Positions 1 through 64,000 of a DNA stretch of 64,000 nucleotides are shown piece after piece (the stretch's first letter is position 1; each line of letters starts with the position of its first letter). Source of the stretch: Brevibacillus composti (GTDB lineage Bacteria > Bacillota > Bacilli > Brevibacillales > Brevibacillaceae). The stretch is from the NCBI RefSeq assembly GCF_016406105.1, contig NZ_CP066308.1, positions 2,639,501 through 2,703,500 of the forward strand, in the 5' to 3' direction. Under the pieces are notes generated by a model. The model saw only the letters and a list, made by a program, of their open reading frames with translations. It made no database searches and was not told the origin of the DNA. The position numbers and the translations under genes are program-made.

Positions 1-1
1 C

Positions 2-640
2 GCCAGCGGAAAAGACGTGAGGGAGATGCAGGGTCGCTTAAAATACCTCGGTTTCTACACCGGCAAGGTAGACGGTCAATTTTCCTGGCGCACCTATTGG
101 GCCCTGCGCAATTTTCAGTATGAATTCGGCCTGAAAGTAGACGGCATCCTCGGCCCCAAGACCAAGCTGAAGCTCTATAACGCGACCACTGGATACCGGC
201 CGACCGCAGAGGAACTGGGCGTCGCTCCTGCTCCTGCTCCCGCCCCGGCTGCGCCGCGAAACAAAACCTATCGCAGCAAGGGCATCTCGGAGAATGACCT
301 GCGTCTGATGGCAAACGCCGTCCACGGCGAGGCGCGCGGAGAACCGTACGTCGGTCAAGTGGCCGTCGCTGCGGTCATTCTTAACCGCACCCGCAATCCT
401 GCGTTTCCCAACACGCCGGCGGGCGTCATCTTTGAGCCGCGAGCCTTTACCGCTGTGGCGGACGGACAAATCTGGCTGACGCCCAATGATACATCCCGAA
501 AGGCTGTCCGGGATGCGCTGAGCGGATGGGATCCGACAGGTGGCGCCATCTACTACTTCAACCCGGATACAGCTACCTCTGCCTGGATCTGGACGAGACC
601 GCAGATCAAGCGCATCGGCAAACACATCTTTTGCCGCTAG
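2..640 (+). CDS. sleB: Spore cortex-lytic enzyme SleB, 5'-truncated
   Basis: The reading frame is open to the left edge, so the start and signal peptide lie outside the window. The visible part begins inside a peptidoglycan-binding repeat (about 60 residues, typical SGKDV...LQ/LKYLG...VDG pattern). A Pro/Ala linker follows (APAPAPAPAAP), then a C-terminal SleB hydrolase domain of about 110 residues. That domain carries the GEARGE motif, whose glutamate is catalytic in the family. SleB is a lytic transglycosylase that degrades spore cortex during germination. In Bacillus the partner gene ypeB normally follows; here the next gene is on the other strand and no ypeB is seen. A strong terminator follows. 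Confidence 0.92.
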   Translation, partial: ASGKDVREMQGRLKYLGFYTGKVDGQFSWRTYWALRNFQYEFGLKVDGILGPKTKLKLYNATTGYRPTAEELGVAPAPAPAPAAPRNKTYRSKGISENDLRLMANAVHGEARGEPYVGQVAVAAVILNRTRNPAFPNTPAGVIFEPRAFTAVADGQIWLTPNDTSRKAVRDALSGWDPTGGAIYYFNPDTATSAWIWTRPQIKRIGKHIFCR

Positions 641-650
641 CAAATGCAGA

Positions 651-681
651 CAGGCACGGTGGGTGACCGTGCCTGTTTTCT
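651..681 (+). terminator. Rho-independent terminator of sleB
   Basis: Perfect 10-bp stem (CAGGCACGGT / ACCGTGCCTG) with a 5-nt loop, followed by TTTTCTT. Confidence 0.85.
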
Positions 682-732
682 TACTTGTCCGGACGAGCCG
701 GGAACCATTCGGATGTACAGGAACCCGCACTG

Positions 733-990
733 TCAGGAGCGCTGCGCTTGCATATGCTCCGCCATCTTGATGAATCGCTCTTCCTGTTCGGTCGTCCCGC
801 ATATGCCGCACTGGATCAGATAGGACTCGCCTTTATACGGCTGATGAAACGTATCCAGCTCCTGCTGCGACAGCTCGGCTACCAGATCCCCTGTCTGCGG
901 ATCCAGCCTGACATAGCGCGGGATCTGTTCGATGACCGTGAACCTCATCCGGTTGGATTTACAGGTGGGACAAAGATAGGGCTTCGTCAT
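733..990 (-). CDS. Small zinc-ribbon-like protein, function unknown
   Basis: An 85-residue protein. It has two Cys pairs, CPTC near residue 8 and CGIC near residue 62, spaced as in a zinc ribbon, so it probably binds one Zn2+. The middle section is charged and there is no membrane segment. The ATG follows a good AAGGAGGTG ribosome site 8-10 nt upstream. It stands alone, convergent with sleB and divergent from the Ca2+/H+ exchanger. I do not recognise a named family; zinc binding is inferred from the Cys spacing only. Confidence 0.75.
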   Translation of the reverse strand: MTKPYLCPTCKSNRMRFTVIEQIPRYVRLDPQTGDLVAELSQQELDTFHQPYKGESYLIQCGICGTTEQEERFIKMAEHMQAQRS

Positions 991-1095
991 ATTGAAACGG
1001 CACCTCCTTGGGATGTCTCACCTGTTAGTATGCGCAAGCGAGAGGAATACCGATCAATGGAAAAATTTGTAAATCCGTTTCGATGAGGTGAATGT

Positions 1096-2139
1096 ATGAA
1101 TCTGCGGCTCTTTTTTACGCTCGTCGGGGCCAGTCTGCTGCTCGCCGGATATGCCCACTATTTTACTGAGAATGAACTCTTCCGGTTTATCACTTCATCC
1201 TTGGCGATTATTTTTCTCGCCGCCTGGCTGGGAAAGGCGACGGAGAGTGTCGCCCATTATGCAGGCGACAGGGTCGGCGGTTTTCTCAACGCCACCTTTG
1301 GCAATGCGGCAGAGCTGATCATCGCGTTTTTCCTAGTGAAAGAAGGGCTGTTCGACATGGTGAAAGCCTCCATTACCGGCGCGATTATCGGAAATATGCT
1401 GCTGGTATTGGGATTGAGCGTTCTGTTGGGCGGCTTGAAATACAAAGAGCAGACGTTTAACGGCCAGCTGGCCGGTCATAACGCCTCGCTGATGATGCTG
1501 GGGATCGTCGCCTTGTTCATCCCCGCTGTGTTCATGCAGGGATTGCCGCCTCTGGAGATCGAAAGACTCAGCATCGTGATCGCAGTGCTCTTGATTCTCT
1601 CCTATCTCCTGTGGCTGGTCTTCTCCATGTTTACCCACCGCGACTTTTTGTCTGACATTGAAACCCATGACAGCGAAGCATCCTGGTCCAAGGGTGTGTC
1701 TGTCCTGATGCTGGCGTTGTCCACCTTCTTCGTGGCGGTCGTATCCGAATGGCTGGTCCACAGCGTCCACCACGTCTCCGAGGCATTCGGCTGGTCGGAG
1801 TTGTTCGTCGGGGCTTTTGTCATCGCCATCATCGGCAATGCTGCCGAGCACAGTGCAGCTCTGCTCTTGGCGATGAAAGGGCGGATCGGCGCGGCCGTCG
1901 AGATCGCGGTCGGCTCCAGCCTGCAAATCGCCCTGTTCGTCGCGCCCACGCTGGTGCTGATCAGCCTCTTGATGGGCCGGCCGATGGACATCGTGTTCAC
2001 CGCCTACGAATTGGCCGCGATCGGGGTGGCGACGTTTATCACGATCTCGATTACCCGAGACGGCGCCACCAACTGGTTTGAAGGGGTTTTGCTGCTCGTC
2101 GTCTACATTATTTTGGGCACGGCCTTCTTCTTTGCCTGA
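1096..2139 (+). CDS. cax: Ca2+/H+ antiporter (Cax family, YfkE-like)
   Basis: A 347-residue protein with about 11 hydrophobic segments and the two inverted alpha-repeats of cation/proton exchangers. Each repeat carries a GNAAE motif (one near residue 75, one near residue 250), where the acidic residue coordinates the ion. The length matches Bacillus YfkE (about 350). It exports Ca2+ from the cytoplasm in exchange for H+. The ribosome site GAGGTGA lies just upstream of the ATG. It is monocistronic and ends at a strong bidirectional terminator. The family is clear; ion specificity is inferred. Confidence 0.9.
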   Translation: MNLRLFFTLVGASLLLAGYAHYFTENELFRFITSSLAIIFLAAWLGKATESVAHYAGDRVGGFLNATFGNAAELIIAFFLVKEGLFDMVKASITGAIIGNMLLVLGLSVLLGGLKYKEQTFNGQLAGHNASLMMLGIVALFIPAVFMQGLPPLEIERLSIVIAVLLILSYLLWLVFSMFTHRDFLSDIETHDSEASWSKGVSVLMLALSTFFVAVVSEWLVHSVHHVSEAFGWSELFVGAFVIAIIGNAAEHSAALLLAMKGRIGAAVEIAVGSSLQIALFVAPTLVLISLLMGRPMDIVFTAYELAAIGVATFITISITRDGATNWFEGVLLLVVYIILGTAFFFA

Positions 2140-2176
2140 TCCGATGATCCTTCCCTGCTCGTATGCCAAAAAAGAA

Positions 2177-2225
2177 GAGGCGCGGCGGTACATGTTTTTC
2201 AGACATGTTCGCTGCGCCTCTTTTT
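2177..2225. terminator. Bidirectional terminator between cax and the NSS transporter
   Basis: Stem GAGGCGCGGCG / CGCTGCGCCTC with an inner ACATG/CATGT extension. A U-run follows on the plus strand (TTTTT) and also on the minus strand (TTCTTTTTT), so it can end both convergent units. Confidence 0.85.
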
Positions 2226-2367
2226 GGTTGCTTTTTTGTATCGTGATATCGGGGCCGCAGTGGGAAAAAGCTTGTTTCCTTTACTTCGCTCCGGGGTCCG
2301 CCTCCGGGGATGCGCGGACTGTCTGCTCCGGGGCGGTTGGGCTCCGCTGCTGCACCCTCTGTTATTC

Positions 2368-3702
2368 CTATAAAAGGCCCAACGAGCTGATAAATACGAT
2401 GATAATTGCGAATGGGGCGACATACCGGAGCAACAGCAGCCATACCGCGAATGCCCGCCTTCCCCAATTTGTCGAGACCTGCAGTTCACGCATGAGCATC
2501 TCTCTTTTTAAGCGGAGCGGGACGAAGACGGCGATCAGAAAAGCGCCGACGGGCATCAGGATATTGCTGACCAAAAAGTCTGCCGCATCAAAGACCGATT
2601 TTCCCAGGATCGTCACCTCTGACCAGACACCGAAGGAGAGCGCAGAGGGAATCCCGAGGAGAAAGATCAGCAGCCCGACGATCCAGGAATACCGTTTGCG
2701 TCTGCGGGCCTCCCCTTTGGACAGAGAGGCGACGATGATCTCCAGCATCGAAAAGGCGGAGGTCAGTGTGGCGAACAAAAACAGGACCATAAACACCAGC
2801 AGGAACAGGCTGCCAAACGGAATGTGCTCAAATACGGAGGGCAGCATGATAAACAGCAGGCCCGGCCCGGCCGTCGGCTCCAATCCCAGGGAAAAGACCG
2901 CCGGGAAGATCGCCAGTCCGGCAAACAAGGAGACGAGCAGATTAAGCCCGACGATGGAGCCTGCAGAGCGGACCAGATTTTCCTGTTTGCCGAGGTAAGA
3001 GCTGTACGTCACCATGACCGAGACCCCGACACTGAGGGAAAAGAAGGACTGCCCCATCGCATATAAAATCGACTCGCCGGTCAGCTTGGAGAAATCCGGC
3101 ATGAGAAAAAAGGATACGCCCTGCAGCGCGCCGTCCAGCGTGAGGGAGCGCACCATCAGCACGAGAAACAGGAGGAACAGGGCCGGCATCAAATATTTGT
3201 TCGCCGCTTCGATTCCGGCCTGTACGCCGCGGGCCACGACCCAGATCGTGATCAGCATAAACAACAGCTGCGCGCCGACCGCTCCCAGCGGATTTGCGAT
3301 GACATTACCAAACAGCTGATCATAAGGCTGTCCCTTCATCTGTCCAGAGGCGCCAAGGAAAATATAGCTGAGAATCCAGCCGCCGACCACGCTGTAAAAG
3401 GACAAGAGCAAAAAGCAGGTGCAGACGCCCAGTCGGCCGATCCAATGCCAGGCGGTTCCCGGCGCGATCATCCGATAGGCAGAGACGGCTTCCCGCTGCG
3501 TGCTTCTCCCGATGATGAATTCGCCGAGCAGGAGCGGAAGGCCGATGGCGAGCGTAAAGAGCAGGAACAGAAGAAAAAATGCACCGCCCCCGCTGGTTCC
3601 GACCACATAGGGAAATTTCCAGATCGCCCCGAGGCCGATCGCGGATCCCGCTGCCGCCAGGATAAAGCCGAGCCGGGTTGTCCATTGTTCAGATTGCTTC
3701 AT
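2368..3702 (-). CDS. Neurotransmitter:sodium symporter family amino acid transporter
   Basis: A 444-residue, roughly 11-TM protein of the NSS/SNF family (LeuT fold, like B. subtilis YocR/YhdH). The N-terminal segment has the unwound TM1 signature [17 protein letters not shown], which binds Na+ and substrate, followed by GGGAFFLLF in TM2. The family couples amino acid uptake to Na+ influx. The leader upstream on the same strand is a T-box riboswitch, so expression should rise when a particular tRNA is uncharged. That supports an amino acid import role; see the T-box entry for the candidate amino acid. The ATG follows a GAGGTGGAATCAAC ribosome site. Confidence 0.9.
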
Positions 3703-3803
3703 GTTGATTCCACCTCATCGACGTGATAGCTGGGGGTTATCGCTTTCGTACAATTAGGAATACTTGGTGATCGCATGAGCGAACAGATACTTTCCGAAAG
3801 TAC

Positions 3804-4050
3804 AAAAAAACCCGTCCTGCAAAGGGACGAGTTGCTCGCGGTACCACCCTGTTTAGACAGCATGAAGTTCCAAGCTGTCTCACTTTTGTTCATTGGTAAC
3901 GGGAATGACCCGGTGATCCTCCTACTGATGCCAGGGACGTTCAGAGGACAGCTCCGGAGGGAATTCGACGGGGCGCACTTCAAAGCCGCTTTCAGTCCGT
4001 GGCGGCTTCTCCCTTTCAAGACGCTTCTCGTCTACTAGTCTCCATCAACG
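3804..4050 (-). ncRNA. T-box riboswitch leader of the NSS transporter
   Basis: Read on the minus strand, it shows the T-box bulge sequence GGGTGGTACCGCG (3849-3837). A terminator follows: CGTCC / GGACG, then a U7 run at 3810-3804. Stem I is recognisable: a GATG/CATC base, AGTA on the 5' side of the specifier loop, a GACG/CGTC helix above it, and GAA on the 3' side. The 3' strand reads GAA-TTC-C (3966-3960). The specifier is therefore UUC (Phe) if counted from the lower helix, or UCC (Ser) if counted one base after GAA as in the argS leader. The bulge base U pairs best with an A73 discriminator, which favours Phe. The conserved purine after the specifier is absent. Confidence 0.88.
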
Positions 4051-4078
4051 CTTTTAAAAAAATATTCCTACCTACTGT

Positions 4079-4105
4079 AATATAACCCAGATGAAAAATC
4101 AACAA
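4079..4105 (-). promoter_or_regulatory. Possible promoter of the T-box/NSS transcript
   Basis: TTGTTG at 4105-4100 and TATATT at 4084-4079 on the minus strand, spaced 15 bp. The spacing is short, so this is only a candidate; the position about 30 nt before Stem I fits. Confidence 0.35.
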
Positions 4106-4119
4106 TATAATTAAGTATA

Positions 4120-4154
4120 ATAGAAAAGCGAGGAACGTTGCCATTCTCTCGCTC
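4120..4154 (-). terminator. Probable terminator after ylaN
   Basis: On the minus strand AGCGAG pairs with CTCGCT around a 15-nt loop, followed by TTTTCTATT. It begins at the ylaN stop codon. Confidence 0.55.
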
Positions 4155-4439
4155 TTACTTCTTCTGATTGTAGAGTTCGTGCAAATCAGCCAGCTTTCTC
4201 TCCAGCGAACCCATGATCTCTCGTCCGATCTCTTCTTCTATCAGTCCCAAACGGACGGCGAACTCCACCTCGCGCGACAGCCCGAACATCTGAGTGTCCA
4301 GCACCTCTTCATAAAGCGGACACTGCGGCATTGTCAGGTTTTCCATCTGTACATCGATTAATTTAAATATCTTGTCCGCATCTGCTCGCAGCAATTCCAG
4401 TGCCTTTTGCTCCAGATCGGGAATCTTGGTCTCTGTCAA
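4155..4439 (-). CDS. ylaN: YlaN family protein (DUF1507), iron homeostasis/Fur-associated
   Basis: A 94-residue all-helical protein closely resembling the Bacillus/Staphylococcus YlaN family in length and sequence ([32 protein letters not shown]). YlaN is important in B. subtilis under iron limitation and has been reported to interact with the iron regulator Fur. The start is TTG: a GGAGGGA ribosome site lies about 8 nt upstream and no better start exists. It sits 108 bp downstream of the glutaminase gene on the same strand, the ylaM-ylaN order known from B. subtilis, so the two may be cotranscribed. The family call is firm; the Fur link comes from homologues. Confidence 0.88.
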
Positions 4440-4547
4440 AATCTATCCCTCCGTTTGCCACCAACCTTATCTTACATAGTACGTCATTCTGATTCATTTG
4501 AAAAGAGGAGAGCATTTGGCAACTGCAAGTAGACAAATCCACTGCCA

Positions 4548-5489
4548 CTAAAAAATACTAAGCTCCCATTGCTGCGATAGCTTTTGCAGCAAATGGACGC
4601 CGGCTACCGAGTTTCCCTTGTCATCCAGTGCAGGGCCAAATACGCCGATCCCCATACGCTGCGGCACGGCCGCCATGATCCCGCCAGCCACTCCGCTTTT
4701 CGCCGGGATGCCGACATCGATCGCGAATTCCCCGGAGGCATTGTACATCCCGCAAGTCACCATGAAGGTTTTGCAAATGCGGGCGACCTCGCGAGGAAAC
4801 AGCTGCTCCCCGCTGCGGATGTCGTAGCCGTCTGCAGCCAGGACGGCAGCCATCCTGGCCACCTCGGCCGTGGTCACCTCGATGGAGCAATGCCGGAAAT
4901 ACAAATCGAGCGTCTCCTCCACATCCCCTTCGAGAATGCCGCTGTCCTTCAGAAAATAGGCGAGAGCCCTGTTGCGGTCTGCAGTCTGTTTCTCCGACTG
5001 ATAAACCTTCTCATTGACGCGCAAATCGGCGTTGCCGGTCATCTTGCGGAGCAATCGCATGATCTTTTCCAGCCGCGCCTCGATAGTGGCTCCCGGAATC
5101 ATGCCCGCGACGGCAATCGCCCCCGCATTGATCATCGGATTGAGCGGCTTGTGCGGCTTGATCGTCTCCAGCTTGATAATCGAATTGAACGGATCGCCCG
5201 TCGGCTCCTTGCCTACCCGCCGGAATACGTAGTCGCCGCCGTGCTCGCACAGCGCTACCATCAGCGAAAAGATTTTCGAGATGCTTTGCAGCGTAAAAGG
5301 GAGATGGGCGTCTCCTGCCGACAGCAGCGTGCCGTCCTGGAGGCAGACGCTTACACCGAGCAAGTCCTTCTCCCGCCTGGCCAGCTCCGGGATGTAGGAT
5401 GCTACCTCCCCCTTCTCCGCTACACTCTTGGATTGCTCCAAGACATTCTCCAGAGTTTGCCGGATGCTTGTATGATCTGAGAAATTCAT
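4548..5489 (-). CDS. glsA: Glutaminase (GlsA/YlaM type)
   Basis: A 313-residue serine-dependent beta-lactamase-like glutaminase, which hydrolyses glutamine to glutamate and ammonia. Characteristic blocks are visible: FTLQSISKIFSL (the S-x-x-K catalytic Ser-Lys pair), KPLNPMINAGAIA, YFLKDSGIL and a C-terminal PAKSGVAGGI motif. The length matches the family (about 310). The ATG follows a strong AGGAGGTA ribosome site. It lies upstream of ylaN, as ylaM does in B. subtilis. Divergent from the next plus-strand gene with 214 bp between them. Confidence 0.93.
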   Translation of the reverse strand: MNFSDHTSIRQTLENVLEQSKSVAEKGEVASYIPELARREKDLLGVSVCLQDGTLLSAGDAHLPFTLQSISKIFSLMVALCEHGGDYVFRRVGKEPTGDPFNSIIKLETIKPHKPLNPMINAGAIAVAGMIPGATIEARLEKIMRLLRKMTGNADLRVNEKVYQSEKQTADRNRALAYFLKDSGILEGDVEETLDLYFRHCSIEVTTAEVARMAAVLAADGYDIRSGEQLFPREVARICKTFMVTCGMYNASGEFAIDVGIPAKSGVAGGIMAAVPQRMGIGVFGPALDDKGNSVAGVHLLQKLSQQWELSIF

Positions 5490-5703
5490 GGGTACCTCCT
5501 GTCTATGTACAGCCTCTGCCTGTCCAATCTCCAGAGACTTTTCATCCGCGTCTTTATTGTAGGAAAGAATCAGGCCGGAGTCAAAAGGCGCCGCTTGCGC
5601 TACGCTGGGCGCTCATATCGCGTGCAGGATGCTTGTTTGCCACATCCTCGCGGCTTGCGGTACAATAGAATCCATTAATGCAACTCGACGGAGGTATGTT
5701 TTC

Positions 5704-6213
5704 ATGGCAGAGGTAATCGTGTTCAAGGGAGCTGTCTCTTTTCCCATCACCCTTGATCCGAGCGTATGGATTTTTGATGACCGCAAGTTCGATCTGAGCA
5801 CCTATCAGGGAGAAACGGGCGATGGCGATGGCAATGCGCAAAAGTATCTCCAAGGCACAGGCGCACAGTGGGATAAAGAATTGCGGGAAGGAGCAGCCCT
5901 GCCGTCTGAGCGCAAAGGCCTGATCCAGGAGAGAAAGGCGCTGGAAGGCGATTACGCGATTCGCATGGAGCCCTTTATTGAAAATGCCGCCCCGCTCCCC
6001 GAAGCGACCCATGTGCGCATCCATCGGGAAGAAGGCGAGCCGATCCTCCTGCCGATCCAGGAAGCCAGACGAGCCATCCTGCAATTTTCCAAGGACGGCA
6101 AGCCGATCCGGACGGACGGGCCGGCATACTTCTACCTGCCGGAGATGTTCCTCGCAGGCGAAGCTCCAATCAAGGGGATTTACGCCTTCGAATTCGTAGC
6201 GGAAGAAAAATAA
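5704..6213 (+). CDS. Conserved hypothetical protein (possibly YlaL-like)
   Basis: A 169-residue soluble protein beginning MAEVIVFKGAVSFPITLD, with a WIFDDRKFDL block. I chose the ATG at 5704 because GGAGGT lies 8-10 nt upstream; the open frame extends to 5629, but that part has low coding character. No signal peptide or catalytic motif is recognised. Because ylaM (glsA) and ylaN are neighbours, this may be the counterpart of B. subtilis ylaL. That is inference from synteny and a faint memory of the family, so no symbol is given. Confidence 0.7.
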   Translation: MAEVIVFKGAVSFPITLDPSVWIFDDRKFDLSTYQGETGDGDGNAQKYLQGTGAQWDKELREGAALPSERKGLIQERKALEGDYAIRMEPFIENAAPLPEATHVRIHREEGEPILLPIQEARRAILQFSKDGKPIRTDGPAYFYLPEMFLAGEAPIKGIYAFEFVAEEK

Positions 6214-6240
6214 AAACGATGCAAACTATCTGAAAGCACA

Positions 6241-6266
6241 AAAAAACCACCCTCTCTCGAGGATGG
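6241..6266 (-). terminator. Terminator of sda
   Basis: On the minus strand CCATCCTC pairs with GAGGGTGG (8 bp, one G-U) around a 4-nt loop, followed by a run of T. It can also help stop the convergent plus-strand gene ending at 6213. Confidence 0.8.
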
Positions 6267-6298
6267 CTCTTTCTAACATTTTTTGCTTTTTCGCCCGT

Positions 6299-6439
6299 TT
6301 ACGCGCTGACCACTTGCGCGAGTCTGATGTTTCTTCTTTCTATCTCTGTGTTGAGCAATTCAATAAAATCCGGATCCAGTTGAAGGTCGACTGCACGATG
6401 ATATACTTCGATCAACAGTTGGTCAGTTAAGTATTTCAC
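6299..6439 (-). CDS. sda: Sda, checkpoint inhibitor of sporulation kinases
   Basis: The 46-residue product (KYLTDQLLIEVYHRAVDLQL..., DFIELLNTEIERR) matches B. subtilis Sda in length and pattern (SDELLIESYFKA..., DFIELIENEIKRR). Sda folds as a helical hairpin and blocks autophosphorylation of KinA/KinB, delaying sporulation during replication initiation or damage. The start is GTG at 6439: GGAGGTGA lies 8 nt upstream, and this start gives exactly the family length. A sigma-A promoter and a cluster of DnaA-box-like 9-mers lie upstream, consistent with DnaA control as known in B. subtilis. Confidence 0.92.
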   Translation of the reverse strand: MKYLTDQLLIEVYHRAVDLQLDPDFIELLNTEIERRNIRLAQVVSA

Positions 6440-6473
6440 GCTGTGTGTCACCTCCATCCCTTTACCTGAACCC

Positions 6474-6502
6474 ATTGTAGCAGAAGAAACGGCCCCGAAC
6501 AA
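6474..6502 (-). promoter_or_regulatory. Sigma-A promoter of sda
   Basis: On the minus strand TTGTTC (6502-6497), 17-bp spacer, TACAAT (6479-6474). The predicted start is about 30 nt before the GTG codon. Confidence 0.7.
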
Positions 6503-6510
6503 CCGTTCTG

Positions 6511-6619
6511 ATATCCACAGGCAATGGGGATATCATGTGGGTAAGTTGTGGGCAAGCTGTGGGCAACTGACAAAAAGACAGGTTTGTCCATGTGGATTCT
6601 CCTTCCTGAATTATCCACA
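6511..6619. promoter_or_regulatory. Cluster of DnaA-box-like 9-mers upstream of sda
   Basis: A perfect box TTATCCACA lies at 6611-6619 and ATATCCACA (one mismatch) at 6511-6519. Three reverse-orientation 9-mers are spaced exactly 11 bp apart: TGTGGGTAA at 6536, TGTGGGCAA at 6547 and TGTGGGCAA at 6558. A weaker TGTGGATTC is at 6591. The cluster lies between the sda promoter and the rocD terminator. DnaA regulation of sda is established in B. subtilis; occupancy here is inferred. Confidence 0.7.
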
Positions 6620-6658
6620 TGATGTCGTAATTTGTCGAACGATTGTATGTCTATAACG

Positions 6659-6697
6659 AAAAAAAGCGGTCCCTCACTCGTGGCGGGACCGCTTTTC
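6659..6697. terminator. Bidirectional terminator of rocD
   Basis: Perfect 9-bp stem AGCGGTCCC / GGGACCGCT with T-rich flanks on both strands. Confidence 0.85.
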
Positions 6698-6730
6698 CGT
6701 TGTCATCTTCTTGGTATACCTTTGTCGCTT

Positions 6731-7942
6731 TTACGCGTTTGCTGTCTCTTTTACTTCCAGGACCTGCTTGATCCGCTCGATCGCCCAATCCAGATCCTCT
6801 TTGCTGATCACCAGCGGAGGGGCGAAGCGAATGGTCGTCTCATGCGTTTCTTTGCAGAGAAGTCCCAGCTCTTTCAGTTTTTCGCAGTAAGGACGCGCCG
6901 CGCCATGCAGCTCCAGCCCGATAAAGAGCCCGCGTCCGCGCACTTCTTTGATCAGCGGGTTTTGAATCTCCCGCAGCTTGCCGATAAAGTACTCGCCCAG
7001 CTCGCTGGACCGCTCTACCAGCTTTTCATCCGTGAGAACGTCCATCGCCGCAATGGCTACGGCGCAACCGAGCGGATTGCCGCCAAAGGTGGAACCGTGG
7101 GAGCCTGGCTCGAACACGCCGAGCACTTCGCGGTTGGCTGCGACAGCCGAGATCGGGAATACCCCGCCGCCCAGCGCTTTCCCCATGATGTACATGTCCG
7201 GCTTTACGTCTTCCCAATCGGCGGCAAACATTTTGCCCGTGCGGCCAAAACCCGTCTGGATCTCATCGCATACGAGCAGAACGTTGTTTTCTTTGCACAG
7301 CTCCGCAGCCTGTTTCAAGAAGCCTGCAGGCGGGATGATGATGCCCGCTTCGCCCTGGATCGGCTCCAGCATAAAGGCAGCCGTGTTAGGCGTGATCGCC
7401 TGTTTCAATGCCTCGATGTCGCCGTAGGGAATCAGCTTGAAGCCCGGGGTGAACGGACCGAAGCCCCGCTTGTAGCCAGGATCGGACGAGAACGAGGTGA
7501 TCGTTACCGTGCGCCCGTGGAAATTGCCGGTACAGACGATAATTTCCGCCTGATCCTCCGGCACTTTTTTCACGTCATACGCCCAGCGGCGAACGGCCTT
7601 CAGCGCGGTTTCCACTGCTTCTGCTCCCGTATTCATCGGAAGGATCATATCTTTGCCGGTTAGTGCGGCCAGTTTTTCATAAAATTCGCCCAGGCGGTCA
7701 TTGTAGAAAGCGCGAGAGGTCAGCGTGACTTTATCCGCCTGATCTTTCAGCGCCTGGATGATCCGCGGGTGACGATGGCCCTGGTTCAATGCGGAATAGG
7801 CGCTCAGCATATCGAGATATTTGTTTCCTTCCGGATCCTCTACCCATACCCCCTCTGCTTTCGCGATGACGATCGGAAGCGGATGGTAGTTATGGGCACC
7901 GAATTTTTCCGTCTGGTCAATTACCTGTTTGGTTTTGTTCAT
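6731..7942 (-). CDS. rocD: Ornithine aminotransferase
   Basis: A 403-residue class III PLP-dependent aminotransferase converting ornithine and 2-oxoglutarate to glutamate semialdehyde and glutamate in arginine catabolism. Visible features are [12 protein letters not shown] (cofactor phosphate region), [19 protein letters not shown] (Asp that binds the pyridine N) and MGKALGGG with the Schiff-base lysine. Length and motifs match Bacillus RocD rather than acetylornithine aminotransferase. The ATG follows TAGGAGG. A -24/-12-type promoter and RocR-like sites lie upstream, and the divergent neighbour is rocR. Confidence 0.95.
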
Positions 7943-7980
7943 CGTCTTAGCCTCCTATATTCACTCTGCCTCTTCTCCTT

Positions 7981-7997
7981 TTCAAGAATGATGCCAA
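7981..7997 (-). promoter_or_regulatory. Candidate sigma-54 (-24/-12) promoter of rocD
   Basis: On the minus strand TTGGCAT-CATTC-TTGAA. GG and the -12 dinucleotide are separated by 10 nt as required, but the -12 element is GA rather than GC. It lies 39 bp before the rocD start codon. Confidence 0.65.
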
Positions 7998-8048
7998 CGC
8001 TGTCTTCCTTGATCTGACGCAGTTTGTTTCACAAGGAGAAGGAACATC

Positions 8049-8063
8049 GCAAAAATATTTTGC
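8049..8063. promoter_or_regulatory. RocR-type upstream activating site 1 (rocD side)
   Basis: Perfect inverted repeat GCAAAA-ATA-TTTTGC, about 55 bp upstream of the rocD -24 element. It resembles the TTTGCAAAA-type RocR sites described in B. subtilis. Confidence 0.6.
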
Positions 8064-8091
8064 GCAAAATAACGAATGACAGCATAAATGA

Positions 8092-8106
8092 GCATAATTA
8101 TTTTGC
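8092..8106. promoter_or_regulatory. RocR-type upstream activating site 2, overlapping the rocR -35 box
   Basis: GCATAA-TTA-TTTTGC: same 15-bp architecture as site 1 with one mismatch, centred 43 bp from it. Its right half covers part of the rocR -35 hexamer. Confidence 0.55.
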
Positions 8107-8130
8107 ACCCATCGCATCCTGTGTTATGAT
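8103..8130 (+). promoter_or_regulatory. Candidate sigma-A promoter of rocR
   Basis: TTGCAC (8103-8108), 16-bp spacer, TATGAT (8125-8130), about 40 nt before the rocR start. Confidence 0.55.
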
Positions 8131-8171
8131 GAACCTCATGAAGATTCGAGAAGGCAGGTGTATCTACCGTC

Positions 8172-9584
8172 ATGCTTAGCGAAAAGCCATTCATCTCACC
8201 GGATCAATTCCTCCATATCCTCGAGAACATTCTCGACAGTGTAACGGAAGGCGTCCATGTCATCGATGCAGCGGGCAGGACGATCCTATACAATCGCAAA
8301 ATGACCGAATTGGAATCGATGAACAAGCAGGATGTGATCAACAGACCGCTTGCAGAGGTGTTCCAGTTCCCCCCTGGACAGGAGAGTACCTTGCTCACTT
8401 GTCTTCGCACCGGCAAACCGGTCCGCAATGTGAGGCAAACCTATTTTAATGACAAAGGGCAGGAAATCACCACGATCAACCACACCTTCCCCATTTTGCT
8501 CAACGATCAGCTGCTCGGCGCGATGGAGCTGGCCAATGACGTCACCAAGATGGAGCGGCTCCTCCGCGAAAACATGCGCGAGAAAAACGGGGTTCGCTAT
8601 ACCTTTGACAAAATCATCGGCGAGAGCGCGGTGATCAAGGATGCCGTGGAGAATGCGAAGCGAGCGGCCCGCACCTCCTCCTCCGTCTTGGTCGTAGGCG
8701 AAACGGGATCGGGCAAGGAGCTCTTTGTCCAAAGTCTGCACAACGCCAGCCTGCGCGCTTCCGGGCCGTTTATATCCCAGAACTGCGCCGCTCTGCCTGA
8801 TACGCTGATCGAAGGGCTGCTCTTTGGCACGGCTCGAGGCGCCTTTACCGGAGCCGTGGAGAGGCCCGGCTTGTTTGAGCAGGCCGAAGGAGGCACCTTG
8901 TTCCTGGACGAAATCAACTCGCTTAGTATGCCCCTGCAGGCCAAACTGTTGCGAGCCCTGCAGGAAAAGTCCATTCGCCGCATCGGCGATACCAAAGACC
9001 GCTCGATTAATGTGAGAATCGTCGCGGCGATGAATGAGGATCCTGTCGAAGCCATCTCCAACCAGCGGCTGCGCAAGGACCTGTACTACCGCCTCGGCGT
9101 GGTGACGCTCTTCATCCCTTCCCTCCGCGATCGGAAAGAGGACATCCCGCTTTTGGTACGCCATTTTATCGAGCAGTACAATCAATTGTTTCAAATGGAA
9201 GTGACGGGGATCAGCGACCAGGTGCGCCACTTTTTCATGAACCACGATTGGCCGGGCAATGTCAGGGAGCTGCAGCACGTGATCGAAGGCGCGATGAATT
9301 TGATGGTCGACGAGACTACCATCACCTCGGAGCACCTGCCCTACCATTTTTTACGCCGTACATCTGGTTCTTTAAAGGAAAAGATAACAGTGATGCCCGT
9401 CTCGGATGAGATCGCCCCGCTCAAGCAGAAGCTGCAGGAATTCGAGACCTACTATATCCAGCGCGTCGTAGAAAAGCATAACGGCAACATTTCCCGAGCA
9501 GCCAAGGAATTGGAAATCAGCCGCCAAAGTCTGCAATACCGGCTTCGCAAGCTGGGAGTAAAGCGTCCCGATTCCGCAAAATAA
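8172..9584 (+). CDS. rocR: RocR-type sigma-54-dependent activator of arginine catabolism
   Basis: A 470-residue enhancer-binding protein. An N-terminal PAS-type sensory domain (about residues 15-125) is followed by an AAA+ sigma-54 interaction domain: Walker A GETGSGKE at 176-183, GAFTGA at 223-228, Walker B GTLFLDEI at 241-248 and an RKDLYYRL arginine-finger region at 301-308. A Fis-type HTH occupies about 425-462. It sits between rocD (divergent) and an amino acid permease, both with -24/-12 promoters, which supports RocR, the ornithine/arginine-responsive activator. No phosphoacceptor receiver domain is present, as in B. subtilis RocR. The ribosome site is weak and distant (GGCAGGTG). Confidence 0.9.
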   Translation: MLSEKPFISPDQFLHILENILDSVTEGVHVIDAAGRTILYNRKMTELESMNKQDVINRPLAEVFQFPPGQESTLLTCLRTGKPVRNVRQTYFNDKGQEITTINHTFPILLNDQLLGAMELANDVTKMERLLRENMREKNGVRYTFDKIIGESAVIKDAVENAKRAARTSSSVLVVGETGSGKELFVQSLHNASLRASGPFISQNCAALPDTLIEGLLFGTARGAFTGAVERPGLFEQAEGGTLFLDEINSLSMPLQAKLLRALQEKSIRRIGDTKDRSINVRIVAAMNEDPVEAISNQRLRKDLYYRLGVVTLFIPSLRDRKEDIPLLVRHFIEQYNQLFQMEVTGISDQVRHFFMNHDWPGNVRELQHVIEGAMNLMVDETTITSEHLPYHFLRRTSGSLKEKITVMPVSDEIAPLKQKLQEFETYYIQRVVEKHNGNISRAAKELEISRQSLQYRLRKLGVKRPDSAK

Positions 9585-9590
9585 TTTGGC
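9576..9590. promoter_or_regulatory. RocR-type upstream activating site 1 (permease side)
   Basis: GCAAAA-TAA-TTTGGC: the same 15-bp inverted repeat with one mismatch. It overlaps the rocR stop codon. Confidence 0.5.
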
Positions 9591-9594
9591 GATC

Positions 9595-9609
9595 AACTAA
9601 TTATTTTGC
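9595..9609. promoter_or_regulatory. Partial RocR-type site 2 (permease side)
   Basis: The right half, TTA-TTTTGC followed by ACC, matches the rocD-side site 2 over TAATTATTTTGCACC (15 nt), but the left half-site is poor. Confidence 0.4.
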
Positions 9610-9682
9610 ACCTGCTGACCAGTTTTTTTGCATCACACGCTTCCCGTTTCCTGTTCATGGGTCCCCGTATGGAAATTCCGAC

Positions 9683-9699
9683 TTGGCACATTATTTGCA
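9683..9699 (+). promoter_or_regulatory. Sigma-54 (-24/-12) promoter of the permease gene
   Basis: TTGGCAC-ATTAT-TTGCA, a perfect match to the sigma-54 consensus with GG and GC 10 nt apart. It lies about 60 bp before the start codon. Confidence 0.9.
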
Positions 9700-9761
9700 A
9701 AAAAGATTATACACGCAAATTATGAACATCAGTTGTGTATTCCGTTTAAGGAGAGGGTCAA

Positions 9762-11171
9762 ATGGCATCAACGAATGAACAGCATCATGAATTAAAACGT
9801 TCCATGAACAGTCGACATCTTTTCATGATCTCTCTCGGTGGCGTGATTGGCACCGGTCTGTTCCTCGGGTCGGGGTATACCATCAGCCAGGCCGGACCAA
9901 TCGGCACGATTATTTCGTATCTGGTCGGCGGGTTTATCATGTACCTGACGATGCTCTGTCTGGGAGAATTATCGGTAGCCATGCCGGTAGCGGGATCATT
10001 CCAGACCTACATGACCAAATTCGTCAGTCCGTCACTGGGCTTCGCTGTAGGCTGGCTGTATTGGTTCGGATGGGCGGTCACGGTCGCACTGGAGCTTTTG
10101 TCCTCCGGCCTCATGATGCAGCGCTGGTTCCCCGATTCGCCTGTCTGGATGTGGTGCGCGATATTCGGCGTCGTATTGTTTCTTCTGAATGCGCTTTCTG
10201 CCCGGGCTTTTGGCGAGTCGGAATTCTGGTTTTCGAGCATTAAAGTAAGCGCTATCATCCTATTCATCATTTTAGGCGGTGCGGCGATGTTCGGCCTGAT
10301 CAGCATGAAAGGCGGACAGCCCGCTCCTCTGATGAGCCACTACTTCAACAGCCCCTTGCTCCCGAATGGCATCACGGGACTTTTGCTGACCATGATTACG
10401 GTCAATTTCTCTTTCCAGGGGACGGAGTTGATCGGGATCGCCGCGGGTGAGAGCAAGGAGCCGGAAAAAACCATCCCGAAATCAATCCGCACCACTGTTT
10501 GGAGAACGCTCGTCTTTTTCGTACTCGCGATCTTTATTCTCGCCGGTCTGATTCCGTACCAGCAGGCAGGTGTCGTGGAGAGTCCGTTCGTCGCCGTCTT
10601 TGACAGCATCGGGATTCCTTATGCGGCCGACATCATGAACTTCGTCGTGCTGACCGCGCTTTTGTCTGTCGCCAACTCCGGCCTGTATGCGGCTACGCGG
10701 ATGCTCTACTCTCTGTCCCGGAGCAACATGGCTAGCGAGAAACTGGGCCTGACCAACCGCAAAGGGATTCCCATGAATGCGCTTCTGATCACCTTTGCCA
10801 TCTCCCTTTTGTCCCTCTTGTCCGGCTTTTTTGCGGAGGAGACGGTCTTTATGATACTGCTGTCCATCGCCGGTCTCGGCGCCCAGGTCGGATGGATTTC
10901 CATCTCCGCATCCCAACTGGCGTTCCGTCGCCACTACCTGAAAAACGGAGGCAAGCTGGAGGATTTGAAATTCCGCACCCCGCTCTATCCGCTGCTGCCG
11001 GCTCTGGCCCTGTTGCTCAATCTGACCGTGCTCGTCAGCCTTGCCTTCGATCCGAGCCAGCGCATCGCCTTGTATGGCGGCATTCCTTTTGTGATCGTGT
11101 CGATCATCATTTATCAACTCTACTTTAAAAAGAAAAGCGGCAACCCGGAGCAAGGCGGCAGCGCAGCCTGA
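9762..11171 (+). CDS. rocE: Amino acid permease, RocE/RocC-like (APC superfamily)
   Basis: A 469-residue, 12-TM amino acid transporter of the APC/AAT family. The TM1 signature SLGGVIGTGLFLGSG binds the substrate backbone. Other family blocks are GELSVAMPVAGSF in TM2 and GTELIGIAAGESKEPEKTIP in TM6/loop. The sigma-54 promoter and RocR-type sites upstream, and its place directly after rocR, point to arginine/ornithine (or proline-family) uptake for the Roc pathway. RocC and RocE cannot be told apart from sequence alone. A GGAGAGGG ribosome site precedes the ATG. Confidence 0.85.
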   Translation: MASTNEQHHELKRSMNSRHLFMISLGGVIGTGLFLGSGYTISQAGPIGTIISYLVGGFIMYLTMLCLGELSVAMPVAGSFQTYMTKFVSPSLGFAVGWLYWFGWAVTVALELLSSGLMMQRWFPDSPVWMWCAIFGVVLFLLNALSARAFGESEFWFSSIKVSAIILFIILGGAAMFGLISMKGGQPAPLMSHYFNSPLLPNGITGLLLTMITVNFSFQGTELIGIAAGESKEPEKTIPKSIRTTVWRTLVFFVLAIFILAGLIPYQQAGVVESPFVAVFDSIGIPYAADIMNFVVLTALLSVANSGLYAATRMLYSLSRSNMASEKLGLTNRKGIPMNALLITFAISLLSLLSGFFAEETVFMILLSIAGLGAQVGWISISASQLAFRRHYLKNGGKLEDLKFRTPLYPLLPALALLLNLTVLVSLAFDPSQRIALYGGIPFVIVSIIIYQLYFKKKSGNPEQGGSAA

Positions 11172-11187
11172 TTCCGCCGTTGCAAAA

Positions 11188-11222
11188 AGAAAAGCTTGCG
11201 GCTGATACCCGCAAGCTTTTCG
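11188..11222. terminator. Bidirectional terminator
   Basis: Perfect 12-bp stem AAAAGCTTGCGG / CCGCAAGCTTTT with a 7-nt loop. T-runs on both sides can end the permease and the small minus-strand gene. Confidence 0.85.
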
Positions 11223-11240
11223 TCATGTTGTCGTTGTCGT

Positions 11241-11348
11241 TTACATGGATAACCGTACGATCTCTGTAATAACCACCATGGCAAAGACGGCAAAACCAAG
11301 GGAACTGGCTACAAGCAACATGCGTTTCAGCTTCTTCATATCTTCCAT
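11241..11348 (-). CDS. 35-residue single-span membrane peptide
   Basis: A short gene reading MEDMKKLKRMLLVASSLGFA then VFAMVVITEIVRLSM. A basic N-terminus is followed by one hydrophobic helix of about 20 residues, giving a small bitopic membrane peptide. Support comes from an ATG with GGAGGGA 8-10 nt upstream, a clean stop and a bidirectional terminator just beyond. It lies downstream of the MFS gene on the same strand, 88 bp away. No homologous family is recognised and the function is unknown; it could be a modulator of a membrane protein. Confidence 0.6.
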   Translation of the reverse strand: MEDMKKLKRMLLVASSLGFAVFAMVVITEIVRLSM

Positions 11349-11436
11349 ACGCGATTCCCTCCAAATGTGTAAATTGCCAACTCTCTACCGTTATATACGT
11401 ACCCAAAATGGAAAATGTTTCAAAGCTTTGCACATT

Positions 11437-12657
11437 TCATGAACGCGCGGCATTCGGACAGTTTTTGCTGCTGTCAGCCAAAATGATCTGTTCCATCCGA
11501 TACATCTGCCAAGCCACCCAGATCCCGATAAGCAGGCAGATGGTCCACGGCAGCCACGGCGTACCCAAGTCGCGGGCCGTGTCGTACACCCATCCCCCGG
11601 CAAATTGTCCGAAGGAACCGCCGATGGCCAGCGAATATCCGTTAAATCCATAGTAGGCACCCACCTGCTCACGCGGGGCCAAACGCGGAACGACTTCCAC
11701 CAGATTGGGCACGGCGATCATCGTCCCGAGCGCATACAGGAAAGAGTTGACGATGAGCAGCCACAGGTTGTCGGCAAAGGCGAGCAGAAACAGCCCTGCC
11801 CCCATGACCATTGTACCAATACCGATGAGCGTAAAGCGCTGCGTATATTTTTCCAGCCACTGCGTCACTTTCATTTGCAGCAGGATGACAGATAAAGAGA
11901 TGGCGGATAGCACGATGCCTACATCCGCTTTCCGCTGCGTCACATCCTCCACCAGCTGGGGAATGGTCAGAAACAGCTGCATGTTCAGGTAGTAGTAGCC
12001 CATCAGGATCATCGTATAGCGGACAAAGCGACGGTCCCGGATGACCACCGCCATGCTGCTCCAGATTCCCCGACTGGTATTTTTCGCTGCGATCGGCTGC
12101 AGGAAGAAAAAGACAAGCAGGGCATTCGCGGCAAACATGCCTCCCGCAAAAACAGACAGATAGGTAAAATCCACCGAGGCCAGCAAAGTTCCGATGATTT
12201 GCGAGCCGACTACGCCGATGTTGGTCAGGACGTTGCGAAACGAAAAGACTTCTTTTCGGATCGAGTCGGGAGTGAGCACGGCAAAGGCTGCCGAGCCTGC
12301 TGGATCAAACAGCGACCCGCCCAATCCGGACAAGATGGCCGCGATAAAAAAATGCCACGTCTCCGTGCAGAACGCAAACATGGCAAACCCGATGGCCCTG
12401 ACCATCATGCCGAGCACCATCGTTCCCTTGTATCCGAATTTGTCGGCCACGACTCCGCCCAGAAAAGCAAATCCCTGCTGTGAAAACTGGCGCACGCTAA
12501 GCACGAGGCCGGCCATGGCGACCGTCCATCCGATGCTGCCTGTCAAGTGGAGCGTCAAATAGGGAATGAGCGCGTAAAATCCCAGATTCATCATGAAGGA
12601 GGTACATAACAACAGCTTGACGGAAACCGGGGTCTGGCCCCATATTTCCCGATTCAT
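11437..12657 (-). CDS. MFS transporter (MdtH/YfmI-like efflux permease)
   Basis: A 406-residue major facilitator with about 12 TM segments. The loop 2-3 motif is visible as GGVVADKFGYKGTM (a variant of GxxxDRxGRR). I chose the ATG at 12657 (MNREIWGQTPVSVK): the upstream in-frame extension to 12804 covers the LysR promoter region and lacks coding character. The ribosome site is weak (GAGAGAGTGA). It is divergent from a LysR gene with a 132-bp gap holding an ATC-N9-GAT element, so that regulator probably controls it. Drug or metabolite export is likely; the substrate is unknown. Confidence 0.85.
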   Translation of the reverse strand: MNREIWGQTPVSVKLLLCTSFMMNLGFYALIPYLTLHLTGSIGWTVAMAGLVLSVRQFSQQGFAFLGGVVADKFGYKGTMVLGMMVRAIGFAMFAFCTETWHFFIAAILSGLGGSLFDPAGSAAFAVLTPDSIRKEVFSFRNVLTNIGVVGSQIIGTLLASVDFTYLSVFAGGMFAANALLVFFFLQPIAAKNTSRGIWSSMAVVIRDRRFVRYTMILMGYYYLNMQLFLTIPQLVEDVTQRKADVGIVLSAISLSVILLQMKVTQWLEKYTQRFTLIGIGTMVMGAGLFLLAFADNLWLLIVNSFLYALGTMIAVPNLVEVVPRLAPREQVGAYYGFNGYSLAIGGSFGQFAGGWVYDTARDLGTPWLPWTICLLIGIWVAWQMYRMEQIILADSSKNCPNAARS

Positions 12658-12755
12658 CCCGATCACTCTCTCTCTTGATATCTCTTCCACAAATAACGGT
12701 ACCTTCAGCATAGGGAACAAGGTATAATTTGAGAAACGATTCTTTTTGTATAGAG

Positions 12756-12774
12756 TTATCAATTCTCTAGATAA
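12756..12774. promoter_or_regulatory. Candidate LysR-type operator
   Basis: TTATC-N9-GATAA inverted repeat, containing the classical LysR-family ATC-N9-GAT core (12758-12772). It is 15 bp upstream of the lysR start and between the divergent genes. Confidence 0.5.
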
Positions 12775-12789
12775 GAGGTAGCCCAAAGA

Positions 12790-13671
12790 ATGGATTTCGA
12801 ACAACTTCGCGCATTTTATACATTAGCCCAGACCAAAAATTTTACCAAGGCAGCGGAGATCCTCCATCTGGTACAGTCGACGGTGACGATGCGGATCAAG
12901 CAGCTGGAAGACAAGGTCGGCAAGCCCTTGTTTATCCGCGACAAACGCAGCGTAGAAATCACCCAAGCCGGCCTCACCCTGCTCCCTTATGCGGAGCGCA
13001 TTCTCAAGCTGGCCAACGAGGCCCTGCATGAAGTGGCATCGCTGCAGCCTTATGAGGATTATCTGTCGATCGGGAGCCTGAACTCGATCTGGACTGCCAT
13101 CCTGGAACCGATCCTGCGCGAGTACCACTGCCGCTACCCGCAGATCGCCATCAGCACCAAGACGGGACACTCCTCTGACGTGATTCAGTACCTCCTGGAC
13201 AATGTCATCCAGCTGGGGATCGTCTACGTCCCGCCGTCGCTGCCCAATTTTGAGGTGATCCCCTCCTGGGAGGACGAGATTGTGCTCGTCTGCAAGCCGG
13301 GCGACTCGGTGACGGCAGCGACGCATGTGGATGCGAAAGAGCTTCGCCACCTTCCGCTGTTGTACGTCAACTGGGGGCCGCCTTTTGACGAATGGATACG
13401 CCAGACGCTTCCGCGCAGCTACGTGCCCAATCTGCATCTGGACAAAGCCGAGCTGGCGATTGATCTGGTCAAAGACGGGCTGGGCGCAAGTCTGCTCACC
13501 CGCTCCACGGTAAAAGCGGAGCTGGAAGCGGGCACGCTCCGGGAGATCAAAATCGTCGGCAACCAGCCGCCGAAGCGATCCGCCTATATCGTCCTGCCCA
13601 AAGACAAGAAAAACAAGCCCAGCGTAGAGAAATGGCTGAGCTTGATGAATGAATTCGGCTACTCTACCTGA
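12790..13671 (+). CDS. LysR family transcriptional regulator
   Basis: A 293-residue LTTR. The N-terminal winged HTH covers about residues 1-60 (LRAFYTLAQTKNFTKAAEIL, then STVTMRIKQLEDKVGKPLF). The rest is a two-lobed periplasmic-binding-like effector domain. The start is ATG; the upstream AGAGGTAG serves as ribosome site. It is divergently oriented to the MFS exporter with a shared operator-like repeat. The effector is unknown. Regulation of the exporter is inferred from the arrangement. Confidence 0.88.
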   Translation: MDFEQLRAFYTLAQTKNFTKAAEILHLVQSTVTMRIKQLEDKVGKPLFIRDKRSVEITQAGLTLLPYAERILKLANEALHEVASLQPYEDYLSIGSLNSIWTAILEPILREYHCRYPQIAISTKTGHSSDVIQYLLDNVIQLGIVYVPPSLPNFEVIPSWEDEIVLVCKPGDSVTAATHVDAKELRHLPLLYVNWGPPFDEWIRQTLPRSYVPNLHLDKAELAIDLVKDGLGASLLTRSTVKAELEAGTLREIKIVGNQPPKRSAYIVLPKDKKNKPSVEKWLSLMNEFGYST

Positions 13672-13710
13672 GGGTACTCGCACCCTTTCCACACGTCGGT
13701 CCATGCCGCC

Positions 13711-14151
13711 TCAGCTGTCCATCAGCAGCCCCAGCGCGTGGCTGAACCGGTCATCATCCTCCTGACTGCGGGCGGCAGGCCCTCTCGTCCGGCCGCCCCC
13801 TCGGCGAAAGCGGGCTTTTTCATTCCTTTCCTCCAACTGAAAGGCGATCCGCTCCTGATCAAAGATCGTGCCGTGCGGCGATACGGCTTTTGCCCGTTTC
13901 GCCAGGATCAGCGCCGCCAGCCCGATGTCCTGGGTGACTACGATATCCCCGGCCCCCGCCTCATTGGCCAGTCTCATATCCACAGCTTGCGGGCCTGCAT
14001 CGACAGTGACGTGGTCTTCACCCGACAGCTGATGATTGTAGCTCGCAAATGTGATGCAGCGCCAGCCCTTCTCCCGGCAAAGGCTTCTGGCGATCGCCAA
14101 CGCCTGCCGGGGACATGCATCGGCGTCTATCAACACTCGATTTTCCTGCAA
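13711..14151 (-). CDS. yqxD: YqxD/YaiI family protein (UPF0178, DUF188)
   Basis: A 146-residue protein of the DUF188 family, a PIN-like fold. The signature start VLIDADACPRQALAIA and a central VVTQDIGLAALILAK block are clear, with a conserved HGTIFDQERI. Acidic residues in both blocks resemble a PIN nuclease site, but activity is not established for the family. The gene overlaps the leader region of the divergent hypothetical gene slightly. Family assignment is firm; the function is unknown. Confidence 0.88.
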   Translation of the reverse strand: MQENRVLIDADACPRQALAIARSLCREKGWRCITFASYNHQLSGEDHVTVDAGPQAVDMRLANEAGAGDIVVTQDIGLAALILAKRAKAVSPHGTIFDQERIAFQLEERNEKARFRRGGGRTRGPAARSQEDDDRFSHALGLLMDS

Positions 14152-14213
14152 TCTGCCACCTCTTTTCCTGCTTCCCCGCCCTCTCCTTTTTTGATACGAT
14201 GAGGAGGAGAGGA

Positions 14214-14540
14214 GTGAAGAAGCCTTTGCGTTACCAATTTGTTTACGATGAAAGGATCGGGATCCGGCTTCCCGAGCTATCGTTGGCGTGGGAAGAATAT
14301 TCTCCAGGCGAGCGAGCCGATATTTTGCTGGAGTGGGAAGAGATCCGCGCCACGATCCCGGATCGGATTATCAAGCTGGAAGCCATGATCAATGAAAAGC
14401 AGACGCAGCTTTCGGAGGAAGAAGATTTTCCCCGCTGCTGCGAATTAAATACGGAAATACACGAATTGGCGAGCATTATCAACGATCTTAATATATGGTT
14501 CCGCATCCAGCAAGACTACGACACCAAAACGCATCAATAA
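14214..14540 (+). CDS. Hypothetical protein with a helical coiled-coil region
   Basis: A 108-residue acidic protein starting VKKPLRYQFVYDERIGIRLP. The GTG at 14214 is preferred because AGGAGG lies 6 nt upstream; an ATG at 14199 would add five residues but overlaps that ribosome site. The middle and C-terminal parts (RIIKLEAMINEKQTQLSEEE, then ELNTEIHELASIINDL) look like a helical hairpin or coiled coil. No family is recognised. It is divergent from yqxD and followed by a good terminator. Confidence 0.7.
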   Translation: MKKPLRYQFVYDERIGIRLPELSLAWEEYSPGERADILLEWEEIRATIPDRIIKLEAMINEKQTQLSEEEDFPRCCELNTEIHELASIINDLNIWFRIQQDYDTKTHQ

Positions 14541-14560
14541 CCGCCCATTCCGCCCATAAA

Positions 14561-14606
14561 AGAAACCGAACGGCATCCCCCTGCGGCAGCCGTCCGGTTT
14601 CTTTTT
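14561..14606. terminator. Bidirectional terminator
   Basis: Long stem pairing GAAACCGAACGGC with GCCGTCCGGTTTC, then TTTTTCTTC. It lies between convergent genes. Confidence 0.8.
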
Positions 14607-14610
14607 CTTC

Positions 14611-15537
14611 TCACACTCTGCTTGCAATCTTCTTCTTCCTGCCCAGCCGCAGGGCCAAAAGCCCCGTCACATGGGGAGCCGCCATCGAAGTGCCGTTCAA
14701 TGTGCGAAAGGTATTTCCCGGCCAGGTCGACTTGATACCCACACCCGGCGCCTTTACATTCATCCCTTTACCGCGCGAGCTGAAATCGGCCAGCTTCCCC
14801 TCCTGATCGATCGCGCCGACGCCGATGACGCCGGAATAGCGGGCCGGGTACTCCACCTCGCCGCCGCTGTTGCCGGCCGAAGCCACCATGACGATCCCCT
14901 GCCGGGAGGCTCTCTGGATCATCCTGTCCAATGCCTCACTGTAGCCCTCCATGCCAAAGCTCATGTTGATCATATCCATCTCATTGACGATCGACCAGTG
15001 GATGGCCCGGAGGATATGGGACAAGGACGCGGTGCCATCCTCGCGAAAGGCGCGCACATCATAGAGATGGGCCTCCGGCGAGACCCCTACGATGCCCTCT
15101 TGGTTCATCTCAGCCACGATAATTCCGGCCACATGCGTGCCATGGCCATTCCGCTTGCCTCCGACCAGATCCACTCCCCCTTTGACCCGGTCTCTCAGCT
15201 CATAGTGGTCGCGGGCGATTCCCGTATCGATGACCGCGATCTTTACTCCCTTGCCCATCCCCTTTTTCCATTTCCGTTCGGCCCCGACGTACTTCACACC
15301 CCAGGGGATTTCGTCGGCGGCGTGGATGCGAACGGTCACATTCTCTTCCACGGTGGGGTTGTACCGCAGAAAATCTTCGCGGTAGAGATCGAATGCATCC
15401 TGTTTGACGCAGAGGCAGCCGACATCCTCGTAACAGTTCCAGGGCTGTTTGACCATGTGGCGGGAGATTTTCTCCTGCAGCTCCGATAAGATGGCCGGAA
15501 AGGGATGTTTCCGGTGAAAGGACAAAATTTTCAACAC
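14611..15537 (-). CDS. Subtilisin-like serine protease without signal peptide (AprX-like)
   Basis: A 308-residue S8 peptidase. The catalytic triad is visible: Asp104 in AVIDTGIA, His132 in NGHGTHVAG and Ser284 in NGTSMAAPH, plus the oxyanion Asn in SAGNSGG. The first ~90 residues resemble a prodomain but contain no secretion signal, so the enzyme is probably intracellular. AGGAGG at 15547-15542 selects GTG 15537 or the adjacent TTG 15534. It ends in a basic tail GRKKKIASRV. Divergent from a sporulation gene. A role in spore-phase protein turnover is possible but unproven. Confidence 0.87.
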   Translation of the reverse strand: MLKILSFHRKHPFPAILSELQEKISRHMVKQPWNCYEDVGCLCVKQDAFDLYREDFLRYNPTVEENVTVRIHAADEIPWGVKYVGAERKWKKGMGKGVKIAVIDTGIARDHYELRDRVKGGVDLVGGKRNGHGTHVAGIIVAEMNQEGIVGVSPEAHLYDVRAFREDGTASLSHILRAIHWSIVNEMDMINMSFGMEGYSEALDRMIQRASRQGIVMVASAGNSGGEVEYPARYSGVIGVGAIDQEGKLADFSSRGKGMNVKAPGVGIKSTWPGNTFRTLNGTSMAAPHVTGLLALRLGRKKKIASRV

Positions 15538-15737
15538 GCTTCCTCCTATCGTGACAAATGTCTGCCTCATCATATGTAGGAGCGGAGTAGGTGGGTTGGG
15601 TAGATACACAGAGCAGAGAAATTGGGCCTCCCCGCTTCGGCTTCTGACCATACATAATCCGTTCGGCTGCCATATGACTGCAATGAGACAAATCGCCGCC
15701 AAAACGGCAATAACGGTCAGAGGGAGTGAAAAGAACC

Positions 15738-15968
15738 ATGGCAAAGACGAGCGACCTGTTAAAAAAAGTAAACCAGAAGAGCAAAAAGAAGCTGAGCATG
15801 AGCGATATCAAATCGCTGGCGAAAGGGTATAAAAAGAAGGACTTCAAAGACGACAAAAAACTGAAGGAACTGATCAAGAAAGTGAGCAAAGCAGTAGGGT
15901 TCAAGCTTTCCGATGATCAACTGGCCAGCGTGCGAAAGCAAGTGAAAAATCGCCTGCCGGGCCTGTAA
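15738..15968 (+). CDS. SpoVIF-like sporulation protein
   Basis: A 76-residue, very lysine-rich helical protein (MAKTSDLLKKVNQKSKKKLS...). The layout resembles stage VI sporulation protein F, a small coat-assembly factor: a short N-terminal helix, then two helices around ELIKKVSKAVGFKLSDDQL and a basic end. The ATG follows GAGGGAGTG. A terminator follows directly. The identification rests on pattern memory, so no symbol is assigned. An alternative is another small basic spore protein. Confidence 0.65.
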   Translation: MAKTSDLLKKVNQKSKKKLSMSDIKSLAKGYKKKDFKDDKKLKELIKKVSKAVGFKLSDDQLASVRKQVKNRLPGL

Positions 15969-15987
15969 GCCAAACTCCGGACGAAAA

Positions 15988-16027
15988 AGAAAAGAGGAGA
16001 GCAGCCGCTCCCCTCTTTTCTTTTTTT
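15988..16027 (+). terminator. Terminator after the spoVIF-like gene
   Basis: AAAAGAGGAGAG pairs with CTCCCCTCTTTT (imperfect) and is followed by a long T-run. Confidence 0.75.
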
Positions 16028-16079
16028 CGCTGGCAGGAGGCGGACTCGACACCTGCCGCCACTCATGCATCCGCCATCA

Positions 16080-16175
16080 TTAGTCGTCGCAAGAACAACC
16101 CACGATGGTCAGCAATACAAAGAGAACCAGGATCAGAGAGAAATCGTCAAAGCCGCCGCTTTTGAACACGCTCAT
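16080..16175 (-). CDS. YjcZ family sporulation micropeptide (31 aa)
   Basis: A 31-residue peptide, MSVFKSGGFDDFSLILVLFV ending LLTIVGCSCDD. It has a Gly/Phe-rich head and one hydrophobic span ending in a Cys-rich tail, the pattern of the YjcZ/YczJ-type small sporulation proteins. The ATG follows AGGTAAAAGG. A second member with almost the same core lies at 40381-40485. Probably made in sporulating cells and membrane-associated; the molecular role is unknown. Confidence 0.8.
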   Translation of the reverse strand: MSVFKSGGFDDFSLILVLFVLLTIVGCSCDD

Positions 16176-16221
16176 CCTTTTACCTCCTTTACTGGCAAAC
16201 TACTCATACAGTATGTGGAAA

Positions 16222-16255
16222 ACAAAAAACGTGACTGGACTTGCGCCCAATCACG
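16222..16255 (-). terminator. Terminator of the rnz-yczE unit
   Basis: On the minus strand CGTGATTGG pairs with CCAGTCACG (9 bp, one G-U), followed by TTTTTTGTTTT. Confidence 0.8.
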
Positions 16256-16283
16256 CGTGATCTTTGCCTTTTATCAGTTATGG

Positions 16284-16940
16284 CTAGCTCGCCTTTCGAT
16301 GCAGCCGCTCCGTCATTCCGTACGGCTTTTGCATCACATTTTCCCAAAAGGGAATCGTCCGTTGGATCAAGGGTCCTGTCAGCAGCGCGACCAGCACCGT
16401 CCCGAATGAAACCGGCCCGCCGAGAGCCGCACCCGCGAGGAGTACGGAGATTTCGATAATCAGCCGAACCTTCTGAATGCTCCAGCCCATCCGCTCATGC
16501 ATCGCCAGCATGAAGCTGTCCCTGGGCCCCGCCCCCAGCCGCGGCGAAATGTACATGCCAATCCCGACGGAGATGACCAGGAGGCCGATCAGCAGCATGA
16601 CGATGCGCTGGGCCATGCCTTCCACGGAGGGAATGAGATTCAGCCAGAGAAACATATCCAAAAAAAGCCCAAAGCAGACCATATTTAAAAACATCCCAAA
16701 TGTGGGTTTGATTTTCGCCAGTACGTAGGAAAGCAGGATCACGATCGCCCCGACGATCTGCGTCCACAGACCAATCGTGAGGCCAAATGTCTTCTGCAAT
16801 CCGATATGAAACACATCCCAAGGCGACACGCCCAGATTCGCCTTGATCATCAGGACACAGCCAAAAGCGCTGACCAGCAATCCCAGCACAAACATGGCAT
16901 AGCGAATGACGATGGGCGAACCCATCCAGTTAACGGACAC
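16284..16940 (-). CDS. yczE: YczE/YyaS family integral membrane protein
   Basis: A 218-residue protein with about five TM helices. It matches the YczE family in the repeated signature ANLGVSPWDVFHIGL and its second-half counterpart PRLGAGPRDSFMLAM. The B. subtilis homologue (about 215 aa) is required for surfactin production there, but the biochemical role is unclear. The start is GTG at 16940 with AAGGTGAG upstream. It is the last gene of a likely three-gene unit with the small hypothetical gene and rnz. Confidence 0.85.
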   Translation of the reverse strand: MSVNWMGSPIVIRYAMFVLGLLVSAFGCVLMIKANLGVSPWDVFHIGLQKTFGLTIGLWTQIVGAIVILLSYVLAKIKPTFGMFLNMVCFGLFLDMFLWLNLIPSVEGMAQRIVMLLIGLLVISVGIGMYISPRLGAGPRDSFMLAMHERMGWSIQKVRLIIEISVLLAGAALGGPVSFGTVLVALLTGPLIQRTIPFWENVMQKPYGMTERLHRKAS

Positions 16941-16998
16941 TTCTGCTCACCTTTCCTCTCTCGAAGTCCTTCTCATCAGCAGAAACCGATCCGTCTTT

Positions 16999-17232
16999 CT
17001 ACCCGCCTCTCTGCCACGCCGGTATGACCTCGTAAAAGACGCCATCCCGCCGGTAATAGGCCATCGCTCCCGGCATACCCAGATAGGTATCCGCATCTGT
17101 CAGCCGCTCTCCTGCGAGGACGACCTGGCGCTGCTTTTTCACCTCGTCCTGATATTCGATGACCAGTGACAGCTCATGCTCCTGACAATGCACCTTCAGT
17201 TCCTCCAGGGAGGCAAAGGTTACCCGCTTCAT
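16999..17232 (-). CDS. Small conserved hypothetical protein
   Basis: A 77-residue soluble protein (MKRVTFASLEELKVHCQEHE...) with alternating charged and hydrophobic residues consistent with a small alpha/beta fold. The ATG at 17232 follows AGAGGGA; an upstream ATG at 17253 lacks a ribosome site. It starts 24 bp after the rnz stop and is followed by yczE 58 bp later, so all three are probably cotranscribed. No family recognised. Confidence 0.7.
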   Translation of the reverse strand: MKRVTFASLEELKVHCQEHELSLVIEYQDEVKKQRQVVLAGERLTDADTYLGMPGAMAYYRRDGVFYEVIPAWQRGG

Positions 17233-17256
17233 GGTTTCCCTCTTTTCTTGCAATGA

Positions 17257-18234
17257 TCATTCATTATAGCAGGCTTTTTCGTTTTCTCCCACCGTGATTC
17301 TCTCTCTCCTCACCGAAAAAGTGGCAAAATCACTGGCGAGAGCGGTGTTCGGAAAGACCTCCTGCGCCTCGCGAAGCAGGTCCGCCATCGTCAAATCTCC
17401 CTCCTCGTTCTCATAGCGCGGGCTAAAATGGGTCAGGCACAGGGCCCTCACGCCCGCCTCCCGAGCCAGCAGCGCCGCTTCCCGTGCGGTCGAATGTCCG
17501 CTTCGAACCGCCAGCTCCTTGTCCGCAAAAGCGTAGGTCGCTTCATGGACCAAAAGATCCGCGCTATGGGCCAGTTCAGCGACAGCCTCACAAGGCTCTG
17601 TGTCTCCGCTGAACACCACGCTTCTGCCCGGCTGACCAGGTCCGACGAAATCCTTGCCCAGAACGGTTCGTCCGTCCGGGAGGGTGACGGCTTCCCCCCG
17701 CTTCAGCGCGGCGTACAGCGGGCCTGCCGGGATGTTCTCCTGTCTGGCCTTCTCGACCAGAAACGACCCGGGCCTCTCTTTTTCCCGCACGGCATAGGCA
17801 TAGGCAGGCACCCGATGCCGCACTTTGCGGCAAACCACGCGGTACTCCTCGTCCTCAAAGATCGTGCCCTCCTGGACGATGTTCACGTGAAGCGGATAGT
17901 GAAGATGGACCGGACTTACATCCATGACCGCTTTGATGTATCGATCTACCCCGGGAGGACCGTAGAGCTCGACAGGCACCGCATGGTCGTTGCGCAGCGA
18001 ACGGCTGGCCAAGAGGCCGATCAGTCCGTACAGATGATCCCCGTGCAGATGGGTGATAAAGATTTTTTCCAGCTGACTGATTTTCAGCGGGGAGCGGAGA
18101 ATCTGGTGCTGCGTCCCTTCTCCGCAGTCAATCAGCCACCATTTGGCCCGCTGGTCGAAACCAAGCGCGATTCCGCTTACATTTCTCCGTGTGGAGGGGG
18201 CACCGGATCCGGTTCCTAAAAAGGTTACGTGCAT
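17257..18234 (-). CDS. rnz: Ribonuclease Z
   Basis: A 325-residue metallo-beta-lactamase-fold tRNA 3'-processing endonuclease. The Zn-binding motif THLHGDH is at residues 61-67, with VVFSGDTEP and a late LTHFSPRY supplying further ligands. The N-terminal FLGTGSGAPSTRRN block is characteristic. RNase Z cleaves precursor tRNAs after the discriminator base, mainly those lacking encoded CCA. The length matches the short bacterial form (about 310). First gene of the rnz-hypothetical-yczE unit. Confidence 0.94.
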   Translation of the reverse strand: MHVTFLGTGSGAPSTRRNVSGIALGFDQRAKWWLIDCGEGTQHQILRSPLKISQLEKIFITHLHGDHLYGLIGLLASRSLRNDHAVPVELYGPPGVDRYIKAVMDVSPVHLHYPLHVNIVQEGTIFEDEEYRVVCRKVRHRVPAYAYAVREKERPGSFLVEKARQENIPAGPLYAALKRGEAVTLPDGRTVLGKDFVGPGQPGRSVVFSGDTEPCEAVAELAHSADLLVHEATYAFADKELAVRSGHSTAREAALLAREAGVRALCLTHFSPRYENEEGDLTMADLLREAQEVFPNTALASDFATFSVRRERITVGENEKACYNE

Positions 18235-18341
18235 GCTGCGATCGATCTCCTTTATCTTTTTTTCTCGCGGTGCCTGTCTATGGAATGAGCAATCACCCTT
18301 TTTTCTCTGGGCGCATACCCTACAACAGAAAAACGCTATGG

Positions 18342-18359
18342 GTCAGGACAATGCCTGAC
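18342..18359 (+). promoter_or_regulatory. Stem-loop immediately before the ABC operon ribosome site
   Basis: GTCAGG-ACAATG-CCTGAC: a 6-bp perfect stem with a 6-nt loop ending one base before the AGGAGG (18360-18365). It could be an operator or a translational control hairpin. It has no U-run, so it is not a terminator. Confidence 0.4.
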
Positions 18360-18372
18360 AGGAGGGATGAGG

Positions 18373-19365
18373 ATGAGACGTTTGCTTAAAGCGTCACTGG
18401 CTGCCGGGCTGGCACTAACCGCCATCATCAGCGGATGTTCCGGAAGCGCGGAAAAAATCCGCATCGGCGAAGTGACGCGTTCCCTGTTTTACGCACCGCA
18501 GTACGTCGCGATTGAAAAAGGCTTTTTTAAGGAAGAAGGCCTGGAAGTCGAGCTGAGCACGACATGGGGCGGCGACAAGACCATGACCGCGCTTTTGTCC
18601 GACGGGATCGACATCGCGCTCGTCGGTTCCGAGACCAGTATCTACGTCGCACAGCAGGGAGCAGCCGATCCGGTAATCAATTTTGCGCAACTCACACAGA
18701 CCGACGGCACCTTCCTGGTGTCGCGCAAGAAAACAGACAGCTTTTCCTTCGACCAGCTGAAAGGAAGCGTCTTTCTCGGCCAGCGCAAGGGCGGCATGCC
18801 GCAGATGGTCGGCGAATACGTCTTGAAGAAAAACAATATCGATCCGCACGGCGATCTGGAGCTGATCCAAAACATCGAATTTAAAAACATCGCTTCCGCG
18901 TTTGCCTCCGGCACAGGGGAGTACGTGCAACTGTTCGAGCCGGAAGCCTCGCAGTTTGAGAAAAACGGCATCGGCCATGTCGTGGCCTCTTTTGGCAAGG
19001 AGAGCGGCACCGTTCCCTACACCGTCTTCATGGCGAAGCAAAGCTATCTCGACAAACAGCAAACAGCTATACAAAAGTTTACCAATGCGATATACAAAGG
19101 GCAACAATGGGTCGACACCCACTCCGCCAAGGAGATTGCCGACGTGATCGCCCCCTACTTCCAGGATATCCAGCCGGAGATACTGGAGGCCTCTGTTCAG
19201 CGCTACAAGGAGCAGGGCTCCTTTGCCACCGATCCGATACTCGACGAGGATGAGTGGAACCGGCTGCAAGACATCATGGACTCCGCAGGTGAGTTAAAAG
19301 AGCGGGCCCCCTACGGCAAACTGGTCAACACCACCTTTGCCAAAACTGCTAAAGAAGGGAAGTAA
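18373..19365 (+). CDS. ABC transporter substrate-binding lipoprotein (SsuA/ThiY-like)
   Basis: A 330-residue NMT1/SsuA-type binding protein. It has a lipoprotein signal peptide ending in the lipobox ISGC, so it is anchored outside the membrane. The mature N-terminus IRIGEVTRSLFYAPQYVAIEKGFFKEEGLEVEL is typical of nitrate/sulfonate/thiamine-precursor binding proteins. The ATG at 18373 is chosen over the ATG at 18367 because AGGAGG lies 7 nt upstream. It heads a three-gene importer with ATPase and permease. The ligand could be an alkanesulfonate, a taurine-like compound or a pyrimidine; no TPP riboswitch or sulfur-control leader is visible. Confidence 0.87.
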   Translation: MRRLLKASLAAGLALTAIISGCSGSAEKIRIGEVTRSLFYAPQYVAIEKGFFKEEGLEVELSTTWGGDKTMTALLSDGIDIALVGSETSIYVAQQGAADPVINFAQLTQTDGTFLVSRKKTDSFSFDQLKGSVFLGQRKGGMPQMVGEYVLKKNNIDPHGDLELIQNIEFKNIASAFASGTGEYVQLFEPEASQFEKNGIGHVVASFGKESGTVPYTVFMAKQSYLDKQQTAIQKFTNAIYKGQQWVDTHSAKEIADVIAPYFQDIQPEILEASVQRYKEQGSFATDPILDEDEWNRLQDIMDSAGELKERAPYGKLVNTTFAKTAKEGK

Positions 19366-19370
19366 AGAAT

Positions 19371-20174
19371 ATGAACCAGCTTCTTTCTACGCCGGCCAAG
19401 ATTGAGCTACGCCACGTTACGCATCTCTATGTATCGACGTCCCAAGCGTTCATGGCGGTTAGGGACATCAACCTGCGCGTGGAGGAAGGCGAGTTCATCT
19501 GTCTGGTCGGCCCTAGTGGTTGTGGAAAAACCACGATTTTGTCCCTGATCGCTGGACTGGAGAAGCCCACGGCAGGAAAAGTGTTGATCGAGGGCAAACC
19601 CGCGCTGGGCAGCTCGCGCCAGGTGGGCTACATGCTGCAGCAGGATTATCTGTTCAATTGGCGGACGATTGAGGAAAATGTATTCCTCGGTCTGGATATC
19701 CAGGGCATCCGCAACAAAGAAACAGAGGCGTTCGCCCTGCATCTCCTCGAAGAAATGGAGCTGGCCGACGTGCGCCGCTCCTACCCCGCGCAGCTCTCCG
19801 GCGGCATGCGCCAACGGGTGGCGCTGGTGCGGACGCTTGCGTGCCAGCCCGACATCCTGCTCTTGGATGAACCTTTCTCGGCGCTTGATTACCAAACAAA
19901 GCTCAAACTGGAGGACCTGATCTTCTCCGCGCTGCGGCGTCATAAGAAAACAGCGATCCTGGTGACCCATGACCTCTCCGAATCGATCGCGATGGGAGAC
20001 CGCATCTACATCCTGGGACGGAATCCCGGACGTATCAGCTCGGAGATAGCCGTGCCCGATCCGATCCGCCACGCCCTCCCCTTTGATGCCCGGAACATCA
20101 GCGGATTTCAGGATCTGTTCCATCAAGTCTGGAAAGAGATGGAGGTGGTTTCCGATGCAGCAAAAGGAAGTTGA
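19371..20174 (+). CDS. ABC transporter ATP-binding protein (SsuB/TauB-like)
   Basis: A 267-residue ATPase with Walker [11 protein letters not shown]-loop region YMLQQDYLF, signature LSGGMRQR, Walker B ILLLDEP and the switch His in LVTHD. It belongs to the nitrate/sulfonate/taurine ATPase family and powers import with the flanking lipoprotein and permease. It starts 5 bp after the lipoprotein gene. Its 3' end overlaps the permease start by 20 bp, indicating translational coupling. Confidence 0.9.
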
Positions 20175-20961
20175 AGCGATCCACCGAAATCACATCAAAC
20201 AAAAAGCAAAAGAACGATACCTGATTCTGGCAACCCAGGTCGCCATCTTTTTATGCTTCGTCGGCATCTGGGAATGGCTCGCGCAAATCAATGCGATCAA
20301 TGTCTTGATCTTTAGCCACCCCTCGAAAATGTGGGAGCTCTTTTGGACGCAGCTGATGGACGGCAGACTCTTGCCCCATATCGGCATGACCGTCTGGGAG
20401 ACCGTCGTCGGTTTTCTGCTGGGGACGATTCTCGGTACGCTCCTGGCCACTTTGATCTGGTGGTCGCCCTTTCTTTCCCGCGTGCTCGACCCCTATCTCG
20501 TCGTGCTGAACAGCATGCCCAAAGTAGCGCTGGGCCCCGTCTTTATCGTCTTCCTCGGACCGGGCCTGCTATCGATCATCGCGATGGGCTGCGCGATCTC
20601 CGTGATCATCACGACGATTGTCATCTACACCAGCTTCAAGGAAGTGAACCAGAATTACATCAGGGTCGTACGGACCCTGGGCGGCAACAAGCGGCAGATT
20701 TTCCGCCTGGTGATCCTGCCGTCTACGATCCCCGCCATCCTCTCCACCCTCAAGGTCAATGTGGGCCTCTCCTGGGTGGGAGTGATCGTAGGTGAATTCC
20801 TGGTCTCCAAAATGGGACTCGGCTACCTGATCATCTACGGCTTTCAAGTGTTTAACTTTACGCTGGTCATGGTATCCCTGGCGATCATCGCCGTCGTGGC
20901 TACGCTGATGTATCAGGGTGTGGCATTTCTGGAGCGGCGGTTGACCAGCCAGTTTAAATAG
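20155..20961 (+). CDS. ABC transporter permease (SsuC/TauC-like)
   Basis: A 268-residue BPD-type inner-membrane permease with about six TM segments. The cytoplasmic EAA loop reads [31 protein letters not shown] and contacts the ATPase. I chose the ATG at 20155 ([13 protein letters not shown]...), preceded by GGAGGTGG inside the upstream gene. It is the last gene of the operon and a strong terminator follows. Confidence 0.9.
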
Positions 20962-20966
20962 AGGAC

Positions 20967-21006
20967 AGACGGCGCTTGCGGCCTACCGCCGCGCCGTCTT
21001 TTTTCA
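20967..21006 (+). terminator. Terminator of the ABC importer operon
   Basis: AGACGGCGC pairs with GCGCCGTCT (9 bp), then TTTTTT. Confidence 0.85.
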
Positions 21007-21079
21007 ATCAGGGAGGGGTGCGGTCGCTCTTGGCACACATCTTCAGACATTTCCCGATTATTATTCCATTAACCGCCCC

Positions 21080-21120
21080 GGATGCAAAAAGACGAAAGCG
21101 CCCGGCAATCGCTCAGGCGC
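21080..21120 (-). terminator. Probable terminator of the TPR gene
   Basis: On the minus strand GCGCC pairs with GGCGC around a 12-13-nt loop, followed by TTTCGTCTTTTT. Confidence 0.5.
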
Positions 21121-21132
21121 AGACAGTCATTG

Positions 21133-22092
21133 TTATTTCCAGAACTTCCATTTGCTCTTCTTTTCTTCTTCACCGGATGGCTGATTGACGGCGGTCTGTT
21201 TTAGGGATGCCTCCACCTCATCCGCACCCGGTATGCGCGAAAGGAAGTGGTCGACCATCGGCTTGTACTGCTCGGACAGATGCTGCTGCATCTCGCGCAG
21301 GACGGCGATCGCTTTCTCCTTTTGGTCGGTGGTCAAAAGCGCGTTGGCATAGTTGAAGCCGGTAAACGGGTATTGGCTCAGGGCCGGGGACCAGTACTGC
21401 TCGCAAATTTGAATCAGCTGGTACACATAGCCCGCCTGTCCCAGTTCGCCGGTCACGGTCATGATGACTTCTTCCTTCTCCGGCGCCCGCTCGACCGCCT
21501 CTTTGTACCAGTGCATCGCTTTCAGCAGATTTTCCTCTGTCAGTGCGAGCCTGGCCATGTGCAGCTGCGGCCGCCATGCGCCTTCCTTGGCCATGAAAGC
21601 CTCCAAACGCTTCTTCAGCTCATCCCGCTTGTTAAACTGCAGAAAGCTCTCCACGTACATATTCAGACCGTTTTCCTGATTGGGGTCCCGAAACAAGCCC
21701 GCTTCCAATGTTTCGAAGGCTTTTGCCTCCTGCCCTTCCAGCGCGTACACCTTGGCCAGATTGGTACAGGCGGTACCGGAAGACGGGAAGCGCTCCAGGC
21801 AGTCGAGCAGCATTTTTTTGGCCTGCTCATACTCGGCCGCTTGCATATGGACCACCGCCCGGAAAATCAGCGCGGACTCGATAGGGCCATACAGCTCCAG
21901 CAGCCGGTCTGCCGCCACGGCCGCCTGCTCCGGAAAGCGCTCCCGCACCAGGTCCATCGCAAAGTCGCGCAATTTCTCCTTGTCATCCCAAAATTTGTCG
22001 AGACTTTGCGGGATGATCTTCTTTTGAAAATCCTCTCGCGCCAATTGAACCGACTGGCCAAACTCATTGGTAAAGGTCACGAATTCTGACAT
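21133..22092 (-). CDS. Tetratricopeptide repeat protein
   Basis: A 319-residue soluble protein, mostly TPR-like helix pairs (AEYEQAKKMLLDCLERFPSS, ALEGQEAKAFETLEAGLFRD and others) between about residues 70 and 270. The start MSEFVTFTNEFGQSVQLARE is a separate small domain. It ends with a Lys/Trp-rich tail KSKWKFWK. TPRs mediate protein contacts; the partner is unknown. Monocistronic, AAAGAGAGGC ribosome site. Confidence 0.8.
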   Translation of the reverse strand: MSEFVTFTNEFGQSVQLAREDFQKKIIPQSLDKFWDDKEKLRDFAMDLVRERFPEQAAVAADRLLELYGPIESALIFRAVVHMQAAEYEQAKKMLLDCLERFPSSGTACTNLAKVYALEGQEAKAFETLEAGLFRDPNQENGLNMYVESFLQFNKRDELKKRLEAFMAKEGAWRPQLHMARLALTEENLLKAMHWYKEAVERAPEKEEVIMTVTGELGQAGYVYQLIQICEQYWSPALSQYPFTGFNYANALLTTDQKEKAIAVLREMQQHLSEQYKPMVDHFLSRIPGADEVEASLKQTAVNQPSGEEEKKSKWKFWK

Positions 22093-22203
22093 GCAACAGC
22101 CTCTCTTTCCTTTGGATCACCGCGTGCCTCGGGATTTACACCAAAAAGAGAACGAACGATTCCCACGCTCGGAAACCGCCCGTATCCTCTGTCTCCCGAT
22201 TCT

Positions 22204-22578
22204 CTAAATCCAGGCTTTTATATTCACTTTCCGGATAAACTCTTCCATGGATTCCTTGACAGGTTCGCCATTTTCCACCGTTTCGTCCGGAATCCCCATC
22301 AATTGACGAAACAGGGCTTCGTTGCGTGTAGCCAATGCATAGTCAAGCAGCGCCTCTTTCTGGATCCGCTCCGCTTCTTGTTCCCTCAGGGTCTCTTCCA
22401 GAGCGATGTCATCCTCTACCACGGCAAACTGCTTATCTATTTTGGGAATACGCACAATCCAGGAGAAAGCGCTGTCCGGATTGCGATCTCGACCTATCAG
22501 ATACCCGTACTCACCGATCGGCATACCTTGTTCGAAGGAGTCAGCAACGATGACGACCCGTTGTCCAAGCTTGAACAT
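22204..22578 (-). CDS. Hypothetical protein with IDEAL-like C-terminal motif
   Basis: A 124-residue protein. The first ~50 residues (MFKLGQRVVIVADSFEQG...) look like a small beta-barrel (SH3/KOW-like) domain. A later block, LLDYALATRNEALFRQLMGI, resembles the IDEAL motif found in Firmicute ATPase/regulator accessory proteins. The ATG at 22578 is preferred, with AAGGGG 9 nt upstream, over a TTG three codons earlier. Function unknown; the motif assignment is by eye. Confidence 0.65.
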   Translation of the reverse strand: MFKLGQRVVIVADSFEQGMPIGEYGYLIGRDRNPDSAFSWIVRIPKIDKQFAVVEDDIALEETLREQEAERIQKEALLDYALATRNEALFRQLMGIPDETVENGEPVKESMEEFIRKVNIKAWI

Positions 22579-22769
22579 GAGCGTCAACCCCTTTTGAGAT
22601 TCATTCTAATCATACTAAATTGTATGCATACTTGGGAAGGGCAAACCGCTCCTTTGTCTTTTTATTCGGCAATATGCGCAAAAAGATTTGTTGGAACGGC
22701 GAAAATGCGTTACACTTCTGTAGATATCACTTTTTCCAGTGTAATCGAATGGAACGAGGTGTACAAATC

Positions 22770-23213
22770 ATGACCCAAATGTCCACGGGCTTTTCCATCT
22801 TTATCGTCGGCTGGTCGATTGTCCTGGTAGGCTTGATGGGAATTGGCGGCTTCTTCATGTTTCGCAAATTCCTCAAGTCGATGCCCAAACAGGACGGCAA
22901 GTCTGACCTGGATTGGCAGGACTACTATATCGAGCAGACCCGCTCCATGTGGACGGAAGAAGGCCTTCAACTGTTAAACGAACTGGTGGATCCCGTCCCG
23001 CAGCTCTTTCGGGATGTGGCTCGCCGCACCATCGCGGCGAAGATCGGAAAGCTGGCTCTCGACGAAAAAGCAACCGTGATCAGCATGGAGCTGATCATCA
23101 AGGGATACATTCTGGCCACGCCCAAGCGGGATCATAAATTTCTGATCAGCCACCTGCAGAAAAAACAGATCGACTACGCCCCTTATGAAAAGTACCTCCA
23201 TCAGGAAGCGTAA
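22770..23213 (+). CDS. DUF2621 family membrane protein (YneK-like)
   Basis: A 147-residue protein with one N-terminal TM segment (FIVGWSIVLVGLMGIGGFFM), then FRKFLKSMPKQDGKSDLDWQ, which matches the DUF2621/YneK family. The remaining helical domain is cytoplasmic. The ATG at 22770 follows ACGAGGTG at 7 nt; the open frame further upstream covers the promoter region. An inverted repeat TTACACT-N21-AGTGTAA lies 26 bp upstream of the start. Function unknown. Confidence 0.82.
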   Translation: MTQMSTGFSIFIVGWSIVLVGLMGIGGFFMFRKFLKSMPKQDGKSDLDWQDYYIEQTRSMWTEEGLQLLNELVDPVPQLFRDVARRTIAAKIGKLALDEKATVISMELIIKGYILATPKRDHKFLISHLQKKQIDYAPYEKYLHQEA

Positions 23214-23225
23214 TACGAGAAATGT

Positions 23226-23262
23226 GAAAGGGACGTCCCGCTACCGGGCGTCCCTTTCTCTC
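23226..23262. terminator. Terminator between convergent genes
   Basis: Perfect 10-bp stem GAAAGGGACG / CGTCCCTTTC, with a T/C-rich tail on the plus strand. It overlaps the last bases of the minus-strand amidotransferase gene. Confidence 0.65.
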
Positions 23263-23984
23263 TACTTTCGGCGTTTGGCGCAGTCCACGAATGCAGCAAA
23301 AAGTCTCCGCATCAATGGGTCGGAGGCTGCCTGCGATTCCGGATGCCATTGGACGCCCACGGCAAAGGAGGAGCCGGTATACTCGACGGCTTCAATAATG
23401 CCGTCCGACGCCCTGGCGACTACCTTCAGATCGTCGCCCACATCCTTCAGCGCCTGGTGGTGCAGGCTGTTCACTCTGATCTGCTCGGTCCCGAAGATCT
23501 CGGCCAGCCAGCTGCCCGACTCGATCGTCACCCAGTGCGTATCCCGGCTTCGCTCTGCTTTTTGCGCATGCTGAAGCGGGTCTTTCACCTGGCTGGGAAT
23601 ATCCTGGATCAGTGTGCCCCCTCGGGCTACATTCAGGATCTGCACCCCTCTGCAAATCGCCAGCAAGGGAATCTGGCGTTCGACGGCGTAATTGGCGAGA
23701 GCGATCTCCACATCGTCCCTCTCCGGGTTCGTATACCCCAGATGCAGATGCGGCTCCTCGCCATAGTACAAGGGATCGACGTCCTCGCCGCCGCTGAGGA
23801 TGATTCCGTCTACAAGCCCCGCGGTCTCCAGGGCAATCTCCGGACTGAGATAAGGCAAAACAATCGGGAGTCCGCCTGCTGCTGCCACCGACCGGTGATA
23901 GTCATGGTGGACGTAGACTCCTTCCGAGAAGGCATTATGCTTGATATAGGCCCCGGTAATACCGATGACGGGCTTTCTGGACAT
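23262..23984 (-). CDS. Class I glutamine amidotransferase-like hydrolase (peptidase C26, PuuD-like)
   Basis: A 240-residue gamma-glutamyl hydrolase family protein. The nucleophile Cys is in LLAICRGVQILNVARGG and the catalytic His/Glu are in VQWHPESQ near the C-terminus. The N-terminus KPVIGITGAYIK and the SGGEDVDPLYYGEE block are typical of gamma-glutamyl-GABA hydrolases. It probably releases glutamate from a gamma-glutamylated amine or small molecule. It stands alone here, without other putrescine-pathway genes, so the substrate is open. Confidence 0.87.
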   Translation of the reverse strand: MSRKPVIGITGAYIKHNAFSEGVYVHHDYHRSVAAAGGLPIVLPYLSPEIALETAGLVDGIILSGGEDVDPLYYGEEPHLHLGYTNPERDDVEIALANYAVERQIPLLAICRGVQILNVARGGTLIQDIPSQVKDPLQHAQKAERSRDTHWVTIESGSWLAEIFGTEQIRVNSLHHQALKDVGDDLKVVARASDGIIEAVEYTGSSFAVGVQWHPESQAASDPLMRRLFAAFVDCAKRRK

Positions 23985-24246
23985 CCGGCTTCCACCTCTC
24001 CTGCGCTGCGAATGCGATCGATGCTGCAGCTTTCACTTGCTCCAATTTTCATATCCGATTGGGTCTCTTTATACGATTCTGGCCGCACGGATTCCTGCCA
24101 GTTCCGCACGTTATCCGATAAAAGCGGCGTATCCCCGAGATCTGTTACACGGGAGAGGTGAGTAATCTTGCGTACTGCTGCCGCTTTTCAAAGGCTGTCA
24201 CAATTGGCAAACAAGGCTCAAACAACGGGCTGCTTGCGACCTGAGC
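23985..24246. other. Intergenic stretch with no recognised element
   Basis: 262 bp between two minus-strand genes. A ribosome-site-like GGGAGAGGTGAG precedes a TTG at 24168, but the frame soon runs antisense through the DUF502 gene. No hairpin with a U-run or riboswitch signature was found. Confidence 0.5.
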
Positions 24247-24879
24247 TCAAATCCCTTTCGTTTCCGACTGGACCAGCTGCTCTCCTTCCCGCTTTTCCGG
24301 ATTTCCTTCCTTTTTGGAAGCGATCCCCGCTGTCAGGCAAAAACGCATCGCATCCTCTACGGAGACGTCGAGAAACTCAATTTGCCCGCTGTCCCGGGGA
24401 AACAGCTTCAATTCCCCGCTTACCTGCATGCCGTGCGGGATGTAGACCGCGATCATGTCCGGGGGACAGCCGAGAAAGGCCAGATCCTCCGTCGTCACGA
24501 AGCCGATGCGCCGAACGCCGTTTGGCTCTTGCACCATGACCACCTGGGAAAAGCTCCGCTTCTCACCCACAAAGGATTGCAGCGTCTCCTTCACAGAATT
24601 GTACAGGGTCTTTAATACCGGAAAGCGGTTAAACAGGGCATCTATCCAGCGGATCAGCTTTTGGGCGAGCCAGTGCTGGCTGATAAAACCGATCAGGATG
24701 ATCACGCCGAGCGTCAGCACCAGCCCGGCGCCAAAGGGAATGACGGGGAGAATCAGGCCAAACACCTTTTGCCCCAGTTCATCCACCAGCCGGACGAGAT
24801 AGGCCACCGCGTAAATCGAGACGACGATCGGCGTGATGACGAGCAAACCATTGAGAAAATAGCGAAGCAACCTTTTCAT
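24247..24879 (-). CDS. DUF502 family membrane protein
   Basis: A 210-residue protein with two N-terminal TM helices (about residues 8-30 and 50-72) and a cytoplasmic domain. That domain includes FPVLKTLYNSVKETLQSFVG and a GFVTTEDLAFLG / VYIPHGMQVSGELKLFP block characteristic of DUF502. The family is widespread and its function is unknown in bacteria. Monocistronic; GGAAGACAC upstream gives only a weak ribosome site. Confidence 0.85.
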   Translation of the reverse strand: MKRLLRYFLNGLLVITPIVVSIYAVAYLVRLVDELGQKVFGLILPVIPFGAGLVLTLGVIILIGFISQHWLAQKLIRWIDALFNRFPVLKTLYNSVKETLQSFVGEKRSFSQVVMVQEPNGVRRIGFVTTEDLAFLGCPPDMIAVYIPHGMQVSGELKLFPRDSGQIEFLDVSVEDAMRFCLTAGIASKKEGNPEKREGEQLVQSETKGI

Positions 24880-24989
24880 GGATGTGTCTTCCTTTCATCT
24901 GGACGGTTTCCTATTTCTTCTACCAAACATTGTACCCGAGAGCGCGGCCATCTGCTATGATGAAGGAAAAAAGAAAGTGGGAGATCCGC

Positions 24990-25817
24990 ATGCAGGCATT
25001 GGTATCAGCGCAATGGCTTCACGAGCATTTGGAAGATCCTCAGATTCTGGTGGTAGATTGTCGGTATAACCTGAGCGAACCGTCTCTCGGCGAAGAGCAA
25101 TACGGCGAGGAGCATATTCCCGGCGCTCTTTATTTTCATCTCGGCCGCGACCTTTCCGGAACGAAAGGAGAGCATGGCGGACGTCATCCCGTGCCTGACG
25201 TGGAGCAGCTCGCCTCCCTGTTCTCCCGCGCCGGCATCGATCAGGATGTGACGGTTATCGCCTATGACGACCAAGACATGTCCTACGCCGGACGCCTCTG
25301 GTGGCTGTTGCGCTATGCCGGCCATGAGAAGGTGGCCGTGCTCGACGGCGGTCTTTCCGCATGGAAGCGGGCCGGCTATGCAGTGACTAAGGAAGTGCCG
25401 GTGAGAGAGCCGCGCACGTTCGTACCGCAGTTGCAGGCACATATGCTCGTCGACTGTCAGGGCGTGCAAACCCGCGATGAGCAGGCAGCCTTGCTCGATT
25501 CTCGCGCGCTCGAGCGCTACCGCGGAGAGGTGGAGCCGCTCGATCCGAAGGCCGGCCACATCCCGGGCGCCCTCCATTATTTTTACAAAGAAAATCTCAC
25601 GGCCGAGGGCTGCATGCGCCCCTCAGAAGAATTGAAACGCCGCTTCGATGACCTGGAAGGAAAAGAGATCATCGTCTATTGCGGCTCCGGAGTTACCGCC
25701 TGCACCAATCTGCTCGCGCTCCATGCAGCCGGACGGACGGATGCCAAATTATATGCCGGCAGTTGGAGTGACTGGGTCTCCTATGCAGACAACCCTGTCG
25801 CCACAGGTGACGAATAG
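24990..25817 (+). CDS. Sulfurtransferase with tandem rhodanese domains
   Basis: A 275-residue thiosulfate/3-mercaptopyruvate sulfurtransferase. The N-terminal rhodanese domain (about 1-130) is inactive. The C-terminal domain carries the active-site loop YCGSGVTA with the persulfide cysteine. The CGSGVTA loop is more typical of mercaptopyruvate-type enzymes. The ATG at 24990 follows GTGGGAG; the longer open frame to 24882 runs over the upstream promoter. A 13-bp hairpin follows the stop codon. Confidence 0.9.
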   Translation: MQALVSAQWLHEHLEDPQILVVDCRYNLSEPSLGEEQYGEEHIPGALYFHLGRDLSGTKGEHGGRHPVPDVEQLASLFSRAGIDQDVTVIAYDDQDMSYAGRLWWLLRYAGHEKVAVLDGGLSAWKRAGYAVTKEVPVREPRTFVPQLQAHMLVDCQGVQTRDEQAALLDSRALERYRGEVEPLDPKAGHIPGALHYFYKENLTAEGCMRPSEELKRRFDDLEGKEIIVYCGSGVTACTNLLALHAAGRTDAKLYAGSWSDWVSYADNPVATGDE

Positions 25818-25828
25818 ATATGACGCAA

Positions 25829-25865
25829 AGAAGCCATAACCGGTTCGTTCGGGGTTATGGCTTCT
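25829..25865. terminator. Strong hairpin lacking a U-tract, between sulfurtransferase and DUF6157 genes
   Basis: Perfect 13-bp inverted repeat AGAAGCCATAACC / GGTTATGGCTTCT with an 11-nt loop. Neither side has a clear T-run (only TATGG follows), and it ends 8-10 nt before the next ribosome site. It may be a weak terminator, an RNA processing/stability element or an operator. Confidence 0.45.
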
Positions 25866-25886
25866 ATGGCCGGGAGGAAAATCTGC

Positions 25887-26315
25887 ATGGATTGGAACTA
25901 CTACGATACGTTTATCACCGTGGCGCCCGATTGCCCTGCGGACAGAGCCATCGTGCCTCCGGAGAAAAAGAACGGAAAGACCAAGCACGGCATCGAGTAT
26001 GACTTGATCGCAAGCGCGCCCTACCGCTACACGCAGGAAGAGCTGCTCTACCAGGTGCACATCCGCCACAAAGGCTACACGGCAGAGGAGCTCAGCCAAC
26101 GCGGAGAGCAGCTGCGAGCCGAATTCTTCCAGAAGCCCAAGCCCTGTCTGCGGGCATCGATGCTCCCGAAGAAATTCGGCTGGGGGATTCACTTCGATCA
26201 CGAGGGAAAAATCGCACTGTACGCTGTCGATTCGCCCGAATACGAGCGTTTCGTCCAGGGCGCATACGAGCAGGTCAAGCTGCTTTCTGCCATGCGGAAC
26301 AAAAGGGCTCGCTAA
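25887..26315 (+). CDS. DUF6157 family protein
   Basis: A 142-residue soluble protein starting MDWNYYDTFITVAPDCPADR and containing KKFGWGIHFDHEGKIALYAV, both characteristic of a small conserved Firmicute family (DUF6157) of unknown function. The ATG follows GGGAGGAAAA. It lies 69 bp after the sulfurtransferase gene, with a strong hairpin between them. No catalytic motif is recognised. Confidence 0.8.
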   Translation: MDWNYYDTFITVAPDCPADRAIVPPEKKNGKTKHGIEYDLIASAPYRYTQEELLYQVHIRHKGYTAEELSQRGEQLRAEFFQKPKPCLRASMLPKKFGWGIHFDHEGKIALYAVDSPEYERFVQGAYEQVKLLSAMRNKRAR

Positions 26316-26349
26316 GGCCGCTGACAGCTACGAGGCTGCATGAGGATGC

Positions 26350-27135
26350 CTACACCTGCTCGTCCGACTCGCACTCTCTCTCGTTCATGATCAGGATGAC
26401 CGGACAATGATCGCTCCCCATCACTTCGGAATCGATGCGGGCATCGATCAGGCAGGGAGCCAGACGGGTGGAAGCGAGAAAATAGTCGATGCGCCAGCCG
26501 ATATTCCGCTCCCTCACCTTGGGCATGTAGGACCACCAGGTATAGGCATCCTTCTGTTCGGGATAGAAGTGGCGGAAGGTATCGAGAAAGCCCGATTCCA
26601 GCAGCGTCGTCATCTTTTCCCGCTCCTGCGGCGTGAACCCGGAGTTTTTCATGTTGGATTTCGCATTTTTCAAGTCGATTTCCTGATGGGCGACATTGAG
26701 ATCGCCGCAGACGACCACCGGCTTGCGGCCGTCCAGCTGCTTCAGATACGCGCGGAAGCGGTCTTCCCACTCCAGCCGCAAATCCAGCCGGGACAAATCA
26801 CGCCGGGCATTGGGCGTATAGACATTGACCAGATAGAAGCGCTCGAACTCAAGCGTGATGATCCGGCCCTCCGGTTCGCCATCCTCTTCCATGCCGTAGC
26901 GAACCTGGAGCGGCTTTCTTTTCGTAAAAACAGCCGTCCCCGAATAGCCCTTCTTTTCCGCGTAGTTCCAAAATTGCAGGTACTCCCCGCCCAGCTCCAG
27001 GGAGATTTGACCCTCCTGCAGCTTCGTCTCCTGGATGCAGAAGATGTCGGCGTCGGCTTCTTTGAAATAGTCGAGAAATCCCTTGTTGAGACAGGCTCTC
27101 AGCCCGTTTACATTCCAGGATACCAGCTTCAGCAT
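26350..27135 (-). CDS. exoA: Exodeoxyribonuclease III / AP endonuclease
   Basis: A 261-residue EEP-family nuclease. Motifs are visible in order: SWNVNGLRA, IFCIQETKLQ (metal-binding Glu), VNVYTPNA, VCGDLNVAHQEIDL and the C-terminal GSDHCPV with the catalytic Asp-His. It cleaves 5' to abasic sites and has 3'-5' exonuclease activity in base excision repair. In B. subtilis, ExoA together with Nfo protects dormant-spore DNA; nfo is also in this window. The ATG follows AAAGGAGATC. Confidence 0.95.
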   Translation of the reverse strand: MLKLVSWNVNGLRACLNKGFLDYFKEADADIFCIQETKLQEGQISLELGGEYLQFWNYAEKKGYSGTAVFTKRKPLQVRYGMEEDGEPEGRIITLEFERFYLVNVYTPNARRDLSRLDLRLEWEDRFRAYLKQLDGRKPVVVCGDLNVAHQEIDLKNAKSNMKNSGFTPQEREKMTTLLESGFLDTFRHFYPEQKDAYTWWSYMPKVRERNIGWRIDYFLASTRLAPCLIDARIDSEVMGSDHCPVILIMNERECESDEQV

Positions 27136-27314
27136 CGTGTTGATCTCCTTTATCTTTTCTCTGTCCGTGTGGATACATCTCTCCCCTCCAGTGTAACATA
27201 GCCGGCTGGCCGTGCGTATTAACTCTCAGCACGCCGATTGCCCGCGAACTTCTTGACAGGCGTTTCGCTTGATCAGGCAATCATCCATACATCGTGATTT
27301 TTAGGGGGATACAC

Positions 27315-28127
27315 GTGTTGAGCCGCTATTTTCGTCTTCTCTGCCACTTTACCTATCAGGAGGCGATGTCCTGCCTGTTCCCAGTCTTTATCTTTGGTTC
27401 GCTCGCCTTGTCCAAACTAATCCACATCCCGGGTCTTCCCCGCTACGATCTGCTGCTGCTTCTCTGTCTGCTGTTCCAGATCTTCATGGTCAAAAGCGGC
27501 TTGGAGACGAAAGACGAACTGAAAGTGATCACCGTCTTCCACTTGATCGGCCTTGCGTTGGAGATTTTCAAAGTGCATATGGGTTCGTGGTCTTACCCGG
27601 AGTTCGCCTACGCCAAGCTGTTCGGCGTCCCGCTCTACTCCGGCTTTATGTACGCCAGCGTGGCCAGCTATCTGTGCCAGGCCTGGCGCCGGTTGGATGT
27701 CTCGCTGGAAGCATGGCCCCGCCATCTGTATGTGGTTCCGCTCGGGGCCGCCATCTATTTCAATTTCTTTACGCATCACTTCACCATCGACATCCGCTGG
27801 TTTTTAACCGCTGCGATTTTTCTCTTGTTCTGGCGGAGCCGCGTCTATTTCCGCGTCGAGCGGGAACGCATGTGGATGCCGCTGCCGGTGGCCTATGTGT
27901 TGATCGGCTTTTTCATCTGGATCGCGGAGAATATCGCCACCTTTTTCGGCGCATGGCGCTACCCCAACCAGCAAGAGGGCTGGCAGCTGGTGCATCTGAG
28001 CAAAATCAGCTCCTGGTTCCTTCTGGTCATCGTCAGCTTTATCATCGTCGCGGAGCTGAAGCATGTTAAACGGGCCTTAGCCGATCGGCCGGTTGAGAAA
28101 GAGGCGGTGGAAGCTGCCAAAGAGTAA
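27315..28127 (+). CDS. DUF817 family membrane protein (YoaT-like)
   Basis: A 270-residue integral membrane protein with about eight TM segments. It matches DUF817 through KVHMGSWSYPEFAYAKLFGV, HHFTIDIRWFL and FIWIAENIATFFGAWRYPNQ. The start is GTG at 27315 with AGGGGG 6 nt upstream. Its last 51 bp overlap the 3' end of the convergent MFS gene. Function unknown. Confidence 0.85.
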   Translation: MLSRYFRLLCHFTYQEAMSCLFPVFIFGSLALSKLIHIPGLPRYDLLLLLCLLFQIFMVKSGLETKDELKVITVFHLIGLALEIFKVHMGSWSYPEFAYAKLFGVPLYSGFMYASVASYLCQAWRRLDVSLEAWPRHLYVVPLGAAIYFNFFTHHFTIDIRWFLTAAIFLLFWRSRVYFRVERERMWMPLPVAYVLIGFFIWIAENIATFFGAWRYPNQQEGWQLVHLSKISSWFLLVIVSFIIVAELKHVKRALADRPVEKEAVEAAKE

Positions 28128-29267
28128 AGAGCCAGCCGTGACAAAAAAGACGATAAAAAAAGAGTGGTTCCAATTGCTGATCAGGCCGGACACGACAGGC
28201 GCCAAAATGGCCCCGGCGGAGAGCACCGCCGAAAAAATGCTGAAGGCACTGCCATACAGCTCTCGCGGCGCATGCACCGTGAGGATCGTCGACAGCGCCG
28301 GGAAGAGCAAGCCCGTGCAGCAGCCGAGCAAAAACATCATGATATAGAGCGAGAGCGGCGTGCCCAGGGCCATGAGGTACATCAGGATGCTGAGCATGCC
28401 CAGGCCGGCGAGCGTCCGTTCCTCCGGTCCGATCCGCGCCAGCCAGAATTGACTGAGGATGGCCATGGAGCCTAATCCCTTGAGGCTGAACAACATGCCG
28501 GTCACGGAGAGCGGGAGATTCTCCTTTTGAATCGAAAGCGGAATCTCGTAAATGATCGTCCCCTGCGCATACATCACAGCGAAGCCTCCCAGATACGCCA
28601 GGTACAGATGGCGGTTCTCCAGAATGTCGGTGAGGGATGGCGCTCGGGACAGCTCCCGGAGTCCTGCTCCTTTTCCGAAGCCTTTTTTCGCAGCATCACC
28701 AGTCTCTCTCTCAGCCCTCTCTACGGCCGGCCCCCGCGGCAGGACAAGCAGCGCAAACAGTCCGGCGCCCCCCATGATCCCGCCCAGGATGACAAAAGAC
28801 ATGCCGTACCCGAATTGTACCCCCAGAAAGCTGCCGACCGCCGGCGAGACTACGGCGGCCGCTGTCAGCACCATGCCGTTCTTCGCCATCAGCTCCCCTT
28901 GTTCGGCACGCGTCCGCCCCGTCTCTCCCAGCAGGGCAAAACAGGCAGGAGAGACGAAAGCCATCAAAAAGCCCAGCAGCAATCTCAGGACAAAAAAAGA
29001 TTCCGTCTCCCGGACGATGCCCTGCCCCGCCAATATGAAGCCGGAGAGGATCAGGGCAGAGACGATAAACCACTTTTTGGGAAAACGGTCCAAAAATGGG
29101 CCGGCAATCAGATTTCCGGTCATGTTGCTGACGCCGTAAGCCCCGAGGACAAAGCCGATCATCGCTGTGGATGCGCCCAGTACGTGCATGTACGGGGCCA
29201 ACAGCGGTGTCTGCGCATGCATGTCGAAGGAGACGAGAAACAAGATCACAAACAGTAGAAAGCGCAA
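28077..29267 (-). CDS. MFS transporter
   Basis: A 396-residue, 12-TM major facilitator. The first half has GPFLDRFPKKWF in loop 2-3 (MFS motif A variant) and LLGFLMAFVSPACFALLGE in TM4-5. There is a Gly/Lys-rich cytoplasmic loop between TM6 and TM7 (around residue 195). Probably a drug or metabolite exporter; the substrate is unknown. It is convergent with DUF817 and overlaps it by 51 bp. GGAGGGAG lies 8 nt upstream of the start. Confidence 0.83.
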   Translation of the reverse strand: MRFLLFVILFLVSFDMHAQTPLLAPYMHVLGASTAMIGFVLGAYGVSNMTGNLIAGPFLDRFPKKWFIVSALILSGFILAGQGIVRETESFFVLRLLLGFLMAFVSPACFALLGETGRTRAEQGELMAKNGMVLTAAAVVSPAVGSFLGVQFGYGMSFVILGGIMGGAGLFALLVLPRGPAVERAERETGDAAKKGFGKGAGLRELSRAPSLTDILENRHLYLAYLGGFAVMYAQGTIIYEIPLSIQKENLPLSVTGMLFSLKGLGSMAILSQFWLARIGPEERTLAGLGMLSILMYLMALGTPLSLYIMMFLLGCCTGLLFPALSTILTVHAPRELYGSAFSIFSAVLSAGAILAPVVSGLISNWNHSFFIVFFVTAGSLLFGSFHRLFLNRPIG

Positions 29268-29328
29268 ATACTGCCCACTCCCTCCGCACCTCTTTGTCCC
29301 ATGTATATGTCAATAGTCGTCCCAATAG

Positions 29329-29360
29329 AAAAAGACTCTCCGCAAAAGGAGAGTCCGTCC
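29329..29360 (-). terminator. Terminator of the minus-strand membrane protein gene at 29376
   Basis: On the minus strand GACTCTCC pairs with GGAGAGTC (8 bp), followed by TTTTTC. Confidence 0.8.
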
Positions 29361-29375
29361 GATTTGTATCGTCTG

Positions 29376-30017
29376 CTACAGATTGCGCTCTTTGCCTGCA
29401 TGCGAGATCGTGATCCGCGGGTGATACCACTCCTCATAGACCGCAGTCCCCGCTCCGCCGGGATCTACCGGCACCTCGAACGGCTCGATCTCCCCGCCCT
29501 TTGCCGTGAGCGGATACCCGGACAAGACAGGCGGCAACTCCCGCCCCTTGGGTCCGTATACCGTCAGCTCCAGCTGGACGGCTTCATCCCCGTGGTTTTG
29601 CAGCATGATCATACAGGAGCCGGTCCGCACCCCTTCGGCTTTGGTTTTGGCGATGCACCGTGATTCGTCCTCTTTGTATTCGATCATGTAGATCCCATTC
29701 GCCATCGTGCGCTGGTACCACCGGACCAACTCTTGCTGCTTGGGCAGCCCCGCGGGAGCAAGCAGCAGGATGACAAGCGTGATCAATGGCCGCTTCGTCA
29801 CGCCGACGAGCATCCAGTAGGATACAATCATCAGCCCCAGCTGGATGATGGCTGCGTAGTGAAAGCCTTGATTGCCTCTGGACCACGCAGGAAACCCCAT
29901 GCCCTCCACCAGCTGGTCCGCCAGTGACAGCCCGTGGGGAAACTGGATATTCAATCCCCATGCCAGCAGATAGAGAACGATGGCCGTCAGCGCCATTTTC
30001 CCCTTTTTTCCAAACAT
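29376..30017 (-). CDS. Hypothetical membrane protein with extracytoplasmic C-terminal domain
   Basis: A 213-residue protein. Three hydrophobic segments occupy about the first 100 residues (ALTAIVLYLLAWGLNI, AAIIQLGLMIVSYWMLVGV, LITLVILLLAPAG). A probable beta-rich domain of about 110 residues follows, with a FEVPVDPGGAG block. The ATG at 30017 is preferred over upstream in-frame starts, with GAGAGGCGG before it. No family recognised. Single gene between an MFS gene and prfC. Confidence 0.7.
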   Translation of the reverse strand: MFGKKGKMALTAIVLYLLAWGLNIQFPHGLSLADQLVEGMGFPAWSRGNQGFHYAAIIQLGLMIVSYWMLVGVTKRPLITLVILLLAPAGLPKQQELVRWYQRTMANGIYMIEYKEDESRCIAKTKAEGVRTGSCMIMLQNHGDEAVQLELTVYGPKGRELPPVLSGYPLTAKGGEIEPFEVPVDPGGAGTAVYEEWYHPRITISHAGKERNL

Positions 30018-30117
30018 CGAGCCGCCTCTCCCTTCCTTCGCTCGGCTGGCCAACTGCCAGACTGCGTCCTCCTGTGTATGACGTTTTCACATCGGATTGG
30101 GATACGGACATGTGAAA

Positions 30118-30158
30118 GAAGGGCCCCTCGCTGCTACGAGCGGAAAGGCCCCCCATGG
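30118..30158 (-). terminator. Terminator of prfC
   Basis: On the minus strand GGGGCC...CGCTC pairs with GCGAG...GGCCC, followed by TTCTTTC. Confidence 0.6.
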
Positions 30159-30214
30159 TGTCGTCGTTGTGAAAGCGTCGGAGGCGAATTGCCCGCAGCC
30201 CGCCGATGCCTCTG

Positions 30215-31813
30215 TCAATCCTGTGCTTTTTTCAGTCCCAGCGAGCTTTCATGGAACTTGATATTGGCGTACTTCTCAGTGGCGACGCGGAGCTGGTACT
30301 CGCTTTCGAACAGCATGACAGGACGTCCGTAGCGATCCGTCACCGTCTTGGATTTGATGGCGTCGAGCGCTGCCTTCTCTCCCTCCAGCCAGCGGGCGAT
30401 CTGGAACGGCATGCGCGTCAGCGTGATATCTACGCCGTACTCCGCTTTCAGCCGGTATTCCAGCACCTCGAACTGCAGGACGCCCACGACCCCGAGAATC
30501 AGCTCCTCCATGGGATACGTCCGGAACAGCTGCACGGTGCCCTCCTCGGTCAGCTGCAGGATGCCTTTCTGGAATTGCTTGTGCTTCATCGCATCCTTTA
30601 CGGTCACCTTGGAGAAAAACTCCGGCGAAAAATGCGGCATCTCCTCATACTCAAACGGTTGTCCGACACACAAGGTATCGCCGATCTGGAAAATGCCCGG
30701 GTCAAACAGGCCGATGACATCCCCCGCATAGGATTCCTCGACGATTTCCCGGTCCTGGGCCATGAACTGTACGGGCTGGGCCAGCTTGATCTCCTTGCCC
30801 AGGCGGACGTGCTTCACCGTCATGCCGCGCTCGAATCGGCCGGAGCAGATCCGCAGGAAGGCGATGCGGTCCCGGTGCGCCGGATTCATGTTGGCCTGGA
30901 TTTTGAAGATAAAGCCGGAAAACGGATGCTCGCTCGGTTCGATCAGGCCCGCCGTGCTCTTTTTCGCGGACGGCGGCGGCGCCATCTGCAGGAAGTTGTC
31001 CAGGAAGGTCTGCACGCCGAAATTGTTGATCGCGCTGCCGAAAAAGACCGGGCTCAGCTCGCCCCGGTTGATCAGGTCCATGTCAAACGGATCGCCCGCC
31101 ACATCGAGCAGGGAGATCTCATCCTGGAGCTGCTGCCACAAATCCTGGCCAACACGCTCGCCAATGATCGGATCATCGGCTCCCTGCACCTCGAAAAAGC
31201 GGATGTCCTCATGATCCGAGTCATTCTGGTACAGCTCTACACGCGATTTCACGCGATCGAACACGCCGCTGAACGAGCTGCCCATGCCGATCGGCCAATT
31301 CATCGGGTACGAGCGAATTCCCAGCACCCGCTCGATTTCCTCCAGGAGTTCAAACGGATCTTTTCCGTGACGATCCAGCTTGTTAATAAAGGTAAAGATC
31401 GGGATGCCGCGCATCCGGCAGACTTTGAACAGCTTGATCGTCTGCGCCTCTACCCCTTTGGCCACGTCGATAATCATCACCGCGGCGTCGGCCGCAGTCA
31501 GCGTCCGGTAGGTGTCTTCGCTGAAGTCCTGGTGACCCGGCGTATCCAAAATGTTGATATGGTGTCCTTTGTATTCAAAGTCCATCGCACTGGACGTAAC
31601 GGAGATTCCCCGTTTTTTCTCGATTTCCATCCAGTCGGATGTAGCGTGCTTGGAATTTTTTCTGCCCTTGACCACACCGGCCTCGCGGATCGCTCCGCCG
31701 AAGTACAGCAGTTTTTCCGTCATGGTCGTCTTCCCTGCGTCCGGGTGGGAGATAATGGCAAACGTGCGCCGTTTAGCAATCTCTTGCTGCCATTGAGGAT
31801 TCATTTGATTCAT
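30215..31813 (-). CDS. prfC: Peptide chain release factor 3
   Basis: A 532-residue translational GTPase that recycles RF1/RF2 from terminating ribosomes. G1 SHPDAGKTT (about residue 25), the G2 region KKRGISVTSS, G3 DTPGHQDF and G4 NKLDR are all visible. C-terminal blocks (FPLEFEV-like GVLQFEVLEYRL) match RF3 rather than EF-G. The ATG at 31813 has AGGAG 8 nt upstream; a GTG two codons earlier is less well placed. Single gene, divergent from the carboxypeptidase gene. Confidence 0.94.
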   Translation of the reverse strand: MNQMNPQWQQEIAKRRTFAIISHPDAGKTTMTEKLLYFGGAIREAGVVKGRKNSKHATSDWMEIEKKRGISVTSSAMDFEYKGHHINILDTPGHQDFSEDTYRTLTAADAAVMIIDVAKGVEAQTIKLFKVCRMRGIPIFTFINKLDRHGKDPFELLEEIERVLGIRSYPMNWPIGMGSSFSGVFDRVKSRVELYQNDSDHEDIRFFEVQGADDPIIGERVGQDLWQQLQDEISLLDVAGDPFDMDLINRGELSPVFFGSAINNFGVQTFLDNFLQMAPPPSAKKSTAGLIEPSEHPFSGFIFKIQANMNPAHRDRIAFLRICSGRFERGMTVKHVRLGKEIKLAQPVQFMAQDREIVEESYAGDVIGLFDPGIFQIGDTLCVGQPFEYEEMPHFSPEFFSKVTVKDAMKHKQFQKGILQLTEEGTVQLFRTYPMEELILGVVGVLQFEVLEYRLKAEYGVDITLTRMPFQIARWLEGEKAALDAIKSKTVTDRYGRPVMLFESEYQLRVATEKYANIKFHESSLGLKKAQD

Positions 31814-31975
31814 CGTCACTACTCCTGTCGCATAACGTCTCTCGCATCATTCATTCTTTACGATTATAACGGCAAATCGGCATGCCATCTAGCTAGTTTT
31901 TTTTTGCCAAAAAGGTATAATGTAAGTTATAAAAATTTTTTGACTGCATGTACATATCCCCGAAGGAGGAGTTCT

Positions 31976-33493
31976 ATGTCCACCCATGAAAACCGCGCGG
32001 CTGCCTTTCGCCAGTACGTGAAAAAGATGGTGAGCTACAACCAGGCGCTCGCTGTCCTGCACTGGGACAAAAACACCCAGGCGCCCAAAAAAGGAATGGA
32101 TGCCCGCTCTGAGATCATCGGTGTCCTGGCCGGGGAGCAGTTTCGCCTCGCCACCTCCAAAGAAATGGAGGAGCATCTGGAGGCCCTGAGCGAGCCGGCT
32201 GCGCTGGAATCGCTCGACGAGGTGACCCGCGCCACCGTGCTCGATTGCAAAAAGGATTTTGAGCGAAACAAAAAGATCCCGGCAGATCGCTACGAAGAAT
32301 TCGTCGTGCTCACTTCGCAAGCCGAGACCGTCTGGGAAGAAGCCCGAGCCAAAAACGACTTCTCCATGTTCCGGCCTTATTTGGAGCGAATCGTCGGCTT
32401 CCAGCTGGAGTTCGTGGACTACTGGGGGTTTGACGGCAAAAACAAGTACAACACCCTGCTCGATCTGTACGAACCGGGCATGACCGTCGATCAGTTGGAC
32501 CCGATCTTCGCCACGCTGCGCGAGAAGACCGTGAAGCTGGTCGCCGCCATCGCCGACTCGCCCAACAAGCCGGATTCTTCCTTTCTCAACAAGCATTTTC
32601 CGGAAGCCGAACAGGAAGCGTTCAGCCGCTTTATTTTGGAGAAAATCGGCTATGATTTCCAGGCGGGCCGGATGGACCGAAGCGTTCACCCGTTCTGCAC
32701 TTCGTTTAACCCTGGGGATGTCCGCATCACGACGCGCTTTGACCCGAACGACTTCAATAACGCCTTGTTCAGCTGCATTCACGAAGCGGGCCATGCGATG
32801 TATGAGCAGAACATCGATCCCCGCCTGATGGGCACCACGCTCTGCGACGGGACGTCTATGGGCATACACGAATCGCAGTCCCGCTACTGGGAGAATATGA
32901 TCGGCCGCAGCCGTCCGTTCTGGAATCATTTTTACGCCGATCTGCAAAAACAGTTCCCCAGCCAATTTGAAGGAGTCAGTGTCGAGCAGCTGTACCGGGC
33001 GATCAACCGGGTGACCCCTTCCTTTATCCGTACGGAAGCTGACGAGCTGACGTACAATCTGCATGTAATGATCCGCTATGAGATCGAAAAAGGGCTGATC
33101 AACCAGACGATCGAGGTCGGCGATCTGCCGGCGATCTGGAATGAAAAGATGAAAGAATACCTGGGCATCGTGCCGGAAACCGATACGCTCGGCGTCCTGC
33201 AGGATATTCACTGGGCCGGCGGAAGCTTTGGCTACTTCCCGACCTACTCCCTCGGCAATGTCTATGCTGCCCAGTTTACCCATGTCATGCAGCAGCAAAT
33301 CAGCGGCTATGAAGATTTGATCGCGAACGGAGAGTTTGGGCCGATTCGCGAGTGGCTGAAGAAGAATATTCATCAGTACGGCAAAATGAAGAGTCCCGGT
33401 GAAATCGTCAAAGCCATCACCGGCGAGGGCACCAATGCGACCTACCTGATGAATTACCTGGAGAAAAAATTCTCCGAGATCTACAGCCTCTAA
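31976..33493 (+). CDS. ypwA: M32 family carboxypeptidase (Taq type, YpwA-like)
   Basis: A 505-residue Zn metallocarboxypeptidase. The zinc motif HEAGH is at residues 269-273, followed by the third ligand region GIHESQSRYWEN. The length matches the M32 family (about 500). It trims C-terminal residues from peptides in the cytoplasm. The ATG at 31976 follows GAAGGAGGAG; a much longer open frame runs in from upstream, but that part is antisense to prfC. A terminator follows. Confidence 0.93.
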   Translation: MSTHENRAAAFRQYVKKMVSYNQALAVLHWDKNTQAPKKGMDARSEIIGVLAGEQFRLATSKEMEEHLEALSEPAALESLDEVTRATVLDCKKDFERNKKIPADRYEEFVVLTSQAETVWEEARAKNDFSMFRPYLERIVGFQLEFVDYWGFDGKNKYNTLLDLYEPGMTVDQLDPIFATLREKTVKLVAAIADSPNKPDSSFLNKHFPEAEQEAFSRFILEKIGYDFQAGRMDRSVHPFCTSFNPGDVRITTRFDPNDFNNALFSCIHEAGHAMYEQNIDPRLMGTTLCDGTSMGIHESQSRYWENMIGRSRPFWNHFYADLQKQFPSQFEGVSVEQLYRAINRVTPSFIRTEADELTYNLHVMIRYEIEKGLINQTIEVGDLPAIWNEKMKEYLGIVPETDTLGVLQDIHWAGGSFGYFPTYSLGNVYAAQFTHVMQQQISGYEDLIANGEFGPIREWLKKNIHQYGKMKSPGEIVKAITGEGTNATYLMNYLEKKFSEIYSL

Positions 33494-33500
33494 GAAGCAG

Positions 33501-33552
33501 AACACCTTTCCGCGAGGAGCCGTCCGCTCCCTGTGGAAAGGTGTTTTTTCGT
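33501..33552 (+). terminator. Terminator of ypwA
   Basis: AACACCTTTCC pairs with GGAAAGGTGTT (11 bp) with inner pairing, then TTTTT. Confidence 0.85.
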
Positions 33553-33665
33553 TCACAAAGCCGCCACGGAACCTTCAACTTCTCTTCACAAATACCCAAC
33601 AATTTCCACACAAAAGTGGTCTATGATGAGTGTGTAACCAATTGATTGAGAGAGGGATGTTCAAA

Positions 33666-33812
33666 ATGAGAACGACCTTTGCCGAATGGCTGCGGGTCCT
33701 GGTCAGTGAAGAAGTAACAGCACCGTTTGAGAAAAAGATCTACGTCAAAAATGAGCTGGAGCAATTCGTCCCGGCACACCACGAGGATCTCATGACGTTT
33801 CCCCAGATGTAA
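33666..33812 (+). CDS. 48-residue hypothetical protein
   Basis: A small protein, MRTTFAEWLRVLVSEEVTAP... ending ...EDLMTFPQM. It appears helical at the N-terminus and is acidic overall, with no signal or TM segment. The ATG at 33666 has GAGAGGG about 9 nt upstream; an ATG at 33657 is too close to that site. A hairpin at 33852-33890 follows. No family recognised; coding status is supported only by the ribosome site and context. Confidence 0.55.
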   Translation: MRTTFAEWLRVLVSEEVTAPFEKKIYVKNELEQFVPAHHEDLMTFPQM

Positions 33813-33851
33813 TTTTCATCCGATATACAGCCAATCTGTCTTCGGAAAATC

Positions 33852-33890
33852 ACAAGCCCAGTACCGCTCAGGTAGTGGGCTTTGTTGTAT
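33852..33890 (+). terminator. Probable terminator
   Basis: AAGCCCAGTACC pairs with GGTAGTGGGCTT (with a mismatch), followed by TGTTG. Weak U-tract. Confidence 0.5.
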
Positions 33891-33969
33891 GCTTATAATA
33901 ACCAATGCCTCCCCTTCAGGTTCAAGGAAGGGCAGCGAACGAAGTTACCAGCGAGAAGGAGTGGCTCTC

Positions 33970-34536
33970 ATGCTTCCCTATACGGAAAAATGGCTCCCTA
34001 CCTACATCCGCCGGGATCTGATCGTCCTTTTTTGCGGGATCAATCCGGGACGAGTCTCGGCTACGGCGGGCTATCACTATGCTAATCCCGCCAATCTGTT
34101 CTGGCGCGGGCTCTACGAGGGCGGCTTGACGCCGAGACAGCTGAAGCCCGAAGAGACCGCTTCCCTGCTCGATTACGGCTACGGCATCACCGATCTGGTC
34201 TCCCGCCCGACCCGCTCTTCCAGCGATCTGAAGGAAGAGGATTTCGCGCAGGGGGGTGCGCAATTTTCACAGATGGTCGGCGTTTATCGCCCCCGCGTCA
34301 TCTGTTTTAACGGCATCACGGCTTTCCGTCACGCCACCGGCCGCAAAAAAGAGCCCATCCGGCTCGGCCTGCAGCCCGATCGCTTTTTTGGCCAGACAGA
34401 CTGGCCGGGCAGCTATGTCTTCGTCATCCCGTCGACCAGCGGGGCGAACGCGTCTTTTTCCCGCGAGGAGCGGCTGGCGATGTTTGCGGAGCTGAGCGCC
34501 TTTTTGCGGCAAAAAGGCTGGCATCCCCTGCGATAG
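33970..34536 (+). CDS. mug: Mismatch-specific DNA glycosylase (Mug/TDG family)
   Basis: A 188-residue uracil-DNA-glycosylase superfamily protein. Motif 1 VLFCGINPG contains the family catalytic Asn (GINPG), and motif 2 is IPSTSGANASFS. FNGITAFRHATG is another family block. It removes U or T mispaired with G (and etheno-C) in base excision repair. The ATG at 33970 follows GAAGGAG at 8 nt. Confidence 0.9.
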   Translation: MLPYTEKWLPTYIRRDLIVLFCGINPGRVSATAGYHYANPANLFWRGLYEGGLTPRQLKPEETASLLDYGYGITDLVSRPTRSSSDLKEEDFAQGGAQFSQMVGVYRPRVICFNGITAFRHATGRKKEPIRLGLQPDRFFGQTDWPGSYVFVIPSTSGANASFSREERLAMFAELSAFLRQKGWHPLR

Positions 34537-34553
34537 AGCTCCAGTTCACGCCC

Positions 34554-34605
34554 CAAAAAGAAAACCCTGGCCCCGATGCCGTCATCAGACCGCTCGGGGC
34601 TAGGG
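34554..34605 (-). terminator. Terminator of the metH-yitJ operon
   Basis: On the minus strand CCCTAGCCCCGA pairs with TCGGGGCCAGGG, followed by TTTTCTTTTT. Confidence 0.8.
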
Positions 34606-34633
34606 TGACATGAGTTTCTCAGTCCGGTTCGGC

Positions 34634-36502
34634 TCAAATCTGCCCGGACGTCTGCAGCAGGCTGCTCTTTTGTTGCACGTACTGGATCAGCTCGACGCTC
34701 ATCTGGTAGTAGTTAAACGGCGTGATCAGATAGATGCCGTTGAAAGCCGGGATGGCGGCATCCAGCAGTTCCTTGGCTATCTTGATCCCTTCCTGGCGCG
34801 CAGCCTCCCCCTGCACCCGGCGCATCCGCTCCAGGGCCTCCTGGGAGAGCTTGATCCCCGGCACCTCGTTATGCAGGAACTCGGCATTGCGGGAGCTGGT
34901 CAGCGGCATGATCCCGATAAAGACGGGAATCCCGATATGCTTGGTCGATTCATGCACCAACCGGATCGATTCCACGTCATATACCGGCTGGGTCATGATG
35001 AAATCGGCCCCCGCCTCCACTTTTTTCTCCAGCCGCTTGATGGCCGCATCGATCTGCCGCACATTGGGGTTAAACGCCGCGCCCACGATAAACTGCGCCT
35101 TCTGCTTGAGCGGTCTGCCGGAGAAAGAGATTCCCTCATTCAGTTGCTTGACCATCCGGATCAGGTCAAACGAGGTGACGTCAAAGACGGAGCTGGCCCC
35201 GGGCAGATCGCCAAACCGGGACGGGTCCCCGGTCACCACCAGCACCTGGTCAATGCCCAGCGCGTGCAAGCCCATCAGATGGGACTGCTGCCCGATCAGA
35301 TTCCGGTCGCGACAGGCGATGTGAATCAACGGGTCCATGCCGTACTGCCCCTTCATGATCGCACCCAGCGCCATGTTGCTCATCCGCACGTTGGCCAGCG
35401 AGTTGTCCGCCAGCGTGATGCTGTCCGCACCTGCGGCGTGCAGCTCACAGCAGCCCTGGATGAAGCCTTCCGTATCCAGATCTTTGGGCGGATCAAACTC
35501 GACGATGATCGTCGTCCCTGTCTTGACCCGCTCGACAATGCTGGGTTTTTGGGGGTCCCGCACGTAATGGGCCGACGGAGACGTACGTTCCGGATCGGCT
35601 ATGACGGGATTGATCCGCGGCTGCGGCGCCAGGCCGCGGAGCGCATCCGCCATCGCCTTGACATGCTCGGGGGTCGTCCCGCAGCAGCCGCCGATCAGCC
35701 GCACGCCTTGCTCGCGCAGGCGCAGGGCGCTTTCGGCAAAATACTCCGGCGACGACTTGTAGGCGTACTCGCCGTCGGCCAGCCCCAGCCGCCCGGCATT
35801 GGGGAAGGCCGACAGGAGGGCCCCCTCCGGCACCTGCGCTTGCTCAAAAGAGCGCAGAATTTCTGCGGGACCGAGACGACAGTTGAGGCCGATGATGTCA
35901 GCCCCGGCCTGCTGGAGCTGGGCAAAAGCCTCGGTCAAGGTGTAGCCGTCCCGCGTCCTTCCGACTTCCAATGTCGCCAGCTGACAGATCAGCGGCAGGT
36001 CGGTGAGCGGACGGATCACATTGATGGCGAGGAGCAGTTCCTCTACATCCAAAAACGTCTCCAGGATCAAACCATCCACGCCGGCATGCAGCAGGGCGAT
36101 CGCCTGCTCCTCGTACTGGTCGCGGAATTCATCGAGCACTTTCTGCCGCACGCGGCCCGCCAGGATGGAGCCGACACTGCCGACGACAAAGGCATCTTCC
36201 TGTGCGGCTTCCCGCGCGATGGCGACGGCCGCCCGGTTGATCCGCGTCACCTTATGCTCCAGCCCGTACCGGGACAGCGCGTCGCGATTGGCGCTGAAGG
36301 TATTCGTCTCCAGCAGCCTGGCTCCCGCTTCGTAATAAGCCTTGTGTACATCATGGACCAGCTGGGGGCTGGAGAGGCAGAGCTCCTCAAAGCTGACGCC
36401 AACCGGCACGCCCATCCGGTAGAGCTGGGTGGCCATCGCTCCGTCCCCGACCAGCAGGTTTTCCTGCAAATACGCACGCAACTCTCTCTTTTTTCTAGAC
36501 AA
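34634..36502 (-). CDS. yitJ: Bifunctional homocysteine S-methyltransferase / methylenetetrahydrofolate reductase
   Basis: A 622-residue fusion. The N-terminal homocysteine methyltransferase domain (about 1-295) has Zn Cys motifs GLNCRLGP and GGCCGTTPEH. A C-terminal MetF-like TIM barrel (about 330-620) carries FDPPKDLDTEGF and TQPVYDVES. It would make 5-methyl-THF for MetH and perhaps methylate homocysteine directly. The start is uncertain: TTG 36502 has AGAAGGG 6 nt upstream and is chosen. GTG 36532, directly after the metH stop, has no clear ribosome site. Cotranscribed with metH under the SAM riboswitch. Confidence 0.92.
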   Translation of the reverse strand: MSRKKRELRAYLQENLLVGDGAMATQLYRMGVPVGVSFEELCLSSPQLVHDVHKAYYEAGARLLETNTFSANRDALSRYGLEHKVTRINRAAVAIAREAAQEDAFVVGSVGSILAGRVRQKVLDEFRDQYEEQAIALLHAGVDGLILETFLDVEELLLAINVIRPLTDLPLICQLATLEVGRTRDGYTLTEAFAQLQQAGADIIGLNCRLGPAEILRSFEQAQVPEGALLSAFPNAGRLGLADGEYAYKSSPEYFAESALRLREQGVRLIGGCCGTTPEHVKAMADALRGLAPQPRINPVIADPERTSPSAHYVRDPQKPSIVERVKTGTTIIVEFDPPKDLDTEGFIQGCCELHAAGADSITLADNSLANVRMSNMALGAIMKGQYGMDPLIHIACRDRNLIGQQSHLMGLHALGIDQVLVVTGDPSRFGDLPGASSVFDVTSFDLIRMVKQLNEGISFSGRPLKQKAQFIVGAAFNPNVRQIDAAIKRLEKKVEAGADFIMTQPVYDVESIRLVHESTKHIGIPVFIGIMPLTSSRNAEFLHNEVPGIKLSQEALERMRRVQGEAARQEGIKIAKELLDAAIPAFNGIYLITPFNYYQMSVELIQYVQQKSSLLQTSGQI

Positions 36503-36532
36503 TTGGATCCCTTCTCTCCCCATATCGATCAC

Positions 36533-39500
36533 CTACAGGTCAAAAACCGACGGTCCTGCATTGAAATACCGGGCCTCCGGGTGGGCAAACACCATCGCTG
36601 TGACAGAGGCCTCCGGCTCCATCATGAAGCCTTCTGTGAGCTGAACGCCGATGTCCTCCGGCCTGATCAGCCGAAACAGCTGCGCCTGATCCTCCAGGCT
36701 CGGGCAGGCCGGGTATCCAAACGAGACGCGAATCCCCTGATAGCGCGCTCCGAATCTCTCCAGCATCGTCATGTCGGCTGGATCGGGGAAGCCCCAGCTG
36801 TCCCTCATCACGTGGTGGACCCGCTCGGCAAACGCCTCCGCCAGCTCCAATGCCAGCGCCTGCAAGACATGGGAACGGAGGTAATCGCCATTCTGTTTCA
36901 AGCGTTCCGATTGCTCGCGGATGCCTCCTCCCGCCGTGACCGCCAGAAAGCCGACATAATCCATTTCGCCGCTCTCGACGGGACGCAGAAAGTCGGAGAG
37001 ACAGAGATACGGCTCCTCCGTCTGGCGCGGGAACTGAAAGCGCTCCAGCAGCCTGGTCTGATCATGCGGATCGTAAATCAGGATCTGGTCGCCATCCGCC
37101 TGGGCCGGGAAGAACTGGTAGATGCCGTTTGCGGTAATCGTGCCGGTCTGGACGGCTTCCGCCAGCAGTTCCTGAACCAGGTCGTTGAGCTCCGTCACTT
37201 TTTCATCCCCGCTGGCGATCAGCTTCTCGACATTGCCCCGCACGCCCAGATGCTTGCCCAGCAGCATTCTGAGATTCAGGTACGGCTGAAGATGGCTGAG
37301 CGGGTAGTTGCGCAGCACATGCCGCTCACAGTCAGGCGGGAGATGGATCGGCACCGTCCGGCTTACAGCGGAGCGCTTTGGCTTTGTGGACTTCTCCGCC
37401 TCCGGCGCCGGCTGCTCGACAGAAGCCGTCTCTTGGGCCTGCTCCTGTTCGGCGATCAGCTGCTCCCGCTCCTGCGGATTTTGCAGTCGATTGAACAGCT
37501 CCAGCCCGTCCATCGCGTCTTTGGCGTACAGCACGATGCCTCGGTACTCGGGAGCGATCCGGTTGGAGGTGAATTTGCGCGTCAGAGCCGCACCGCCCAC
37601 CATCAGCGGAATATCGATGCCCGCTTCGCGCAAGTCCTGCGCCGTGATCACCATCTGCTGGGCCGATTTGACCAACAGTCCGGAGAGGCCGATCGCATCC
37701 GGCTTCTCTTCGCGGCAGGCGGCGATCAGCTGCTCCGGCGGCACCTTGATGCCGAGATTGACCACTTCGTAGCCGTTGTTGGACAAGATGATTTCCACCA
37801 GGTTTTTGCCGATGTCATGCACATCCCCTTTTACCGTAGCCAGCAGGATTTTCCCTTTGGCGGCCGATTCCGTTTTTTCCATAAACGGTTCCAGGAACGA
37901 TACAGACGCTTTCATCACTTCCGCGCTCTGCAGCACCTCTGCGACGATCAGCTGGTTGGCGTTAAACAGCCGGCCCACTTCCTCCATCCCGCTCATCAGC
38001 GGCCCGTTGATAATTTCCAGCGGCGCGTATTTGTCGAGAGCCAGCTTGAGGTCATCGATCAGCCCGTCCTTGGAGCCTTCGACGACGTAGCGCGCCAGCC
38101 GCTCCTCCAGCGTGAGCGAAGATACTTCGATGCCTGTCTCCTTTTTCTTTTGCCGGTAAAATTCGGTGAAAGCCGCCAGTGTCTCGTCTGTCGTATCGAA
38201 CAGGAGGGCTTCTGCCAGCTTTTTCTCCTCTTCGGGAATGGAGGCGTAGCGCTCCAGCTTTTCCGTGTTGACGATGGCGTAATCCAAGCCAGCCAGCGTC
38301 GTGTGATAGATAAAGACGGCGTTGAGGACTTCCCGTCCTGCCGCCGGAAGGCCAAAGGAGACGTTGCTGACGCCGAGGATCGTCTTGCACTCCGGCATCG
38401 CCTCCTTGATCAGGCGGATGCCCTCCACAGTGGCTTTGGCGGAGCCGATATACTGCTCATCTCCGGTCCCCACCGGGAAGACCAGGGGGTCAAAAATAAT
38501 GTCCCGCGGGTTCACGCCGTACTGGTTCACCAGCAGATCATAGGAGCGTTTCGCCACCTCCAGCTTTCGCTCGGCGGTGACGGCCATGCCGGTTTCGTCG
38601 ATGGTCCCGACGACGACAGCGGCCCCGTATTTATGGATCAGCGGCACGACCTGTTCGAAACGCTCCAGGCCGTCCTCCAGATTGATCGAGTTGAGGATCG
38701 CTTTTCCCTGGGAATACTTGAGGCCCAGCTCCATGACTTTAGCGTCGGTGGAGTCGATCATCAGCGGCGCTTTTACCTTCTTGACGACAAACTGCAAGAA
38801 CTTCTCCATGTCGGCGTACTCGTCGCGATCCGGGTCGGCCAGGCAGATGTCGATCACATGGGCGCCCCGCTTCACCTGAGCCCGCGCGATGTCGGACGCT
38901 TCTTCATAGTGGCCGCCTGCGATCAGCTCGCGGAATTTGCGCGACCCGATGACGTTTGTCCGTTCTCCGACGAGGAGCGGCCGGTTGTCCTGCTCCACGT
39001 AGACCACATCGATCCCCGATACAGCGCTGACCTCGGCTTGCTGCGGCCTACGCGGGGTCACATCCCGCAGGGCCTCCGCCATCGCCCGGATATGCTCGGG
39101 GGTCGTGCCGCAACAGCCTCCCGCGACATTGAGCCAGCCCTGCTCCGCAAACGCCTTGATCTTGGACGCCAGCCCCTGCGGTGTCTCATGGTAATGGCCG
39201 TTTTCATCCGGAAGCCCCGCATTGGGATAGCAGCTCACTCCGCACTCGGCCAGCCCGGACAGCGTCCGAATGTGGTCGCGCATGAATTCCGGTCCTGTCG
39301 CGCAATTGAGGCCAATCGTGATCGGCTTCAGATGCTCCAGCGAGACGTAGAAGGCCTCGATGTTCTGACCGGCCAAGGTGGTTCCCATCGGCTCAATCGT
39401 GCCGGAAAGCATCACCGGCACCTCTCTCCCCAATACCTCGAATGCTTTCCGAATCCCGATGCCTCCTGCCTTGACGTTCAGCGTGTCCTGGGAGGTCTCC

Positions 39501-39979
39501 AGCAGCAAGACGTCCACATCGCCGAGCAGCAGTCCCTTGGCCTGGCGGTAGTAGGACTCCACCAGATCATCAAAGGTGACGCCGCCTGTCAGCGAGAGCG
39601 TCTTGGTCGTCGGCCCCATCGCCCCTGCGACAAAACGCGGCCACTCCGGCGTCGAGTAGGCATCCGCCGCTTCGCGCGCCAGCTTGGCTGCCGCGATATT
39701 GATCTCCAGGTCCTTGTCCGCCACGTCGTACTCGGCGAGAACGATGGAAGTCGCCCCGAAGGTGTTGGTCTCGATGATATCGGCGCCTGCCTCCAGGTAC
39801 TTCTCATGGATAGAGCGAATCACATCCGGACGCGTCAGGTTCAACAGCTCGTTACAGCCGTCGTACGCATCTCCCCCGAAATCCTCCGCTGTCAGATTGG
39901 CTTGCTGCAGCATGGTCCCCATCGCGCCGTCCAGTATCAGAATTTTTCGGTAAAGTTGTTCACGAAAATTTGTTTTCAT
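36533..39979 (-). CDS. metH: Cobalamin-dependent methionine synthase
   Basis: A 1148-residue four-module enzyme. The homocysteine domain has Zn ligands Cys226 (GLNCATGP) and Cys289-Cys290 (GGCCGTTPEH). The pterin domain begins near 330 (LLVGERTNVIGS). The B12 cap and Rossmann domain carries DVHDIGKN, with axial His721. A C-terminal AdoMet reactivation domain has RVSFGYPACP from residue 1084. A Gln/Glu/Pro-rich linker near 855-890 joins the last two. It transfers methyl from 5-methyl-THF to homocysteine and needs cobalamin. A SAM-I riboswitch precedes it and yitJ follows. Confidence 0.97.
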   Translation of the reverse strand: MKTNFREQLYRKILILDGAMGTMLQQANLTAEDFGGDAYDGCNELLNLTRPDVIRSIHEKYLEAGADIIETNTFGATSIVLAEYDVADKDLEINIAAAKLAREAADAYSTPEWPRFVAGAMGPTTKTLSLTGGVTFDDLVESYYRQAKGLLLGDVDVLLLETSQDTLNVKAGGIGIRKAFEVLGREVPVMLSGTIEPMGTTLAGQNIEAFYVSLEHLKPITIGLNCATGPEFMRDHIRTLSGLAECGVSCYPNAGLPDENGHYHETPQGLASKIKAFAEQGWLNVAGGCCGTTPEHIRAMAEALRDVTPRRPQQAEVSAVSGIDVVYVEQDNRPLLVGERTNVIGSRKFRELIAGGHYEEASDIARAQVKRGAHVIDICLADPDRDEYADMEKFLQFVVKKVKAPLMIDSTDAKVMELGLKYSQGKAILNSINLEDGLERFEQVVPLIHKYGAAVVVGTIDETGMAVTAERKLEVAKRSYDLLVNQYGVNPRDIIFDPLVFPVGTGDEQYIGSAKATVEGIRLIKEAMPECKTILGVSNVSFGLPAAGREVLNAVFIYHTTLAGLDYAIVNTEKLERYASIPEEEKKLAEALLFDTTDETLAAFTEFYRQKKKETGIEVSSLTLEERLARYVVEGSKDGLIDDLKLALDKYAPLEIINGPLMSGMEEVGRLFNANQLIVAEVLQSAEVMKASVSFLEPFMEKTESAAKGKILLATVKGDVHDIGKNLVEIILSNNGYEVVNLGIKVPPEQLIAACREEKPDAIGLSGLLVKSAQQMVITAQDLREAGIDIPLMVGGAALTRKFTSNRIAPEYRGIVLYAKDAMDGLELFNRLQNPQEREQLIAEQEQAQETASVEQPAPEAEKSTKPKRSAVSRTVPIHLPPDCERHVLRNYPLSHLQPYLNLRMLLGKHLGVRGNVEKLIASGDEKVTELNDLVQELLAEAVQTGTITANGIYQFFPAQADGDQILIYDPHDQTRLLERFQFPRQTEEPYLCLSDFLRPVESGEMDYVGFLAVTAGGGIREQSERLKQNGDYLRSHVLQALALELAEAFAERVHHVMRDSWGFPDPADMTMLERFGARYQGIRVSFGYPACPSLEDQAQLFRLIRPEDIGVQLTEGFMMEPEASVTAMVFAHPEARYFNAGPSVFDL

Positions 39980-40014
39980 GGTTAACTCCCTCTCTACAGG
40001 CTGCTATTGAAGTA

Positions 40015-40185
40015 CAAAAAAAATCCTCTCCTGTGCAGAAGAGGATTTTGTCCGCGAATAGATTAAACGCCCGACACATCCTCTTATCTTTCAAAGCACA
40101 GGGCTTTGCTGGAATTGGCACCTGAAAAATCCGGTTGCCGAGGCTTCATTGGGCCAGTCCCTCTGCCTCTCTGGATAAGAGATGT
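40015..40185 (-). ncRNA. SAM-I (S-box) riboswitch of metH
   Basis: Minus-strand leader. P1 pairs CTCTTATC (near 40181) with GATAAGAG (40088-40081). Conserved core elements are AGAGAGGCAGAGGGACTGGC, CCAATGAAGCCTCGGCAACC and AGGTGCCAATTCCAGCAAA. A terminator follows: AAAATCCTCT / AGAGGATTTT (40050-40015), with a U-run. When SAM is abundant it should end transcription before metH. Confidence 0.97.
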
Positions 40186-40380
40186 TGCTTTGCTATTCGA
40201 TTCATTCCAGTTATTGCAATGTTTGAAAGTTATCTTAACACCCCCCCTCCTCTGCGTCAATGAGGAAAATGCCATTCTTTTTCTTGGCATCGCCCATATT
40301 TGCCATCCCTAGTCATCCGCCCACACGATTCCCCGCATTCGTGTATAGACTAAAACATAACGGAAAGGAGGAAAACAAAC

Positions 40381-40485
40381 ATGAGTACATCCTATTGCGG
40401 AAACAACTTCTTTGACGACAACTTCGCCCTGGTGCTCGTTCTGTTTATCCTGCTGGTCATCGTAGGGTGCAGCTGCGACAACTAA
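40381..40485 (+). CDS. YjcZ family sporulation micropeptide (34 aa)
   Basis: A 34-residue peptide, MSTSYCGNNFFDDNFALVLV ending LFILLVIVGCSCDN. It shares the hydrophobic core and GCSCD tail with the 31-residue peptide at 16080-16175. AGGAGG lies 8 nt upstream of the ATG and a terminator follows, which supports a real gene. Family members are small membrane-associated proteins made in sporulating Bacillales; the molecular role is unknown. Confidence 0.85.
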   Translation: MSTSYCGNNFFDDNFALVLVLFILLVIVGCSCDN

Positions 40486-40497
40486 GGGGACTGCTTG

Positions 40498-40535
40498 AGG
40501 AAGAAGCCTGGATAATGCCGGGCTTCTTTTTTCGT
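40498..40535 (+). terminator. Terminator of the YjcZ-family gene
   Basis: GAAGAAGCC(TGG) pairs with (CCG)GGCTTCTT, followed by TTTTCG. Confidence 0.8.
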
Positions 40536-40623
40536 TTTTCCCGCAAAGAGCACAAAAAATCAAAAAAATGCCGGCTCTTCCCTGTACAATAGGGGTATCA
40601 ACTATTGGGAGAAAGGTGAACGC

Positions 40624-41511
40624 ATGGATACATTTGAAAGAATTCAGGCAGCCATTGAGCATATCGAAGAGAATTTGCAGGAAGAGCTGCCGATCACCGA
40701 AATCTCGGCCAAAGCCTGTTTTTCCGCCTTTCATTTTCAGCGGTTGTTTCAGGCCATCACCGGTTTTTCGGTGCAGGAATACATTCGCAAGAGAAGGCTG
40801 TCCGAGGCTGCCGTGCTGTTGAAGGAGACCCAGAAAAACGTGCTGGAGATCGCCGTTGGCTATCAATACGGTTCGCAAGAGGCCTTTACCCGCGCCTTCG
40901 AAGCCTGTTTTGGCGTCACGCCCGCCAAATACCGGAGAGCCGCCACGCCGCTTCCCTTGCAAAAAAAGATGAACTTTTTTGCCTATCAAAAAAAGGAAAA
41001 GGGGACCTTATCCGTGAACAAACCGACCATCGTGGAATGGAATGCCATCGACATCATCGGCTACCGCTATCAGACCAACCTGCGCCATGAACAATACCTC
41101 GCCGACATTCCCCAGTTCTATGCCGATTTTGGCAGCAAGCAGTACTTCCAGCACATTCCCCACAAGACCGCCCCGGATATGGCTTACGGCATCTCCTGCG
41201 ACTTCCGGGATGACGGCGGATTTTCCTTTATCGTGGGGGAAGAGGTAAACGCCGCCTTGCTGGACGCTGAGCCGACCCGCGCGCTCCCCGAGGGCTTCGT
41301 CCATTTTCAACTGCCCCCCGGGAAATACGCCGAATTCAAAGTGAGCGGCGGATTCGAGCAGCCACAGCATGTTCGCTCCTACATCTACGGTATCTGGCTG
41401 CCCATTTCCAACTACGAACGGAGAGAAGGACCCGACTTCGAAATCACCGATGTGGTGAACTCCTCCTATCCCGATCTGATCAAAATGAAAATCTACATAC
41501 CGGTAGATTGA
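40624..41511 (+). CDS. AraC family regulator with GyrI-like effector domain
   Basis: A 295-residue protein. The N-terminal double HTH of AraC/MarA type covers about residues 5-105 (FSAFHFQRLFQAITGFSVQE, GYQYGSQEAFTRAFEACFGV). A C-terminal GyrI/SOUL-like ligand-binding domain covers about 125-295 (FVHFQLPPGKYAEFKVSG). This layout is common in multidrug- or stress-responsive activators such as Rob/BmrR relatives. The ATG follows GAAAGGTG. The target is unknown; no efflux gene is adjacent. Confidence 0.87.
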   Translation: MDTFERIQAAIEHIEENLQEELPITEISAKACFSAFHFQRLFQAITGFSVQEYIRKRRLSEAAVLLKETQKNVLEIAVGYQYGSQEAFTRAFEACFGVTPAKYRRAATPLPLQKKMNFFAYQKKEKGTLSVNKPTIVEWNAIDIIGYRYQTNLRHEQYLADIPQFYADFGSKQYFQHIPHKTAPDMAYGISCDFRDDGGFSFIVGEEVNAALLDAEPTRALPEGFVHFQLPPGKYAEFKVSGGFEQPQHVRSYIYGIWLPISNYERREGPDFEITDVVNSSYPDLIKMKIYIPVD

Positions 41512-41578
41512 GCAAATTGTCATCTCCATCCCCTTTTGCTATGATGAGACCGAAGCCAAGCAAAAGGAGCGAAACGCT

Positions 41579-42058
41579 TTGGATCCACTACTTCCCACAG
41601 AAAAACAGGAATTCCTCTCCCGTCTGGAAACGGTGAAGAATTTGGATGAGACCGATTTCGAGACGTACGCGATCGTCAAGGATCGGGAAAATGGCCAACA
41701 CTATTTGCGCTATTCCTTTACCCATATCAATTTGTCCGAGGGCGGCCGGAAAGACGAGTTTGATCATTTCCTGCCGCTTGCCTCCGACGACGTGCTCGCG
41801 ATCCTCTTCGGCGAACAGCCGTACCAGTTTCCGGATCAGTGGAAGCGTGCCTATCTGCGCAGCGGCACCGACGACCGCCTGATGCCGTTTGACCCCAGCG
41901 AAAACCACGACCTGGAAAAGGACGCCGAAGCGGAACTGGCCCTGCTGGCCAAGCTGCAGCAGTTCAAGCGGAAGTGGGAGGACGCCGATGATAAGGAAGC
42001 CTTGACGCGCGACCTGTTTCGCGATCTGGACGAGATCATCAAAAAAACGGATGAATAA
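41579..42058 (+). CDS. Conserved hypothetical acidic protein
   Basis: A 159-residue, strongly acidic soluble protein. It starts at TTG (MDPLLPTEKQEFLSRLETVK) with AAGGAG about 10 nt upstream. A compact alpha/beta first half (HYLRYSFTHINL..., DDVLAILFGEQPYQF) is followed by a charged helical second half. I do not recognise the family. It lies directly upstream of the argS promoter and T-box on the same strand, but argS has its own promoter. Confidence 0.7.
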   Translation: MDPLLPTEKQEFLSRLETVKNLDETDFETYAIVKDRENGQHYLRYSFTHINLSEGGRKDEFDHFLPLASDDVLAILFGEQPYQFPDQWKRAYLRSGTDDRLMPFDPSENHDLEKDAEAELALLAKLQQFKRKWEDADDKEALTRDLFRDLDEIIKKTDE

Positions 42059-42060
42059 AG

Positions 42061-42090
42061 TTGCAGAAGCGCTCCCTTTTTCGCTATACT
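42061..42090 (+). promoter_or_regulatory. Sigma-A promoter of the argS leader
   Basis: TTGCAG (42061-42066), 18-bp spacer, TATACT (42085-42090), just upstream of the T-box 5' end. Confidence 0.65.
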
Positions 42091-42094
42091 AAAA

Positions 42095-42385
42095 GGAATG
42101 ACAGGGATCGATGATGAGGACAGTACTCCGCCTGACATGCCCAAGCGAGCCGGGGATGGTGAAAGCCCGGTGCAGGACGGCGACAGGAAGCGCACCTCGG
42201 AGATTGCAGACTGGACGGCCATGCGGACATTCCAAAATGGCAACAGGTCTGCCGGGACTGCCCGTTAGCGCAGAAAAAGCGGCGATGCTGCCGGGGAAAA
42301 TCGGGCAGCATGGCAAGAAGAGTGGCACCGCGGGAGCATACCTCTCGTCTCTTGTTCGTACGGAGACGCAGGGGTTTTTTATTTT
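42095..42385 (+). ncRNA. T-box riboswitch of argS, arginine specifier CGC
   Basis: Complete T-box leader. Stem I has a GAGG/CCTC lower helix, AGTA on the 5' side, and GAAG-CGC-A on the 3' side (specifier CGC at 42191-42193, Arg). The AG-bulge/distal-loop hairpin GAGCCGGG...CCCGGT follows. The antiterminator bulge AGTGGCACCGCGG is at 42321-42333. The terminator is CGTCTC / GGAGACG, then a T-run at 42375. The specifier agrees with the downstream arginyl-tRNA synthetase. Confidence 0.96.
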
Positions 42386-42412
42386 TTCATCGTGAAAGGA
42401 GTTTTTCGACTT

Positions 42413-44128
42413 ATGAGTTACAAACATCAAGTGGCCGAAATGATTTCGAAGGCCTTGTCCCAAATGGGTGTGGATACCCTGAATGCGGAGCAGGTCCGCG
42501 CCATGCTGGAGACTCCGCCGAACCCGGCGATGGGCGATGTCGCGTTTCCTTGCTTCCAGCTGGCCAAAGCGCTGCGCAAGGCACCGCCGATGATCGCGGC
42601 GGAACTGGCTGGACAGATCGCCGGGGCCCCCGTTCGCGAGGTACAGGCGGCCGGCCCGTACGTGAATCTCTTTCTCGACCAGCAAGAGGTAGCGGCGCAG
42701 GTCATCAGCACCATCCTCTCCGAAGGCTCCTCCTACGGCAGCCGTGACATCGGCCAAGGACGCAATGTGCCGATCGACCTCTCCTCGCCCAACATCGCGA
42801 AGCCGTTTTCCATGGGCCATCTGCGCTCCACCGTGATCGGAAATGCGATCGCCAACATCATGGAAAAGCATGGCTACCGCCCCGTGCGGATCAACCACCT
42901 GGGCGACTGGGGCACGCAGTTCGGCAAGCTGATCGTCGCCTACCGCCTGTGGGGGGACGAGGAAAAGGTAAAAGCGGAGCCGATCAAGGAGCTGCTCAGC
43001 CTCTATGTCCGTTTCCACGAGGAGGCGGAAAACGATCCCTCGCTGGAGGATCAGGGACGCGAGTGGTTTAAAAGGCTGGAGGACGGAGACGCCGAAGCGC
43101 TCCACCTGTGGCAGTGGTTCCGCGACGAATCGATGAAGGAATTCATGAAAATCTACGAGCTGATGAACGTCAGCTTCGACTCCACGCACGGGGAAGCCTT
43201 CTACAACGACAAGATGGACCGCGTCGTCACGCTGCTGGAGGAAAAAGGACTGTTGACAGAATCGGACGGCGCCCTGGTCGTGACGCTGGATGAGTACGAC
43301 ATGCCGCCTTGCCTGATCAAAAAGTCGGACGGCGCGACCCTGTACGCGACGCGCGATTTGGCAGCCGCTCTCTACCGCCACGACACCTACGATTTCGCCA
43401 AGGCGCTCTATGTGGTCGGCAACGAGCAGCGCCTCCACTTCCAGCAGCTCTACAAGGTGCTGGAAAAAATGGGCTTCGAATGGGCAAAAGAGATGTATCA
43501 TGTGCCGTTCGGCATGATGCTGAAAGACGGCAAAAAGATGTCTACGCGCAAAGGCAAGGTCGTCCTGCTGGAAGAAGTGCTGACGCAGGCGATCGAGGAT
43601 GTCAAAAAAGTGATCGAGGAAAAAAATCCTTCGCTGGAGAACAAGGAAGCCGTCGCCCGCCAGGTAGGCGTGGGGGCTGTCATCTTCCACGACTTGAAAA
43701 ACTATCGCCTCAACGACATCAACTTCTCCTGGGAAGAGATGCTCACCTTTGAAGGCGAAACCGGGCCGTACGTCCAGTACACGCATGCGCGCGCCTGCTC
43801 CCTCCTGCGCAAGGGCGGCTACACGCCAAACACTTCCGTCTCCCTGACAGCGGAAGCACTGGACAGCAAAGAAGCTTGGGCCGTGGTCACCCTGCTCCAT
43901 GCCTTCCCGGAAGTGATTGACCGCGCGGCCAGCCAGTTTGATCCGTCCCAAATCGGGAAATACGTGATCGATGTGGCACAGGCCTTCAACAAGTTCTACG
44001 CCAACGTCCGCATCCTCGCGGAGGAAGAAGCGGTGAAAGCCGCCCGTCTGCAGTTGGTGGCCGCAGTCGTGGTCGTGCTGAAGGAAGGGTTGCGCATCCT
44101 CGGCCTGTCTGCACCGGAAGAGATGTAA
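42413..44128 (+). CDS. argS: Arginyl-tRNA synthetase
   Basis: A 571-residue class I synthetase. The N-terminal Add-1 domain is followed by the HIGH-equivalent region SPNIAKPFSMGHLRS near residue 125. The KMSKS-equivalent is KMSTRKG near residue 375, and the C-terminal helical domain binds the anticodon. The length is within the short bacterial ArgRS range (550-580). It charges tRNA-Arg with arginine. The ATG at 42413 has AAAGGAG 10 nt upstream. Its leader is an arginine T-box, so uncharged tRNA-Arg raises expression. Confidence 0.96.
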   Translation: MSYKHQVAEMISKALSQMGVDTLNAEQVRAMLETPPNPAMGDVAFPCFQLAKALRKAPPMIAAELAGQIAGAPVREVQAAGPYVNLFLDQQEVAAQVISTILSEGSSYGSRDIGQGRNVPIDLSSPNIAKPFSMGHLRSTVIGNAIANIMEKHGYRPVRINHLGDWGTQFGKLIVAYRLWGDEEKVKAEPIKELLSLYVRFHEEAENDPSLEDQGREWFKRLEDGDAEALHLWQWFRDESMKEFMKIYELMNVSFDSTHGEAFYNDKMDRVVTLLEEKGLLTESDGALVVTLDEYDMPPCLIKKSDGATLYATRDLAAALYRHDTYDFAKALYVVGNEQRLHFQQLYKVLEKMGFEWAKEMYHVPFGMMLKDGKKMSTRKGKVVLLEEVLTQAIEDVKKVIEEKNPSLENKEAVARQVGVGAVIFHDLKNYRLNDINFSWEEMLTFEGETGPYVQYTHARACSLLRKGGYTPNTSVSLTAEALDSKEAWAVVTLLHAFPEVIDRAASQFDPSQIGKYVIDVAQAFNKFYANVRILAEEEAVKAARLQLVAAVVVVLKEGLRILGLSAPEEM

Positions 44129-44155
44129 GAGACCGCAATAAAAAGCGACAACTGC

Positions 44156-44202
44156 AGAAAAACCGCTGAAGCTTGGCATGCAAGCCTTCAGCGGTTTTTC
44201 CC
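44156..44202. terminator. Bidirectional terminator after argS
   Basis: AAAACCGCTGAAGCTTG pairs with CAAGCCTTCAGCGGTTTT with few mismatches and T-runs on both sides. Confidence 0.85.
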
Positions 44203-44211
44203 ATTTTCCTG

Positions 44212-44607
44212 TCAATCCTCTTTTCTCGCCGGCTTCCCGAACCAGACCTTGGCCAGCTGCTCCACTGCCTGTTTGGACAAAGAGCGCTCCTCCTGCACCT
44301 GTCCCCCCTCATCGACGAGGCGGTACAGCAGGGACTTGTCGTCAGCCGGGTCCGACTTGGTCTCCAGCTTGTACGCCCCGATCGCGCCTGCCGCCGTCCA
44401 TTCCTCGATCATGATCTGGTACTCGCCGGGGGCCAGCTCGATGTAATCCTCTTCCGTCAGATCGATGATGGCGTAGCCGTCGTGCTCGATTTCCGCATCG
44501 TATGTATGGCCGTTGGCTCCCTGATAGAGAGCGAGCTCCGCCGGATCGTTCAGGTTCTCCTGCAGGTTGGTAAAATCTTCAATGGTTACTTTTACTCGTC
44601 TTTTCAC
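44212..44607 (-). CDS. Conserved hypothetical protein
   Basis: A 131-residue acidic soluble protein starting VKRRVKVTIEDFTNLQENLN. I chose GTG 44607 because GAGGAG lies 6 nt upstream; the open frame to 44673 overlaps the end of nfo and has no ribosome site. The pattern of beta-strands (YAIIDLTEEDYIELAPGEYQ) suggests a small beta domain followed by helices. It is 62 bp downstream of nfo on the same strand and may be cotranscribed. No family recognised. Confidence 0.65.
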   Translation of the reverse strand: MKRRVKVTIEDFTNLQENLNDPAELALYQGANGHTYDAEIEHDGYAIIDLTEEDYIELAPGEYQIMIEEWTAAGAIGAYKLETKSDPADDKSLLYRLVDEGGQVQEERSLSKQAVEQLAKVWFGKPARKED

Positions 44608-44669
44608 GTAAGGCTCCTCCTCGGTTCTGCAACAGACAATTCCATCCCTCACTCTACCATACACGCGGT

Positions 44670-45530
44670 TCATTTTTCCACAGGCAGACGTGTGTCCTCG
44701 GTCTGCGCCAGCTGCCGGACGAGAGCGATTTCCTGTTGATGGCCGCCGTCTGCCGGAGCAGGCGTCTCCAGGATGATCGGCAGATCGGCCAGCTCGGGCG
44801 TCTGCAAGAAACGGGCGATGGCTTCCGCCCCGATCTCTCCCCTGCCGATCGGGGCATGGCGGTCACGGCAGGAACAGCACGGGTAGACGGAGTCATTCAG
44901 ATGAACCGCTCCCAGCAAGGCCAAATAGCCGCTGCTTCTCATCCGCTCCGCCACCTCGTCCCAATTGTCCCCGCGCCACAGTCCGCTGGCGAAGGCGTGG
45001 CAGGTGTCCAGACAGAAGCCGACTTTCTCCGGTGCCGCGAGCAGCGAGCGCACCTGCAGCAGCTCCTCGATGGTGGTCCCCATCCGTCCGCCCACTCCGG
45101 CGTTGTTCTCCAGCAGGATCTTGGCTTGGCCGCTCCAGTCCGCCAAAAGCTCGTTCAGCATCTGGATTATCCGCTTGTACCCTTCCAGCGGATCCGGCCC
45201 TTTGAAGTGTCCAAAATGGACGACGACACCGAGCGATCCGCATGCTTCCGCGATCTCCAGGTCATTGCGCAGATGTCTGACCGTCAATTCATACAGCTCC
45301 GCCTCCGCCGCGCAGAGATTGATCGGATAGGCAGTATGTGCGATGGAACGGAGTCCGTGATCCCGGCTGAAGCGGCGGCAAGCCTCCGCATCCTTTTTGT
45401 CAAAGTCCTTGATGCCCATGCTGCGCGGATTTTTAGGAAAATACTGAAAGGCATTGGCTCCGATGGCATAGGCAGTCCGGGCGGCTCCCAGATAACCGTT
45501 TCGGATGCTGATATGGCAGCCGATGCGCAC
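44670..45530 (-). CDS. nfo: Endonuclease IV (AP endonuclease)
   Basis: A 286-residue TIM-barrel tri-zinc AP endonuclease. Metal-ligand blocks are GCHISIRNGY, VVVHFGHFKG, ILLENNAGVGG (Glu), GFCLDTCHAFASG (Asp, His), HLNDSVYPCCSCRDRHAPIG and the final ILETPAP. It incises 5' of abasic sites and, in B. subtilis spores, works with ExoA. The length matches the family (about 285-300). The start is ATG with only a GAGAGGGGGA-type ribosome site. Confidence 0.95.
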   Translation of the reverse strand: MRIGCHISIRNGYLGAARTAYAIGANAFQYFPKNPRSMGIKDFDKKDAEACRRFSRDHGLRSIAHTAYPINLCAAEAELYELTVRHLRNDLEIAEACGSLGVVVHFGHFKGPDPLEGYKRIIQMLNELLADWSGQAKILLENNAGVGGRMGTTIEELLQVRSLLAAPEKVGFCLDTCHAFASGLWRGDNWDEVAERMRSSGYLALLGAVHLNDSVYPCCSCRDRHAPIGRGEIGAEAIARFLQTPELADLPIILETPAPADGGHQQEIALVRQLAQTEDTRLPVEK

Positions 45531-45654
45531 GCGTAATCCCCCTCTCGGTGCTGTTTGCTATCCAGTCTCCCCACTCGCGTACCGTTTCACTCTCCATTTT
45601 GTTTTCCCCCTTGAAAGGAGAGGGTGGTTCGACCGTACGAAGGCACCCTTGTCA

Positions 45655-45690
45655 TTAAAAAAGGACTGTCCACGCATCTGGACAGTCCTG
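45655..45690 (-). terminator. Terminator of the universal stress protein gene
   Basis: On the minus strand GGACTGTCCA pairs with TGGACAGTCC (10 bp), followed by TTTTTT. Confidence 0.85.
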
Positions 45691-45719
45691 CCGCTCCTGT
45701 AGGAAGCGAGCGGCATGCA

Positions 45720-46580
45720 TTACTTGACGATTAACAGCGGCGTGCGGGTACGGTGGATGACTTTAAAGGTGACGCTGCCCATCAGGGTTCCCGCTACGCC
45801 GCCCAAGCCGTGATGACCGAGCACGATCACATCGGCCCCGCTTTCATGGGCGACATCCTTAATTGACATCGATGGATCGCCGATCAGGACTTTGCTCTCA
45901 TAGGGAACCTGCGCCGCCTCGAACATGTCCCGATACGGACGGAGCGTCTGTTCTCCCCATTCCTCCAGGGTCGCCGCATCTTCCCAGCCGATGCCGTACA
46001 CGCCTGCATAGCTGGCAGGAGGAATCACAGCGGTCAGCAGGATGAACCGGGCCCCCTGCTCTTTGCCCAGCCGGATGGCCTGGGCCGTCGCCCGCTTGGC
46101 ATGGTCGGATCCGTCTACAGCGACCAGGACGGTCTTCCATTTTTCGTTGACTTGGGCATCCTCCGGCACCAAAAAGACAGGGATATCCACATCATGAATC
46201 GTCGGATAGCTGACGCTTTGCATCAAAAATCCGGTCATCCGGCCATAGCCGTGCGTCCCCATGACGATCGCCGCGTACCCGTCGCGCGCATGGGCGGCAA
46301 TGACTTCAGGCGGCTCTCCAAACTGAATGACCATCTCACAGGGCACCTGGCTCGCCTGCACGAGCTCCTCGATGCTCTTCAGATCCTCTTTGGCCTCTTC
46401 CAGCTGAAACTCTTCGACGGGCTTGTTGCCCAGCTGATTGACGACAAAGCGCGCGGAGAACGGAGGAATGGCGTGGAGAAGGGTAAGGCTGTCCTCCTGC
46501 TTTGCCAGTGCGAGCGCGAACTTGACGGCCTGCATGGATTGGGGCGTTTGATCGACCGGGACCAAAATTCTTGGCATCAT
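45720..46580 (-). CDS. Tandem-domain universal stress protein
   Basis: A 286-residue protein with two UspA domains (about 1-140 and 145-286). Each carries an ATP-binding-type G-x2-G-x9-G(S/T) motif: GTHGYGRMTGFLMQSVS in the first, GHHGLGGVAGTLMGSVT in the second. Both start with a VPVD/VAVDGS strand. Universal stress proteins bind nucleotide and protect during stress or growth arrest. The ATG follows AAAGGATG. Monocistronic. Confidence 0.9.
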   Translation of the reverse strand: MMPRILVPVDQTPQSMQAVKFALALAKQEDSLTLLHAIPPFSARFVVNQLGNKPVEEFQLEEAKEDLKSIEELVQASQVPCEMVIQFGEPPEVIAAHARDGYAAIVMGTHGYGRMTGFLMQSVSYPTIHDVDIPVFLVPEDAQVNEKWKTVLVAVDGSDHAKRATAQAIRLGKEQGARFILLTAVIPPASYAGVYGIGWEDAATLEEWGEQTLRPYRDMFEAAQVPYESKVLIGDPSMSIKDVAHESGADVIVLGHHGLGGVAGTLMGSVTFKVIHRTRTPLLIVK

Positions 46581-46715
46581 GCATCATCCTTTATCTTCAC
46601 AACTCGGGCGGGAGCAGCATTGCCCTGTTCTGTCTTCATTGTAGAGGATGGTCCCGATGCCGTAAGTAGGGAAACTCCCTGATCTTTCACGCCGCACTCC
46701 CTGATTTCTACTTTT

Positions 46716-47780
46716 TTACTCCAAGATGCCTGTGATAAAAATGGTTGGCTCTTCGCTTAAATCCACGTCGCGAATCTCATGGTCCTCTCCTGTACGGTGA
46801 TGGCCGGCTCTCTCTTTGCGGATGATCCGCACCACGGGACGGGAGGGCAGGCCCCTGTTCTGATCGATGACAACGCCCACTTCGCCGGTGCTCAATCGCA
46901 GCGAGGTGCCCGTCGGGTACATCGCAATCGTCCGCAAAAAGTGAACCACCATCGCGTGGTCAAAACGTTTTTCCGCAAGGCCCATGATGCGCTCGCATGC
47001 CTCGTACGGCTGAAGCGTCTCCTCTTCTGTCGAAAACGGCGAAATGAAATTGTCATACGCATTGCAAATGGCGACGATTTTTCCGAAGTCGTGAATCTCC
47101 CCTCCGGTCAGTCCGCGCGGGACTCCGCTCCCATCGACCCACTCGTGATGCTGCAGCGCGATATGCGCGGATACGATGCTCATCTCGTGTTTTTTCCGCA
47201 AAAGGTTAAAGCCTGTCCAGGTATGATGGCTCTCCAGACTGTCCTGCTTGTAGATCGAAGTCTCCCCTTCGTCCCGCGCCACTTTGCCGATGTCGTGAAG
47301 CAGGGAGCCGATGGCCAATTCCTTGAGCTGGTTTACCGAATACCCCAGGCCTACTCCCATGACGGTCGCCATCATGCACACGTTGAGAGAATGGATGTAC
47401 AGCGCATTGTCATTGGTGCGAATTTCGCCCAGGTTTAAAAGGACGCGACGATTCCGCAAGGTCTCGTCGACGATATGGTTCACCGATTTCTGAAGTCCGC
47501 GCACATCCACCTCTTTGCCGGCCTGAACGCATTGTATGGCCCCGGAGAGGTTGCGAATGGCGTCTTTTCGAGTCGTTTCGGTCAGGACCTCTTCTGTTTT
47601 TACATCCTGCAGATGCGGGTCTTTGATGCTGATCATCGTCACGCCATAACGGCGCAATTTATTGATCATTCCGACGGTGAGCTGCACATCGGTCTGCAGC
47701 AGGGTCAGTCCGTCACTTGTGTAAATGCTTCGGCCGAGGATATCTCCCGGCTCCACTTGTTCCAAGCTGACATATTTCAT
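46716..47780 (-). CDS. HD-GYP domain protein (degenerate GVP)
   Basis: A 354-residue protein. The first ~120 residues contain a DUF3391-like N-terminal region. The HD-GYP domain covers about 125-300, with the HD pair His162-Asp163 (LLHDIGKV), a further His pair at 211-212 (HHE), and DGSGVP at 216-221 where the signature has GYP. HD-GYP proteins hydrolyse cyclic di-GMP. The Tyr-to-Val change may alter specificity, although the metal ligands look intact. No receiver or TM segment. The ribosome site is a good AGGAGGACG. Confidence 0.87.
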   Translation of the reverse strand: MKYVSLEQVEPGDILGRSIYTSDGLTLLQTDVQLTVGMINKLRRYGVTMISIKDPHLQDVKTEEVLTETTRKDAIRNLSGAIQCVQAGKEVDVRGLQKSVNHIVDETLRNRRVLLNLGEIRTNDNALYIHSLNVCMMATVMGVGLGYSVNQLKELAIGSLLHDIGKVARDEGETSIYKQDSLESHHTWTGFNLLRKKHEMSIVSAHIALQHHEWVDGSGVPRGLTGGEIHDFGKIVAICNAYDNFISPFSTEEETLQPYEACERIMGLAEKRFDHAMVVHFLRTIAMYPTGTSLRLSTGEVGVVIDQNRGLPSRPVVRIIRKERAGHHRTGEDHEIRDVDLSEEPTIFITGILE

Positions 47781-47859
47781 ATGGGGTCGTCCTCCTGATT
47801 TCCTACTCCCCTGTTGCGTTCGGTTCTCCCTATCTTACCACGAAAAATGGGAGAGGAAG

Positions 47860-47888
47860 GCAAAAAAAAGGCCGCTCGGGGCCTTTTC
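47860..47888 (-). terminator. Terminator of the minus-strand hypothetical gene at 47890
   Basis: On the minus strand AAAAGGCC(CC) pairs with (GC)GGCCTTTT, followed by more T residues. Confidence 0.75.
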
Positions 47889-47889
47889 C

Positions 47890-48201
47890 TCACTCGTCTT
47901 CCTTTCGTTTCATCACACTGTATGGCCCTCTGACCATGGTGACCTGCTCGCCTTGCTGCGTCATCTCCAGCTTGTGCAGGATATCCTCCAGCACGGTCGT
48001 TAAGGTCAGCATCAGCTCGCCGGTATGTACGGGTGTGCGAAAGTAGTGTCCGATCATCTCGTACCCTTTTCGCTTGTAGGCGTCCGCATCGGCTTCGTCC
48101 ATCGCCTCGCCCAATTCCTCAATCAACTCCAGGAGCGATTTTCGGGTTCGCTCGTAGACATCCAATCCGGTAGTCGGCTTGGTCTCTTTGTCACTGCTCA
48201 T
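47890..48201 (-). CDS. Small acidic hypothetical protein
   Basis: A 103-residue helical protein (ERTRKSLLELIEELGEAMDE..., GELMLTLTTVLEDILHKLEM). No signal, TM segment or catalytic motif. The ATG follows AAAGGGGGGAGCGGGA. Convergent with nothing; it stands between the HD-GYP gene and the divergent asparagine synthetase gene. No family recognised. Confidence 0.68.
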   Translation of the reverse strand: MSSDKETKPTTGLDVYERTRKSLLELIEELGEAMDEADADAYKRKGYEMIGHYFRTPVHTGELMLTLTTVLEDILHKLEMTQQGEQVTMVRGPYSVMKRKEDE

Positions 48202-48352
48202 TCCCGCTCCCCCCTTTCTCTCTTTAGCGTGAACAAGAGGACTGGCCGCTATTCATTTTTTTCGGTTTTCGAAACAGGGACAGACAAACAGACGGTTTCA
48301 TCGGCATATGATAGCTTTTGCCAAAAAAATGAATACAGGAGTGGTGATGACC

Positions 48353-50209
48353 ATGTGCGGAATTACCGGATGGATCGACTGGGAGCGGGATGTCCAAAGC
48401 GAGCCCGCCCTCGTGGAAGCCATGACAAAAGCATTGACAGATCGGGGACCGGATGAAGCGGGGATCTGGTTCTCCCCCTCCAAGCACGCAGCCTTTGGTC
48501 ATCGCCGCCTGATCGTCGTGGATCCCGCAGGAGGCAGGCAGCCGATGACGAGGCGGCGGGATGACGGAACAGCGTATACGCTCGTCTACAACGGTGAATT
48601 GTACAATACCGCCGATCTGCGCCAGGAATTGATCGGCCGCGGCCACCGCTTCCGCTCCCACTCCGATACGGAAGTATTGCTCGCCGCCTACATGGAGTGG
48701 GGGGCCGATTGCCTGCATAAGCTAAACGGCATCTTCGCCTTTGCCGTCTGGGAGGAAAAAGCGCAGCGACTCTTTCTGGCCCGTGATCGCCTGGGCGTCA
48801 AACCGCTTTTTTTCGCGCAACGGAAGAGTGCCTTTCTCTTTGGGTCGGAGCTGAAAGCACTGCTGGCCCATCCGCTGGTTGAGCCTGAGGTCGGCAAGGA
48901 AGGACTGGCGGAAATCTTCGTACTCGGCCCTTCCCGCACGCCGGGTCACGGGGTTTTTCAAAATGTGTGGGAACTTCGCCCGGGCTATCATCTGACAGTC
49001 ACGCGCGATGGCGTGCGGGAGCAGAAATACTGGGGACTCGTCAGCCACCCGCATGAGGATGATCTCAGCCGGACGGCTTTGGCCATCCGCGAGCTGCTCT
49101 ATGACTCCATCGCCCGGCAGCTCATATCCGATGTACCGATCGGCACCCTGCTCTCCGGAGGGCTGGACTCCAGTGCGATCACGGCCATCGCTGCGGCTGT
49201 CTTTGCGGAGGAAGGACGCGGCACGCTGCGCACCTATTCAGTCGACTACGCAGACAACGACCGCCATTTTCAGACGAGCGAGTACCAGCCGGGCGACGAC
49301 GCTCCCTACGTCCGGCTGATAGCGGATCGCTTCGGCACGAAGCATCAAACGGTCCTGCTGGAGAATACGGCCTTGACCGATGCGCTGCGCGCCGCTCTTC
49401 AGGCCCGTGACCTGCCCGGGATGGCCGACGTGGATAGTTCGCTGTATCTGTTCTGCCGAGAGATCAAAAAGGAGACGACCGTCGTCCTGTCCGGGGAATG
49501 CGCGGATGAGATGTTCGGCGGATACCCCTGGTTTTACCGTGGGGAGATTCCGGGCCAGCGGTCTTTTCCCTGGCTGCAAGCCACCAGCGAGCGGGCGGCC
49601 TGGCTGTCCCCCGAGATGAGGGAATGGATCAAGCCGGAGGCGTACCTCAAACGGCGCTATGAAGAGGCGCTGGACGAAGTGCCCCGGATGCCCGGCGAGA
49701 ATCCCGCCGAAGCGCGGCAGCGCGAACTGTTTTTCCTCAATCTCACGCGGTTCATGAGCACACTGCTGGATCGGAAGGACCGCATGAGCATGGCCGCCGG
49801 TCTCGAGGCCCGGGTCCCTTTTTGCGATCACCGGCTGATCCAATACGTCTGGAACATCCCGTGGGAGATGAAAAACACAGGCAATCGGGAAAAAGGCATT
49901 CTGCGGCTGGCTCTGGAGGGAATTCTCCCGGAAGAGGTCCTGTACCGAAAAAAAAGCCCCTACCCCAAGACGCATCATCCCGCCTACACGGAAGCGGCTC
50001 GCTCCTGGCTGCTCGGAGTGCTGGACGACCCGGACTCTCCGCTCCGGCCATTGATCGACGTTACGGCCGTGAAGCGTTTTGCTCAGGGGGAAGCGCCGGC
50101 ATCCGGCAAGCCTTATTTTGGACAGCTGATGGGCGGCCCGCAGATGTTTGCCTATTTGGCCTCCATCGATCTGTGGATGCGGACCTACAAGGTCACCGTC
50201 ACTTCCTGA
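48353..50209 (+). CDS. asnB: Asparagine synthetase, glutamine-hydrolysing
   Basis: A 618-residue enzyme. The N-terminal Ntn glutaminase domain begins MCGITGWID, with Cys2 the nucleophile after Met removal. That requirement fixes the start at 48353 rather than the upstream in-frame ATG at 48308 or 48329. The C-terminal synthetase domain contains the ATP pyrophosphate loop LLSGGLDSS. It makes Asn from Asp, Gln and ATP. Length resembles the AsnO/YisO paralogue linked to sporulation in B. subtilis, but I cannot separate paralogues by eye. GGAGTGGTGA lies upstream. Confidence 0.93.
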   Translation: MCGITGWIDWERDVQSEPALVEAMTKALTDRGPDEAGIWFSPSKHAAFGHRRLIVVDPAGGRQPMTRRRDDGTAYTLVYNGELYNTADLRQELIGRGHRFRSHSDTEVLLAAYMEWGADCLHKLNGIFAFAVWEEKAQRLFLARDRLGVKPLFFAQRKSAFLFGSELKALLAHPLVEPEVGKEGLAEIFVLGPSRTPGHGVFQNVWELRPGYHLTVTRDGVREQKYWGLVSHPHEDDLSRTALAIRELLYDSIARQLISDVPIGTLLSGGLDSSAITAIAAAVFAEEGRGTLRTYSVDYADNDRHFQTSEYQPGDDAPYVRLIADRFGTKHQTVLLENTALTDALRAALQARDLPGMADVDSSLYLFCREIKKETTVVLSGECADEMFGGYPWFYRGEIPGQRSFPWLQATSERAAWLSPEMREWIKPEAYLKRRYEEALDEVPRMPGENPAEARQRELFFLNLTRFMSTLLDRKDRMSMAAGLEARVPFCDHRLIQYVWNIPWEMKNTGNREKGILRLALEGILPEEVLYRKKSPYPKTHHPAYTEAARSWLLGVLDDPDSPLRPLIDVTAVKRFAQGEAPASGKPYFGQLMGGPQMFAYLASIDLWMRTYKVTVTS

Positions 50210-50257
50210 ACTTCGGAAATAAGCCGGAGCGCGTTCCATCCGCATGTCCCGAACATA

Positions 50258-50291
50258 TAAAAAAACCGTCTGAATCTCAGACGGTTTTTGT
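50258..50291. terminator. Bidirectional terminator between asnB and rnpB
   Basis: AAAAACCGTCTGA pairs with TCAGACGGTTTTT. It can end asnB on plus and rnpB on minus. Confidence 0.85.
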
Positions 50292-50302
50292 CTTCACGTA
50301 GG

Positions 50303-50701
50303 AAGCAAGGAATGCTATAAGCCAGGTTCTGTCTCTCCCGTGCTGCAAACGGATCCTCTCCTCGCACCAAGAGCGGCAGTCATCTATCTATGGCGCACCA
50401 GGCGCCATCCGTCCCTCCGTTGAATTCCTTCAGGACGGTTCCCCTACCAAATTTGGGTTTCTCGCTCGCAGGGTTTACCGCGTTCCATCTTTCCTGTCGC
50501 CAGGAAAGCTACGTTTCTGTGGCACTTTCAGCGTACTCGGGTCTCAGGGAGAACCCTTTCTGCGCCGTCAGCGAAGCCGAAGCCTCACTGCCCTGGTTTG
50601 CACCAGGTACGAACACTCCAGACATCTCAGTCTGGGCGAGCCTGGACTTTCCTCTACCGCCGACCCGAAGGCCGCGGCAGCGACTACCCACATTCCTTGC
50701 C
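50303..50701 (-). ncRNA. rnpB: RNase P RNA, bacterial type B
   Basis: About 399 nt on the minus strand. Diagnostic elements are GAGGAAAGTCCAGGCTCGC, GAAAGTGCCACAGAAACG, GGAACGCGGTAAACCC, GCGAGAAACCCAAATTTGG and the 3' CAGAACCTGGCTTATAG. P1 is formed by GCAAGGAATG and CATTCCTTGC, which sets the ends to within a few bases. The overall layout matches B. subtilis type B RNase P RNA. It is the catalytic subunit that trims pre-tRNA 5' ends. Confidence 0.97.
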
Positions 50702-50782
50702 CACTCGAATGAATCGGCAACAAATAATGTATCATATTGCGACTGCTACCGTCAACCAATGTCTGCTGGAAACACTGGCAAA

Positions 50783-50811
50783 TTGTGAATAACGCTCTGC
50801 TGTAGTACAAT
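50783..50811 (+). promoter_or_regulatory. Sigma-A promoter of the gamma carbonic anhydrase gene
   Basis: TTGTGA (50783-50788), 17-bp spacer, TACAAT (50806-50811). Confidence 0.7.
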
Positions 50812-50861
50812 ATGAGTTGTTCTTGGATCGTGAAACTAGCATAACTTGGAGGAAAAGATCT

Positions 50862-51395
50862 ATGCTGCTTCTGCCTTTTGAAAATCACGTTCCCCGCATT
50901 CACGAGTCGGTCTTTTTGGCAAAAGGGGCCGTCGTCTCCGGTGATGTGGAGATCGGCGAAGATTCGACAATTTGGTACAACACCGTCATTCGCGGGGATA
51001 TCGCCCCTACCATTATCGGCCGCCGAGTCAGCGTGCAGGACAACAGCACGCTGCATCAAAGCCCGGGCAATCCGCTGATCCTGGAGGATGAGGTCACCGT
51101 CGGACATAATGTCGTCCTGCACAGCTGCATTATTCGCCGTGGCGCTTTGATCGGCATGGGCTCCATCATCCTGGACGGCGCGGAGATCGGCGAGGAAGCG
51201 CTGGTCGGTGCAGGCGCGCTGGTGCCGCCGGGCATGAAAGTGCCGCCGCGCACGCTGGTCGTCGGCTCCCCAGCCAAAGTAAAACGGGAATTGACGGAAG
51301 AAGACTTCAAAGAATTCAGGCGCATCCGCCAATCTTATGTGGACAAAGGAAAACTGTATCGCAAGTTGGAAGAAGAACCGCTCACCCGCAGTTGA
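50862..51395 (+). CDS. Gamma-class carbonic anhydrase-like protein (YtoA family)
   Basis: A 177-residue left-handed beta-helix protein of hexapeptide repeats (VVSGDVEIGEDSTIWYNTVI, RRGALIGMGSIILDGAEIGE). Conserved Zn ligands appear as His in STLHQSP, TVGHNVVLH and the following His. The family includes archaeal gamma-CA and many YrdA/PaaY-like proteins, so activity is not certain. The ATG follows TTGGAGGAAAA. The terminator stem starts inside the last codons. Confidence 0.88.
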   Translation: MLLLPFENHVPRIHESVFLAKGAVVSGDVEIGEDSTIWYNTVIRGDIAPTIIGRRVSVQDNSTLHQSPGNPLILEDEVTVGHNVVLHSCIIRRGALIGMGSIILDGAEIGEEALVGAGALVPPGMKVPPRTLVVGSPAKVKRELTEEDFKEFRRIRQSYVDKGKLYRKLEEEPLTRS

Positions 51396-51420
51396 CGGCC
51401 GGGGAGCGGTCTTCTTTTGT
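51372..51420 (+). terminator. Terminator overlapping the end of the gamma-CA gene
   Basis: AGAAGAACCGCTC pairs with GAGCGGTCTTCTTTT around a long loop containing the stop codon. Confidence 0.7.
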
Positions 51421-51496
51421 TCTTTCAGAAAGCCGATCTTCGCAAGCGGACTTTTGGCTTTCACTATTGGACTTGCGGCAAGCCGGGTTTTCCCAA

Positions 51497-52183
51497 TCAG
51501 GCGGCTTGTTTGGCTTCACGCACCTTTTGGCGCATGTAGTCAAACTGACGGTAGGAGCGGATCGCGGTCTCCAGATGGATCCGGCTGGGCTCCTTTGTCG
51601 TAAGATGACGCTGAAAGAAGCGGGAGAGGCGGTACAGCCCTCCGCAGTATTTGCGCAGAATGCGATCTGCCGTCATGCCGAGCACGATGCCGAGAAAGCC
51701 GGCCGCCACGCTGAAAGCTAACGGAACAAAGGGAACCGCCAGCAAAAACGCCGCAAAAAAGCAGACGACCAGATTGGTCGAGCAGCCGTCGTTGACAATA
51801 TCCGCCCGGCCGATCTCTTCCCAGGCGTCGAGCCGTTTTTCACCCCGGTAGCTGAATACTTTATGCTCGGCTCCGTGGAATTTTTTCAGTTCGCGGGGAA
51901 AGACAAAGTGAAATCCGGCCCCGTATACGGCCGCCCACCACGGATTGAGAAAGGCCCACTCCGGAGAGAGGAGGGCCGCCGCCACGTACAGCAGGAGAGC
52001 CGCATGAAACAGCTGATAGTACCAGGGAAAGGAGAAAAAAATGCGCATCCACAGCTTGCCGATGGTCCGCAGGGTGATTTTTTCCGCCCATACCTCGATG
52101 ACGCCGTCTTTGACCTCGGCGCAGGCGAGCACATGACGGTCGTGAAAAAGAACACCGCGAGAAAAAGAGATTCCCATCACCAT
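51497..52183 (-). CDS. DUF1385 family membrane protein (YqhQ-like)
   Basis: A 228-residue protein with two to four TM segments. The family signature is KFHGAEHKVFSYRGEKRLDA followed by IVNDGCSTNLVV, matching DUF1385. The start is GISFSRGVLFHDRHVLACAE, also family-like (MRSPKGVAVAVR-type). The protein is shorter than typical YqhQ (about 300), lacking some N-terminal sequence. The ATG follows AAGGAGAATA at 8 nt. Function unknown. Confidence 0.82.
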   Translation of the reverse strand: MVMGISFSRGVLFHDRHVLACAEVKDGVIEVWAEKITLRTIGKLWMRIFFSFPWYYQLFHAALLLYVAAALLSPEWAFLNPWWAAVYGAGFHFVFPRELKKFHGAEHKVFSYRGEKRLDAWEEIGRADIVNDGCSTNLVVCFFAAFLLAVPFVPLAFSVAAGFLGIVLGMTADRILRKYCGGLYRLSRFFQRHLTTKEPSRIHLETAIRSYRQFDYMRQKVREAKQAA

Positions 52184-52255
52184 TATCTATTCTCCTTCCG
52201 TTGCTTCATCAGTATAATAAGAAGAATGTACGCAGAATGAAGGAGGGGTCTATCC

Positions 52256-53371
52256 ATGATCCGCATGGTACCAACTACACCGCTAACACCGAGTCACGAC
52301 CCGTGGGAGCCATTGTTTCACGCGACTCCGCCTGCATACAAGCTGACCAGTGTGGAATTTACCGTCACCAACCTGTGCAATCTCCGCTGCGAGCACTGTG
52401 CAGTAGGCGACACGCTGCGATTCAAAGACGATCCGGCACTGCCGATTGAGACGATCCTGCGTCGTCTGGATGAAGCGCAAGACCTCGCTACCCTCAGTAT
52501 AACAGGCGGGGAACCCATGTACAGTGAACGAACCGTCAAAGAGTTTATCCTGCCGCTCCTGCGCTATGCCGCAGACCGGGGGCTTCGCACCCAGATCAAC
52601 TCCAATCTGACGATGCCCTTCTCCCGATATGAGCTGATCCTGCCCTATATAGATGTCATGCATATGTCCTGGAACTGGGCCTCGCCCGAGGAGTTCCATA
52701 CCATTGTTTACGCAAAGAGCAGGCAAACGGTTTCGGCCAAACAGGCGGAGCAGCAGTTTCGCGCGATCTGGGAAACGGCCGGAAAATTGGCGCAATCCGG
52801 CGTATTTGTTTCCGCGGAAACCATGTTAAACAAGCGAACCTTCCACCAATTGCCAACCCTTCACCGGCAGATTCAGGAGATGGGCTGTCTGCGCCATGAG
52901 GTTCATCCGATGTACGCCAGCGATTTTGCCCGCGATCTGGAGGTGCTTACCCTGCCAGAGCTGCGCCAAGCGATTCATGAACTGCTCGATGTGCGAAATG
53001 AAGAGCTGTGGATGCTGTTTGGCACCCTGCCGTTTTTTGCTTGCAGCCCGCTTGCGGAAGATCGGGAGTTGATCCAGCGATTGCGCCGGGCAAAGAATGT
53101 CACGGTGAGAAACGACCCGGACGGGCGCAATCGGCTTAACGTAAATATCTTTACCGGCGATGTCATCGTGACGGATTTCGGCGATGTCGCTCCGCTGGGC
53201 AATGTCCAGACAGACCGTTTGGACGCGATGTTTACCGCCTGGCAAAAACATCCGCTCAACCAAAACATCAACTGCTTCTGCCCGGCTGCCGCATGTGCCG
53301 GCCCCAATCTGCTGGTTGCCAACACCTACTATCCGGGTGAAAACTTCACCAAGCGAAAAGCGCTGGTCTAA
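52256..53371 (+). CDS. yfkAB: Radical SAM/CxCxxxxC motif protein YfkAB
   Basis: A 371-residue radical SAM enzyme. The [4Fe-4S] motif CNLRCEHC is at about residues 41-48, and SITGGEP follows as the SAM-binding GGE motif. Near the C-terminus NCFCPAAACAGPN gives the CxCxxxxC motif that defines the YfkAB family, probably binding a second cluster. The reaction is unknown. The ATG follows GGAGGGG at 8 nt. An SASP gene begins 28 bp after the stop codon, so the two may be cotranscribed. Confidence 0.93.
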   Translation: MIRMVPTTPLTPSHDPWEPLFHATPPAYKLTSVEFTVTNLCNLRCEHCAVGDTLRFKDDPALPIETILRRLDEAQDLATLSITGGEPMYSERTVKEFILPLLRYAADRGLRTQINSNLTMPFSRYELILPYIDVMHMSWNWASPEEFHTIVYAKSRQTVSAKQAEQQFRAIWETAGKLAQSGVFVSAETMLNKRTFHQLPTLHRQIQEMGCLRHEVHPMYASDFARDLEVLTLPELRQAIHELLDVRNEELWMLFGTLPFFACSPLAEDRELIQRLRRAKNVTVRNDPDGRNRLNVNIFTGDVIVTDFGDVAPLGNVQTDRLDAMFTAWQKHPLNQNINCFCPAAACAGPNLLVANTYYPGENFTKRKALV

Positions 53372-53399
53372 TGGGCATGCTAACCCTGAGGTGATGGGT

Positions 53400-53654
53400 A
53401 TGAGCAGAAGGAGAAGAAGGCCTCTCGTCCCCGGGGCACAGGCCGGACTGGACCGACTGAAGGCACAGGTGGCCGGGGTCCGGGAGCCGGACGAGGCCAA
53501 GTACGAGATCGCCCAAGAGCTGGAGGTGCCCTTGCAGAAAGGGTACAACGGACAGCTTACCTCCCATGATGCTGGCCGGATCGGCGGCCATCTCGGGGGC
53601 CATATGGTGAAAGAGCTGGTTCGCATGGCGATGGAGCAGCTCCCCCGCAAATAG
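53400..53654 (+). CDS. Alpha/beta-type small acid-soluble spore protein
   Basis: An 84-residue SASP. The conserved family blocks are clear: a KYEIAQELEVPLQKG segment including the YE-IAQE site expected for GPR protease, then GYNGQLTSHDAGRIGGHLGG and MVKELVRMAMEQL. These proteins coat and protect spore DNA from UV and oxidative damage and are degraded on germination. The N-terminal MSRRRRRPLVPGAQ is more basic than usual. The ATG follows GAGGTGATGG. The gene directly follows yfkAB and a terminator follows it. Confidence 0.93.
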   Translation: MSRRRRRPLVPGAQAGLDRLKAQVAGVREPDEAKYEIAQELEVPLQKGYNGQLTSHDAGRIGGHLGGHMVKELVRMAMEQLPRK

Positions 53655-53655
53655 A

Positions 53656-53694
53656 AAAACCGCATCCGTGTCCGATGCGGTTCTTTCGCGTAAA
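53656..53694. terminator. Terminator of the SASP gene
   Basis: AACCGCATC pairs with GATGCGGTT (9 bp), followed by CTTTCG; also A-rich on the other side. Confidence 0.75.
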
Positions 53695-53696
53695 TG

Positions 53697-53885
53697 TCAG
53701 CGAAGCCGGTCCAATCGCTTGGCGCTTCTCCTCACGGGCCCAAGCATGGAGCGGCTGATGCTGTTTACTTTGTGAAACGAATCAAACATCTGATCCAGGA
53801 CCTCGACCAGTTCCCGCACCTGCACCACTTTTCCGTAGACGCCGTCAAAATGGTGGCGAACATTTTTGGCATTCAGCCGAAGCAT
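53697..53885 (-). CDS. Small basic hypothetical protein (62 aa)
   Basis: A 62-residue basic protein (MLRLNAKNVRHHFDGVYGKV...), probably helical. The strong ribosome site AGGAGGTG lies 7 nt before the ATG, and the gene is convergent with the SASP gene. No family recognised; it could be another spore or DNA-associated small protein, but that is only suggested by its charge and location. Confidence 0.65.
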   Translation of the reverse strand: MLRLNAKNVRHHFDGVYGKVVQVRELVEVLDQMFDSFHKVNSISRSMLGPVRRSAKRLDRLR

Positions 53886-54077
53886 GACCGCACCTCCTCT
53901 GTATCTCTTCTACCACCCTATGCACATCCGGCAAAAGCGGGTCCCTGCTATTTCTGGTGAAAACGCCCATTTTTTTTTTATTGCTTTTGGAAGCAGCTGG
54001 CCAGTCCCCCGAGAGGTTTTCCAATAGATAGCGAAAAGCGATAAAGTGGAGTATCGCGGCTATGCTGAGAAGAAGCA

Positions 54078-54128
54078 TGAAAAAGGGGCCATCCCACCGT
54101 CTAAACCAGCCGGTTGGGAGGCCCCTTT
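54078..54128 (-). terminator. Terminator of the LysM gene
   Basis: On the minus strand AAAAGGGGCC(TCCCA) pairs with (TGGGA)TGGCCCCTTTT, followed by T. Confidence 0.8.
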
Positions 54129-54133
54129 TCTCA

Positions 54134-54448
54134 TTACGTGGTGCGCGGCCGCGGCCGTGCCTCAAGACGCGTCACGCGCTGCTCCAGCCGATCGACTCTG
54201 CGATCCAGGTCACGGATGTTGCGCTCTGCACGGTCCATCCGCTCATCGAGACGGCGGATGCGGCGGTCTATATCCGTCGTCGGGGGCGGTGTCGGCACAG
54301 GCGGTCTGATCGGGACGTAGATGTTTTGCCCGATGTAAATGTAATACGGAGCAGGAATGTTATTGACGCGTATCAATTCTTGAACCGGTACACCAAAGCG
54401 GGCGGCAATGGCGTTTAATGTATCCCCGGGTTGGACTACGTAATTCAC
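54134..54448 (-). CDS. LysM domain protein with coiled-coil tail
   Basis: A 104-residue protein. One LysM repeat covers residues 3-46 (YVVQPGDTLNAIAARFGVPV...), which binds N-acetylglucosamine polymers such as peptidoglycan. A Pro-rich hinge (PPVPTPPPTT) and a very regular Arg/Asp/Leu heptad coiled coil (60-97) follow. No signal peptide is present. That fits spore-associated LysM proteins, which are placed from the mother cell. The GTG at 54448 has AAAGGAG 8 nt upstream. Confidence 0.85.
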   Translation of the reverse strand: MNYVVQPGDTLNAIAARFGVPVQELIRVNNIPAPYYIYIGQNIYVPIRPPVPTPPPTTDIDRRIRRLDERMDRAERNIRDLDRRVDRLEQRVTRLEARPRPRTT

Positions 54449-54813
54449 GTAAACCACTCCTTTTTTGTTTTTGATTCGTTATTAACCTATGCCCGCCCGC
54501 CTTGCCGCGAAATAAACCAACACCTATTTTCAAAAGAATGGTTGTTTACCCATGCCAGATGCCGTGACGAGAACTGGCATACTGGTCGCATCCAGTCCAT
54601 CCCGCCTCCCAGCATTTGCTTGTATGATGCAATTTTCCACCAGTTGGTTCCCGCCGTTTTTAAGAGCAGCTCGCAGAAGGGGGCATGGTCACCGGCTCCT
54701 GGCGGCCCCAAGCGGCTCCTTACAGCCCCTCCCGTCACTGTCTTTGCCGGACGAAAAAAAAGCCACCAGTGGCAATCACTGATGACTTGTACGGTGAATC
54801 GGTCACAACTTGT
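54449..54813. other. 365-bp intergenic stretch without a recognised gene
   Basis: It lies between the LysM gene and the class I fumarase gene, both on the minus strand. It contains the fumarase terminator at 54748-54790 and room for the LysM promoter. Short open frames are present but lack ribosome sites and coding character. Confidence 0.6.
54748..54790 (-). terminator. Terminator of the fumarase gene
   Basis: On the minus strand CATCAGTG pairs with CACTGGTG, then GCTTTTTTTT. Confidence 0.8.
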
Positions 54814-56340
54814 TTATTTGAATACCGGCTCTGCAAACTGCGCCAGTTTTTCCAGCGAGCTTTTTTCCACGTCGGCATGCAGGCTGTTGCCGTGAGAGTC
54901 CATGGTCACGATCGCCGCAAAGCCGTTTACGCGCAGGTGCCACATCGCTTCCGGAATACCGAATTCCATGAAGTCTACCCCTTCTACCTTTTCAATGCAG
55001 TCGGCGTAGTATTGCGCCGCTCCGCCGATCGCATTCAGGTACACGGCCCCGTGCTCGCCCAGCGCTTTCAGGGTTTTGGCTCCCATGCCGCCTTTTCCGA
55101 TCACGGCGCGAATGCCGAACTTTTTGATGATGTCCCCTTGGTACGGCTCCTCGCGGATGGACGTGGTCGGTCCTGCCGCTTTGACATGCCACTCGCCCTG
55201 TTCGTCCTTCAGCATCACCGGACCGCAGTGGTAGATGACGCCGCCGTTCAGATCGACCGGGCAGTCGTGGTCCATCAGGTATTTATGCAGGGCGTCGCGG
55301 CCGGTATGCATGATGCCGTTAATGATCACCACGTCGCCTACCTTGAGGCTGCGGATCTGCTCCTCGGTAATCGGCGCTTGCAGCACTACTTCACGGCGTT
55401 CTGCCGGCTGCTCGGCGGCAGCGTCCAGATTCATCTCCACCGGTTCATCCTTGTAGAGATAGCGCTTGATTTCGCCAGTTTCCGGGTTGATGCGGACGCC
55501 TTGACGGCGGAACGCCCAGCAGTTGTACGCCACAGAGACGAAGAAGCTGGCCGGCAGCCTGTTTTCCACGCCGATCTTGCAGCCGAGCAGGGTGGATGCG
55601 CCGCCGAAGCCCATGGTTCCGATGCCCAGCTCGTTCGCTTTTTCCATGATGTACGCTTCCAGCTCAGCCAGCTCCGGAATCGGGTTCACATCATCGACAC
55701 GGCGGAACAGCTGGTGTTTGGCCAGCGCATAGCCGGAGGTCCGGTCGCCGCCGATGCCCACGCCGATGAAGCCGGCGCTGCAGCCCTGTCCTTGGGCTTG
55801 GTAGACGGAGTGCAGGATGCATTTGCGAATGCCGTCCAGATCGCGGCCTGCTTTGCCCAGCCCTTCCAGCTCACAGGGGAGGGAGTATTGGATATTTTTA
55901 TTCTCACAGCCGCCCCCTTTGAGGATCAGCTTGATTTCGACTTCGTCTTCTTCCCATTGCTCGAAGTGAATGACAGGCGTTCCGGGTCCCAGGTTGTCTC
56001 CGCTGTTGGCTCCGGTGAGCGAATCTACCGAATTGGGACGCAATTTGCCGGTTTTGGTCGCCTCTACCACAGCTTCGTAGATCGCTTTTTTGATCACGAG
56101 CTGATTCACCCCTACGGGCGTTTTGATTTCAAACGTCGGCATACCGGTATCCTGGCAAATCGGCGATACATTGTCTTCCGCCATCTTGATATTTTGGGCG
56201 ATGGTAGACAGCGAGAGGGCCGCACGGGTACCCTGGTCTTCTTTTGCTTTCGCGTCATTGATGGCGCGGCGCACATCTGGAGGGAGATTGGTCGAGGTCT
56301 CCGTAATCAGCTCCAGAATACTTTGCTTCCATGTATCCAT
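54814..56340 (-). CDS. fumA: Class I fumarate hydratase ([4Fe-4S])
   Basis: A 508-residue single-chain class I fumarase with alpha-type N-terminal (about 1-285) and beta-type C-terminal domain (about 300-508). Candidate cluster cysteines are in SPICQDTGMPTF, GCSAGFIGVGIGG and TLLGCKIG. The beta domain shows GDVVIINGIMHTGRDALHKY and YHCGPVM. It interconverts fumarate and malate in the TCA cycle and is oxygen-sensitive, unlike the class II FumC usual in Bacillus. Monocistronic with its own terminator; AAGGAGCGGA ribosome site. Confidence 0.94.
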   Translation of the reverse strand: MDTWKQSILELITETSTNLPPDVRRAINDAKAKEDQGTRAALSLSTIAQNIKMAEDNVSPICQDTGMPTFEIKTPVGVNQLVIKKAIYEAVVEATKTGKLRPNSVDSLTGANSGDNLGPGTPVIHFEQWEEDEVEIKLILKGGGCENKNIQYSLPCELEGLGKAGRDLDGIRKCILHSVYQAQGQGCSAGFIGVGIGGDRTSGYALAKHQLFRRVDDVNPIPELAELEAYIMEKANELGIGTMGFGGASTLLGCKIGVENRLPASFFVSVAYNCWAFRRQGVRINPETGEIKRYLYKDEPVEMNLDAAAEQPAERREVVLQAPITEEQIRSLKVGDVVIINGIMHTGRDALHKYLMDHDCPVDLNGGVIYHCGPVMLKDEQGEWHVKAAGPTTSIREEPYQGDIIKKFGIRAVIGKGGMGAKTLKALGEHGAVYLNAIGGAAQYYADCIEKVEGVDFMEFGIPEAMWHLRVNGFAAIVTMDSHGNSLHADVEKSSLEKLAQFAEPVFK

Positions 56341-56499
56341 CCTTGTCCGCTCCTTTTTGTATATGTTTTTCGATGTATGAAACCGCCTTTCATTATATCA
56401 CACCCGTCCCTACTTTTGTCCGCTGAAAGTGCCCCTCGGTGTGTGAAACATTTCCGGATGCTCGCCGTCCTATAGGAAGAAAAAGGAGGGATTATCGTC

Positions 56500-58521
56500 G
56501 TGAAGAAAACGATTGGTTTGCTACTGTCAGGGGTCCTCCTCTTTGCCTTGGGGATTGGGCTGCAGGGAGTGTATGGGGATCGTCCACCAGTCGCCGTGGC
56601 GGAAGAATCGCCTCCCTCTCCCCAGCGTGCAGCGGTCTCACCTGAGGAGGAAGAGCCGCTGCCTGTCGTCGGCTCGTATCCATCTCTCAAAAAGCTGCTG
56701 AAGACCTATGAAGATAGCTTGGTGGTCTATGAAACAGAAGTGTCTCTCTCCGATGGAGCCGCTCCGGTGCAAGAAATGGCCCGCGTGGAAAGCATGAAAA
56801 CAGCCAGTGCTCCCGCTATGGATTCCGCTGACTTTTCTGTGACCAATGTGCAGGTGCAGGGCGTCGATGAAGCGGACGTCGCAATGACCGACGGAACCTA
56901 TCTGTACCAGGCCACGCCCGAGGAAGTCCGGATCATTCGCGCACAGCCTGTGGATCGCATGGAGGTGGTCAGCCGGATCAGCTACGCGGACCAATCGTTT
57001 CACCCGCTGGAACTCTACCTCGATGAAAAGAGACTGGTTGTGATCGGCCACTCCATGCCCCCAGCGGTACGGGATTACCCCGCCGTGAAGAAAAAGAAGG
57101 CGGCGCCAGCACTCCCCCCCAGCTACAGCACGCTGGTGCAGGCACTGGTCTATGATGTGACCGATAAGAGCGCACCCCGGCTGACTCGCACGCTGGAAGC
57201 CGACGGCCACTACGTCTCCTCCCGCAAAATCGGGTCCAACCTGTACTTGGTAACCAACAAGCCGATCGACAGCCATCTGCTCTACGCGTCCGAACAAGGT
57301 GCTCTCCCGATCTACCGAGACTCGGCCCAGGGGAATGCCTATCAAACGGTCCGTTTTGACGAAATCCGCTATTTTCCGGAGATCGTCAGGCCTGAATACC
57401 TCATCGCGGCGGGAGCCAATCTGGACGACCCGAAGCAGCCGCTCTCCATCCACACCTACCTGGGGGCGGGTGAGAACGTCTACGCTTCTCCTGACCATCT
57501 GTACGTAGCCCTAACCGGGCGCCAACATTCACCTGCGCTGGAAAAGGCTCCCTCGCTGCTTCCCAGCCGGCGCGCGCCTGCTCCGCCCGAAGAGGTGCAG
57601 ACTACGCTCTACCGGTTCTCGATGAAAGCCGGGACTCTCAGCTACACGGGGAAAGGGTCGGTACCCGGCCGATTGCTGAATCAGTTTTCCATGGATGAGC
57701 ATGAGGATCATCTGCGGATCGCCACCACTACGGGGGATATGTGGCGGACGGACGAAGGTACTTCCAAAAATAACCTCTATGTTCTGGACAACAAGCTGAA
57801 GCTGGCCGGAGTGCTGGAAGGCATTGCCCCCGGCGAGAAAATATACGCGGTCCGCTTCATGGGCGATCGCGCGTACATGGTCACCTTCAAGCAAGTCGAT
57901 CCGCTGTTTGTTATCGATGTCCGCAATCCCGCTGCACCGCAAGTCCTCGGCGCGCTGAAAATCCCGGGCTACAGCGATTACCTCCATCCCTACGATGAAA
58001 ATCACATCATCGGGTTTGGCAAGGACGCTGTCGCCGACAAGGAGACCGCCTTTTACCAAGGCATGAAGCTCGCCCTCTTCGATGTAACGGATGTGAACAA
58101 TCCGCGCGAGAAGTTTCAAACGGTGATTGGCGATCGCGGGACCGATTCCGAGCTTTTGCGCAATCACAAGGCGCTGCTCTTTTCCAAAGAGAAAGAGCTG
58201 CTGGCCTTCCCCGTCAGCGTCCATACGCTGTCGCATGCACAAAAAGCTGCCGGCCAGGCGAGTGCGTTTGGGGATTTTTCCTTCCAGGGCGCCTATGTCT
58301 ACCGGTTGAATAAAGACGAAGGCTTTGCCTTGCGCGGCCGGATCACGCATCTCGATCCCGACGATCTGAAAAAAGCCGGCCATGACTGGTATGACAGCGC
58401 CAAAAACATCGAGAGGATCATCTACATCGGCGACACCCTGTACACACTCTCCCGCGATAAGGTGAAAGCGAACAACCTGCAAACGCTGACGGAATACAGA
58501 ACATTGCACCTGTCCAAATAA
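56500..58521 (+). CDS. Secreted beta-propeller domain protein
   Basis: A 673-residue protein. The N-terminal hydrophobic segment (TIGLLLSGVLLFALGIGLQG) is a signal peptide or anchor. It is followed by a Pro/Glu-rich spacer and a large C-terminal beta-propeller of the Beta_propel/DUF2319 type. Its signature VTNVQVQGVDEADVAMTDGT is clear near residues 110-130. Later blades include FMGDRAYMVTFKQVDPLFVI and the HPYDENHIIGFGKD block. It acts outside the cell; the function is unknown. The GTG start has AAGGAGGG about 9 nt upstream. Confidence 0.87.
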   Translation: MKKTIGLLLSGVLLFALGIGLQGVYGDRPPVAVAEESPPSPQRAAVSPEEEEPLPVVGSYPSLKKLLKTYEDSLVVYETEVSLSDGAAPVQEMARVESMKTASAPAMDSADFSVTNVQVQGVDEADVAMTDGTYLYQATPEEVRIIRAQPVDRMEVVSRISYADQSFHPLELYLDEKRLVVIGHSMPPAVRDYPAVKKKKAAPALPPSYSTLVQALVYDVTDKSAPRLTRTLEADGHYVSSRKIGSNLYLVTNKPIDSHLLYASEQGALPIYRDSAQGNAYQTVRFDEIRYFPEIVRPEYLIAAGANLDDPKQPLSIHTYLGAGENVYASPDHLYVALTGRQHSPALEKAPSLLPSRRAPAPPEEVQTTLYRFSMKAGTLSYTGKGSVPGRLLNQFSMDEHEDHLRIATTTGDMWRTDEGTSKNNLYVLDNKLKLAGVLEGIAPGEKIYAVRFMGDRAYMVTFKQVDPLFVIDVRNPAAPQVLGALKIPGYSDYLHPYDENHIIGFGKDAVADKETAFYQGMKLALFDVTDVNNPREKFQTVIGDRGTDSELLRNHKALLFSKEKELLAFPVSVHTLSHAQKAAGQASAFGDFSFQGAYVYRLNKDEGFALRGRITHLDPDDLKKAGHDWYDSAKNIERIIYIGDTLYTLSRDKVKANNLQTLTEYRTLHLSK

Positions 58522-58597
58522 AGGAAACCATCTGTCAAGCGTGCAAATTCTGTGCTACTATTAACAGGAGACGCAGCAAAGAGAGGGTGTCATCTGT

Positions 58598-59284
58598 TTG
58601 GATTACTTTGACTTAAATCTGACCTCGACGCTTTCCGGTGTTACTGCTGTGCTGATGGTCGCCTTCTTTCGGCTGCACTGGCCGTTTCGGTATCAGTACC
58701 TCGGCTATCTCTGCAAGCAGCATCCGGAGAAGCGCATGCGGTGGCTGGACGCATCGTACCGTCGCAATCGCACCCGAATCGTCGCGATGCTGGACAAATC
58801 TTCCTACGAAATCCTGTCGGGCAATTACGAGCTCGCGGAAAAGTATATTGTGCAAGGACTGCATGTCTGCAAAGAGCGTCCCTCCCTGTTCAATCAGGCG
58901 ATGGCCCACTACCTCTTCTACAACCTGGCCTTCGTCTATTTTACCAGCGGCAAGTACAGCGAAGCCCTGGACGTCGCGTTTCGGGTCTACCAGCGAGATC
59001 AGGGCATGACGGACTCGCTTGGACTGATCGCCTGCTCTCACGCCCGCCTGGGAGAAATCGAGAGCGCGGTCGAAGCCTACCGGCTGATCCCCGGCAAACG
59101 TTCGACCCGGGAGTGGAAAATTCTCTGCCTCGCCGAAATCGAGGCGGCAAAAGGCAATTACGAGCGCGCCCTCGGCCACTTGCAAAAGCTCATGACCAAG
59201 TCGGGGCTTGCTCTCTGCCTGAATCAATCCGAACTGCAAAAGCGCTTTGAAGAATGGACAAAAGCCTCTACCCGCGTCGGGTGA
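58598..59284 (+). CDS. TPR-like protein with N-terminal membrane segment
   Basis: A 228-residue protein. A hydrophobic segment lies near residues 10-25 (LSGVTAVLMVAFFRL). TPR-like helix pairs follow (YELAEKYIVQGLHVCKERPS, SGKYSEALDVAFRVYQRDQG, GNYERALGHLQKLM). The start is TTG at 58598 with GAGAGGGTG about 10 nt upstream. It lies 76 bp after the beta-propeller gene and may belong to the same unit. Function unknown. Confidence 0.72.
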   Translation: MDYFDLNLTSTLSGVTAVLMVAFFRLHWPFRYQYLGYLCKQHPEKRMRWLDASYRRNRTRIVAMLDKSSYEILSGNYELAEKYIVQGLHVCKERPSLFNQAMAHYLFYNLAFVYFTSGKYSEALDVAFRVYQRDQGMTDSLGLIACSHARLGEIESAVEAYRLIPGKRSTREWKILCLAEIEAAKGNYERALGHLQKLMTKSGLALCLNQSELQKRFEEWTKASTRVG

Positions 59285-59296
59285 GGCTTTTTGCAT
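59261..59296 (+). terminator. Terminator overlapping the TPR gene end
   Basis: AAAGCCTC(T)ACCC pairs with GGGTGAGGCTTT, then TTGC; the stem starts inside the coding region. Confidence 0.7.
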
Positions 59297-59303
59297 GGGG
59301 GAA

Positions 59304-59996
59304 TCAGTTGTTTCGAACGAGTCCGATCAGCTCTTCAAAGAAGGGGGCGATGTCGCCCTGCAAGACGGGACCGTGACCCGTAGCCAGATATTCAATCGGC
59401 CACCTCAAGAGGATCTCCAGGCCTTCAGCTAACCCTTCGGCCTTTTGCGGGTCCTCCTCCTTGCATTTCTGAAGAAAGTGGCGATAAGCATCCCGCTGGA
59501 GCCCGCCATATTCGACCAAGCGCTCAAACGGCGCCTGGCCAAAATGGATGTGGTCCCCGACAAAGCACACTTTGGTATCGGGATCGTAAAAGGCAACAGA
59601 GCCCTCGGTGTGGTAAGGCAGCTGGCGAAACTGAAGCAGCGGCAGGTCACCCCCGATGCCCGTGAAGGTGTGCCCGAAAAAGGTTTGTGAAAAATCATCC
59701 AATTCATAGTAATCTTCGAGATGAATCCAGTTATGCCGGGAGGAAAACAGGTCGGCATTGCCAATATGGTCAGCATGACGATGCGTATAGTATACGTAAG
59801 CAATCTGCTCCGTCTTGACTCCAATCTCCACAAGCGCCTGTTGGAAGTAGGGGCGGTGCTTGCGAAGATGGGAGTCAATCAGCACATAGGCATCGTTCTT
59901 TGCGATTACATAGCTGTTGATGTAGCTTTGCCACGCTTCTTCATAGGTGAGGATTGCCCAAGTGGAATCGGCTATGAGTTCGGTTACGTTTGTCAA
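59304..59996 (-). CDS. MBL-fold metallohydrolase
   Basis: A 230-residue metallo-beta-lactamase-fold protein with Zn motif THRHADH (HxHxDH). HTEGSVAFYDPDTKVCFVGDH supplies the later His/Asp ligands, and a final ATGHGPV gives another His. It belongs to the glyoxalase II-like hydrolase group; the substrate is unknown. The start is TTG at 59996 (MTNVTELIADSTW); AGGAGAGGAGAG lies roughly 10-20 nt upstream. The open frame continues further left, but that portion is promoter sequence. Confidence 0.82.
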   Translation of the reverse strand: MTNVTELIADSTWAILTYEEAWQSYINSYVIAKNDAYVLIDSHLRKHRPYFQQALVEIGVKTEQIAYVYYTHRHADHIGNADLFSSRHNWIHLEDYYELDDFSQTFFGHTFTGIGGDLPLLQFRQLPYHTEGSVAFYDPDTKVCFVGDHIHFGQAPFERLVEYGGLQRDAYRHFLQKCKEEDPQKAEGLAEGLEILLRWPIEYLATGHGPVLQGDIAPFFEELIGLVRNN

Positions 59997-60081
59997 GCGC
60001 CCATCTCTCCTCTCCTTCCAAAAGTATATTCCTCCCCTTATTATACACAATTGACCAGGGAAGTGCCGCAGAAAAACACGT

Positions 60082-60873
60082 TTACCTTTCTTGCAGACTG
60101 ACCCAGATGCGCCCCTGCCCTTCGCGAATGTCGAGCGGCACCTCAAAGAAACGGCTGAGCTCTTCCTTTGTCAGCACTTCCCGTGTGCGCCCCGCCTTTT
60201 CGACTTGCCCCTTTTTGAGCAACAGGGTATGCGTGAAGCAGGGCAGGATCTCCTCGATATGATGCGTCACGTAGAGCAGCGTCGGTCCATCTGGCTGCTC
60301 CGCGATCTGGGCGATCATGGACAAGAGCTGCTCGCGCGCCAGCAGGTCCAAGCCCGTGCAAGGCTCGTCCAAGATGAGCAGTCGCGGCGATGCCATCAAC
60401 GCCCGAGCGATCAGGACCTTTTGCCTCTCCCCTTGCGAGAGTGTCCGATAAGCCGCGTCACGCAAATGGCCGCAGCCAAATTGTTCCAGGAGAGTATAGG
60501 CCCGCTCGATGTCTTCTTCGGCAGGCTTCGTGTACAGGCCGATCGTGGCCTCTCTGCCGCTAAGCACGACGCGCTCCGCTGTCTCATTTTCATGGAGTTG
60601 GGACATCAGCGAAGAGCTTACCCACCCGATCGACTTGCGCATATCGCGCAAATCTACCTGGCCATAGCGCTGTCCCAGTACCGTTACGCTTCCCTTTGTC
60701 GGCCAGATGTAGCCGCAGATGATATTGAGCAGGCTCGTCTTGCCGGAACCGTTTTGACCCACGAGGCACCAGTGCTCCCCGTCTTGTACCTGCCAGTTCA
60801 CCTGGCGCAGGATCTGCTTGTCTTCACGCAGCCAGGTTACTTCGCGAATATCGATGACGATCTTCTCTCCCAT
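60082..60873 (-). CDS. ABC transporter ATP-binding protein (YlmA/ModF-like)
   Basis: A 263-residue ATPase: Walker A GQNGSGKTS, signature LSQGERQK, Walker B RLLILDEP, switch His in YVTHHIEE. The block WVSSSLMSQLHENETAERVV and the sequence around it recall the YlmA/ModF subgroup of stand-alone ATPases. No permease or binding-protein gene is adjacent, so transport function is uncertain. The ATG at 60873 follows AAGGAGTGACGG. Confidence 0.85.
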   Translation of the reverse strand: MGEKIVIDIREVTWLREDKQILRQVNWQVQDGEHWCLVGQNGSGKTSLLNIICGYIWPTKGSVTVLGQRYGQVDLRDMRKSIGWVSSSLMSQLHENETAERVVLSGREATIGLYTKPAEEDIERAYTLLEQFGCGHLRDAAYRTLSQGERQKVLIARALMASPRLLILDEPCTGLDLLAREQLLSMIAQIAEQPDGPTLLYVTHHIEEILPCFTHTLLLKKGQVEKAGRTREVLTKEELSRFFEVPLDIREGQGRIWVSLQER

Positions 60874-61072
60874 TCTCCCGTCACTCCTTCTCTCTAGCAA
60901 AAACCGTATTAGTACGAGTATACACCAGTCGCGGCAAACGTCACGAGAGTCGGGACGAATTTCGCTATCGCTTTACCTGCTGCCTGTCGCATCCCGGCCA
61001 GCTGCCTGAGCAAATATCGACAGAAAATGACATGGAAAAGTTTGTGACTTTTTTTGATCGTTTTTTCCCAGA

Positions 61073-61100
61073 AAAAAAGCAGGCCGCATGACCCGCTTTT
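61073..61100 (-). terminator. Terminator of the CMD gene
   Basis: On the minus strand AGCGGG pairs with CCTGCT (one G-U), followed by TTTTTTT. Confidence 0.6.
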
Positions 61101-61131
61101 CCTCATCCCCTGACTGCTACATTTTTTTTGC

Positions 61132-61479
61132 CTACTGAAGACCCTGCTTCTTTTCCTCCAGCACTTCCTGAATCAGGATCACGCCATGCGAGAGAGTCGC
61201 GCCGCCGCCAAAAGCTCCTGCCACTGCGACGACCTCCGCGATTTCGTGTTCGCTGGCCCCCTCATCCAGCAGGGCTTCCAGATGGTATACGATGCAATGC
61301 TCATTACCCGCATACAGAGCGATCGCCAGGGCAGACAGATGCTTTTGCTTTGCAGACAAGGCCCCTTGCGAAAAGCATTTGCTGGTAAAATCATTGTACG
61401 CTTGCAGGGCATCGGGCATCATTTGACCAAATGCGCGCAGCCCTTCCCGATATTGCTCCGCCAAATAGTGCTCCATCAC
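61132..61479 (-). CDS. Carboxymuconolactone decarboxylase family (AhpD-like) protein
   Basis: A 115-residue helical protein matching the CMD/AhpD core: KQKHLSALAIALYAGNEHCI then VYHLEALLDEGAS. AhpD has Cys-x-x-Cys; here only one cysteine and a His (HCIVYH) are present, so a peroxidase-type disulfide cycle is unlikely. The C-terminal half (GGGATLSHGVILIQEVLEE) is family-typical. GGAGGAGT lies upstream of the ATG. Function unknown. Confidence 0.82.
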   Translation of the reverse strand: MMEHYLAEQYREGLRAFGQMMPDALQAYNDFTSKCFSQGALSAKQKHLSALAIALYAGNEHCIVYHLEALLDEGASEHEIAEVVAVAGAFGGGATLSHGVILIQEVLEEKKQGLQ

Positions 61480-61603
61480 TGGACTCCTCCTGTCAAATTC
61501 TCGCAGTTAGCTTCCCACCAAAAGGAAAGGCTCATTCATCGCTTCCAGCCGATTCGGGGAAATACTATGAAGGACACCCATCTTGGACAGGGAGGGATGC
61601 CGG

Positions 61604-62539
61604 ATGATACGGCTGGGTTATGCATGCATCCGTCTGGACAGCTCCAGCAATCCGAACAAAAAATCGACCGTCGCACAGCTATCGAAGCTGAGTCCCGAGG
61701 CCAGGCGAAAAAAGCTGCGCCAGGTTTTGCAGACGAACTTCTTCAACTTGATGGATTTGCTCGCCTACAATGTGGAGCATCATATTTACCTTTACCGTCT
61801 CCCCTCGGAGTTTATCCCGCTAGCTACCCATCGCATCACCGAAGACTGGGACTGGGCCAAGGAGTTTGCCTGGGATTTTGACAAAGCGGGCGCCTATATC
61901 AAAAAGCATGGCATTCGCCTGACTTCCCACCCTGGCCACTACAGTATCCTGAATACGGATAACCCCAATGTCCTGCAGGCCACCATCGCGGATTTTTCGT
62001 ATCATGCACAGGTCTTCGACTTGATGGGACTGGACGATAATTCTGTGCTCGTCACGCATGTGGGCGGCGTCTACAATGACAAGGAGACTTCCCTAAAGCG
62101 GTTTGCTGAGCATTTTGCACTGCTGCCCGAGTCCGTCAAACGAAGGCTGGTCGTCGAAAATGACGACACCTCCTTCACGATGCTGGACGTGCTCACGCTC
62201 TGTGAAGAGATCGGCATTCCCATGGTGCTGGACGTGCATCACCACCAGGTGCACAACAACGGCGAGGATCTCTATGAATACGTTCCGCGAATTCTCGCGA
62301 CGTGGGGAAACCGCAGGCCGAAGATGCACTTTTCCTCCCCCAAGTCGCAGGAAGATGTGCGGGCCCATGCTGACGAGATTGATGCCAGCCATTTTATCGA
62401 GTGGGTATCCCGGATGAGCGATTATGACCTCGATGTGATGCTGGAGTGCAAAAATAAGGATGACGCCCTGCTGGCGCTGAGAAGAGACATGCATAAAGCT
62501 GGGGTTTCCGTTGAAGCGCACGCACTTGGACAAAAATGA
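61604..62539 (+). CDS. uvsE: UV DNA damage endonuclease
   Basis: A 311-residue UVDE. Family blocks are RLGYACIRL, NFFNLMDLLAYNVEHHIYLY, RLTSHPGHY, VLVTHVGGVYNDKE, LVVENDDTSF and VLDVHHHQVHN, the last four containing metal ligands of the TIM barrel. It nicks DNA 5' to UV photoproducts, starting an alternative excision repair pathway. The ATG at 61604 has GGGAGGG 8 nt upstream. In Bacilli it is often connected with spore UV resistance. Confidence 0.95.
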   Translation: MIRLGYACIRLDSSSNPNKKSTVAQLSKLSPEARRKKLRQVLQTNFFNLMDLLAYNVEHHIYLYRLPSEFIPLATHRITEDWDWAKEFAWDFDKAGAYIKKHGIRLTSHPGHYSILNTDNPNVLQATIADFSYHAQVFDLMGLDDNSVLVTHVGGVYNDKETSLKRFAEHFALLPESVKRRLVVENDDTSFTMLDVLTLCEEIGIPMVLDVHHHQVHNNGEDLYEYVPRILATWGNRRPKMHFSSPKSQEDVRAHADEIDASHFIEWVSRMSDYDLDVMLECKNKDDALLALRRDMHKAGVSVEAHALGQK

Positions 62540-62582
62540 GCCCTATCCGTCAACACGTGGAGAGGGCAGCGAGAGCGGGAAG

Positions 62583-62622
62583 CAAAAAAAAAAAAACGCG
62601 GCTCACAGTGAGCTGCGTTCTT
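62583..62622 (-). terminator. Terminator of the coat-like gene
   Basis: On the minus strand ACGCAGCTCAC pairs with GTGAGCCGCGT, followed by a run of about 12 T. It may also act on uvsE from the other side. Confidence 0.85.
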
Positions 62623-62639
62623 TGCGTATGCTGAATTGA

Positions 62640-63281
62640 TCAGCAGCCGCAATCACATCCGGTTGAGGAAGAGCCGTGTCGGCGGCTGTACCTGTACGAC
62701 CGTTTCCGGGAGGAGCGGTAATCGGATGAGCCGTACCCGGACGAGGAGGAGCTGCTTTCCATGCGGTACTGCGGATAACAGCTGTCGTAGTAGTGGCGCA
62801 TTCTCCGTTTATGGTGCTGGTACTGGCGGTAATACATGTTGTACTTTTTCCGTTGGTGGCGGTACTGTTCGCACTTTTGCCGATAGTGATGCATCCGCTC
62901 CATGTGCATCCTGTAACGGAACAGAAGCATCTCCAGATTTACCGAAGACTCCATTTTGGGCCGGGCAGGCATCCTGTGTCTGGAAGGCGGCCTGCGGTTT
63001 GGCGACATGTTCGGTGACGGCATATTGGGTGATGGCATGTTGGGCGACGGCATCATCGGCCTCGGCATCATCCGGTACGGCATTTGGGGAGATGGCATGT
63101 TAGGCGATGGCATGTTGGGCGACGGCATGTTGGGCGATGGCATATTTGGCGATGGCATCATGGGCGATGGCATAATCGGCGACGGCAGATTCGGCGACGG
63201 CTTAGGCATTTCTTTGGGCCGGCGTGGCATCGGCCGGGCTGGCGGCATTGGCGGCATATTACGGCGGTTTTCCAATCTCAC
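62640..63281 (-). CDS. Repeat-rich spore-coat-like protein (MPSPN pentapeptides, CDCGC end)
   Basis: A 213-residue low-complexity protein. Residues 30-95 are tandem pentapeptides of type MPSPN/MPSPM (about 12 units). Residues 120-172 are rich in Tyr, His and Arg. Residues 175-208 are Ser/Tyr/Arg-rich, and the end is CDCGC, a potential metal or cross-linking site. There is no signal peptide. Such composition is typical of CotG-like or other Bacillales coat/exosporium proteins, but I cannot name a family. The start is GTG 63281 with GAGAGGA upstream; a strong terminator follows. Confidence 0.78.
   Translation of the reverse strand: MRLENRRNMPPMPPARPMPRRPKEMPKPSPNLPSPIMPSPMMPSPNMPSPNMPSPNMPSPNMPSPQMPYRMMPRPMMPSPNMPSPNMPSPNMSPNRRPPSRHRMPARPKMESSVNLEMLLFRYRMHMERMHHYRQKCEQYRHQRKKYNMYYRQYQHHKRRMRHYYDSCYPQYRMESSSSSSGYGSSDYRSSRKRSYRYSRRHGSSSTGCDCGC
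63025..63190. repeat. 15-bp tandem repeats encoding the MPSPN units
   Basis: On the plus strand the unit reads GGCGAYGGCATGTTG with variants. Copies are close to identical between 63090 and 63135. In the minus-strand frame it encodes the pentapeptide repeats of the coat-like protein. Confidence 0.85.
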
Positions 63282-63482
63282 ACGTCCTCTCTAATGAAAT
63301 CGCACAGTACATGGTATGACATTCACCCGTCCAGAGAAACGACACTTGCCCATATTCTGCAAAAAACAGCGCCCTTTTTTGGTCGATTTGGTACCGGCTC
63401 AGGATCCCTTCACCTGACAACGGTATGAGTAAAATGTTCGTGGGCAAACCGAAAAGAAATTTTTGAAGAAAAATCAGTTGGA
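63282..63482. other. AT-rich region between coat-like gene and IS element
   Basis: Upstream region of the coat-like gene. A minus-strand open frame (63543 to 63259) crosses it, including ILSRYQIDQKRALFFAEYGQ, but lacks a convincing start. It could be the 3' remnant of a gene cut by the IS, or chance. Confidence 0.35.
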
Positions 63483-64000
63483 GGGTATAGAAAAGGGCTT
63501 CTCTTCTTGGTAAAGTGTAAAGCGCCAAAACCAAACACACCAAGGAGGAGAAACCCTGTGAGCAAGTTTACCACGGAATTTCCCACAATGAAAGAGCTTG
63601 AAACGTTGTTGTTTCGAACGTTGCAGGAACAGTTCGCTGCCGGTATGGCTTATATTTTGGAAGCGTTGGACGAGTATCTGATGCATCAACGGGATCATTC
63701 ACGCTTTCGGCTGAAGGACCAACGAGAAGTCCAGATCGACACGCTCTTTGGTACGGTTCGATTCAAACGGCGATTGTATCAGGATCGCGTGAAGGGTCAA
63801 CATGTGTATTTGTTGGATCGTATGCTGGCCTTTGACGGGCGGGAGAAGCTAAGCCCGTTTTTGGAAGAGATAGCGATCGAATTTGCTAGCCAAGGCCCCT
63901 CGTACCGGGACAGCGCAAAACGCTTGGAAGCGTTACTGGGGTATCGGGTACTGAGCCATGAGGCCATTCGGGACAAACTAATCACGCGGGTTGAACAAGC
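63483..64000 (+). mobile_element. ISLre2-family insertion sequence, left part
   Basis: A transposase gene starts at 63558 and runs off the window. The putative left end is near GGGTATAGAAAAGGG at 63483, about 75 bp before the start codon, as is usual for this family. The exact boundary and the inverted repeat cannot be confirmed because the right end is outside the window. Confidence 0.75.
63558..64000 (+). CDS. ISLre2-family transposase (UPF0236), 3'-truncated by window edge
   Basis: The first 147 residues are visible: MSKFTTEFPTMKELETLLFR, then RLKDQREVQIDTLFGTVRFK, RMLAFDGREKLSPFLEEIAI, ASQGPSYRDSAKRLEALLGY and VLSHEAIRDKL. These match the N-terminal half of ISLre2 transposases. The start is GTG at 63558 with AAGGAGGAGAAA 7-9 nt upstream. 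The frame is open at the edge, so an intact element is possible. Confidence 0.92.
   Translation, partial: MSKFTTEFPTMKELETLLFRTLQEQFAAGMAYILEALDEYLMHQRDHSRFRLKDQREVQIDTLFGTVRFKRRLYQDRVKGQHVYLLDRMLAFDGREKLSPFLEEIAIEFASQGPSYRDSAKRLEALLGYRVLSHEAIRDKLITRVEQ

Follow-up and report, generated by a model that had tools for sequence, protein, structure and literature searches.

In the Bacillus cereus group, an NSS transporter under the control of a Phe T-box has already been published, and Leu and Trp T-boxes were also reported on NSS paralogues (Wels et al. 2008, PMC2494555, in the sections available to us). MhsT transports Phe, Tyr, Trp, Leu, Ile and Val (PMC9350835, excerpt). Literature on T-box riboswitches of Brevibacillus, available in part, yielded one paper, which concerns histidine. 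The available sections of the main text of a paper on contiguous riboswitches (PMC12452182) contain no Brevibacillus, phenylalanine, NSS or symporter, and no literature match joined T-box riboswitch and yocR. Here, we describe the leader of an NSS gene in a window of Brevibacillus composti DNA (the whole stretch analysed, 64,000 nucleotides) and compare it with its counterparts in the genus.

The leader and its transporter

The covariance model RF00230 matches the minus strand of the window at 3820-4057 with 111.1 bits (E 1e-23; curated gathering threshold 93), and the same leader was recovered again in a whole-genome search. Including its terminator the whole element spans about 3804-4057, and 117 nt separate the T-box from the start of a 444-aa NSS ORF. 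The earlier note had recognised a T-box here; the score, the element's own terminator and the NSS ORF downstream support this claim at the sequence level. The features are as follows.

2368..3702, minus strand: NSS (SLC6-type) transporter, MhsT-like, 444 aa (Pfam, NCBIfam, solved relative)
3820..4057, minus strand: T-box leader with Stem I, Stem II, F-box region, Stem III and antiterminator (RF00230)
3960..3966, minus strand: 3' strand of the specifier bulge, GAAUUCC (sequence; register from pheS and orthologues)
3963-3961, minus strand: codon read as UUC; the non-purine C after the codon is 3960
4033..4039, minus strand: 5' strand of the specifier bulge, ACUAGUA, the same as in pheS
4040..4043, minus strand: 5' strand of the lower specifier helix, GGAG, pairing with CUCC at 3959-3956
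3843..3846, minus strand: T-box bulge, UGGU, the complement of the tRNA-Phe ACCA end (A73)
3809..3833, minus strand: intrinsic terminator stem-loop followed by a U-run (folding and pattern scan)

The terminator at 3833-3809 folds with a minimum free energy of -11.6 kcal/mol (z -3.7), none of 200 shuffles folds as well, and by folding it overlaps the 3' half of the antiterminator. The S-turn strands AGUA and GAA are present with the codon one base above the lower helix, and the UGGN bulge, here UGGU, fits the discriminator base A73 of tRNA-Phe. When Stem I was folded by itself the canonical structure was not obtained, which counts against a Phe T-box. A sigma-70 promoter scan returned 1 match, with 0.9 expected by chance.

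The transporter belongs to Pfam PF00209 (SNF/NSS; E 1.3e-54, 186.3 bits, cut-off 27) and matches NCBIfam NF037979. Its best solved relative is MhsT of Bacillus halodurans (PDB 4US3, E 2.2e-109), and this assignment to the MhsT group overturns the view that the transporter is unassignable without its leader. From a T-box one learns which amino acid governs expression, but not that it is the sole substrate. Together, leader and relatives name a likely substrate class for a transporter found in all 26 genomes searched. An Asn in TM1 at the Na1 site, Asn27 in LeuT, is common in PF00209, though not defining for the family. MhsT has Asn at this place, whereas the Brevibacillus transporter has Ala, as do all 26 orthologues of the genus (L025-L050) and homologues in Priestia, Bacillus and Aneurinibacillus. 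Asp263 of MhsT aligns with Asn in the Brevibacillus transporter (numbering from an excerpt of PMC10707687, matched to the alignment by us). The transporter may be coupled to sodium in a ratio other than 2 Na+ per substrate.

Our main reading, to which we assign a probability of about 0.94, is that the leader is a transcription-terminating T-box which reads tRNA-Phe through a UUC placed directly after the S-turn GAA, with readthrough allowing the MhsT-like importer to be made. The leader would have arisen from a pheS T-box and been tandem-duplicated in the genus, a single copy of the upstream lineage surviving here. We computed the T-box fold, the codon register, the discriminator match to tRNA-Phe, the terminator and the grouping with pheS leaders; from these we infer that the leader switches and in which direction it responds, in what order duplication and loss took place, and that phenylalanine is a substrate. 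Uncharged tRNA-Phe would accumulate, its anticodon GAA would pair with UUC and its ACCA end with the UGGU bulge. Both contacts would stabilise the antiterminator and RNA polymerase would then pass the terminator. The transporter made in this way would import phenylalanine and probably other hydrophobic amino acids too. Most likely, phenylalanine shortage would thereby lead to more of the amino-acid importer.

Distribution in the genus and the base after the codon

An NSS gene is present in all 26 Brevibacillus genomes searched, with only one in B. composti itself. Its leader carries a T-box in 23 of the 26, amounting to 37 elements with the window included, and in 14 of the 26 genomes two complete Phe T-boxes stand in tandem before the gene (L027, L030, L031, L034-L039, L041, L043, L047-L049). 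In contrast to this frequent tandem arrangement, pheS has one T-box motif per leader in at least 11 genomes. Three NSS genes (L045, L046, L050) are without a T-box, which counts against a Phe T-box reading. At these three loci the T-box has been lost, and a terminator-like tail with a T-box-like string (e.g. CACCGCGAG) lies shortly before the ORF.

A tree was built from the 37 NSS elements, 26 pheS elements and 14 other T-boxes of the B. composti genome. The NSS elements form one clade (support 0.997) and join the pheS elements in a Phe clade apart from the 14 others (0.786). Within it, the window copy clusters with the single copy of one genome (G021) and the upstream copy of another (G004), and it is therefore probably the survivor of a tandem pair, of the upstream lineage. 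By eye, no remnant of a second T-box was recognisable 3' of the window terminator. Outside the genus, a motif search allowing at most one mismatch, by which a weaker T-box could be missed, found no T-box motif at any of ten loci upstream of NSS homologues in Priestia, Bacillus, Salibacterium, Aneurinibacillus and two MAGs (L132-L141), and none at 9 of 12 NSS loci of another genus of the family (L127-L130, L142-L149). In that other genus, an NSS paralogue has a T-box reading CUC (Leu) in 3 of 5 genomes (L127-L129).

The base after the codon of the window element is C (3960), and the earlier note was right that the conserved purine is missing. Its description of the specifier as unusual holds as far as the non-purine is real, but C after the codon is common: it occurs in 23 of the 37 orthologous elements (the window and 22 of the 36 others) and in the thrS leader of the same genome (ACC-C). 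The other 14 NSS elements have A at this place, as do 26 of 26 pheS leaders, none of which has C. Sorted by copy, C is found in 13/14 upstream, 4/14 downstream and 6/9 single elements. Parsimony on the tree places A at the root and requires a minimum of five A/C changes. From the sequences, this repeated purine-to-C change would be a modest novelty of the NSS leaders.

According to the accessible part of a review (PMC7583486), the purine stacks under the codon-anticodon helix, and an A-to-U exchange abolished tRNA binding in B. subtilis glyQS; by this result, loss of the purine counts against the tRNA-Phe reading. The same source gives only a 2.4-fold cost for A-to-U in an ileS T-box, in which the codon-anticodon helix has the support of Stem II, describes glycine T-boxes as lacking Stem II, and notes that rC1400 occupies the equivalent place on the ribosome. 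Since the window element has Stem II, the ileS result leads us to expect that C at the purine place weakens binding and does not abolish it. Among the NSS elements, the three of 37 without Stem II (lower helix and CCGUUA 17-18 nt apart) all have A, while the 34 with Stem II divide into 11 with A and 23 with C. This is only a hint that loss of Stem II is linked to a kept purine, because the three elements lie near each other in the tree. The element of L032 and the upstream one of L048 had been scored by script as lacking Stem II; inspection by eye showed that both have Stem II and that it is their S-turn that is altered, and they were moved.

Tentatively, and at odds well short of even, the Phe T-boxes in which the purine repeatedly changed to C, mostly in the upstream tandem copy, may have a higher threshold for uncharged tRNA-Phe than pheS; Stem II would make the loss tolerable, and C would sit where rC1400 does on the ribosome. 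Variants with purine or C, with or without Stem II, single or in tandem, provide a ready-made series for testing the role of the purine. A different explanation is a degenerate T-box which, having lost both the purine and the second tandem copy, senses tRNA poorly and leaves the gene terminated or constitutive. The C in place of the purine fits this, as does the loss of the element in three genomes that kept only a terminator-like tail. We nevertheless regard it as very unlikely, since all other parts are intact in an element of 111 bits, the C variant recurs in 23 of the 37 elements, and Stem II, with which the ileS T-box paid so little for A-to-U, is present.

The reading frame of the specifier

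The specifier strand of the NSS leader reads GAAUUCC followed by CUCC, and by eye its frame is indeed ambiguous between UUC and UCC, as had been noted. The earlier note had fixed the register by the spacing after GAA in the window's second T-box, that of argS (42102-42355), and had correctly observed that the 3' strand of the NSS leader is one base shorter than that of argS (GAAGCGCA). The spacing differs among T-boxes of the same genome, being 0 or 1 nt, and therefore the argS register does not carry over. Of 24 T-box matches in the genome, 23 were placed by hand, knowing which gene each one regulates; they include two identical thrS rows, and the one not placed is the glyQ leader (L024). The codon follows GAA directly in six rows, namely the NSS leader, an aminotransferase leader, trpS, serS, leuS and pheS. 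One base intervenes in twelve (argS, tyrS, ileS, valS, metS, cysS, alaS, proB, three ilv leaders and the one before hisS), and five rows have no GAA at the S-turn place. Exactly one base separates the codon end from the lower helix in 23/23. The spacing from the S-turn GAA is thus not transferable between T-boxes, and the lower helix is the safer ruler.

Other regulatory elements were seen on the way. The T-box before hisS (L017) reads GAC (Asp) with a UGGC bulge, which suggests Asp control of the hisS-aspS genes, presumably an operon. Two tandem Ile (AUC) T-boxes, separated by about 420 bp, precede an ilvB-type gene of the same genome (L011, L015). A SAM riboswitch is located at 40081-40181 of the window (minus strand, 100.3 bits).

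The outermost pair of the lower helix is kept in all 63 NSS and pheS elements, as G-C in 37, A-U in 25 and G-U in one. This covariation fixes the edge of the bulge and thereby UUC with a single unpaired base. Measured from the same edge, the TBDB rule that the codon occupies bases 2-4 from the bulge end (PMC7778990, in the part available) also gives UUC. The frames GAA, AAU and AUU were rejected because the distance from their ends to the lower helix is not one base.

The pheS T-box of the same genome (L009) has the layout ACUAGUA / GAA-UUC-A / CUCU and the NSS leader ACUAGUA / GAA-UUC-C. Both share bulge lengths, UUC and UGGU, and differ in the base after the codon, A in pheS and C in the NSS leader. 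Across the genus, pheS leaders have UUC followed by A in 26/26, with a spacer base before UUC in three of them, which were read by eye. A comparison of orthologous leaders found UUC together with UGGU in 37/37 NSS elements from 23 genomes, the window included. That UGGU favours a tRNA with A73, and so Phe, agrees with the tRNA genes, where A73 is present in 2/2 for tRNA-Phe and G73 in 6/6 for tRNA-Ser; the serS leader has a UGGC bulge. UGGU could wobble-pair with G73, as in many Trp T-boxes (PMC7778990, same part), which counts against the Phe reading. The frame shifted by one base is UCC or UCA, and thus Ser, in all 37 NSS elements, so that codon conservation alone would not decide for Phe; the case is built on the evidence from pheS, the bulge and the ruler. 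By these comparisons, which settle the codon of an ambiguous leader, the specifier is UUC (Phe), and the computation supports Phe as the better of the two readings.

That the codon is instead UCC, in the argS register with one base between GAA and the codon, and with the transporter answering to tRNA-Ser, is hardly credible: argS and eleven other rows of the genome do have a one-base spacer and the shifted frame remains Ser across orthologues, but pheS leaders share the bases and layout of the NSS leader, the codon would lie directly against the lower helix, which it does in none of the 22 other placed T-boxes of the genome, the invariant UGGU would face the G73 of tRNA-Ser where serS itself has UGGC, and the tree places the element with pheS and not with serS.

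Comparison with known systems

A Phe T-box on an MhsT-like transporter is a known kind of control. The element of the Bacillus cereus group, as described in the available sections of Wels et al. (PMC2494555), concerns the same transporter family with the same Phe specificity. It was reported to be tyrS-derived, whereas the NSS elements studied here group with pheS leaders, and the two were therefore probably recruited separately. Unlike that element, the Brevibacillus NSS T-box frequently occurs as a tandem pair, and in many cases C stands where the purine would be. What is new in the Brevibacillus leaders is thus detail only, namely the apparent recruitment from pheS, the tandem duplication and the repeated change of the stacking purine to C.

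Follow-up and report, generated by a model that had tools for sequence, protein, structure and literature searches.

The region upstream of sda in the window (i.e., the whole 64-kb stretch of DNA that was analysed) is very probably the control region of an sda promoter that DnaA would activate and LexA would repress, and alignments support a conserved DnaA-box array belonging to sda. DnaA activation and LexA repression are already established for sda of B. subtilis, and the region is a largely understood checkpoint switch. Judged from the loci compared, nearly the same sda layout is kept across sporulating Bacilli, the sequence layout of the DnaA/LexA control known from B. subtilis being conserved with it. 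What is new, at the level of sequence, is the rigid class-wide architecture together with a conserved Spo0A-type (0A) site. No description of a rigid class-wide layout was found in the literature searched.

The sda gene encodes 46 amino acids from a GTG start at 6439, with the last sense codon ending at 6302 and the stop codon just beyond. Its promoter, TTGTTC-17-TACAAT, occupies 6502-6474 of the minus strand, and the boxes noted upstream of it in a scan for 9-mers with at least six of eight matches to TTATNCACA are included in Table 1. The 9-mers of the original prediction were all present where they had been placed (TGTGGGTAA at 6536-6544, TGTGGGCAA at 6547-6555 and 6558-6566, and TTATCCACA at 6611-6619). 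The claimed pitch of exactly 11 bp between three of these boxes proved real but understated, as four boxes on the same strand (6525-6566, the first of them degenerate) share this pitch. Thus, the DnaA boxes of the original prediction were borne out, whereas the fourth array box at 6525, the LexA-type operator over the -35 element and the tandem Spo0A-type box had been missed. Individually, the array boxes are weak, three matching at 6/8 (one of these with a degenerate CACA end) and one reaching 7/8; together they form a run of four weak boxes of the same orientation with 2-bp spacing. Two further box-like 9-mers were set aside, one at 6648 as unconserved and one at 6442 as overlapping the ribosome-binding region.

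Table 1. Features of the sda control region and its surroundings (window coordinates).
Feature	Position	Strand	Basis
sda, sporulation checkpoint inhibitor of phosphorelay kinases	6302..6439	-	Pfam PF08970, E 1.7e-19; translation
sda ribosome-binding site GGAGGTGA	6449..6456	-	sequence; kept in 26 genomes
-10 element TACAAT, sda promoter	6474..6479	-	17 bp from -35; best -10 at spacer 17 in 56/58 loci with a LexA-type site
-35 element TTGTTC, sda promoter, within LexA-type operator	6497..6502	-	invariant in 26 genus members
LexA-type operator GAAC-AACC-GTTC over -35	6497..6508		motif conservation; same motif at SOS genes
Inverted promoter-proximal DnaA box ATATCCACA (7/8)	6511..6519	+	directly upstream of -35; TGTGG start 11-12 bp before LexA-type site in 58/58 loci
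Array box 4, degenerate, ATATCCCCA (6/8)	6525..6533	-	scan; genus alignment
Array box 3, TTACCCACA (7/8)	6536..6544	-	sequence; scan; genus alignment
Array box 2, TTGCCCACA (6/8)	6547..6555	-	sequence; scan; genus alignment
Array box 1, TTGCCCACA (6/8)	6558..6566	-	sequence; scan; genus alignment
Distal DnaA-like box GAATCCACA (6/8)	6591..6599	-	ATCCACA part conserved
Distal perfect DnaA box TTATCCACA (8/8)	6611..6619	+	TGTGGATA invariant in 26/26 genus members
Tandem Spo0A-type box, TGTCGTA 6623-6629 and TGTCGAA 6633-6639, 10-bp pitch	6623..6639	+	consensus match; conservation
Intrinsic terminator between rocD and sda control region	6661..6697 (ends approximate)	-	fold -25.5 kcal/mol, z -4.5, then U run
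Class-III aminotransferase, upstream neighbour (rocD of the original prediction)	6731..7942	-	Pfam PF00202, E 3.7e-137

The rarity of this arrangement was evident from pattern searches of the window and of the genome. Thus, the array is the sole 11-bp run of at least three boxes in the window, where one other 11-bp pair was noted (at 59468), and the strict pattern TGTGGNNAANNTGTGGNNAA gave two overlapping matches in the 4.47-Mb genome, both upstream of sda. Single boxes with one mismatch were not enriched in the window (31 versus 24.7 +/- 5.8). Since lone weak boxes are common, the finding is the arrangement and not the boxes.

Alignment of the sda upstream region across relatives, which had been proposed as a check of the array, indicated that the boxes are conserved both within the genus and, in their pitch, throughout the class. 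Each of 26 genus genomes carries one copy of sda, and the four-box array is free of gaps in all 26, with several indels in the flanking sequence; those relatives that bore names in a profile search of genome contigs were Brevibacillus species. The CACA ends of the boxes are largely kept while the two spacer bases vary, and box 4 is better in most relatives (ATGTCCACA or similar) than it is here. On the strand of sda, the box at 6511 reads TGTGGAT, which is invariant in the 26 genomes, as is TGTGGATA at 6611. A Brevibacillus-type sda module was also noted in NZ_CP064048.1 (L097); this record groups with Brevibacillus, and its title, Anoxybacillus sediminis PCH 117, looks like a misnomer.

In a family search, Sda was found in 163 of 399 sampled Bacilli genomes, from which 80 upstream regions that diverge from one another (8-mer Jaccard below 0.15) were compared. 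Pairs of boxes on the same strand at a pitch of 11 bp occurred in 73 of these 80 loci, which share ancestry and are not independent events, against approximately 3 expected from dinucleotide shuffles. Pitches of 22 and 33 bp occurred in 68 and 43 loci, respectively (approximately 3 expected), and pitches of 10 and 12 bp in 8 loci each. Runs of at least three boxes at 11 bp were present in 53 of the 80 loci (shuffle mean 0.03, maximum 1 of 80). The conservation of the array in 26 of 26 genus genomes and in 53 Bacilli loci versus 0.03 excludes chance. The sequence between the boxes has diverged across the class with the pitch kept; the conserved feature is the helical spacing of weak DnaA boxes, even where box sequences drift.

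The gene upstream of sda differs between groups, being rocD here, a divergent yqeG-like gene in Bacillus-type loci and others elsewhere. Since this neighbour varies while the module is kept, the module travels with sda and not with the neighbour. Action of the array on read-through from rocD, also raised in the original prediction, is unlikely because a strong terminator hairpin separates rocD from the array. A small open reading frame with a plausible to good ribosome-binding site (approximately 6448-6594, minus strand) overlaps with the array, its end falling in the Shine-Dalgarno region of sda; it was rejected as unconserved, as indels between the boxes in relatives leave no conserved reading frame.

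Just beyond the outermost DnaA box, TTTGTCGAA (6631-6639) contains an exact match to the 0A consensus TGTCGAA (PMC10134886), and a copy with one mismatch lies at 6623-6629, 10 bp from it. The genome encodes Spo0A (Spo0A_C, E 3e-45). An octamer resembling the 0A box was present in 53 of the 80 Bacilli loci (shuffle mean 1.6, maximum 5) and in 19 of 22 Brevibacillaceae representatives, mostly at 126-132 bp from the LexA-type palindrome, and both this box and the LexA-type operator hold near-fixed distances to the DnaA array. The octamer was missing in several family groups among the 80 loci, and loci such as L150, L153 and L174 carry the DnaA array and the LexA-type site without it. A yardstick scan for 0A boxes, itself weakly informative, gave three one-mismatch sites upstream of SpoIIE and none upstream of SpoIIGA.

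A different identity for this element is a real possibility, although one that we consider doubtful, namely that TTCGACAAAnnnCGAC is another site related to DnaA or else serves as the -35 element of a second, distal promoter (TCGACA-17-GATAAT). The 0A and DnaA boxes resemble each other in consensus (PMC5295017), and a promoter scan did return the distal promoter, with 10 of 12 matches, at 6638-6610. However, its proposed -10 end varies among relatives (GATAAT, GATAAA or GATATC), for which reason this promoter was discarded, whereas TCGACA is conserved, as is the second CGAC in most of them; moreover, the core matches the 0A consensus exactly and recurs at 10 bp. With the element read as a Spo0A-type site, the sda region would combine three inputs, namely DnaA-ATP, read by the 11-bp-phased array, DNA damage, read by way of LexA, and Spo0A~P, read at the 0A box approximately 130 bp upstream of the -35 element. 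We advance this composite reading tentatively, as somewhat short of an even chance; action of Spo0A~P at the distal box, which may occur, is the least certain part of the scheme. If true, the region would be an ancient, rigidly spaced composite element through which Spo0A directly regulates its own checkpoint inhibitor, and the conserved 0A box makes direct Spo0A-to-sda feedback testable. No report of regulation of sda by Spo0A~P, of a 0A box at this position or of direct feedback from Spo0A to sda was found in the literature searched, which did not include the main Spo0A-regulon study.

The exact palindrome GAAC-N4-GTTC was found in 58 of the 80 divergent loci versus 0.38 in shuffles. The distance from palindrome to gene ranged from about 56 to 164 bp, and the nearest DnaA box began 11-12 bp before the palindrome in every one of the 58. 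The middle of the site here, AACC, departs from the B. subtilis LexA consensus. This genome contains lexA, and CGAAC-N4-GTTC also occurs in it before a Y-family polymerase gene and in the interval that separates lexA from a yneA-like gene; genome-wide, this longer motif was not enriched (15 versus 35 for the reversed control). It is unlikely that GAAC-N4-GTTC is conserved merely as part of the -35 element and not as a LexA operator. Conservation of TTGTTC would by itself preserve half of the palindrome, and the exact palindrome is absent in 22 of the 80 loci. However, GAAC is not part of the -35 hexamer and the other 58 loci nonetheless have the complete palindrome without a mismatch, the motif recurs at the lexA/yneA and polymerase genes mentioned above, and the two halves are separable. 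Thus, GAAC is missing at L067 and L074 where the TTGTTC half persists, and its loss in some genera while TTGTTC stays marks it as a separable element.

LexA control of sda need not be universal, since 6 of the 22 Brevibacillaceae representatives have no exact palindrome; the TTGTTC half that remains at L067 and L074 at least suggests that such control has been lost there. Upstream regions without an exact GAAC-N4-GTTC were noted at L067, L068, L069, L071, L074 and L085, from several Brevibacillaceae genera. Elsewhere, a LexA-type site (CGAACATACGTTC) was noted near 1501-1513 of L049, ahead of a metalloprotease-like gene that has an XRE-type regulator as its neighbour, and possibly belongs to a mobile element under SOS control.

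Arrangements of boxes at 11 bp were also noted at other places in the genome. Thus, 11-bp pairs numbered 35 versus 9 in the reversed control, and further clusters had pairs as well as three-box runs, among them those at the ends of the contig, the apparent site of oriC. Given these arrangements, DnaA clusters of this organism probably share the 11-bp pitch as a general trait. Three-box runs near 627.3 kb (L194) and 668.5 kb (L195) may match the DnaA-box clusters that B. subtilis carries outside oriC.

The array upstream of sda might likewise serve mainly in DnaA titration or replication control, as do such B. subtilis clusters, with its proximity to sda incidental. The other 11-bp runs, including those near 627 and 668 kb, and the excess of 11-bp pairs over the reversed control agree with a titration role, which we nevertheless regard as improbable, as throughout Bacilli the cluster accompanies sda and holds a fixed position relative to the -35 and -10 elements despite the changing neighbour, and DnaA directly activates sda of B. 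subtilis (PMC4447404). Titration and sda-control roles could also coexist. Very improbable is an arrangement in which DnaA near the -35 element blocks sda, since, although several B. subtilis genes are DnaA-repressed (PMC4447404) and the inverted box is close to the -35 element, this box lies just upstream of and not over the latter, TTGTTC, the best -35, is as poor as would be expected of an activated promoter, and sda of B. subtilis, which shares this layout, is activated.

With DnaA as an activator of sda, the layout would operate as follows. DnaA-ATP would anchor at the good boxes at 6511 and 6611 and spread cooperatively along the four weak boxes between them, which face the same way and follow one another at 11-bp intervals (9-mer plus 2 bp). 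The inverted box at 6511 would set DnaA directly upstream of the poor -35 element, in contact with RNA polymerase, and replication-active DnaA would in this way raise sda transcription. LexA over the -35 element would compete and hold the promoter down until removed by DNA damage. Sda would in turn block the kinases that feed Spo0A, so that cells would not sporulate while replicating or damaged. The cooperative face-of-helix array of the original prediction is sound as to its pitch, which is the spacing of cooperative arrays in E. coli oriC (PMC6727663); cooperativity here, like contact between DnaA and the promoter, is what we infer. The counting of initiation events, which the original prediction also considered for the array, is hypothetical. 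As a small promoter open to experiment, the region lends itself to the question of how spacing renders DnaA binding dependent on ATP.

The premise that DnaA control of sda is established in B. subtilis agrees with published results, both as to direct activation and as to ATP preference. Thus, the activation of sda by DnaA is direct, and the sda region counts among eight with high affinity for DnaA, listed as DnaA-binding region 7 of an in vitro genome-wide study, in which its recovery with ATP-DnaA was approximately 50-fold that with ADP-DnaA at 55 nM (PMC4447404). Repression of sda by LexA is stated in PMC4689574, and deletion epistasis places sda downstream of lexA (PMC5445613). The Sda of L127 is identical to that of B. 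subtilis (PDB 1pv0), and the layout of this locus is as found here, with TGTGGATAA, AGAACGATTGTTCT and three array boxes at the 11-bp pitch. Compared through L127, the B. subtilis promoter and the present one are alike in the gene itself, the DnaA-box cluster, the inverted box before a TTGTTC -35 element, the LexA-type palindrome and the distal 0A-like octamer. The present array has weaker boxes of higher GC content (TTGCCCACA), and four are on pitch as opposed to three. The spacing within the distal inverted pair is approximately 20 bp in Brevibacillus versus 11 bp in Bacillus-type loci (L127), a difference close to one helical turn, and the upstream neighbour is an aminotransferase gene (rocD) of the same direction here as opposed to a divergent yqeG in B. 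subtilis.

Likenesses extend to two origins of replication. Weak DnaA sites 2 bp apart support cooperative binding of DnaA-ATP at E. coli oriC, where low-affinity arrays likewise consist of weak 9-mers that face the same way, 2 bp apart and near stronger anchors (PMC6727663). The present array differs in that it belongs to a promoter region as opposed to an origin, and its likeness to oriC would be one of box layout. At B. subtilis oriC, as at sda here, 0A boxes are found close to DnaA boxes (PMC5295017); the two kinds of box partly overlap at the origin, whereas the 0A box upstream of sda lies just outside the outermost DnaA box.
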